Shown here: positions 1 to 34,056 of the stretch, piece by piece
How positions within the stretch are numbered: position 1 is the stretch's first letter
Layout of the letters: every line of letters starts with the position of its first letter
NCBI GenBank assembly: GCA_903855945.1
Contig: CAIOAK010000198.1
Coordinates: 1-34,056 of the forward strand
Direction of reading: 5' to 3'
DNA: 34,056 bases
Source of the DNA: an uncultured Anaeromyxobacter sp.
Lineage (GTDB): Bacteria; Myxococcota; Myxococcia; Myxococcales; Anaeromyxobacteraceae
Made by a program: the position numbers and the translations under genes
Notes under the pieces: model-generated
Seen by the model: only the letters and a program-made list of their open reading frames with translations
What the model was told of the DNA's origin: nothing
Database searches by the model: none

Positions 1-200
1 CGAGAACCCCCCGCGACCTACGGAACCGCCATCCCATCCGCCAGGCGGGACGGGGTGGCCCCGGCGCGGGGCGCATCTGCGCGGGCGCCGCACCGAGCAC
101 GCCCGAAGGGCGCTGTCCGGCGGCGCCATACACTCGAAGTGCACCCACCCCGCGCAGCCGGCGCCCCCCAGCGCCGCGGGTCCCACCCCGGCCCGCCGGC
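1..200. other. Intergenic end of window, no gene recognised
   Basis: This stretch lies downstream of the minus-strand EF-G-like gene and runs to the window edge. It is GC-rich. A short plus-strand open frame from about position 55 has a low-complexity Arg/Pro/Ala product typical of a spurious frame in GC-rich DNA. I see no tRNA-like fold, no clear hairpin followed by a T run, and no repeat. Confidence 0.5.
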
Positions 201-2279
201 CTACTCCTCGACCCCCTTCACCTTCCCCTCCGCGCGCCGCTTCTCGATGATCTTCTGCGCGCTGTACGGCGGGACCGGGTCGTAGTGGGAGGGCTCCATG
301 GTGAAGTAGCCGACCCCCTGGGTGAGGGAGCGCAGGTCGGCGTCGTAGGTCATGGCCTCGGCGTGCGGGCAGAGGGCCCGGATGACCACGCCCCGGGCCG
401 CTGGCTCCATCCCCTGGACCTTGGCCCGGCGGCTGTTCAGGTCGCCCATGACGGCGCCCACGTACTCCTCCGGAACCCGGACGTCGAGCTTCATCACCGG
501 CTCGAGCAGGATGGGGCGCGCCCCTTCCATCGCTTTCTTGAAGCCCATCGAACCGGCGATCTGGAAGGCCATGTCGGAGCTGTCCACGTCGTGGTAGCTG
601 CCGAAGACGAGCTTCGCCTTGAAGTCCACGACGGGGTAGCCGGCGAGCGGGCCCGACCCGATCGCGCCGCGGATCCCCTTCTCCACCGACGGGATGAACT
701 GGCGCGGGATCGCGCCGCCCACGATGGCGTCCTCGAACTCGAAACCGGAGCCGCGCGGCATCGGGTAGAGCTCGACGTGGCAATCGCCGTACTGCCCGTG
801 GCCGCCCGTCTGACGCTTGAACTTGCCCTGCGCCTTGGAGCTGGCGGTGATGGTCTCGAGGTAGGCCGGCGTCGGAACCGCGAGCTGGATCTCCACGGAG
901 TGCTTCCGCTTGAGCCGCTCGACGGTGACCTCGATGTGGGCCTGACCGACCGCCTTCAGCAGGAACTCGCCCGTGTCCGGGTTTCGCTCCAGCTCGAGGG
1001 AGGGGTCCTCCTCGATGAGCTTGTGGATGGCAGCGGCCGCCTTGTCGTCCGCGCCCCCCTTGGCCTGGATGGCATAGGCCACCGGCCGGTTGGGCTGGCG
1101 GAAGTCGGGCAAGGCGATGGGCGCATCCTTGTCGCAGATGGTGTCGCCGGTGCGCGCGTCCTTCAGCTTGAGGAGCACCACCACGTCGCCGGGACCGGCG
1201 CTCGGGATCTCGACCTGCTGCGCGCCGTCGGTGCGGAAGAGTCGGGAGACGCGCTCCTCGGACCGGGTGCGAGGGTTCATCACCGTGGTTTCGGCCTTGA
1301 GCGTCCCGGAGAGGACGCGCAGGTAGTCCACCCGTCCCGCGAAGTGATCGATGGTGGTCCGGAACACCTGGGCGCAGAAGGGCGCGCCGGCCTCCGGGCG
1401 CCGCTCGATGGGCGCGCCGTGCAGGTCGACCCCCTTCACCAGACGCGCCTCGGGGGCCGGCAGCAGCCGGACGACGAGGTCGAGCAGTTCGCGAACGCCG
1501 ATGCCGGGCTTGGCGGCGACGATCGCCACCGGGAGGAACTTCTGCTGCGCCGCCCCGGAGGCGAGACCGCGCTCGATCTCCTCGGCGGTGAGCGCCGTGC
1601 CCTCCAGGTACTTCCCGAGCAGCTCGTCGTCCGACTCGGCGGCAGCCTCGACGAGGACGGTCCGGGCGGCGGCGACCTCGGCCTTCATGTCGTCCGGGAC
1701 GTCGGCCTCGGCGTACTTGCCGAAGGTCCGGTCGTAGAGATGGGCCTTCATCGAGAGCAGATCGACGAGCCCCTTCAGGCCGCCGGCCGCGCCGGCGCCG
1801 ATGGGGATCTGCAGCGGAACCGACTTCACTTTAAGTGAATTCTCCAGGTCCGCCAGCGTGCGCCGGAAGTCGGCCTGGTCGTGATCGAGCCGGCCCACCA
1901 CCGCGAGGGCGGGGCGCCCCGAGTCGGCGAGGACGTCGAAGAGCCGCTCGGCCCGGTTGTGGGCCCCGTCCACCGCCGAGACCACGAGCACGGCCCCGTC
2001 GGATACTTGAAGGGCCCACTCGGCCTCGTTGATGAAGGCCGCGAAGCCCGGGGTGTCGAGTGCGTGGAATATCCTGCCACCCTCCTCGAACGTCTCCGGG
2101 TGGATGGTGAGGGTGAAGTTTCGCTTCTTCTCCTCGGGGTCGGCGTCGAGGCGCGAGGTCGAGCCCTCGGGGCTGGCGCGCTTGGCTTCGGACGCGCGAA
2201 GGAAAGCCTCGACGAGGGCCGTCTTCCCGGCGCCGTCGGCGCCGAGGATGGAGAAAGTCCGTGCGATGCGGGGGGCCAT
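201..2279 (-). CDS. EF-G-like translational GTPase with divergent G motifs
   Basis: The 692-residue product has full EF-G length and layout: an N-terminal GTPase domain with P-loop GADGAGKT (13-20), domain II, domains III-V, and the domain IV tip loop around KRQTGGHGQYG (488-498). It belongs to the EF-G2-like paralogs rather than the housekeeping factor. The G3 motif reads DTPGF (75-79), so the catalytic His of DTPGH is replaced by Phe. The G4 position reads GRLD (129-132) instead of NKxD. Those changes predict slow GTP hydrolysis and weaker or altered guanine recognition; that is inference. The ATG at 2279 is preceded by a GGAG about 7 nt upstream. It sits 94 bp downstream of an acyl-CoA synthetase gene on the same strand and may have its own promoter there. 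Its role is unknown; EF-G2 proteins often cannot replace EF-G in elongation. Confidence 0.88.
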   Translation of the reverse strand: MAPRIARTFSILGADGAGKTALVEAFLRASEAKRASPEGSTSRLDADPEEKKRNFTLTIHPETFEEGGRIFHALDTPGFAAFINEAEWALQVSDGAVLVVSAVDGAHNRAERLFDVLADSGRPALAVVGRLDHDQADFRRTLADLENSLKVKSVPLQIPIGAGAAGGLKGLVDLLSMKAHLYDRTFGKYAEADVPDDMKAEVAAARTVLVEAAAESDDELLGKYLEGTALTAEEIERGLASGAAQQKFLPVAIVAAKPGIGVRELLDLVVRLLPAPEARLVKGVDLHGAPIERRPEAGAPFCAQVFRTTIDHFAGRVDYLRVLSGTLKAETTVMNPRTRSEERVSRLFRTDGAQQVEIPSAGPGDVVVLLKLKDARTGDTICDKDAPIALPDFRQPNRPVAYAIQAKGGADDKAAAAIHKLIEEDPSLELERNPDTGEFLLKAVGQAHIEVTVERLKRKHSVEIQLAVPTPAYLETITASSKAQGKFKRQTGGHGQYGDCHVELYPMPRGSGFEFEDAIVGGAIPRQFIPSVEKGIRGAIGSGPLAGYPVVDFKAKLVFGSYHDVDSSDMAFQIAGSMGFKKAMEGARPILLEPVMKLDVRVPEEYVGAVMGDLNSRRAKVQGMEPAARGVVIRALCPHAEAMTYDADLRSLTQGVGYFTMEPSHYDPVPPYSAQKIIEKRRAEGKVKGVEE

Positions 2280-2373
2280 TTCGTCTCCGGGTGCGCCCGC
2301 GCGATGGCGGGGTTGGAGGGGACGGCGAGGTGTCGATCCATAGCACGGATCGGCCGGGCCCTCGCCGCGGGTT

Positions 2374-4065
2374 TCAGCCCTTCAGCTCGGGAAACTCGTC
2401 CTGCCAGAACTCGAGCGGGCCGCGCTCGTCCCTGGCCCGCCGCTCCTTCTCCAGGGTGCGTAGCTGCACGCGCCGGATCTTCCCGGAGATGGTCTTCGGC
2501 AGGTCGGAGAACTCGATGCGCCGCACCCGTTTGTAGGGGGCGAGGCGGCGCCGGATGAAGCGGAATACGTCGGCGGCCAGCTCCCGGTTGGGCGCGTGGC
2601 CGGGCTTCAGGATGAGGAACGCCTTGGGGACGTCCCCCTTGACGGCGTCGAAGCTGGGGACCACCGCCGCCTCGGCCACCGCCCCGTGCTCGATGAGGGC
2701 GCTCTCCAGCTCGAACGGGCTGATCCGGTAGTCGGAGCTCTTGAACACGTCGTCGGCGCGGCCGACGTAGGTGATGTACCCGTCCGCGTCGCGCATGGCC
2801 ACGTCGCCGGTGTGGTAGTGGCCGTCGCGCATCACGAAGTCGTTCAGGGTCAGGTCGTCCTGGTAGCCCGCCATGAGGCCGGCCGGTCGCGCGGCCAGAT
2901 CGAGCGAGATCTCCCCCTCGTCCGACGAGTTCCCCTCCCCGTCGAGGAGCGCGATCTTGTAACCGGGCATGGGGCGCCCCATCGAGCCGGGCTTGATGAG
3001 CTGGCCGGGGGAGTTGCCCACCTGCGCCGTGGTCTCGGTCTGCCCGTATCCGTCCCGGATGGTGATGCCCCAGGCGCTCCGGACCTTCTCGATGACCTCC
3101 GGGTTGAGCGGCTCGCCGGCCGACAGCGCCTCGCGCAGCCGCACCTTGTGGCGCGTCAGGTCCTCCAGGATGAGCATGCGCCACACCGTGGGCGGGGCGC
3201 ACATCGTGGTGACCTCGTGCGTCTCCAGGACCTCGAGCGTCCGCGCCGGGATGAAGCGGGAGTAGTTGTGGACGAAGACCGTGGCGCCGGCGTTGAAGGG
3301 GGCGAAGAAGCTCGACCAGGCGTGCTTGGCCCATCCCGCCGAGCTGATGTTCATGTGGACGTCCCCCTCCCGGACGCCGATCCAGTACATCGTGGAGAGG
3401 TGGCCCACCGGGTAGCTCCGCTGCGTGTGCAGCACGAGCTTGGGCTTCGCCGTGGTGCCGCTCGTGAAGTAGAGCAGGACCGGATCGTTGATATGGGTCT
3501 CGCCGTGCGGGATGAAGTGGGACGACTCGTCGTAGGCGTCGTGGAAGGCGCTCCAGCCCGGCACCTGGTCTCCCACCACGATGCGGGTGAAGTTCCCCGG
3601 GAGGCCGCGCATCTTCTCGGTTCCATCGGGGTCGGTGATGACGTGCTTCACCTCACCCCGCAGCATGCGGTCCTGGATGTCCTCCGGGGTGAGAAGCGTC
3701 GTGGCGGGGATCACCACCGCCCCGAGCTTCATCGCCGCCAGCATGATCTCCCAGAGATGGGGGGAGTTGGGGAGCATCATGAGGATGCGCTCCCCCCGCT
3801 CCACGCCGTGGCGGCGCAGGTAGACCGCCACCCGGTTCGAGCGCTCCGCTAACTCGTGGTAGCTCAGGCGGACCTCGGCCCCGTACTCCTCGACGATGTG
3901 GAGCGCGGTGCGGGGGTTCCCGTCCGCCAGGACGTCGAACCAGTCGAGCGCCCAGTTGAAACGGTCGAGCGCCGGCCAGCGGAAGCCCTCGTAGGCCGCC
4001 TTCCAGTCCTCGCGGTTCTGGACCATGAAGTCCCGGGCGCGTCGAAAGCTGTCGGTGGGGTTCAT
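2374..4065 (-). CDS. Acyl-CoA synthetase, medium-chain/benzoate-type (AMP-binding)
   Basis: The 563-residue product is an ANL-superfamily enzyme that activates a carboxylic acid with ATP to an acyl-adenylate and then forms the CoA thioester. The ATP-binding loop YFTSGTTAKPK, the adenylate motif GYGQTETT, the hinge-region YHTGD and the C-terminal catalytic Lys context KTISGKIRR are all present. Overall similarity is closest to the medium-chain/benzoate acyl-CoA synthetase group, but the substrate cannot be read from sequence. I chose the ATG at 4065 because a GAGG lies 5 nt upstream; an in-frame start at 4110 would extend into marC. The marC stop (4073) is only 7 bp away, so this is probably the last gene of the lpxB-mannosyltransferase-marC set. 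Confidence 0.85.
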   Translation of the reverse strand: MNPTDSFRRARDFMVQNREDWKAAYEGFRWPALDRFNWALDWFDVLADGNPRTALHIVEEYGAEVRLSYHELAERSNRVAVYLRRHGVERGERILMMLPNSPHLWEIMLAAMKLGAVVIPATTLLTPEDIQDRMLRGEVKHVITDPDGTEKMRGLPGNFTRIVVGDQVPGWSAFHDAYDESSHFIPHGETHINDPVLLYFTSGTTAKPKLVLHTQRSYPVGHLSTMYWIGVREGDVHMNISSAGWAKHAWSSFFAPFNAGATVFVHNYSRFIPARTLEVLETHEVTTMCAPPTVWRMLILEDLTRHKVRLREALSAGEPLNPEVIEKVRSAWGITIRDGYGQTETTAQVGNSPGQLIKPGSMGRPMPGYKIALLDGEGNSSDEGEISLDLAARPAGLMAGYQDDLTLNDFVMRDGHYHTGDVAMRDADGYITYVGRADDVFKSSDYRISPFELESALIEHGAVAEAAVVPSFDAVKGDVPKAFLILKPGHAPNRELAADVFRFIRRRLAPYKRVRRIEFSDLPKTISGKIRRVQLRTLEKERRARDERGPLEFWQDEFPELKG

Positions 4066-4072
4066 TCGTGCC

Positions 4073-4720
4073 TCAGTGGAGAAGGCCGGGGAATGCCTCC
4101 CCGGCTCCATCGATCAGGAACTGCAGGGCGATGGCGGCGAGCAGCATGCCGGCCACGCGTTCGAGGATGTTCATGCCGGTCCGCGAAAGGACCCGCTCCA
4201 CCCGCGCGGCCGCCGCGAGGGTGAGGAAGGTGACGACGGCCACGAGCGCCACCGCCACCAGCACCGAGACCCCGTTCCACCACTGCGGCTGCCTCGCGCG
4301 CCCCATGAGCACGATCACGGTGGCGATCGAGCCCGGGCCGGCGAGCAGCGGCATGGCGAGCGGCACGATCGCCACGTCGTCCTTGGCCTGCCCCGCCTCC
4401 ACCTCGGGGGGCGTGATGCGGGCCGGCGAGGGGGCCGTGCGGATCATGTCGATGGCGATGAGGAGCAGCAGGACCCCCCCGGCCATCTTGAAGGCGGGGA
4501 TGGAGATCCCGAGCAGGCGGAAGAGGAGCGCGCCCAGGAGGCCGAAGGCGGTCAGGATGAGCCAGGTGCCGACGGCCGCGCGGCGCGCCGTGCGGCGACG
4601 CTCCGCCTCCGACTGATCGGAGGTCATGGCGAGGAAGAAGGGGACGGCAGCGAAGGGATCCACCACCACGAAGATGGCGGAGAGGGCGACCAGGCTGTGC
4701 GTCAGGACCTCGCGGAGCAT
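4073..4720 (-). CDS. MarC-family integral membrane protein
   Basis: The 215-residue product has about six hydrophobic segments and the MarC/UPF0056 hallmarks: an N-terminal helix with VDPFAAVPFFLAMT, a central LLLLIAIDMIR helix, and the conserved stretch VPLAMPLLAGPGSIATVI before the second half. It is an inner-membrane protein of uncertain function; the original link of MarC to multiple antibiotic resistance was later questioned. It lies 24 bp downstream of the mannosyltransferase gene and 7 bp upstream of the acyl-CoA synthetase, so it is likely cotranscribed with both. The ATG start has only a weak ribosome-binding site. Confidence 0.85.
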   Translation of the reverse strand: MLREVLTHSLVALSAIFVVVDPFAAVPFFLAMTSDQSEAERRRTARRAAVGTWLILTAFGLLGALLFRLLGISIPAFKMAGGVLLLLIAIDMIRTAPSPARITPPEVEAGQAKDDVAIVPLAMPLLAGPGSIATVIVLMGRARQPQWWNGVSVLVAVALVAVVTFLTLAAAARVERVLSRTGMNILERVAGMLLAAIALQFLIDGAGEAFPGLLH

Positions 4721-4744
4721 CGGTCTTCGGGAACCTGCCCTCGT

Positions 4745-5479
4745 TCAGCGGAAACCGGAGGCCCGAATGGACCACACTTTGCGAAGCGCTTCCAGGACGA
4801 TCCGCTTCGACATCTTCGACTGCCCCACCCGGCGGTCCACGAAGACGATGGGGATCTCCTTCACCCGGAAGCCCTTGCGCAGCGTGCGATAGGTGAGCTC
4901 GATCTGGAAGGCGTAGCCCGAGCACTCCACCGTGGGCAGGTCGATGGCCTCGAGCACCTGCCGCCGGAAGCACTTGAAGCCACCCGTGACGTCCCGCACG
5001 GGGATCCCGAGGATGGTCCGGGCGTAGAGGCTTCCCCCCCGGGAGATGATCTTTCGCAGGACCCCCCAGTTCACGGTGCCGCCACCGGGGATGTTCCGGG
5101 AGCCGAGCACGAGGTCGGCCTCCTGGGATGCCTGGAGCATGGCCGGCAGGTATTTCGGGTCGTGGGAGAAGTCGGCGTCCATCTCCAGGATCCGCTCGTA
5201 CCCGTGGGAGAGCGCCCAGGCGAAGCCCGCCAGGTAGGCCTTCCCGAGCCCCTCCTTCCCCTTCCGGTGCAGCACCTTCACCCGGGGCTCCCGGGCGGCG
5301 ATGGCGTCGGCCAGCTCGCCGGTGCCGTCCGGCGAGTTGTCGTCGATCACGAGGATGTCCACCTCCGGCGTGGCCGCCAGGATGGCCTCGGTGATGGGGC
5401 CGACGTTCTCCTTCTCGTCGTAGGTGGGCAGGCAGACGAGTGCGCTCCGCCGCGGTGCGGCGATCGGGCTCTGGGTCAT
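4745..5479 (-). CDS. Polyprenol-phosphate mannosyltransferase-like GT2 glycosyltransferase
   Basis: The 244-residue product is a family 2 glycosyltransferase of the Dpm1 type, which transfers a sugar from a nucleotide donor to a polyprenyl phosphate at the cytoplasmic face of the inner membrane. Visible signs are the N-terminal LPTYDEKENV, IDDNSPDGTGE, the metal-binding DAD in EMDADFSHDP (101-103), the DVTGGFKCF region and the C-terminal VDRRVGQSKMS. It ends soon after this motif, so it lacks the C-terminal membrane domain of longer members. The ATG start overlaps the lpxB stop by 4 bp (ATGA), which indicates translational coupling. The sugar (mannose, glucose or another) is not determined by sequence alone; a role in envelope polysaccharide, lipid A or protein glycosylation is plausible given lpxB next door. 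Confidence 0.85.
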   Translation of the reverse strand: MTQSPIAAPRRSALVCLPTYDEKENVGPITEAILAATPEVDILVIDDNSPDGTGELADAIAAREPRVKVLHRKGKEGLGKAYLAGFAWALSHGYERILEMDADFSHDPKYLPAMLQASQEADLVLGSRNIPGGGTVNWGVLRKIISRGGSLYARTILGIPVRDVTGGFKCFRRQVLEAIDLPTVECSGYAFQIELTYRTLRKGFRVKEIPIVFVDRRVGQSKMSKRIVLEALRKVWSIRASGFR

Positions 5480-6612
5480 GGGAGGGCTCCTGCGATCTCC
5501 TCGGCGACGCGACGGGCCGCGCCCGGCTCGCCCAGCGATCGGCGCACCTCGTCGAGGGCGTCGAGCTGGGCCCGGCGGGCGCCGGCGTCGGTGAGGAGTC
5601 GCTCGATCTCGGCGGCCATGCGCTCCGGCGTGGCCTCCGCCTGGAGGAGTTCGGGCACCACGGTGCGCCCGGCGAGGAGGTTCACGATGGCGAAGTGCTT
5701 CACTCCGCGTACGAGCATCCGCCCCACCCAGTAGGTGAGCCAGGCGACCCGGTAGACCACCACCATCGGGCGGCTCATGAGCGCGGCCTCGAGCACCACC
5801 GTCCCGCTCTTCACGAGCGCCGCGTCGCTCGCACCGACCACGTCGTCCGCGCGCCCTCGCACGAGCCGGACGTCGAGCCCCGGGTGGAGGGCCAGCTCGG
5901 TGCGGAGCACCGACTCGGCGAGCGTGGGGGCGACGGGAACGACGAACTGGACGTCGGGGTGGAGGGAGCGGATCTGCTCGGCCGCGTCGAGCATGGGCCG
6001 GAGCAGCCGGTGGATCTCGGCGGGCCGGCTCCCGGGTACGAGCGCGACGGTGGTCCGCGCCGCCGGGAGCCCCAGCGCCTCCCGGTAGGAGGCGGCGGAC
6101 GACGGCAGCGCCCGCTCGGCGAAGGGGTGGCCGACGAAGCGCGCCGAGACCCCGGTGCCCGCGTAGAACTGCTCCTCGAAGGGGAGGATGCAGAGCATCC
6201 GGTCCACCACCCGCGCGATCTTGCGCGCGCGGCCGCGCCGCCAGGCCCAGATCATCGGGCTCACGTAGTAGATGACCTTCACGCCCAGTTTCTTCAGATA
6301 CTTGGCGAGCCGGAGGTTGAAGTCCGGACTGTCGACGAGGAGTGCCACCCGGGGGCGGCGCTCCTCGGCTGCCGCCCGCATCCCGATCAGGATCTTGAGG
6401 ATTTTCGGGACCTTGGGGAGCACCTCGGAGAGACCCATCACGTTCAGGTCCTCGGCCGGGTAGAGGGCCTCGAGTCCCGCGGCCCGCAGCCTGGGTCCGC
6501 CCACCCCGAAGGCGCGCACGCCGGGGCGCATCCGCTGGAGCTCCTCGAGGGCCCGAGCAGCGTGAAGATCGGCACTCGCCTCGGCGGCGACGATGAGTAC
6601 CTCTTCCTGCAA
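5476..6612 (-). CDS. lpxB: Lipid-A-disaccharide synthase
   Basis: The 378-residue product joins UDP-2,3-diacylglucosamine to lipid X to make the beta-1,6 lipid A disaccharide at the cytoplasmic side of the inner membrane. Supporting features are the N-terminal VLIVAAEASADLHAA, the LVDSPDFNLRLAK motif, YYVSPMIWAWR, FVGHPF, the nucleotide-sugar motif VPGSRPAEI and KSGTVVLEAAL. Length is normal for the family. The start is a TTG at 6612 with an AAGG about 8 nt upstream; no better start lies near, and this placement gives the usual short N-terminus. The gene is divergent from copA and heads the minus-strand set lpxB-mannosyltransferase-marC-acyl-CoA synthetase. It is not next to lpxA or lpxD, its partners in many Proteobacteria. 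Confidence 0.93.
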   Translation of the reverse strand: MQEEVLIVAAEASADLHAARALEELQRMRPGVRAFGVGGPRLRAAGLEALYPAEDLNVMGLSEVLPKVPKILKILIGMRAAAEERRPRVALLVDSPDFNLRLAKYLKKLGVKVIYYVSPMIWAWRRGRARKIARVVDRMLCILPFEEQFYAGTGVSARFVGHPFAERALPSSAASYREALGLPAARTTVALVPGSRPAEIHRLLRPMLDAAEQIRSLHPDVQFVVPVAPTLAESVLRTELALHPGLDVRLVRGRADDVVGASDAALVKSGTVVLEAALMSRPMVVVYRVAWLTYWVGRMLVRGVKHFAIVNLLAGRTVVPELLQAEATPERMAAEIERLLTDAGARRAQLDALDEVRRSLGEPGAARRVAEEIAGALP

Positions 6613-6632
6613 GCCGCGCCCTTATAGCACGG

Positions 6633-6647
6633 GGGTCGAATCGACCC
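6633..6647. promoter_or_regulatory. 15 bp perfect palindrome between lpxB and copA
   Basis: GGGTCGA and TCGACCC flank a single central A in the 75 bp gap between the divergent lpxB and copA starts. Its position, about 40 bp before the copA ATG, suits an operator for a dimeric regulator. No metal-sensor gene is adjacent and the motif is not one I recognise, so the regulator is unknown. Confidence 0.35.
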
Positions 6648-6687
6648 GGATGCCGCTTCTCCCCGGTCGAGGTATGGAAGGGCACCG

Positions 6688-9027
6688 ATGACGACTCCCC
6701 CTCCGGCACGCGACCCGGTCTGCGGCATGGACGTGAACCCGCTCGCTCCGCGGGGAGGTTCCTTCTCCCACGCGGGGCGGGAGTTCCACTTCTGCAACCC
6801 GAAGTGCCGGGAACGGTTCCGGGCCGATCCGGAGGGCTTCCTCTCCGGGGGGCCCAAGGGAATGGAGCCCCCTCCCCCGCCCCCCGCCGGCGCCGAGGTG
6901 CTCTGGGTCTGCCCCATGTGCCCGGAGGTGAAGGAGAAGGAGCCGGTCCCGTGCCCGGTGTGCGGCATGGCCCTCGAGCCGCTCGTGGTCGGGGGGATGC
7001 CGCTCCTGGAGGAGCGGAACCCCGAGCTCGAGAACATGACCCGGCGCTTCTGGCTCTCCTTCGTGCCGGCGCTCTTCGTCTTCAACCTCTCCATGGCCGA
7101 CATGCTGCCCGGCCACCCGGTGACCCGGCTCTTCGGCGGGCGGCCGCTGGCCTGGCTGCAGCTCGTCGCCTCGACCCCGGTGGTCCTCTGGGGCGGCTGG
7201 CCCTTCTTCGAGCGGGCCTGGCTCTCGCTCCGCACGCGCCGCTTCAACATGTTCACCCTGATCGGACTCGGGACCGGGGCGGCCTGGCTCTTCAGCGCCG
7301 CCGCCACGGTTCTGCCGTCCGCCTGGTTCCCCCCGGCCTTCCGCGGGCACGGCGGAGCGGTGCCCATCTACTTCGAGTCGGCGGCGGTGATCGTGGAGCT
7401 CGTGCTGCTCGGACAGATCCTGGAGCTGCGCGCCCGCAGCCGGGTCTCCGGCGCCATCCGGGCGCTGCTCGGGCTCTCCCCGAGGACTGCACTCCGGGTG
7501 AAAGAAGACGGGACCGACGAGGAGATCCCGCTCGAGGAGGTGACGCCCGGGATGCGGCTCCGGGTCCGTCCCGGCGAGAAGGTCCCGGTGGACGGCTCGG
7601 TGGAGGAAGGGCGCTCCTCGGTCGACGAGTCGATGGTGACCGGCGAACCGATCCCGGTGGAGAAGGGGCCGGGCGAGAAGGTCACGGGCGGCACCGTGAA
7701 CGGCAACGGCGCCTTCGTCCTCCGGGCGGAGCGGGTCGGCAAGGACTCGCTGCTCGCGCAGATCGTCCGGATGGTGAGCGAGGCGCAGCGCAGCCGCGCC
7801 CCGGTGCAGCGGCTCGCCGACGCCGTGGCCGGCTGGTTCGTACCTGCCGTGGTGGCATCGGCCGTGGCGGCCTTCGCGGCCTGGGCGATCTGGGGACCCG
7901 AGCCGCGGCTCGCCTACGCGCTCGTGAACGCGGTGGCGGTGCTCATCATCGCCTGCCCCTGCGCGCTGGGGCTCGCGACCCCCATGGCCATCATGGTCGG
8001 GACGGCCCGCGGCGCGAGCGCCGGCATCCTGGTGCGCAATGCCGAGGCGCTCGAGACCTTCGGCAAGATCGAGGTGCTGCTGCTCGACAAGACCGGGACG
8101 CTCACGGCCGGAAAGCCCGTGCTGGCCCGCGTCGAGGCGGACGGCATCGGCGGGGAGGAACTCGTGCGGCTCGCGGCCGGTCTCGAGCGGGGCAGCGAGC
8201 ACCCGCTCGCGGCGGCCATCCTCGCCGGCGCGCGGGAGCGGGGGCTCACCGCGCCCGCGGCGGTTCGCTTCGGCTACCGTCCGGGGCTCGGCGTGGAGGG
8301 CGAGGTGGAGGGGCGCCCGGTCGCCGTGGGCACGGCCGCCCTGCTCCGGGAGCTGGGCGTCGATCCGGGAAGGCTGGCGGCGCGGGCCGAGGAACTGCGG
8401 CGCGACGGCGGGACCGTGGTCCTCGTGGCCGTGGACGGCCGGACGGCCGGGTTGCTCGAGGTGCGCGACCCGGTGAAACCCGGCGCGGCGAAGGCCGTGG
8501 CGGCGCTCGCAGCCGAGGGGGTCGAGGTGGTGATGGTCACCGGCGACGCCCGGACCACCGCCGAGGCGGTGGCGCGAGAGGTCGGCATCCGTCGGGTCGA
8601 GGCCGAGGTGCTCCCCGCCGAGAAGGGGGCGGTGGTGGCCCGGTACCTCGCGACCGGCCGGCTCGTCGCCATGGCCGGCGACGGGGTGAACGACGCGCCG
8701 GCGCTGGCGGCGGCCAGCGTGGGCATCGCCATGGGCACGGGGACCGACGTGGCGATGGAGACGGCCGGCATCACGCTCGTGAAGGGGGAGATGTCGGGAC
8801 TCCTCCGCGCCCGCCGCCTGTCCCGCGCCACGATGCGGAACATCCGCCAGAACCTCTTCTGGGCCTTCGCCTACAACGTGCTCGGTGTGCCGCTCGCGGC
8901 CGGGGTCCTGTACCCGTTCACCGGGCTCCTGCTCTCCCCGATGATCGCGAGCGCGGCGATGAGCTTCAGCTCGGTGACCGTGATCGCGAACGCGCTGCGG
9001 CTGCGCGGCCTGAAGCTCGACCGCTGA
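6688..9027 (+). CDS. copA: Cu+-type P1B ATPase with N-terminal YHS and metal-binding domains
   Basis: The 779-residue product is a heavy-metal efflux pump of the inner membrane. Instead of an HMA CxxC domain it begins with a YHS domain (about 8-52, Cys at 12, 36 and 40), then a short heavy-metal-binding domain with two Cys pairs (75/78 and 89/92). The transmembrane Cys-Pro-Cys is at 423-425, the phosphorylated Asp at 467 in DKTGT, and the hinge GDGVND at 664-669. The last membrane segments contain AYN and MSFSS, residues typical of Cu(I)/Ag(I) transporters (P1B-1), so copper or silver export is the likely job. A GGAAGGG lies just upstream of the ATG. It is a single gene with no metallochaperone or regulator beside it. 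Confidence 0.92.
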
Positions 9028-9048
9028 CGGCCGGAGCGGCGGGCGCTG

Positions 9049-9630
9049 TCACGTCTCCTTCTCGTCGACCCATCGCGTGGCGTGCGGAACGCGATGGCGC
9101 CCGAGCCGCGCGAGGAGCCGGGCCGGGCTGCGATCGACCACCACGAGCTTCCGGTGGGCCGGCCGGAGGAAGCCCTCCTCCACCGCGTGGTCGAGGAGCC
9201 GGATGAGCGGGCGGAAGTAGCCCTCCACGTCGAGGAGCCCGATGGGCTTCCGGTGGATGCCGAGGTAGCCCCAGGTCATCACCTCGAAGAGTTCCTCGAG
9301 GGTCCCGATGCCGCCGGGCATGGCCACGAAGGCGTCGGAGAGGGCCGCCATCCGCGCCTTGCGGGCGTGCATGGTGGGGACCACCTCGAGCCGGGAGAGG
9401 CCGTGGTGGGCAATCTCCTTCCGGGCGAGCGCCTTCGGGAGCACGCCGACCACCCGGGAGCCCCCGGCGAGCGCCGCGTCGGCGACCACCCCCATGAGCC
9501 CGATGCTCCCCCCACCGTAGACCAGCCCCACGCCCTCCTCGGCGAGCACCGCGCCGAGCCGCCGGGCGGCACGGGCGTAGGTGGGACGGCGCCCCATCGA
9601 CGAGCCGCAGAATACGCAGACATTCTTCAC
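9049..9630 (-). CDS. LOG-family cytokinin riboside 5'-monophosphate phosphoribohydrolase
   Basis: The 193-residue product is a Rossmann-fold LOG (TIGR00730-type) protein. It starts with [10 protein letters not shown], continues with [11 protein letters not shown], and carries the diagnostic catalytic motif PGGIGTLEE preceded by the KARM segment. Family members hydrolyse nucleoside 5'-monophosphates, classically cytokinin ribotides, to base and ribose phosphate; in many bacteria the physiological substrate is unclear. Length is normal. It converges with copA, with only about 20 bp between the two stops. It reads away from sdhC, which starts about 200 bp beyond its ATG. Confidence 0.88.
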
Positions 9631-9729
9631 GCGGGGGAATCTAGCTTTCCGGGGCGGCTCCGGGGAGCTCTTTCGTCGTGAAGCAACGCGTCATTCACTA
9701 TTCTGCTTCCTTCGCATGAGGTCGATGCG

Positions 9730-9735
9730 TAGAAT
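9730..9735 (+). promoter_or_regulatory. Possible -10 element upstream of sdhCAB
   Basis: TAGAAT matches a sigma-70 -10 hexamer at five of six positions and lies about 95 bp before the sdhC start, in the 200 bp gap after the divergent LOG gene. The -35 region is poor. The leader also holds a short hairpin, CCGCCG and CGGCGG (9773-9786), whose role is unknown. This is a weak call. Confidence 0.25.
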
Positions 9736-9830
9736 CGCCGCCCCACTTGACCAGGACCGACCCCCGCAACCTCCGCCGACCGGCGGATCGGGACCTGGAC
9801 GATGTCACCTTCAGCCCACGAGGGGTGATG

Positions 9831-10532
9831 ATGAGCGTCGCAACCACGAGTACCGCAGCCCCGGCCAAGGCCTCCCGCCTTTCCGTATTCTGGGACAGCC
9901 AGGTCGGCAAGAAGTTCGTCTCCGCCGTCACCGGCATCCTCCTCTTCGTGTTCGTCCTCGGACACGTCCTCGGAAACATGCAGAGCTTCCAGGGGGCGGA
10001 GAAGTTCAACGCCTACGCCCATTTCCTGCAGACCACCAAGGGCCTCCTCTGGATGACCCGCATCGTCATGCTGACGGCGCTGGTCCTCCACGCCACGGCT
10101 GGCATCCAGCTCTATCTCAAGGCCCGCGCCGCGCGGCCCCAGCCGTACCGGGTCCCGCTCGCGAACCCGGCCACGGTCTCGTCGAAGACGATGATCTGGT
10201 CGGGCCTGCTCATGCTGGCCTTCGTCATCTTCCACCTGCTCGACCTGACCATCGGCGCGGCGTTCGTACACTCCGGGTTCGTGGAGGGCGACGCCTACGT
10301 GAACCTGGTCGCCACCTTCCGCAGCGTCGGCAAGGTGATCTTCTACGGCGCCTCGGTCATCGGCCTCGGCCTGCACCTCTCCCACGGCCTCTACTCGCTG
10401 TGGCAGTCGCTCGGGTTCCGGCAGCCGCTCTGGACGCCCACCATCACCAAGGCCGCCCTCCTCATCGGCGCGTTCCTGGCGTTGGCCTACCTCTCGATCC
10501 CCGGCGGAGTCGTCGCCGGCCTCATCCGCTGA
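9831..10532 (+). CDS. sdhC: Succinate dehydrogenase/fumarate reductase cytochrome b558 subunit
   Basis: The product (233 residues) anchors the complex in the inner membrane and passes electrons between the iron-sulfur subunit and quinone. It has five hydrophobic segments and several membrane His residues suited to ligate two b hemes (for example in [23 protein letters not shown] and [16 protein letters not shown]), as in the Bacillus/Geobacter-type b558 family. This type usually uses menaquinone. I chose the ATG at 9831 because a GAGGGG ends 5 nt upstream; the ATG at 9828 is also possible. It is the first gene of sdhCAB; sdhA begins 14 bp after its stop. Confidence 0.92.
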
Positions 10533-10546
10533 CAGGAGCCACTGGA

Positions 10547-12459
<1,913 letters not shown>

Positions 12460-12463
<4 letters not shown>

Positions 12464-13233
12464 GACTGACCCTCGAGATCTGGCGCCAGAAGGGCGCCGA
12501 CGACGCCGGGCGCTTCGTCCGGTACGAGCACGACGAGGTGAGCGAGCACATGTCGTTCCTGGAGATGCTCGACGTCCTCAACCAGAAGCTCATCGAGAAG
12601 GGCGAGGAGCCGGTCTCCTTCGACAGCGACTGCCGCGAGGGCATCTGCGGCATGTGCGGCTTCGTCGTCAACGGCTACCCGCACGGACCGCAGCCGCTCA
12701 CCACCGTGTGCCAGCTGCACATGCGGTTCTTCCACGACGGGGACGTGCTCCGGCTCGAGCCGTTCCGGGCCAAGGCCTTCCCCATCATCCGGGACCTGGC
12801 CATCGACCGGAGCGCCCTCGACCGCATCATCATGGCCGGCGGGTACAACTCCATCAACGCCGGCGGCCCCCGGGATGCGAACAGCATCCTGGTCGGCAAG
12901 AAGGAGGCGGACCTCTCCATGGACGCGGCGGCCTGCATCGGCTGCGGCGCCTGCGTGGCGGCCTGCCCCAACGCGTCGGCCTCCCTCTTCACCGGCGGCA
13001 AGATCTCGCACCTGGGGCTCCTCCCGCAGGGCGAGCCGGAGCGGAAGACCCGCGCCCTCAGCATGGTGGAGCGGCACAACACCGAGGGCTTCGGCGGCTG
13101 CACGGTCATCGGCGCCTGCGCCGAGGCCTGCCCCAAGGGTCTGAAGCTCGACTTCATCGCCCGCATGAACAAGGACTATCTCGCCGGCACGGTGACGTAC
13201 CGCGAGGGAGCTGCGGGCGGCGGCAGCGGGTAG
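12460..13233 (+). CDS. sdhB: Succinate dehydrogenase/fumarate reductase iron-sulfur subunit
   Basis: The 257-residue product carries the three iron-sulfur clusters that link FAD to the heme anchor. A 2Fe-2S ferredoxin domain has Cys at 58, 63, 66 and 84. The C-terminal domain has a CxxCxxCxxxC group at 159, 162, 165 and 169, and a second group at 214, 220 and 224 for the remaining clusters. The GTG start at 12460 overlaps the sdhA stop (GTGA) and has a GGAG about 7 nt upstream. A Gly-rich tail ends the protein. An intrinsic terminator follows 25 bp after the stop and ends the sdhCAB unit. Confidence 0.94.
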
Positions 13234-13258
13234 ACCGGCGCGCCAGCCTGCGATAGAG

Positions 13259-13294
13259 GACGCCCGTGCGGCTCTCGCGCGGGCGTCTTCTTTT
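13259..13294 (+). terminator. Intrinsic terminator after sdhB
   Basis: Two 12-nt arms (13259-13270 and 13276-13287) pair fully except for one G-T wobble, around a 5-nt GCTCT loop. TTCTTTT follows directly. This is a strong rho-independent terminator 25 bp after the sdhB stop. Its left arm also contains the most likely GTG start codon (13266) of the next open frame. Confidence 0.85.
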
Positions 13295-13589
13295 GCGGGT
13301 GGGGCTCCTCGTGGTCGGAGGGGCCTTCATGGCGTGGCGCGCGCGGGAGTCCTGGCGCGCCGCGGCCGATGCGCCCGGGGCCGGGCGGGTCCTGGGCGAG
13401 CGGCTCGCGCTCGGGATGGCGCTCGTGGGAGCTCTCGCGCTCCTCACCGCCGCCGCGGTGGCGTGGCAACTGCGGCGCCGGGAGCGGCGCCCCAGCCTCC
13501 TGCTCGGGCGGGAAGAGCCTAGCGAGCGCCCGGGACCGGGGACTCCTCCCAGCGGTGGTCCTTCAGCTGGTCCCGGAGCGCCGACTTGA
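13266..13589 (+). CDS. Small two-helix membrane protein, unknown function
   Basis: I do not recognise this 107-residue product. It has two hydrophobic segments (about residues 8-23 and 46-67), joined by a linker rich in Arg and Ala, and a Pro/Gly-rich tail. Codons are strongly G/C at the third position, like the neighbours, which supports real coding. The GTG start at 13266 has GAGGA just before it, but both lie in the left arm of the sdhB terminator. An ATG at 13329 would give a shorter version without the first helix. The last 71 bp overlap the 3' end of the convergent acyl-CoA synthetase gene. It could still be a chance open frame. Confidence 0.42.
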   Translation: MRLSRGRLLLRVGLLVVGGAFMAWRARESWRAAADAPGAGRVLGERLALGMALVGALALLTAAAVAWQLRRRERRPSLLLGREEPSERPGPGTPPSGGPSAGPGAPT

Positions 13590-15156
13590 GGAACTTGCCC
13601 GTGGCGTTGCGCGGGATGGCGTCCATGTAGACGTAGGCGTCGGGCAACCAGTAGCGCGCGAAGAGGGGCACGAGGTACTGGGCCAGCTCGTGGGGGGTGG
13701 CCTTGGCGCCCTCCTTCAGCACCACCGCCGCCACCGGCCGCTCGCCCCAGCGCGGGTGGGCCACCGCCACCACGGCGGCCTCCTTCACCGCCGGATGGCC
13801 CATGAGCGCGTTCTCCAGATCGACCGAGCTGATCCACTCGCCGCCCGACTTGATGAGGTCCTTGGAACGGTCGGTGATGCGGACGTAGCCCTCCGGATCG
13901 ACCGTGACCACGTCGCCGGTGCGGAACCAGCCGTCCATGGTGAACTTGTCGGCCTCGGCCGGGTTGGCGAGGTAGCTCTTCGCGACCCAGGGACCGCGCA
14001 CTTGAAGTTCGCCCATCGACTTCCCGTCGCTGGCGACCGGACCGTTCTCCCCCACCACCCGGGTGTCGAAGAAGGGCACCGGCAGCCCCTGGGCCGCCCG
14101 CATGCGCATCTTCTCCTCGTCGGAGGCCTTCTCGAGGTGGGGCTTCAGGCGGGACACCGTGCCGAGCGGCGTGGTCTCGGTCATGCCCCAGGCGTGGATC
14201 ACCCGGAGGCCGTGCCGCTTCTCGAACCCCTCGATCATCGACCGGGGCGCGGCGGCGCCGCCGACGATCATCGCCTTGATGGAGGAGGTGTCCCAGACGC
14301 CGGGGTTGCGGTCCAGCTCGTCGAGGATGCCGAGCCACACGGTGGGAACACCCGCCGTGAAGGTGACCTTCTCCCGCTGGAAGAGGTCGAGCACGCTCTT
14401 CGCGTCGAGGTGGGGCCCGGGGAAGACCTGCTTCGCCCCCACCATGGCCGACGTGAAGGGCAGGCCCCAGGCGTTGACGTGGAACATGGGGACGACCGGC
14501 AGCATCGCGTCCACGCAGGAGAGCCCCAGCGCGTCGGGGAGCGCCGAGACCATGGAATGCAGGACCAGGGCCCGGTGGGAGTAGAGGACGCCCTTGGGCC
14601 GCCCGGTGGTGCCCGAGGTGTAGCAGAGGCCGGCCGCCTGCCCCTCCTCGAGGTTCGGGAAGGCGAAGGAGTTCATCTCCGGCCCGATCATCTGCTCGTA
14701 GTCGATGGCGAAGTCGGGGGCCACGTGGCCGTGGGTCCAGACCACCACCGCCCGGAGGTTCACCTCCTTGTGGAAGCGCTCGTAGATCGGGAGCAGGACG
14801 TCGTCCACGAGGAGGAAGCGATCCTCCGCGTGGTTCATGATGTAGGTGAGGTCCTGGGGGGAGAGGCGCGGGTTGAGCGTGTGGAGGACGCCGCCTGCGA
14901 GCGGCACGGCGAAGTAGGCCTCCAGGTGGCGGCCGTGGTTCCAGCCCAGCGTGGCCACGCGATCGCCCGGCTTGAGACCCAGGCGGACGAGCGCGTTGGC
15001 GAGCTTCTGCACCCGCTTGTGGAACTCGCCGTAGTTCGACCGCTGGATCGACTTGTCGGGCCAGCGGGAGACGATCTCGACCTCGGGGAAGTACTTCCCG
15101 ACGCGCTCGAAGATGGGGAGCAGCGTCAACTCGTAGTCCATCATCAGTCCGCGCAC
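13519..15156 (-). CDS. Long-chain-type acyl-CoA synthetase (AMP-binding)
   Basis: The 545-residue product activates a fatty or related acid to its CoA ester through an acyl-adenylate. It has the ATP loop [11 protein letters not shown], the adenylate-forming motif GMTETTP, the hinge motif WFRTGD followed by [15 protein letters not shown], and the C-terminal catalytic Lys in RNATGKFLK. It resembles the FadD/AlkK-type medium- and long-chain group and is unlike the enzyme at 2374-4065. The GTG at 15156 is favoured by a GGAGG 5 nt upstream and gives the usual short MRGLMMDY-type N-terminus. It lies 54 bp downstream of the SpoIID-domain gene on the same strand and may be read with it or from its own promoter. 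Confidence 0.87.
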
Positions 15157-15210
15157 GTGAGCCTCCGGAGGGTGGGATCGAGTGTGGCTGTCGGAAGGAT
15201 GAAGGTAGCC

Positions 15211-16767
15211 CTACTCGTAGACGCGCGCCACATCGGCCTCCGAGAAGTACGCGCCCAGGATCCGCCGGTGATCCTGGCCGGCCGCCGCCCTCCCGATGGC
15301 CCCCCACTGGCACATCCCCACCCCGTGCCCCCAGCCCCCGCCCCGGAAGATCCAGCCGTCCGGACTCCCGGCGACGAGGAACATCGCCGACGGGAGGTCT
15401 CCGAAGAGCCTCCGGATGCGCAGCTCGCCGTGGACCGTGACGCTCCCGCGCTCGCCGTCCACCCGCAGGGAGAGGGCCCGGCCCGAGGTGCCGCGCCGGA
15501 GGACGGTGAGGGCATCCACCGACCCCACCCCCAGCCCGGCGACGAGCCGGTCGACCTCCGGCTGGGGGATTCTCCGCTCCCATCGATATCGGTCGGCACG
15601 CGCTCCCGGAGCCCGGGCGCACCAGGCCTGCGGGCTCTCCGCCAGGAAGGCGGCCAGGCGCGCCTCCGTGGCGAGCCCCCCGGACCAGTCGGACGTGGCG
15701 GCGACGAGGTCGGGACGCCCCCGCAGGCTGGGGCTCGGAGTCCCGCCCCAGACCCGCTCGTTGTCCTCCCCGTGCCCGCCGCACATCGCGGAGTAGACCC
15801 CGTCCACGAGGCGCCCCCCCTCGCGCGCCAGGAGGGCCTCGCCCCGGGTGGCCCGCACGGCTGCGTCGGTGGAGGCGACGTGGGCCGACTCCCCCCGGTA
15901 GGCCTGGCAGTGGACGTCGCTGCAGATGGACCACGGGTCACCCAGGTGTCGGGTTCCGATCTGGGCGAGGACGTTGGACCGGGCGGTGACCGCCTGGGCC
16001 CGGAGCGCCTCCTGGGGGGCGCCGGCCGGCATCTCGCTCGGCACGAGCCCTCGGAGGAGCTCCTCGAGCGGGATCACGAGCACCGCGGCGAGCTTCCCGC
16101 TGGCATCCACCGTGAGGTGCACCCGGCCGCGCTGGTCCTTGCCGTCCACCGAGAGGCCGGCGGCACCCGCGTCGATCACCACCAGCCGGTCACCCCGGGC
16201 GAGGACCTCCCCCCTCTCCCCGAGGACCTCCACCGTTCCGTCCGGCTGCGACTCCACCTCCGGGAGCGATTCGAGCCGCTCCCCCCACCGGCGCCAGGCC
16301 TCCGCGGCGAAGGCGAGGGCGCTCGCCTCGGTGAAGGGACCCTGGGCGACGACCAGGGTCCGGCGGTTGTCGATCACCCGGCCCGAGATGGCGTAGACCC
16401 CGCCGACGGAGCGGGTCCTCGTGGGAACGCCGCGGTCCGACCAGCGCTCCCGGGCCTCGCGGACCCCCGTCCGGTCCGAGGCCTCGAACTGGGCGAGGAG
16501 CGGGCTCCAGGCAGCGCGGGCAGGGACGCCCCCCCGCACCAGGGCGCGGAGCCGGACGCCGGCGGGCAGGCCGGACCCCTGGGCGCCGCGCGGTTCGAGC
16601 GAGGTGGCGCCGCGGGTGGTGAGGGCGATCTCGTCCCGCTGCTCGGCGATGCGGATGGCGATGGACGGCTCGCCGCCGGAGAGGCCGATCCGGTGGCTCC
16701 AGAGCATCTCCAGCGGGTCTATTGGCTGGGCCAGGAGGATGGCGACCAGGAGCGGGAGGTGGCTCAC
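15211..16767 (-). CDS. SpoIID/LytB-domain protein, exported
   Basis: The 518-residue product starts with a short hydrophobic segment (about residues 4-14) that looks like a signal peptide. The SpoIID domain covers roughly residues 215-400 and begins at PLEELLRGLVPSEMP (233-247). Glu245 aligns with the catalytic Glu of SpoIID, followed by EALRAQAVTARS and a GVYSAMCGGHGED segment. A GGGWGHGVGMCQWGA motif near the C-terminus is also typical. SpoIID is a lytic transglycosylase that acts on denuded peptidoglycan glycan strands in sporulation; relatives occur in non-sporulating bacteria and probably remodel or divide the wall. The GTG start overlaps the aminotransferase stop by 4 bp (GTGA), so the genes are coupled. 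The N-terminal 200 residues have no domain I recognise. Confidence 0.85.
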   Translation of the reverse strand: MSHLPLLVAILLAQPIDPLEMLWSHRIGLSGGEPSIAIRIAEQRDEIALTTRGATSLEPRGAQGSGLPAGVRLRALVRGGVPARAAWSPLLAQFEASDRTGVREARERWSDRGVPTRTRSVGGVYAISGRVIDNRRTLVVAQGPFTEASALAFAAEAWRRWGERLESLPEVESQPDGTVEVLGERGEVLARGDRLVVIDAGAAGLSVDGKDQRGRVHLTVDASGKLAAVLVIPLEELLRGLVPSEMPAGAPQEALRAQAVTARSNVLAQIGTRHLGDPWSICSDVHCQAYRGESAHVASTDAAVRATRGEALLAREGGRLVDGVYSAMCGGHGEDNERVWGGTPSPSLRGRPDLVAATSDWSGGLATEARLAAFLAESPQAWCARAPGARADRYRWERRIPQPEVDRLVAGLGVGSVDALTVLRRGTSGRALSLRVDGERGSVTVHGELRIRRLFGDLPSAMFLVAGSPDGWIFRGGGWGHGVGMCQWGAIGRAAAGQDHRRILGAYFSEADVARVYE

Positions 16768-17657
16768 GAAGTTGCCCCACTGGCGAACTCCCGGAAGGCC
16801 TGGTGGAGCCGGCGCGTCACGGGACCGGGCGCGCCCGACCCGACGGTGCCCTCCCCCACGCGGGTCAGCGGGAGCAGTTCCCGGGCGGTGGAGGTGAGGA
16901 AGGCCTCGTCGGCCCGGAGGAGCGCCGGGAGCGGCAGGGGCTCCTCCCGGACGGGAACCTGTGCGGCGCGGGCGATGTCGATGACGAGCGCCCGGGTGAC
17001 CCCGGCGAGGATGCCGACCTGGAGCGGCGGGGTCACGAGCACCCCCCCCTCCACGGCGAAGACGTTGGAACTCGCCCCCTCCGTCACGCAACCCTGCCCG
17101 TCCACGAGGAGCGCCTCGTGGGCCTGGTGGCGGGCCGCCTCGCGCACCGAGAGGACGTGGAAGAGGTGCTCCCCCGTCTTGGCCGCGGGGTCCCCTCCCC
17201 GCCGGGCTCCCACCGGCCAGGCTGCGACCCCCTCCCGGTAGGCGGACGCCGCCGGCCCCCGCAGCGGGAGCACCAGGACCACCACCAGCGGCGCGGTGGC
17301 GAGCGCCGGGTCGAGCCCCATCTCTCCGCTGCCGCGGGTGACGACGACCCGGATGGTCCGTTCGCCCCGGTTCCAGGGGGCCGCGTCCGGCTCGGGGGGG
17401 TCTTCCCCCCGGGAGGCCTGGACGACCCGCCGGATCTCCGCCTCGAGCCGTCGGGCGTCCCAGGGCAGTTCGAGCCCGATGCGCGAAGCCGAGGCCGCCA
17501 GCCGGGCCAGGTGGGCACCCACCTCGAAGGGCTCGAGCCCGTAGGTCCGGACCACCTCGTAGACGCTGTCGCCGTACAGGAAGCCGCGGTCGAGGACCGG
17601 GACCCGGGCTTGCCCGGCCGGGACGAGAACTCCGTCGATGCTCACGGCGGCGGGCAT
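16764..17657 (-). CDS. Class IV PLP aminotransferase (branched-chain or D-amino acid type)
   Basis: The 297-residue product belongs to fold-type IV PLP enzymes: branched-chain aminotransferase, D-alanine aminotransferase and aminodeoxychorismate lyase. It shows VLDRGFLYGDSVYE at the N-terminus, the Schiff-base Lys at 160 within AAKTGEHLF, and the cofactor-binding VTEGASSNVF with Glu193. I cannot decide between the subgroups. Its coupling to a peptidoglycan-acting SpoIID protein makes a D-amino acid role worth considering, but that rests on context only. The ATG at 17657 gives a normal N-terminus; a GTG further upstream is possible. It is divergent from the zinc-ribbon gene, with 49 bp between starts. 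Confidence 0.85.
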   Translation of the reverse strand: MPAAVSIDGVLVPAGQARVPVLDRGFLYGDSVYEVVRTYGLEPFEVGAHLARLAASASRIGLELPWDARRLEAEIRRVVQASRGEDPPEPDAAPWNRGERTIRVVVTRGSGEMGLDPALATAPLVVVLVLPLRGPAASAYREGVAAWPVGARRGGDPAAKTGEHLFHVLSVREAARHQAHEALLVDGQGCVTEGASSNVFAVEGGVLVTPPLQVGILAGVTRALVIDIARAAQVPVREEPLPLPALLRADEAFLTSTARELLPLTRVGEGTVGSGAPGPVTRRLHQAFREFASGATS

Positions 17658-17706
17658 GGTCGTTTTCTTGACGAGAGGATCATGAACCGATATCACCAGA
17701 TGGCAA
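17658..17706. promoter_or_regulatory. Divergent promoter region, aminotransferase / zinc-ribbon gene
   Basis: This 49 bp gap is the only place for promoters of two divergent genes. On the plus strand a TTGACG is followed 17 nt later by TATCAC, a plausible -35/-10 pair that would start transcription very close to the zinc-ribbon ATG. It is AT-richer than the flanks. The spacing suits a promoter, but no experiment supports it. Confidence 0.3.
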
Positions 17707-18036
17707 ATGGAATCGCACGTCGAGTGTACGCAGTGTGGCGTCCTGATGACGACCTGGTGCGCCGACGGCTCGCCCACCCGTTACTACCAGTGCCCGTTCT
17801 GCAAGCGGACGCTCTGCTCGGCCTACGACGAGGTCTTCCAGCGCGGCGCCCTCGCCCGCCGGGTCGTCGCGCCGGTGCGCGTGCCTGCGGCCTCCATCCC
17901 CGAGGCGTCGCGCGAGGACAAGCGCTGGCACGAGGTGAAGGGGCGCGCCAACCGCTGGTTCGCTCGGCTCGAGGCCGAGGGATCACGCTGCGCCCCCGCG
18001 GTGGCGGTGGCCGTCGCCGCGCGCGTTCCGGCCTAA
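17707..18036 (+). CDS. Small zinc-ribbon protein, unknown function
   Basis: The 109-residue product has a compact Cys-rich N-terminus: Cys7/Cys10 and Cys29/Cys32 form two CxxC knuckles, the pattern of a zinc ribbon, with extra Cys at 18 and 37. The middle contains KRWHEVKGRANRWFARLE, a charged probable helix, and the tail is Ala/Val-rich. Similar small proteins occur in Myxococcota, but I know of no assigned function; a nucleic-acid or protein adaptor role would be a guess. There is no good ribosome-binding site, and the likely promoter is very close to the ATG. Its TAA stop overlaps the stop of the convergent gene on the other strand. Confidence 0.7.
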   Translation: MESHVECTQCGVLMTTWCADGSPTRYYQCPFCKRTLCSAYDEVFQRGALARRVVAPVRVPAASIPEASREDKRWHEVKGRANRWFARLEAEGSRCAPAVAVAVAARVPA

Positions 18037-19445
18037 CCCGGAGCGGCGTGCATCGCGTCCAGTACCCGCACCATCCGTTTCATCACCCGCTCCGGAGTCG
18101 AGGCTCCCGACGCGGCCTCGTAGACGGCCGCCGCGACCGCGTGAGCCGCGTAGGCGCCGCGCGCGTACCTCCCCACCGACGGGGTCGTCCCGGGGCCGTC
18201 GTCGGTGCCCGCACTCATCTGCCGTCGGAGCGTCGCCACGACGGCCTCGTCCGAGTCCTTCCAGTCCTGGATCTCTCCCAGCGACTTTCCTTCCAGTGAA
18301 TCGAGATGCGTTCGAGCGATGGCGCGGGCCACGGCGGCGGCCGACGCCTTCGCCACCTGGGGCGTGACCACCGTGTCTCCGAGCCGGATGGTGCCCAGGT
18401 CCCGATCGGCCTCCGCGACCAGCCTGTCGGCCCAGCGCCCCGCCCCCTGGAACGACAGGAGCCGGACCGTCTCCGCGGCGAGGTAGACCCGGGCGATGTC
18501 GGCCGGGTGCGGGTCCTCCTCTCGACCGACGTTCCGGAGCGCCGGCGTTCCCCGCCACGCGCCGTTGAGCGCCCGGAAGTAGCCGAGCATTCCCACCGCC
18601 GATGCGGGCCCCATGTTGAGGACCCCCATGACGTCCGCCGCCGACTCATCGACCCGCTCCGACCAGTAGCGGGCGATGGCCGGGTCGAGCCCGGCCGCCA
18701 GGATCTCCTTCTCCACGGCGCCCGAGAGCTCCTCGCGCATCCCGTCGTCCGCGACCAGGATGTCGTGCCCCGCCGTCTCGTGCGCGAGCGCCGGCCAGGC
18801 GAGGAGCCCTCCCGACGCATTGGCCGCGGGCAGGCTCACCACCGCCGCCTGCACGCCCAGCGTCTCGGTGACGTTCGCGGGCCAGGTGTACGGGCCGGCC
18901 TCCGCGCTCCCCCACCGCACCACCGGGGTGGCGACGCCGTGGTCGGGTGGATGGGCTCCGCGCCGCTCCTCGGCCGAGAGGAACCCTTCGTAGAGGTCGC
19001 CCACCACCTCCTGGAAGGCTGCCGTGGCGCGGGCCTCGTATCCTTCCCCTTGCTGGAGGACCGACTGGGCGACGTCGAGGAGGAGGCGCGCCTCCCCTTC
19101 CCGCTCCGTGTCCCGGAACAGGACGCCCGCGAACCCGCGCGGACCGAGCTCGTCGAGCCTCCGGAGGAGCGGCTCGGCCACCGCCTTCCGGACGTCGGCG
19201 GGAAGCCGGGCAGCCGCCCGCTCCAGCCTCTCCCGGAGCGGGGCGAAGACGGTGGGATCGGCAGGACCGTCCTGCTTCGACAGCGCCGCCTGCCAGGCAT
19301 CCGTGACGCAGGCACGGAGCCCCGCGAGCGAGGTCGGGTCGGGCGGGCGCAGCAAGGAGACCGACGCGAGAGGCACCGCACCGCCGGGATCGGGGGCGTC
19401 GTCGATTGCCGGGGAGCGTGAGGGGAGAGCGGGACCGATGAACAC
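18033..19445 (-). CDS. Unrecognised protein with HExxxH...ExxxD metalloprotease-like signature
   Basis: I do not recognise this 470-residue protein. A GTG at 19445 with a perfect GGAGG 5 nt upstream marks its start; the open frame runs on further but has no better start. No signal peptide or membrane segment is obvious. The clearest feature is LAHETAGHD (220-228), with His222, Glu223 and His227, followed 40 residues later by DESAADVMG (266-274). The arrangement resembles gluzincin peptidases (HExxH plus ExxxD), but one extra residue separates the two His. Most of the rest looks alpha-helical and Ala-rich. It could be a metal-dependent hydrolase, or a degenerate one that only binds. It is divergent from the dehydratase operon and separated from it by 180 bp. 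Confidence 0.75.
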   Translation of the reverse strand: MFIGPALPSRSPAIDDAPDPGGAVPLASVSLLRPPDPTSLAGLRACVTDAWQAALSKQDGPADPTVFAPLRERLERAAARLPADVRKAVAEPLLRRLDELGPRGFAGVLFRDTEREGEARLLLDVAQSVLQQGEGYEARATAAFQEVVGDLYEGFLSAEERRGAHPPDHGVATPVVRWGSAEAGPYTWPANVTETLGVQAAVVSLPAANASGGLLAWPALAHETAGHDILVADDGMREELSGAVEKEILAAGLDPAIARYWSERVDESAADVMGVLNMGPASAVGMLGYFRALNGAWRGTPALRNVGREEDPHPADIARVYLAAETVRLLSFQGAGRWADRLVAEADRDLGTIRLGDTVVTPQVAKASAAAVARAIARTHLDSLEGKSLGEIQDWKDSDEAVVATLRRQMSAGTDDGPGTTPSVGRYARGAYAAHAVAAAVYEAASGASTPERVMKRMVRVLDAMHAAPG

Positions 19446-19457
19446 GTGGACCTCCGT

Positions 19458-19472
19458 GGAGTGGTCCACTCC
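19458..19472. promoter_or_regulatory. 15 bp perfect palindrome in divergent promoter region
   Basis: GGAGTGG and CCACTCC flank a central T. An overlapping 7 bp inverted repeat, GTGGACC and GGTCCAC (19446-19452 and 19463-19469), adds more dyad symmetry. The site lies 3 nt upstream of the ribosome-binding site of the HExxxH gene and about 155 bp before the dehydratase operon. It could be an operator serving one or both, or an mRNA hairpin near the start of the HExxxH gene. Confidence 0.35.
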
Positions 19473-19625
19473 CCCTGCGGCCGGCGTGCCCGTCCTCGCC
19501 CCGCGTCGCGCCGCCCGTTCCGTCGCGGAGGGCGTCCACGGGCCGGTCCCAGGCCCGCCGCGCGGACCCTTTTCCCCCACCCGCCACTCCTTCACGAGGA
19601 CGCGATCGGTTAGGCTCTCCGGCGC

Positions 19626-20723
19626 GTGGTGCGGGAGAACTACATCCGGCGGCAGCGGGAGGAGCACGGGCGGCGCGCCGTGGCGGTGCTCCCGATCCAC
19701 TACCCGAAGGAGCTCCTCACGGCGCTCGACCTCCTGTCCGTGGAGGTCTGGGGGCCGCCGGGGGCTCCCCGGAGCGATGCCGCGGGACGGATCCAGCCCT
19801 ACGTCTGCAGCGTGGTGCGCAACGCGCTCGCCTTCCTCGCGTCGGGGGGCGCCGACGTCGTGGACGCCGCGCTCTTCCCCCATACCTGCGACTCCATCCA
19901 GCAGCTCGCCACGCTGGCCCACGACTTCGGGGGCTGGAAGAAGCCCGCCCTCACCTTCCTTCACCCCAAGGGTGAACCGCGCCCGAGCTCCCGCCGATTC
20001 GTCGCGGCCGAGCTGCGCGGGCTGGCGTCGAGGCTCGAGGAGGTGGCGGGCCGGCGACTCGACCCCGACCGTCTCGCGGCCGCCATCCAGCTCCATCGGG
20101 AGATCGACCTCCACCGCGCCGCGCTCCTCGACGGCCGGGCCGGGCTCGACATGGACGACGCAGAGCTCTACGGGCTGTTGCGCCGCGGGGAGTGGCTCTG
20201 GCCCGAGGAGCACCGTGCCGAGCTCGTGGCGGCCCGCTCCCGGCTCGACCCGGCCCGGCGCCGCCCCGGTGCGCCGGTGCTCGTCACCGGCTACGTCCCG
20301 GAACCCATCGCCACGCTCGAGATCCTGAACGCTGCCGGCGCCTTCGTCGCCGCCGACGACTACGCCGCGGTGGGGCGTCGGATCGCGCGGCAGCCCGACG
20401 GCCCGATCGGAGACCCGTGGGAGGCGCTCGCCGACCGGCTCGCCGCGGTGCCCCCCTGCCCCACCCGCGCGACCGATCAGGACGCGCGGATGCGCCACCT
20501 CGTGTCGCTGCTCGACCGGAGCGGCGCCCGGGGCGTCGTGATCCACGTGGTGAAGTTCTGCGAGCCGGAGCTCTTCGACGTCCCGGCCATCCGGCGCACC
20601 TTCGCAGCGCGCGGGGTCCCGCTCCTCTACCTGGAGGGGGAGCTGGAGCGGCAACTCTCCGGGCAGGCGGTCACCCGCATCGAGGCCTTCGCCGAGATGC
20701 TCGGCCAGGGGGGAACCACGTGA
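19626..20723 (+). CDS. 2-hydroxyacyl-CoA dehydratase / benzoyl-CoA reductase family, smaller subunit
   Basis: The 365-residue product resembles the HgdB/BcrC-type subunit of enzymes that push a low-potential electron into an acyl-CoA: 2-hydroxyacyl-CoA dehydratases and ATP-dependent benzoyl-CoA reductases. Likely 4Fe-4S ligands are Cys61, Cys88 in PHTCDS and Cys312 in KFCEPELFD. The length is normal. The start is a GTG (a second GTG follows directly). The next gene starts within its stop codon (GTGA overlap). The order small subunit, large subunit, activase resembles class I benzoyl-CoA reductase operons (C-B-A/D), but only one activase is present, as in dehydratases. The substrate is unknown. 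Confidence 0.85.
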   Translation: MVRENYIRRQREEHGRRAVAVLPIHYPKELLTALDLLSVEVWGPPGAPRSDAAGRIQPYVCSVVRNALAFLASGGADVVDAALFPHTCDSIQQLATLAHDFGGWKKPALTFLHPKGEPRPSSRRFVAAELRGLASRLEEVAGRRLDPDRLAAAIQLHREIDLHRAALLDGRAGLDMDDAELYGLLRRGEWLWPEEHRAELVAARSRLDPARRRPGAPVLVTGYVPEPIATLEILNAAGAFVAADDYAAVGRRIARQPDGPIGDPWEALADRLAAVPPCPTRATDQDARMRHLVSLLDRSGARGVVIHVVKFCEPELFDVPAIRRTFAARGVPLLYLEGELERQLSGQAVTRIEAFAEMLGQGGTT

Positions 20724-22033
20724 TCCTCCGACGCCTCCAGTACGAGCTCGCGGCGCGGGCGGTGGGGCCGTTCCTCACCGCGCTCGACGACTGGCAGCGC
20801 CGCGCCAAGGGCACGAAGGCACGGACCGGACCGTTCAGCCCGCCGCTCGAGTCGCTGCGGAAGCTGAAGGACATGATGACGGTCCACTACCTCTCCGGGC
20901 GCTACGCCGACGGTGCGGTGCCGGTGGCCTGGGTCACGAGCGGCTTCCCCGTGGAACTGCTCCGGCCGCTCGGCTTCCACACCGTCTACCCGGAGAACCA
21001 CGCCGCCATGTGCGGTGTGCAGCGGATCGTGCCGGAGCTCTCCGACGCGGTCGAGGCCGAGGGCTACTCGCGCGACCTCTGCAGCTACGTCCGCTCCGAC
21101 CTGGGCTCCCTCGACACCGGCCGCTCCCCCGCCGGACGGCTCCCCCGGCCCGACCTCCTCGCCTGCTGCACCAACATCTGCCAGACCGTCCTCTACTGGT
21201 ACCGGGACCTGGCGCGCCGCTTCCAGGTTCCGCTCCTGCTCGTGGACACCCCCTTCGTCTACGGCGAGCCCACCGATCACCAGATCCGATACGTGGCCGA
21301 CCAGCTCGAGGAGGGGATCGAGATGGCCGAGAAGGTGGCCGGCCGGAAGCTCGACCGGGCCGCCCTGTCGGAGGCGGCGCGACTCGGCCGCGACGGCAGC
21401 CAGCTCTGGGGCGAGTGCCTGGAGACCGCCCGCAACCGGCCGGCCCCCTGGACCGGCGTGGACGGCTTCTTCCACCTGGGCCCCATCGTGGCGATGCGCG
21501 GCACCGAGGAGTGCAACGCCTACTACCGGATGCTCAAGGACGAGCTGCAGGACCGGGTGAAGCGGGGCATCGGCGGCCTGCGCGGCGAGGAGAAGCACCG
21601 GCTCCTCTGGGACAACCTGCCGGTCTGGTACGCCACCCGCGAGATCACGACGCTGCTCGGAAACGGCGGATTCAACTTCGTCTGCACCACCTACACGAAC
21701 GCCTGGGCCGAGGCATCCAGCCTCATCGATCCCGCCGATCCCATCGTCTCGGCCGCCCGCACCTACTCGATGGTCATGCTGAACCGCGACCTCCCCAACA
21801 AGCTGCGGCTCCTCTCCCGGATGACCGGGGAGTTCGGGGCCGACGGCGCGGTCCTCCACAGCGACCGCTCGTGCAAGCCCTACTCGATCGGCCAGGTGGA
21901 CCTGAAGGACCGGCTCGCCTCCGAGTACGGGGTGAAGACCCTGCTGCTCGAGGCAGACCACAACGACCCGCGCGCCTGGGCGAGCGAGCTCTCCTCGAAC
22001 CGGCTCACCGCCTTCATGGAGAGCTTCGGGTGA
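20720..22033 (+). CDS. 2-hydroxyacyl-CoA dehydratase / benzoyl-CoA reductase family, larger subunit
   Basis: The 437-residue product pairs with the upstream subunit; family members bind acyl-CoA next to a 4Fe-4S cluster. It shows the family motif YPENHAAMCG (90-99), DLCSYVR (Cys121), CCTNICQTVLYWY (Cys149, 150 and 154), and DRSCKPYS near the C-terminus. Length matches BcrB/HgdA-type subunits. The GTG start overlaps the previous stop, and its own stop overlaps the activase start, so all three are translationally coupled. Sequence alone does not tell dehydration of a 2-hydroxyacyl-CoA from ring reduction. No ring-cleavage or beta-oxidation genes lie next to it. Confidence 0.87.
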   Translation: MILRRLQYELAARAVGPFLTALDDWQRRAKGTKARTGPFSPPLESLRKLKDMMTVHYLSGRYADGAVPVAWVTSGFPVELLRPLGFHTVYPENHAAMCGVQRIVPELSDAVEAEGYSRDLCSYVRSDLGSLDTGRSPAGRLPRPDLLACCTNICQTVLYWYRDLARRFQVPLLLVDTPFVYGEPTDHQIRYVADQLEEGIEMAEKVAGRKLDRAALSEAARLGRDGSQLWGECLETARNRPAPWTGVDGFFHLGPIVAMRGTEECNAYYRMLKDELQDRVKRGIGGLRGEEKHRLLWDNLPVWYATREITTLLGNGGFNFVCTTYTNAWAEASSLIDPADPIVSAARTYSMVMLNRDLPNKLRLLSRMTGEFGADGAVLHSDRSCKPYSIGQVDLKDRLASEYGVKTLLLEADHNDPRAWASELSSNRLTAFMESFG

Positions 22034-22794
22034 GCGGAGCCGCCATCGGCATCGACGTCGGCTCGACCACCTGCAAGGTGGTGGCAATCGACGCGGCGGG
22101 GAACATCCTCGACCGGCGGGTCGAGCCCACCGACCCACGCATCGAGCGGCAGGTGGAGCGGCTGGTCGGGGAGCTGCGCGCCGCGGCGGGACCCGACGCC
22201 CCGCTGGGCGCCACCGGATACGGGCGCAAGCGGGTACCGGGCGCGCGCGCCCTCACCGAGATCACCTGCCACGCCCGCGGCGCCTTCGCCCGGGCCAGGC
22301 GGGCGGCGGTGCTCGTGGACATGGGCGGCCAGGACACCAAGGTCATCCGCATCGGCCCAGCGGGCGAGGTGATCGACTTCAACATGAACGACAAGTGCGC
22401 CGCCGGCACGGGCCGATTCCTGGAGGTGATCCTGGGACGGCTTCAGGTCCCTTTCGATGGGCTCGCCGAGCGGGTGGCGGCCGCGCCGCGCGCCGTCCCG
22501 GTCTCGAGCACCTGCACCGTCTTCGCCGAGAGCGAGGTGATCTCGCTCGTGGCCGCCGACGAACCGCTCGACGGAATCGTGAAGGGGCTCCACACGGCGC
22601 TGGCCTCGCGGGTGGCCGCGCTCGCGCGGGGCACGCAGGCCGGCGACGAGGTGCTCATGAGCGGCGGCGTGGCGCTCAACGGCGCCATGGTGGCGGCGCT
22701 CCGCGAGGCGCTCGCGCGACCTATCCGGGTGCTGCCCGATCCGCAGCTCGTGGGGGCGCTCGGGGCGGCGCTGTCGGTGGTGGCGACGCGGTGA
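22030..22794 (+). CDS. ATP-dependent acyl-CoA dehydratase/reductase activase
   Basis: The 254-residue product is a BadF/BadG/BcrA/BcrD-type (HgdC-like) ATPase of the ASKHA fold. It shows phosphate-binding GIDVGSTTCKV (7-17), DMGGQDTKV (97-105), and two Cys, 123 (NDKCAAGTGRF) and 162 (SSTCTVFAESEV), that in characterised activases hold one 4Fe-4S cluster between two monomers. Hydrolysis of ATP drives one electron into the dehydratase/reductase. A single activase suggests a homodimer, as in 2-hydroxyglutaryl-CoA dehydratase, rather than the AD heterodimer of benzoyl-CoA reductase. The stop lies one base from the stop of the convergent sigma-54 activator gene, with no terminator between them. 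Confidence 0.92.
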   Translation: MSGAAIGIDVGSTTCKVVAIDAAGNILDRRVEPTDPRIERQVERLVGELRAAAGPDAPLGATGYGRKRVPGARALTEITCHARGAFARARRAAVLVDMGGQDTKVIRIGPAGEVIDFNMNDKCAAGTGRFLEVILGRLQVPFDGLAERVAAAPRAVPVSSTCTVFAESEVISLVAADEPLDGIVKGLHTALASRVAALARGTQAGDEVLMSGGVALNGAMVAALREALARPIRVLPDPQLVGALGAALSVVATR

Positions 22795-22795
22795 C

Positions 22796-24415
22796 TCAGT
22801 TTCCCGATGGTTCGGCGCCTCGTCGGCTGAGCCCCATCCGCTTGATGCGCGAGAGCAGGGTCGTCGGCGGGAGATGCAGCGCTTCGCTCGCACTCCCCGT
22901 GCCGTAGATTCTCCAGCTGGATCTCTCCAGGGCACGGAGCGTGTTGTCGCGCTCGAATTCCCGAACCTCGTCCTCGGTGAGGATCCGCAGCGAGCTGGCG
23001 GACGCTGCGGCGATCCGAACGGCTGTCCCCGTCCTCTGGCGCGGAGCGCCGCCCGGAACCTCCAGGTTGAGCTCGTCGCCCTGCGCCGTGATGGCGGCGC
23101 GCTCGATCACGTTCTGCAGTTCGCGACAGTTGCCGGGCCAGTGGTAGGCCTGGAGGAGTTCGATGTCCGCGGGGGTGAGCGCCAGTCCCCTCCGCTTCAG
23201 CCCCTTCTGGGACAGCCGGAGGAAGTGGGCGGCGAGCGCTCCGATGTCCTCGGGACGCTCCCGCAGCGGAGGGATCTCGAAGGGAAACACCTGCAACCGG
23301 TAGTAGAGATCCTGGCGGAAGCGCCCGGCCTCCACCTCGGCCGGGAGGTCGCGGTTCGATGCCGCGATGACGCGCACGTCGACGCTGCGTTCCTGGCCCT
23401 CCCCGACGCGCCGGAACTCGCGCTCCTGCAAGACCCGGAGGAGCTTCCCCTGCAGTTCCAGGGGGATCTCTCCCACCTCGTCGAGGAACAGTGTTCCGCG
23501 GTCGGCGACCTGGAAGAGCCCGACGCGATCACGGTCCGCCCCGGTGAAGGCCCCCTTGGCATGACCGAAGAACTCGCTCTCGAACAGGTCCCTCGGGACC
23601 GCGGCGCAGTTCACCTTCACCATGGCCTGCGCCGACCGACGGCTCCGGGCGTGGATCTCCCGGGCGACGACCTCCTTGCCCGTTCCCGACTCGCCGGTGA
23701 GGAGGATGTTGGCATCGGTGGGCGCAACCTGCGCGATCTTCCGCAGGATCGCCTTCATCGCGGGGCCCTCCGAGACCAGGCCATCGGATGCGCGCTGCTC
23801 GTCCACCTCGCGACGGAGGTAGTCGTTCTCGATCTCGACCCTTCGGCGGAGCGACTCGATCTCCTCGAACGACCGGGCGTTCACGAGCGCCGCAGCCAGA
23901 TGGTCCGCGACCATCCGCAGCCACTTGAGCGTGCTCTCCACGAAGCGGGACCGCGAGAAGAGCGCCAGCACGCCGAGCACCTCGCCGCGGAACACCAGGG
24001 GCTGACCCCCGAAGCTGACGATCTTCTCCCTCCGGATCCATTCAGGGTCGGCCACCCAGTCGGCATCCGGATCGATCGGCACCACCTCCATCGGCTCCCC
24101 GGATGCCGCGATCCTCCCGACCTTTCGCGAACCGACGGGAAATCGCCGGAACGAGCCGCCGATGCCCTTCCACGAGGTGCCGTCCACGAGCGACTTCCCG
24201 GCGCTGGTGGCGAGGTGCAGGCACCGGGGGCGCGACCTGCAGGCCTCCTCCTTGTTGCACTCACCGCATCGGTCGCCTTCCCGCAGCAGCCAGATGCGGA
24301 AGAGGGCGGTGTCGGATTCGTCGCCGATCCGCTGGGTGACGTGGTCGAGCAGACCCTCGACGGCCCGCTGCTGCGCCATCTCGAGGAGCAGGTCCTTGAA
24401 TGTATCGACGTTCAT
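22796..24415 (-). CDS. Sigma-54-dependent activator with N-terminal GAF domain and Cys cluster
   Basis: The 539-residue product is an enhancer-binding protein. A GAF domain covers roughly residues 20-180 and contains C-x2-C-x5-C-x5-C at 50, 53, 59 and 65, followed by LHLATSAG; this Cys group may bind metal or an Fe-S cluster. The AAA+ domain has Walker A GESGTGKE (241-248), the sigma-54 contact GAFTGA (288-293) and Walker B LFLDE (309-313). A Fis-type helix-turn-helix lies at the C-terminus (about 495-535). The ATG overlaps the stop of the ABC ATPase gene (ATGA), so it is the last gene of the ten-gene minus-strand operon and probably controls it. No sigma-54 promoter is visible in the window; one would be expected beyond the right edge. 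Confidence 0.92.
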
Positions 24416-25158
24416 GCTCGGCCCGGATACTCCAGCAACGACCGGATTTCCCGCTCCAGCCCCGCGGCTGCATCACTGGAATGGCGTCGCGGGCGTGTGA
24501 GTTTCACACTCACGTTTCCCACGATCCGTGAAGGCGTTCGTGACATCACTACCACACGGTCGCTGAGAAAAACCGCCTCCGATACACCGTGGGTGACGAA
24601 AAGAATGGTGACCTTCCGGCGTGCCTGGATCTCGAGCAGGCAGTCCTGCAACGATTCGCGAACCTGCTCGTCCACGGCGCTGAACGGCTCGTCGAGGAGC
24701 AGGATGTCGGGGCGCGTCACGAGCGCCCGAGCCAGCGCCACCCGCTGCTGCATGCCCCCCGACAGCTCGGAGGGGAGCCGATCCACGCAGTTCGAGAGGC
24801 CGAAGGCCCGGAGGATGTCGAGGGAGGCGGCGCGGCGCTCCCCGCGGGATACGCCCGAAAGCTCGAGCCCGTACTCGACGTTGTGCAGCGCGGTACGCCA
24901 CGGGAACAGGGCGAGGTCCTGGAACACGATACCGGTGCCTGGTCGCTTCCCACCCGATCCCTCCTCCCCGAACGTGACGGCTCCCCGCGAGACCGGCTCG
25001 AGCCCTGCCAGGATCCGGAGCAAGGTCGATTTCCCGCATCCGCTCGGTCCCACGAGCGACACGAACTCGCCCCGCTCCACCGAGAGATCGACTCCGTCGA
25101 GCACGCACGTCTCGCCGAAGTTCTTCACGATCCCGGACGCGGCGAGGAGGGTAGGCAT
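24412..25158 (-). CDS. ABC transporter ATPase, nitrate/taurine (NitT/TauT) type
   Basis: The 248-residue product is the cytoplasmic ATPase of an import system. Walker A GPSGCGKST is at 37-45, the Q-loop FQDLALFPW near 80, the signature LSGGMQQR at 132-139 and Walker B LLLDEP at 153-158, followed by the switch His in FVTHG. The protein resembles SsuB/TauB/NrtD-type importers for small organic or inorganic anions. It starts 8 bp after the permease stop and its stop overlaps the sigma-54 activator start by 4 bp. The substrate is not shown by the sequence; the operon suggests a purine-ring breakdown product. Confidence 0.92.
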   Translation of the reverse strand: MPTLLAASGIVKNFGETCVLDGVDLSVERGEFVSLVGPSGCGKSTLLRILAGLEPVSRGAVTFGEEGSGGKRPGTGIVFQDLALFPWRTALHNVEYGLELSGVSRGERRAASLDILRAFGLSNCVDRLPSELSGGMQQRVALARALVTRPDILLLDEPFSAVDEQVRESLQDCLLEIQARRKVTILFVTHGVSEAVFLSDRVVVMSRTPSRIVGNVSVKLTRPRRHSSDAAAGLEREIRSLLEYPGRA

Positions 25159-25166
25159 CGGTCAGG

Positions 25167-25919
25167 TCATGCTCGGGTCAAGAGCGACCCGAGCCAGCGC
25201 AAGCAGAGGTCGAGGAGCCACCCCACGATCCCGATGAGAGCCATTCCGGCGAGCACCACGTCGGTCCGATGCAAATCGCGGGCCGCCATCAGCATGTAGC
25301 CGAGTCCGTACCCCTCCCGAACGTCGGTGAACTCGGCGGCGACCAGCGTCATCCATGCGACCCCGAGCGCCACGCGCAGGCCGGTCAGGATGGACGGGAG
25401 GGCAGCAGGGAGGAGGACCGTCGACCAGAGCTGGTGGCTTCGTGCCTTCATCGACCGGGCCACGTCGAGATAGGACGTAGGAACCTCGGCCACGCCCGCG
25501 CACGTGCTCACCGCGATGGGGAACACCGCCCCGAGGAAGATGATGAAGGCCGCGGCGCGGAGACCGATCCCGAACCAGCCGATCGCGAGCGGCACCCAGG
25601 CGAGGGGCGGGATGGGTCGCAGGAAGTCGATGAAGGGCTGGAAGATCCGGTGCATGGCCCGGCTCGACGCGCAGGCGAGACCCACCGGGACCCCCACCAG
25701 GGTGGCTGCTCCGAATCCGAGCAGGACTCGCCCCAGGCTGTACGCCACGTGGGCAGGGAGCAGGTGTCCGGGCGGCATGCCGACGGTCGCGACTGAACGC
25801 ACACCCTCCCACACGTCGAAAGGCGAGGTCGTGGGGTACCCCCTCGCGTGGGCGACGAACGCCGCAACCTGCCAGAGGCAGAGGAGTGCGACGGGCGGCA
25901 GCGCGTACATGATCCTCAC
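25167..25919 (-). CDS. ABC transporter permease, nitrate/taurine (NitT/TauT) type
   Basis: The 250-residue product has six hydrophobic segments and the cytoplasmic EAA loop around YLDVARSMKARSHQLW followed by LPAALPSILTGLRVALGVAW, which docks the ATPase. Family: SsuC/TauC/NrtB permeases. The GTG at 25919 overlaps the stop of the binding-protein gene (GTGA). An ATG at 25910 is a possible alternative. Together with the ATPase and the lipoprotein this forms a complete importer in the inner membrane. Confidence 0.9.
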   Translation of the reverse strand: MRIMYALPPVALLCLWQVAAFVAHARGYPTTSPFDVWEGVRSVATVGMPPGHLLPAHVAYSLGRVLLGFGAATLVGVPVGLACASSRAMHRIFQPFIDFLRPIPPLAWVPLAIGWFGIGLRAAAFIIFLGAVFPIAVSTCAGVAEVPTSYLDVARSMKARSHQLWSTVLLPAALPSILTGLRVALGVAWMTLVAAEFTDVREGYGLGYMLMAARDLHRTDVVLAGMALIGIVGWLLDLCLRWLGSLLTRA

Positions 25920-26881
25920 CGGTTCGGCGCCCCGCCGCGCGGTGTTATCAGGAGGGAATCGACGAACCGTGCCGGGTCCACCTTCTCGATGTACCCGATG
26001 CTCGCCAGGGAGCGCACGACCTCCTCCTCGTCGGCCCGGGACAGCTGGTCCTCGTAGGTGACCTCCGCCATCGCCTCCCGCACGACCGCGGGGTCGAATC
26101 CGGTGTACCGGACGGCGATCGCACCCGCTCGCTCCGGGTGCTTGCGGATGAACGCGACGGCTCGACGGTGGGCCCGGATCACCCCATCTGCGGCGTCGCG
26201 CCGACCTTCGAGGAACCGATTCGCGGCGACGAGCACGCAGCAGGGATGGCCCGGCCAGATCCGGTGCGACGGGAGGAGCGTGCGCCCCGCTCCGCTCGAA
26301 CGCGCGCGCGTCGGATGGGGCTCCCAGGCGATGAAGGCGTCGATCTCCGCGCTGCGCAGCGCGGATTCCATCTCCGGGACCCGGAGGACGATCACCTTCG
26401 CCGAGGCCTCGTCGATCCCCGCAGCGCGGAGCGCCTTCCGCACCAGCAGATCCTGGACGCTGCCGATCCCGGGGATGGCGATGGTCCTTCCGCGGAGCTC
26501 GCCCACCGAACGGATCGGGGAGTCGGCCCGGACCACGATCGCCGAGCCCCCCGCGTTCACGAGTGCGAGGACCTTGAGGTCTGCCGCTCCCCGGGCCACC
26601 GCTACGGTGACCGGGGCCTGGCCGACGTAGGCCACGTCGAGGTCACCGGCGTGGAACGCGGACACGAGTTCCGCCCCGCTCCGGAACACCCCCGCAACCT
26701 GGACGTCCAGCCCCTCCTCGCGGAAGAAGCCCTCCTCGATCGCCACCCACAGCGGCAGGTGATGCAGGTCGTTCTGGAGGTAGGCCACGCGAATGGGCGC
26801 GGCTGCGACCGGCCTCGCCTTGCACCCCACGAGCGGAAGAAGGAGGGCGAGCAGTGCGAGGACGGACGAGGGGCGGGTCAT
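25916..26881 (-). CDS. ABC transporter substrate-binding lipoprotein, NitT/TauT type
   Basis: The 321-residue product begins with a lipoprotein signal ending in LVGC, so Cys20 is the predicted lipidated residue. The mature part is a two-lobed NMT1/THI5-like binding protein: IRVAYLQNDLHHLPLWVAIEEG at its start, GDLDVAYVGQAPV in the first lobe, GRTIAIPGIGSVQD at the hinge, and FIAWEP in the second lobe. Family members bind nitrate, sulfonates, thiamine precursors, phthalate or urea-like compounds. The ATG at 26881 overlaps the stop of the gene before it, and its own stop overlaps the permease start. A ureide ligand is inferred only from the operon. Confidence 0.9.
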   Translation of the reverse strand: MTRPSSVLALLALLLPLVGCKARPVAAAPIRVAYLQNDLHHLPLWVAIEEGFFREEGLDVQVAGVFRSGAELVSAFHAGDLDVAYVGQAPVTVAVARGAADLKVLALVNAGGSAIVVRADSPIRSVGELRGRTIAIPGIGSVQDLLVRKALRAAGIDEASAKVIVLRVPEMESALRSAEIDAFIAWEPHPTRARSSGAGRTLLPSHRIWPGHPCCVLVAANRFLEGRRDAADGVIRAHRRAVAFIRKHPERAGAIAVRYTGFDPAVVREAMAEVTYEDQLSRADEEEVVRSLASIGYIEKVDPARFVDSLLITPRGGAPNR

Positions 26882-27705
26882 GGACCGGCATGCCCCATGT
26901 GGACGTGTGCCGCGGCCTCGTCGGCCCGACAGGCCGCGGCCTCGTCGATCGTCAAGAGGCACAGCTTCCCGGGCCTGTTCCAGCTGCGCTCGAGCCCCTT
27001 CGCCCCGAGCCCGCGGTTGTCCGCGTCGAGCGAACCGCTCCGGGGCTCCTCGCGATAGCCCTCCTCCATCCAGACCCGCCGGAGCAGGCCGGCGTCGGGG
27101 GTGGCGGACGTCACGAGTAGATAGACCGGGGCGCGGTGGCGCCGGCAGGCCCCGAAGAGCGCCCGGGAACGCTCCGGCGCGAGGTAGTCGGGGACGTTGC
27201 TCAGGTAGAGGTAGTCGTGCCGGCGGGGGGTGGCTGCGAGGTAGGCGACGACGTCTGCGGTCACCACCGCAACCTCACGGGCCGCGACGCGGGCACGCGC
27301 CAGCGCCTCGTCGGAGAAGAAGAATCGGATCCGGAACAGGTCCCGCAGCGCGGCGAGAACCTGCTCCAGCGGATAGTCCTTCCCCCGGCTTCGGTAGTAC
27401 TCCGACATCTGGGGATATACCTCCGTCTCGAACCACGTCCGGGCCTCCTGGGCCGTCCTGGCTGCGGAGATGGCTGCTGCGAGCGACCGGAAGTACTCGA
27501 CCTGGTGGCGGGAGACGTCCACGTAGGTCGCCCGCGCGGAGGGATGATCGGAGGCCGCGTCGAGCAGGACCATCCCCGAGCCGCCGACGAAGAGTGGAGC
27601 AACCGGGGGGGGCGAACAGAGTCCCAACGCGGCCCTGACCACTCCGGCGTCCTCGTTGGGAACGAAGAAGCGGCGTGCCTCCCAGGTCTCGACCGACTCC
27701 GTCAC
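26878..27705 (-). CDS. Unknown protein, possibly SAM-binding Rossmann fold
   Basis: I do not recognise this 275-residue protein with certainty. Part of it looks like a class I SAM-dependent methyltransferase or the DUF3419/BtaA type: a glycine-containing strand (FVGGSGMVLLDAAS), a strand ending in an acidic residue then ATYVDVSRHQVEYFRSL, and later YLYLSNVPDYL, a common motif-post-III pattern. The C-terminus has WNRPGKLCLLT and ends His/Ala-rich (AAAHVHMGHAGP). No membrane segment is seen. The GTG at 27705 overlaps the PurM-like gene stop, and its own stop overlaps the lipoprotein start, so it lies inside the tightly coupled operon between enzyme genes and transporter genes. It has no counterpart in the known allantoin operon. 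Confidence 0.7.
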   Translation of the reverse strand: MTESVETWEARRFFVPNEDAGVVRAALGLCSPPPVAPLFVGGSGMVLLDAASDHPSARATYVDVSRHQVEYFRSLAAAISAARTAQEARTWFETEVYPQMSEYYRSRGKDYPLEQVLAALRDLFRIRFFFSDEALARARVAAREVAVVTADVVAYLAATPRRHDYLYLSNVPDYLAPERSRALFGACRRHRAPVYLLVTSATPDAGLLRRVWMEEGYREEPRSGSLDADNRGLGAKGLERSWNRPGKLCLLTIDEAAACRADEAAAHVHMGHAGP

Positions 27706-28667
27706 GCGACGGCCATCCCGGTGAACGGCTTCACCCTCCAGTCCCAGAGCAGGGTCTCGTCGCCGTCCAGCTCGAGCGTGACGCTCGAACCGGCGGTGAT
27801 GCTCCCGATCTCGGTGGCGCGAAGTCCCCGGTTGCGGAAGGGCGCCACGAAGGCATCCACCGCCTCGGGACGGACGGCCAGGACGAACCCGTACGACATG
27901 AACGCGAGCAGCCACGGTACCAGCGGTACGCCGGGGGGCGGCGCGACCGAGCCCAGGTCCAGGCGCGCACCGACGCCGGAAGCCTCCGCCAGCATGAGCA
28001 CCGTCCCGGAGATTCCGCTCATGCTCACGTCCTTGCCGGAACGGACGAGCCCGGCCTCCGCGGCGAGCGGGATGAGCTCGAGGTGCTCGAGGAGGCTGGG
28101 CTCATTCCGCTTCAGCGTGGCGTTCCAGTATCCGTGGTCCCCGAGCCAGCACCCGTCATCGTTCGTGACCAGCACGAGCCGATCTCCGGGTGTGGCGTCG
28201 AAGCTCGTGACGAGGGAACGCGCCCGGCCGAGCACGGCGACGGAAAGGGAGACATCGGTCACCGCCTGAACGACGTGACCACCCACGATCGGCACCCGGT
28301 ACCGGGCCGCGCCGTCTCGAAGGCCGCGGCACAGTTCCAGGGTGACCTCGTCGCGAGCGCCCACGACATCGACGAGGGCGACCGGCCGGCCGCCCATCGC
28401 ATAGATGTCGTTGACGTTGGCCAGCACCGCGCTCCGGCCCGCCAGGTAGGGATCGCGCCGGATCAGCTCGGGGATGATTCCTTCCGCGGCCAGCAGCAGG
28501 TAGCCGTCTCCGTCCGGGATGGCGGCCGCATCATCCCCGTTCCGGATCGCTCCGGCCGCCGCTCCGCCGGCGAAGAAGCTTGCCGCGGTCCGGATCCCGG
28601 TCTTCCCGCGGAAGACCGCGGACGCCTGGATCGCTCCGGCGATCTGTCTCAAGGTCAGCAGATCCAT
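27702..28667 (-). CDS. PurM/AIR-synthase-related protein, sll0787-like
   Basis: The 321-residue product belongs to the PurM superfamily (AIR synthase, SelD, ThiL, HypE), whose members use ATP to phosphorylate or activate a substrate. Visible signs are GDDAAAIP (44-51), NVNDIYAMGGRP (84-95), the later VGGHV segment, and the domain-2 stretch MSGISGTVLMLAEASGVGA. The wording of these motifs resembles the sll0787 group of AIR-synthase-related proteins, known from the nitrilase-containing Nit1C clusters, although no nitrilase is present here. A GAGGAG lies 6 nt before the ATG at 28667, and the start overlaps the DUF2877 gene end by 13 bp. Substrate and product are unknown. Confidence 0.75.
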   Translation of the reverse strand: MDLLTLRQIAGAIQASAVFRGKTGIRTAASFFAGGAAAGAIRNGDDAAAIPDGDGYLLLAAEGIIPELIRRDPYLAGRSAVLANVNDIYAMGGRPVALVDVVGARDEVTLELCRGLRDGAARYRVPIVGGHVVQAVTDVSLSVAVLGRARSLVTSFDATPGDRLVLVTNDDGCWLGDHGYWNATLKRNEPSLLEHLELIPLAAEAGLVRSGKDVSMSGISGTVLMLAEASGVGARLDLGSVAPPPGVPLVPWLLAFMSYGFVLAVRPEAVDAFVAPFRNRGLRATEIGSITAGSSVTLELDGDETLLWDWRVKPFTGMAVA

Positions 28668-29551
28668 GGCGTCTCCTCGATCATGGAAGCCAGCATGTGA
28701 ACCATGCCGGCCATTGCATCCACCCCGCTGGAGTGGCCCATCGCGACGAGCGCGTCCGTAGCAGCCGGGACGCCTTCCCTGCGACCGGACAGGATCGCCT
28801 CGAGCCAGTCCGAGACCGGCCTCGACACCTGCCCGCGAGCTGCGCACCGCACCAGGAACGCCGAGTATCCCGAGGTCCGCGATTCCACGCTCCCCGCGAG
28901 GAGATCGAGCCATCCTTCCGGAGGCGGATCTCCCCGGCTCTCCGAGAGAAAGCGAAGGGCCGCGGCGACTCCCGCCACGTAGTCGTCCCCGGACGGCGTG
29001 AGTCCGGTGCCCAGGCCGGACAGCCCCTCGCAGGACTCCAGGAGCGCCGCCCGGTCGCGCCTCCGGAGCGCCTCCCGGACCTGGCGCGTCCGCTGTCGGG
29101 CGATGCGGAGGAGCGCCTCGCCGAGGGGGTCGCCTTCCGGCGGGCGCCGGAACAGGCCGTGGAATCCTCCACGGAAGGGAAGGCTTCGGACGCGCTCCAG
29201 CGCGATGGCGAGCGCGCCGCGCACGCAACCGGGTGCGGCCAGGCGGGGCGTGCTGCGACGGGGCGTGAATTCCCGGAGCCCCTCGACGGGCAGGTGGAGG
29301 ACACCCGGGATGGACAGTTCCGTGGCGGTGAGGTGGAACGCCTCTCCGGGGAAGGGTCTCGCCCCGGTATCCGGCACCGTGACCGCGTACGGATGCGGGG
29401 CCACGGACTCGTCACCGAGTACGAGGAACGCCCCCTCGGTGCGGACGAGGACCGCACGGCGGAAGACCGCCGCAACCGTCCCGCGCAGTTCCGCGCTCCC
29501 GCGCAACCGCACGGCGCACCCGATCGTCCCGCTCTCGCCCGATGCCATCAT
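28655..29551 (-). CDS. DUF2877/AllH-like protein, oxamate carbamoyltransferase subunit family
   Basis: The 298-residue product carries the family hallmark GLGTGLTPSGDDYVAG in its second half and AAPGCVRGALAI in the first. E. coli AllH (YlbF) has this domain and is reported, with AllF (FdrA) and AllG (YlbE), to form oxamic transcarbamylase, which splits oxalurate with phosphate into oxamate and carbamoyl phosphate. Its presence in one operon with FdrA and a carbamate kinase supports the same role here. The start is ATG 29551 (an AGG is 9 nt upstream); ATG 29548 is equally possible. It begins 10 bp after the Fe-S protein stop. Confidence 0.75.
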   Translation of the reverse strand: MMASGESGTIGCAVRLRGSAELRGTVAAVFRRAVLVRTEGAFLVLGDESVAPHPYAVTVPDTGARPFPGEAFHLTATELSIPGVLHLPVEGLREFTPRRSTPRLAAPGCVRGALAIALERVRSLPFRGGFHGLFRRPPEGDPLGEALLRIARQRTRQVREALRRRDRAALLESCEGLSGLGTGLTPSGDDYVAGVAAALRFLSESRGDPPPEGWLDLLAGSVESRTSGYSAFLVRCAARGQVSRPVSDWLEAILSGRREGVPAATDALVAMGHSSGVDAMAGMVHMLASMIEETPWIC

Positions 29552-29561
29552 GGCGCGGCGC

Positions 29562-30740
29562 CTAGCCTGCAGCCTCGAGGAGGAGTTCGTCCACGCCGGC
29601 GAGCCGGATGGGCGCACCCATGTCCTGGATCGCCTGTCCGAAGCTGGTCTGGCAGAACGGACACATGGTGACGAGGACCTCGGCACCGGTGTCGATCGCT
29701 TCTCGCACCCGGTCCCGGGCGATCTGGGCCGCCATTGCGGGGTACCCCGCCTTGACGCCGCCGCCGGCACCGCAGCAGCGAGACTCCTCCCGGTGGTTCT
29801 CCATCTCCACGAGCTCGATCCCGGGGATGGCCCTCAGGATGGCCCGGGGCTCGTCGAAGATCCTCTGGGACCGGCCCAGGTGGCAGGGGTCGTGGTAGGT
29901 GACCTTCTTCTGGACCGAGCGGGTGAACCCGATCCGCCCCTCCTGGATGAGACGCGCGTACAGTTCGGCGAAGTGGACGACCTCCACGCCCCAGGGCCTT
30001 CCGCGCGCGCGCGCCCACCCCGGGTAGTCCTTCTTCAGGGTCTTCGAGCACCCAGCGCATGCGGTGACGATGCGCTTCACTCCGAGTCGCTCCACCAGAT
30101 CGACGTTCGAGCCCATGAGCCTGTCGGCGACCGCGGTCTGCCCCGTGCGGAGGAACGGGCTCGCGCAGCAGACCTCCTCGGCGCCCGCGTAGACGAAGGG
30201 GATGCCCTGTCGCTGCAGGATGGTGACACCGGTCTGGATCATGGCCGGCATCCGGTAGGAGGCGGTGCAGCCCGCGAAGACCAGTACCTCGGCCCTGGGC
30301 GTGGGCTGGTGATGCGGCTGCATCCAGCGCGCACGCTGCTCGGTCGGCTCGTTGTACGGGTTGTTCCTTGCCTCGACGAACTCGCGCATCTTCTTGTGCG
30401 CCGGCATGGGCCCGAGCCCGAGCCGAACGAGCGCGGCGCGGGCCTCCTCCCACACCTCGACGAGCGGGATGTCGGTCTGGCACACCTCGACGCAGCGCTC
30501 GCACGAGCTGCACTGGAAGATCCGGTCGACCCACTCCGGGGTGATCTCCGCGGCGCCCTCGCGCTGCTCCTTCAGGAAGTGCACCTTGGCCCGGGGCGAG
30601 GCGGCCTCGAACCCCCCCCCGAACGGATGGGTTGGACATCCGGTCTTGCAGTAGCCGCAGCGCGCGCAGGCGTCGATGGCCTCGGACAGTTCCTCCGCGC
30701 GCTCGGCCGAGATCAGGGCTCGGGTCTCGTCGGAAGGCAT
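29562..30740 (-). CDS. GlcF/HdrD-like Fe-S protein with two 4Fe-4S and two CCG domains
   Basis: The 392-residue product transfers electrons from a flavoprotein to a further acceptor. The N-terminal half has two CxxCxxCxxxC groups (Cys 25/28/31/35 and 77/80/83/87) for 4Fe-4S clusters. The C-terminal half has two Cys-rich CCG-type domains, with AGCTASYR and ACAGCSKTLKKDYP in the first, and DPCHLGR, CCGAGGG and CPFC in the second. This is the layout of glycolate oxidase subunit GlcF and of HdrD/LutA relatives. It lies 12 bp after the GlcD-like gene, so the two very probably form one enzyme. A run of nine G in the coding strand encodes Gly41-43, next to the first cluster. The ribosome-binding site is weak. 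Confidence 0.88.
   Translation of the reverse strand: MPSDETRALISAERAEELSEAIDACARCGYCKTGCPTHPFGGGFEAASPRAKVHFLKEQREGAAEITPEWVDRIFQCSSCERCVEVCQTDIPLVEVWEEARAALVRLGLGPMPAHKKMREFVEARNNPYNEPTEQRARWMQPHHQPTPRAEVLVFAGCTASYRMPAMIQTGVTILQRQGIPFVYAGAEEVCCASPFLRTGQTAVADRLMGSNVDLVERLGVKRIVTACAGCSKTLKKDYPGWARARGRPWGVEVVHFAELYARLIQEGRIGFTRSVQKKVTYHDPCHLGRSQRIFDEPRAILRAIPGIELVEMENHREESRCCGAGGGVKAGYPAMAAQIARDRVREAIDTGAEVLVTMCPFCQTSFGQAIQDMGAPIRLAGVDELLLEAAG
30612..30620 (-). repeat. Nine-base G tract inside the GlcF-like gene
   Basis: The plus strand shows nine C in a row, so nine G on the coding strand, giving codons for Gly41-43. A slip of one base here would shift the frame at residue 41 and remove almost the whole protein. 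It is the longest homopolymer I noticed in the window. Confidence 0.8.
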
Positions 30741-30752
30741 GGTCGTCGCTCG

Positions 30753-32207
30753 CTATCGGGCGGGGCGGGGGGCGGGGAAGCGCCGCGAGGGGATGCGGCG
30801 GGAGATGGGGCCGGCCAGGGTCGATCCAATTCCGATGGCCCAGGAGAGGCTCGCCGCCGGGAACCAGCGAGGACGGGTCACCTGGAGCTTGCCCGGGTTG
30901 AGCAGGCCGCCCGGGTCCATCTGGACCTTCTTCCGGCGATAGGCCGCGAACTTCTCGCTCCCCAGGCACCGCTCCGTCTCCGATGCGAGCCAGAGCCCCG
31001 GCGCGTATGCGCTTCCCCCGAGCCTCCTCGCGATCCGCATGGGGAGGAGGGCCTTCGCCATGCGGAGCGGGAACAGGAGGCCAGCTCCGGGATCGACCAG
31101 GTAGGCGAGGACCGCCATGCGGTCCCCCCGGACGGCGGTCGCCTCGATCCCGACCAGGTCGCCCGAGAGCGCCGACTCGATGCGCCGGCAGGCCTCGGCG
31201 AAGGCGGCCGCCGGGACGTAGAACTCCCCCACCAGGAGTGCGGGTCCCAGCTTCTTGATGCGCATGGGGTAGAAGCGATCCTCCCACTCCCGGCGGGCGA
31301 CCTCCTCGGGCAGGACCGTTCCCCCGACCGCGGCGGCCACCGCCAGCACACCGGCCAGGTCGGGAATGCTCCCGGGCGGCTCGGTCACCGTCACGAGTGC
31401 GAGGAGGCCCCGGTCGATCGCTGGCTTCTCCTCCTCGGCCATCGCTCTCATCCGGAGGTACGCAGCGGAGGAGAAGGCGATCGAGTAGGCGTCGAGCCGC
31501 TCCCGGGCCTCGCGGAGGAGCGCCGGCACGCCATCCGCGCCTTCGAGCTGGATCGCGAAGGACCGGAGCGGCAGGGCGGGGCGGCAGGCGAGCCGAAGTG
31601 CCGTCACCACTCCGAGCGTCCCGCAGGTCTGGTGGTGGAGTTCCATCTCCGGTCCGCGAACCGTGACGATGCGTCCGTCGAGACCGGCCACGTCGACCTC
31701 CTGAACGACCTCGCCGATCGACCCGTACCGGAAGCTTCCGATCCCTACCCCGCCCGTCGCGAACCACCCGCCCACGGTCGAGGCAGGGGCGCTGGTGGGG
31801 CAGGTGCAGAGATCGAGCTGCGCGTGGCGCAGACGTGCGGACAGGGCGTTCCAGACCACCCCGGGCTGCACGTCTACGGTCCCTGCGTCTGGATCGATTC
31901 CCAGGACCGCGTTCATGGGGGTGAGATCGACGAGGAGACCTCCTCTCGTCGGGATGGCGCCCCCGAAGCCGGACGACGCCTGTCCGCGCGGAGTGACCGG
32001 GACCCCATGCCGGGCCGCGATGCGGAGGGCGCTCGCGACCTGCTCCGGCGATCGCGCGGCCAGCACCGCGTCGGGCACCGGGCGGATCTGCGCCATCAGG
32101 ACGCTGGGCATCTCACCCAGGTCATGGTCGTAGGCCTTGGTCTGCTGGGGGTCGAAGGTGACCGCGCTGCCGAGCTCCGCCTCGAGTTCCCGCCGAAATT
32201 CGTTCAT
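30753..32207 (-). CDS. GlcD-like FAD-linked 2-hydroxy acid dehydrogenase
   Basis: The 484-residue product is a PCMH-type FAD protein (vanillyl-alcohol oxidase superfamily) with FAD-linked oxidase C-terminal domain. The FAD-binding half shows PVTPRGQASSGFGGA, DLTPMNAVLGIDPDAGTVDVQPGVVW and STVGGWFATGGVGIGS; the protein closes with DPGGLLNPGKL. Relatives oxidise glycolate, D-lactate or other 2-hydroxy acids and pass electrons to a GlcF-type Fe-S partner, here the next gene. Because the operon also has FdrA, a DUF2877 protein and carbamate kinase, ureidoglycolate (a 2-hydroxy acid) is an attractive substrate; this is inference. The ATG at 32207 has a GGAGG close upstream and overlaps the FdrA stop by 4 bp. 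Confidence 0.88.
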   Translation of the reverse strand: MNEFRRELEAELGSAVTFDPQQTKAYDHDLGEMPSVLMAQIRPVPDAVLAARSPEQVASALRIAARHGVPVTPRGQASSGFGGAIPTRGGLLVDLTPMNAVLGIDPDAGTVDVQPGVVWNALSARLRHAQLDLCTCPTSAPASTVGGWFATGGVGIGSFRYGSIGEVVQEVDVAGLDGRIVTVRGPEMELHHQTCGTLGVVTALRLACRPALPLRSFAIQLEGADGVPALLREARERLDAYSIAFSSAAYLRMRAMAEEEKPAIDRGLLALVTVTEPPGSIPDLAGVLAVAAAVGGTVLPEEVARREWEDRFYPMRIKKLGPALLVGEFYVPAAAFAEACRRIESALSGDLVGIEATAVRGDRMAVLAYLVDPGAGLLFPLRMAKALLPMRIARRLGGSAYAPGLWLASETERCLGSEKFAAYRRKKVQMDPGGLLNPGKLQVTRPRWFPAASLSWAIGIGSTLAGPISRRIPSRRFPAPRPAR

Positions 32208-33712
32208 GCCGCCTCCAGGGCCGTCAGAGCGGCCCGGACCGCGGCGGCGTTGCTCGGGAACACCCGCACGCCGGCCTCGCGGAGCTTCGCCTCCTGCAAC
32301 CCGAGAACCTGCGGGTCGCCCTCCGTGCCGCACACGTGCGCGATCACCATCGGACCGTCATCGGCGAGCCCGGCGCGACCCTCGGCCAGCGCATCGACGA
32401 TGTCACCGGCGGGGTTGGCGCTCGCGCCGTATCCCAGCACGACGTCGAGCAGGATCACCCGGACGGACGGATCCCGGACGTCCTCCACGATCCGTTCCTT
32501 GCGCAGCGTCGAGTCGATCATTGGATGTGGCCGGCCCACCGTGAACTCGTCGTCACCGAGATCCACACAGCAGTGAGCCCGACCCCGGGCGGGATGGGGG
32601 ATGCAGAGATCCTTCCGCGGGGCGATGTTCGACTCCACCGCCAGCCGCCCTTCCGCCAGCAGGAGGGCCTCGTAGCAGAGGGTCCCTCCGGAGTAGAGCC
32701 CGCGCAGGTACCTGCGGGATGGCGGGAACGCCCTCCCAGAGCTCACGGCCTCCTCCCGGCCGCCGTGCTCCGCCTCCTCGCGCCCCATCACCGCCAGCGC
32801 CGCCCCCTCCAGGGAGTCGACGATGCCGACCCCGGGCACCTTGGGCGCCGCCTCGGCACCGCCCAGGAAGCACGCCACGACCTCGAGCCGGGTCGCGGCG
32901 GCCTCCTCGAGCACCCGCCGAACGACCTCCGGGTCGCCCGGTTTGGAAACGATGACGAGGCGGCGGGTCATGGGATCGAGCGCCAGCTTCTGGATTGCCA
33001 GGCTCATCATGATCCCGCCCACCCTCTTCTTGAGATCGCGCCCCCCGACGCCGATGGCGTGGGAGATCCCTCCCCCCATGCGCTCGACCAGGCAGGTGAC
33101 CTCCTGGATCCCGGTGCCCGACGCGCCGACGACGCCGATGTCCCCGCGCCGGACCACGTTGGCGAACGCCAGGGCCACGCCGTGGATGATCGCCGTGCCG
33201 CAGTCGGGCCCCATGAGGAGGAGCCCCTTGCTGGCGGCGAGCGTCTTGAGGAAGCGCTCGTCCTCGATGGAGACGTTGTCGGAGAAGAGCATCACGTCGA
33301 GCCCCTGCTCGAGCGCGGCCACCACGTCGAGCTTGGCGAAGGGCCCCGGAACCGAGAACAGGGCCAGGCTGGCACCGGCGAGGCGCGAGCTCGCCTCCTC
33401 GACCGAGGCGGGGTTCCCGATCTCGCCCACCCCTGCGCCGGAATCCTTGCGGAGCAGGGCATCCACCCGCTCCAAGGCCACTCCGGCGGCGGCCGGATCG
33501 CTGGCCTCCACGCACACCAGCAGGTCGTTGGGCGTGGCCTGCTCCACGTCCCGATCGACGAGCCCGAGGCTTCCCACCACGTGCTTGTTGCTCTCGGTGC
33601 CGAGCAGGGCGAGCACCTTCTTCACGCCGGGCAGGGAACCCGCCTCGCGGGATATCGCCATCAGGCGAACCGAGTCCTGGTACTGGTTCCGCTTCACCGT
33701 CACCTGGAGCAT
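32204..33712 (-). CDS. fdrA: FdrA/AllF family protein (acyl-CoA synthetase-like)
   Basis: The 502-residue product is related to the alpha subunit of succinyl-CoA synthetase and to E. coli FdrA (AllF). It shows LLMGPDCGTAI (165-175), the nucleotide-binding GVVGASGTGIQE (193-204), SHAIGVGGRDL (217-227), and the family C-terminal segment DLGDDEFTVGRPHPMID plus LDVVLGYGA. FdrA is one of three proteins reported to form E. coli oxamic transcarbamylase (AllFGH). A CoA-ligase role is possible for distant members, but carbamate kinase and DUF2877 in the same operon favour carbamoyl transfer. The ATG at 33712 has an AGGAGG 8 nt upstream and lies 38 bp after the carbamate kinase stop. The AllG-type (DUF1116) subunit is not in the window. 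Confidence 0.88.
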   Translation of the reverse strand: MLQVTVKRNQYQDSVRLMAISREAGSLPGVKKVLALLGTESNKHVVGSLGLVDRDVEQATPNDLLVCVEASDPAAAGVALERVDALLRKDSGAGVGEIGNPASVEEASSRLAGASLALFSVPGPFAKLDVVAALEQGLDVMLFSDNVSIEDERFLKTLAASKGLLLMGPDCGTAIIHGVALAFANVVRRGDIGVVGASGTGIQEVTCLVERMGGGISHAIGVGGRDLKKRVGGIMMSLAIQKLALDPMTRRLVIVSKPGDPEVVRRVLEEAAATRLEVVACFLGGAEAAPKVPGVGIVDSLEGAALAVMGREEAEHGGREEAVSSGRAFPPSRRYLRGLYSGGTLCYEALLLAEGRLAVESNIAPRKDLCIPHPARGRAHCCVDLGDDEFTVGRPHPMIDSTLRKERIVEDVRDPSVRVILLDVVLGYGASANPAGDIVDALAEGRAGLADDGPMVIAHVCGTEGDPQVLGLQEAKLREAGVRVFPSNAAAVRAALTALEAA

Positions 33713-33750
33713 GGTTCGGTCCTCCTCTTGTGGCGTCGGCTCCAGGCCGG

Positions 33751-34056
33751 CTAGGGGACGATCCGGGTGCATGCACCCTCTCGCATGGCGGCCACGACGT
33801 GCCGTTCGTGGGTGATGATGGCTTCCTTGCCACCCTTCTCGACGTACTCGAGCGCTCCCTCGATCTTCGGGCCCATGCTCCCCGGGGGGAACTGCCCCTC
33901 GGCGAGCCAGGCCCTGGCCTCCCGCGCCGTCATCACGTCGATGTCGCGCTGGCTCGGCTTCCCGAAGTCGATGGCGACCTTGCTGACGCCGGTGAGGATG
34001 ATGAAGAGCTCGGCTCCCAGGTTGTAGGCGAGCAGGGCAGCCGTCGCGTCCTTGTC
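33751..34056 (-). CDS. Carbamate kinase, C-terminal part (cut by window edge)
   Basis: Only the last 101 residues are present; the open frame continues past the right edge. They match the end of carbamate kinase (ArcC/AllK): DKDATAALLAYNLGAE, TGVSKVAIDFGKPSQ, the conserved FPPGSMGPKIEGALEYV, EAIITH and the ending GACTRIVP. The enzyme converts carbamoyl phosphate and ADP to ATP, ammonia and carbon dioxide. Placed before FdrA, it would harvest the carbamoyl phosphate made by an oxamate carbamoyltransferase, as AllK does in anaerobic allantoin use. An arginine-deiminase role is less likely because no arginine genes are nearby. Confidence 0.9.
   Translation of the reverse strand, partial: DKDATAALLAYNLGAELFIILTGVSKVAIDFGKPSQRDIDVMTAREARAWLAEGQFPPGSMGPKIEGALEYVEKGGKEAIITHERHVVAAMREGACTRIVP

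Follow-up and report, generated by a model that had tools for sequence, protein, structure and literature searches.

A conserved HExxGH protein family without a domain model, probably of gluzincin-type metallopeptidases

The gene and its neighbours

The window, the whole stretch of 34,056 nucleotides of Anaeromyxobacter DNA that we analysed, carries on its minus strand an open reading frame (18033..19445) that we assign, from the frame and its homologs, to a putative gluzincin-type metallopeptidase. Translation of the window frames gives a protein of 470 amino acids, read from a GTG at 19445 to a stop at 18033; the plus strand of the same interval, when translated, does not encode this HETAGH-containing protein. 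A Shine–Dalgarno-like GGAGG (19451..19455, minus strand) precedes the GTG with a 5-nt spacer. Upstream of the GTG the same frame stays open a long way; most homologs align from approximately residue 30–40, which makes the 470-residue start plausible. The GC content at codon positions 1, 2 and 3 (0.78, 0.54 and 0.89) fits a GC-rich coding frame. By eye, no signal peptide is apparent at the N terminus, and the protein is therefore assumed to be cytosolic. Most of a C-terminal segment, MHDxNPxWGPLxVxHPGD, that is conserved and present in most of the family is absent from the window protein (window 18033–18100) and its closest Anaeromyxobacter relatives; these members still keep all of the catalytic residues proposed below.

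The gene is flanked by a convergent 109-amino-acid frame and a divergent pair of genes for the D-component of 2-hydroxyglutaryl-CoA dehydratase (HGD-D). The 109-residue protein (window 17707–18036) contains CxxC pairs, has no Pfam match and is retained next to the gene in two genomes close to the source genome. The two HGD-D genes are adjacent (window 19626–22794) and are followed by a frame that, by eye, is a BadF-like activator ATPase. The downstream small protein, a class IV aminotransferase, SpoIID and an AMP ligase are kept beside the gene in two closely related genomes but not in more distant ones. Across phyla there is no conserved neighbourhood, sharing being confined to genera, and none of the neighbouring genes points to a substrate. 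On two Paenibacillus plasmids (L061 7433–9386 and L060 7748–9362) the gene begins 28 bases past a histidine phosphatase gene, a homolog of which was not found near family loci on the genome contigs examined.

Conserved motifs and distribution

The original prediction had singled out H222-E223-x3-H227, followed 40 residues after H227 by E267-x3-D271, and had proposed as a check that the HExxxH and ExxxD residues be invariant among homologs. The sequence bears out the arrangement, and the check was passed in an alignment of 48 bacterial and archaeal sequences (homologs are approximately 40–72% identical). HETAGH (residues 222–227; 18765..18782, minus strand) is invariant in 48/48 at all but its two x positions; the family consensus is HE[TV][AG]GHD, with the variants HETAGH, HEVGGH and HEVAGH. 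H222, E223, G226, H227, D228, W261, R264, E267 and D271 are present in every aligned sequence, as are N277, R291, H313, P314 and R319 in all 47 that reach that far. This invariance shows that the active site is real and not a product of chance. E267 and D271 belong to ESAAD (residues 267–271; 18633..18647, minus strand), part of DESAAD (266–271), in which the position preceding E267 is usually Asp and sometimes Glu or Gly. Conservation also marks DPHPADIAR (residues 311–319; 18489..18515, minus strand) and, ahead of the active site, GPYT (residues 184–187; 18885..18896, minus strand), which is invariant or nearly so, overlaps a short strand assigned by DSSP (186–188) and might be an element of the substrate cleft. 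No Cys occurs at the nearly invariant positions of the alignment. A reading of HETAGHD as an HD-phosphohydrolase motif was dropped, as there is no conserved upstream His.

A scan of GTDB species genomes returned 32 loci. The bacterial hosts are Anaeromyxobacter and other Myxococcales, Brevibacillus and another Bacillota genome, Burkholderiales, Aquabacterium, Nitrospirae, Acidobacteria, Verrucomicrobia and Bacteroidetes, and the archaeal hosts are Methanosarcinales/Methanothrix and Nitrososphaerales. A full or nearly full-length member is present in 22 of the 99 genomes related to the source genome (source included), and three Paenibacillus plasmids each carry one, annotated as a hypothetical protein. 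In the P. polymyxa plasmid records the gene is annotated as two hypothetical pieces, which suggests a broken copy.

The protein had been predicted to match no recognised family, and this was confirmed by Pfam and NCBIfam scans with zero matches even at E = 10 and by searches of PDB sequences, with the single sequence (phmmer) and with a profile, that gave no meaningful match. Scans with PADLOC and PHROGs found no family above threshold, the viral contigs searched held no relative, and no mention of the string HETAGHD was found in the literature searched. A weak match to phrog_27243, a phage family of unknown function (E = 0.048; residues 211–324, window 18474–18815), may mark a phage protein related to this domain. 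The family is conserved in numerous phyla of bacteria and in two groups of archaea, lacks a domain model and is a hypothetical protein wherever we saw an annotation. We consider it a widespread and unnamed family, its members probably zinc enzymes and most likely peptidases, for which neither Pfam nor NCBIfam has a model. With the active site of this unmodelled family now named, the family becomes testable.

The HExxH sister family and the predicted fold

Among the 99 related genomes, three Myxococcales loci match only approximately residues 220–334 of the window protein (around 30% identity, E of about 1e-4), and their motif, HEIGHN, is an ordinary HExxH. A search with one of these HEIGHN proteins brought in more relatives, with HEIGH, HEVGH or HEAGH, and returned the window gene at E = 6.7e-6. 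Alignment by HHalign of 27 HExxH proteins with the HExxGH family gave a probability of 99.2 (E = 1.4e-18, 252 columns) and placed a gap inside the motif (HETAGHD versus HEI-GHD). Judged by sequence, this sister family from Myxococcota (L056, L062–L078 and L080–L089) is clearly homologous to the HExxGH family: the homology extends over the catalytic domain, with the strand, HE..GH, W..E..[AS]D and HP....R in the same order, whereas the motif is one residue shorter (HEIGH, HEVGH or HEAGH) and the N-terminal regions differ. The sister family, when scanned, had no Pfam or NCBIfam model either. Its members L062–L078 and L080–L089 are uncharacterised, metallopeptidase-like proteins in open frames of 423–770 amino acids.

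A midpoint-rooted tree of 57 sequences, 27 of them with HExxH, gathers the 30 HExxxH proteins in a single clade (support of 0.83). From the position of the alignment gap, the extra residue is an indel of one residue within an otherwise ordinary gluzincin motif, and the simplest reading of the sequences is one insertion into the HExxH helix, with HExxH taken as the older state because it is more prevalent. The HEIGH and HETAGH relatives form a natural pair for asking what an added residue does and how a zinc helix accommodates it, DPP III being the chief precedent known for such tolerance.

An AlphaFold model of the full-length protein, built with 31 sequences, has a pLDDT of 88 and a pTM of 0.87. 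In this model a strand (residues 200–206 by DSSP, the AVVSLPA region; 18828..18848, minus strand) lies shortly ahead of the active-site helix, and a helix at 265–278 follows, which is the gluzincin order. DSSP splits the active-site helix into 216–223 and 225–232, so that it is broken at T224, after E223 and before H227; the local pLDDT of residues 221–230 averages only 78, and the helix break is not secure. A model of residues 138–412 alone was worse (pLDDT of 76.5) and had an unbroken helix, and its VIA matches were a mixed set that included IrrE and DUF885. The original prediction had offered three explanations for the extra residue, and the first, a bulge in the helix, is favoured, in that the full-length model breaks at 224 and it is the poorer domain-only model that does not.

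The full-length model had no Foldseek match at E ≤ 0.001. The top VIA match was the M13 peptidase TfPepO (Z = 6.4, 214 aligned, rmsd of 7.5), followed by M13 Zmp1 (Z = 6.0, 195, 4.8), the DUF885 proteins 3iuk (Z = 5.3, 186, 5.3) and 3o0y (Z = 4.7, 176, 5.3), ZMPSTE24 of M48 (Z = 4.6, 167, 7.7), Corallococcus DPP III (Z = 4.0, 221, 6.0) and an M1 aminopeptidase (Z = 3.8, 148, 4.8). According to VIA's own notes a Z below 8 may reflect a common arrangement, and all values here (at most 6.4) fall in this non-diagnostic range. It is telling that each of the five highest matches is a known or, for DUF885, putative metallopeptidase of the gluzincin kind, where DUF885, 3o0y included, is presumed by us to be of this type; we take this as support and not as proof. 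Two features of gluzincins can be recognized: a variant of HExxH, here the invariant HExxGH with its homologous HExxH family, and a candidate downstream Glu ligand in an ExxxD helix, with E267 and D271 of all 48 sequences falling on helix 265–278 of the model. Conservation and model together support the earlier description, a putative metallohydrolase akin to the gluzincins that has an ExxxD helix.

Proposed mechanism and comparison with known metallopeptidases

We infer a metal, its ligand geometry and a peptidase activity: the protein is likely to be a soluble, single-metal (probably zinc) gluzincin-type metallopeptidase, of a family unnamed in the libraries searched. In neprilysin, the zinc ligands are H583, H587 and E646, and the base is E584. 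D650 is a second-shell residue, the transition state is stabilised by D709-x-H711, and R717 binds the substrate backbone and forms a salt bridge to D650 (PMC7822871). D271, D311-P-H313 and R319 follow one another as do D650, D709-x-H711 and R717 of neprilysin, and part of the spacing agrees as well. The spacing of D311-P-H313-P-A-D-I-x-R319 is that of DPHSPxxxR in the M13 proteins of related genomes, in which the Arg stands six residues past the His, and the sister family has HP....R; on these grounds we propose the set H222, H227, E267, E223, D271, D311, H313 and R319. H222 and H227 of HETAGH would bind the metal together with E267, and E223 would be the general base that activates water. D271, in the second shell, would buttress R319 and one of the ligands; H313, acting as a pair with D311, would stabilise the tetrahedral intermediate; and the substrate backbone would be held by R319. 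The residue that the family has gained over its HExxH relatives, after E223 and before H227, would be accommodated by distorting the helix beside the invariant G226, as in DPP III and TldD, and a Gly before the second His may ease the bulge.

A gluzincin-like metal site could also serve an enzyme other than a peptidase, for example a metal-dependent hydrolase acting on small amides, esters or some conjugated metabolite. Such an enzyme would be in keeping with the lack of matches to any peptidase family profile, with a NAYY-type motif missing from the family and with the absence of a conserved neighbourhood pointing to peptides, but we consider it unlikely, as the second-shell Asp, the DPH and the Arg, as well as the nearest structural matches, are of the peptidase type. 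There is very little to recommend a non-hydrolytic metal protein, such as a helical di-iron or 2-His-1-carboxylate iron enzyme built on E146/D150, H222/E223/H227 and E267/D271: although the model is mostly helical and several acidic and His residues are invariant, the HExxH sister family, the strand ahead of the HE helix and a VIA list headed by gluzincins, not by ferritin-like folds, speak against it. We find scarcely credible an unprecedented metal site, with HExxxH on a regular helix (the domain-only model has no helix break) or with His222 as a non-ligand, given that HExxxH with both His as ligands has been solved in DPP III and TldD, that HExxGH or HExxxH is established in these and in TMCP/MATCAP, which leaves the 'new metal-site class' of the original prediction unsupported, and that H222 is invariant and aligned to the first His of the homologous HExxH proteins, which disfavours its suggestion that this residue is not a ligand.

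The gluzincin-type metallopeptidase that we favour can be set against four families with related motifs, all of which have separate genes in the source genome (M49, M13, MATCAP and TldD). HExxxH was already known before the present family (PMC9820243), and within M49 both six- and five-residue motifs occur with the same zinc site (PMC5805324). DPP III of M49 (PF03571) has HExxGH with the conserved Gly (HEVLGH in related genomes) and a downstream Glu ligand; unlike the window family, which does not conform to it, it has EExxA[ED] as its second motif, and it is longer. The PF03571 profile gave no Pfam match at E = 10 and an HHalign probability of at most 12%, the HHalign targets for M49, M13 and MATCAP being alignments built from related genomes. 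M13 (neprilysin, PepO and Zmp1; PF01431) shares ExxxD, D-x-H and an Arg six residues after the His, in the same order, but is larger and has HExxH and NAYY where the window family has HExxGH, and its ligand Glu stands 61 residues from the first His, as against 45 in the window protein; the PF01431 profile had no Pfam or HHalign match. In TldD both His of HExxxH are ligands, the helix is distorted around the extra residue and a Cys is the third ligand; the protein works with TldE (PMC5810440). PmbA/TldD proteins of related genomes, the source genome included, read HEAIGH, but the Cys ligand and an unrelated fold set them apart. TMCP/MATCAP is a carboxypeptidase of the gluzincin clan with HExxxH (PMC10499314); MATCAP/TMCP (PF08014; HEGLWH in related genomes) differs from the window family in its EEG third-ligand motif, and its profile had no Pfam or HHalign match.

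Given the differing ligand spacing and the lack of a match to the M13, M49 or MATCAP profiles, the window protein probably works like these enzymes and is not filed under any of them. DPP III, TldD and MATCAP are all established metallopeptidases; the motif is genuine, and what is new to databases is the family and not its metal chemistry. M49, TldD and the window family all have a Gly immediately ahead of the second His; they have no sequence relation that could be detected, M49 being the one of the other two that was compared by profile. We lean towards a new peptidase family, distinct from both M13 and M49, in which HExxH became HExxGH through a one-residue insertion across the whole lineage, separately from DPP III and TldD. 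If this is true, HExxGH, with its Gly before the second His, is a recurrent convergent solution.
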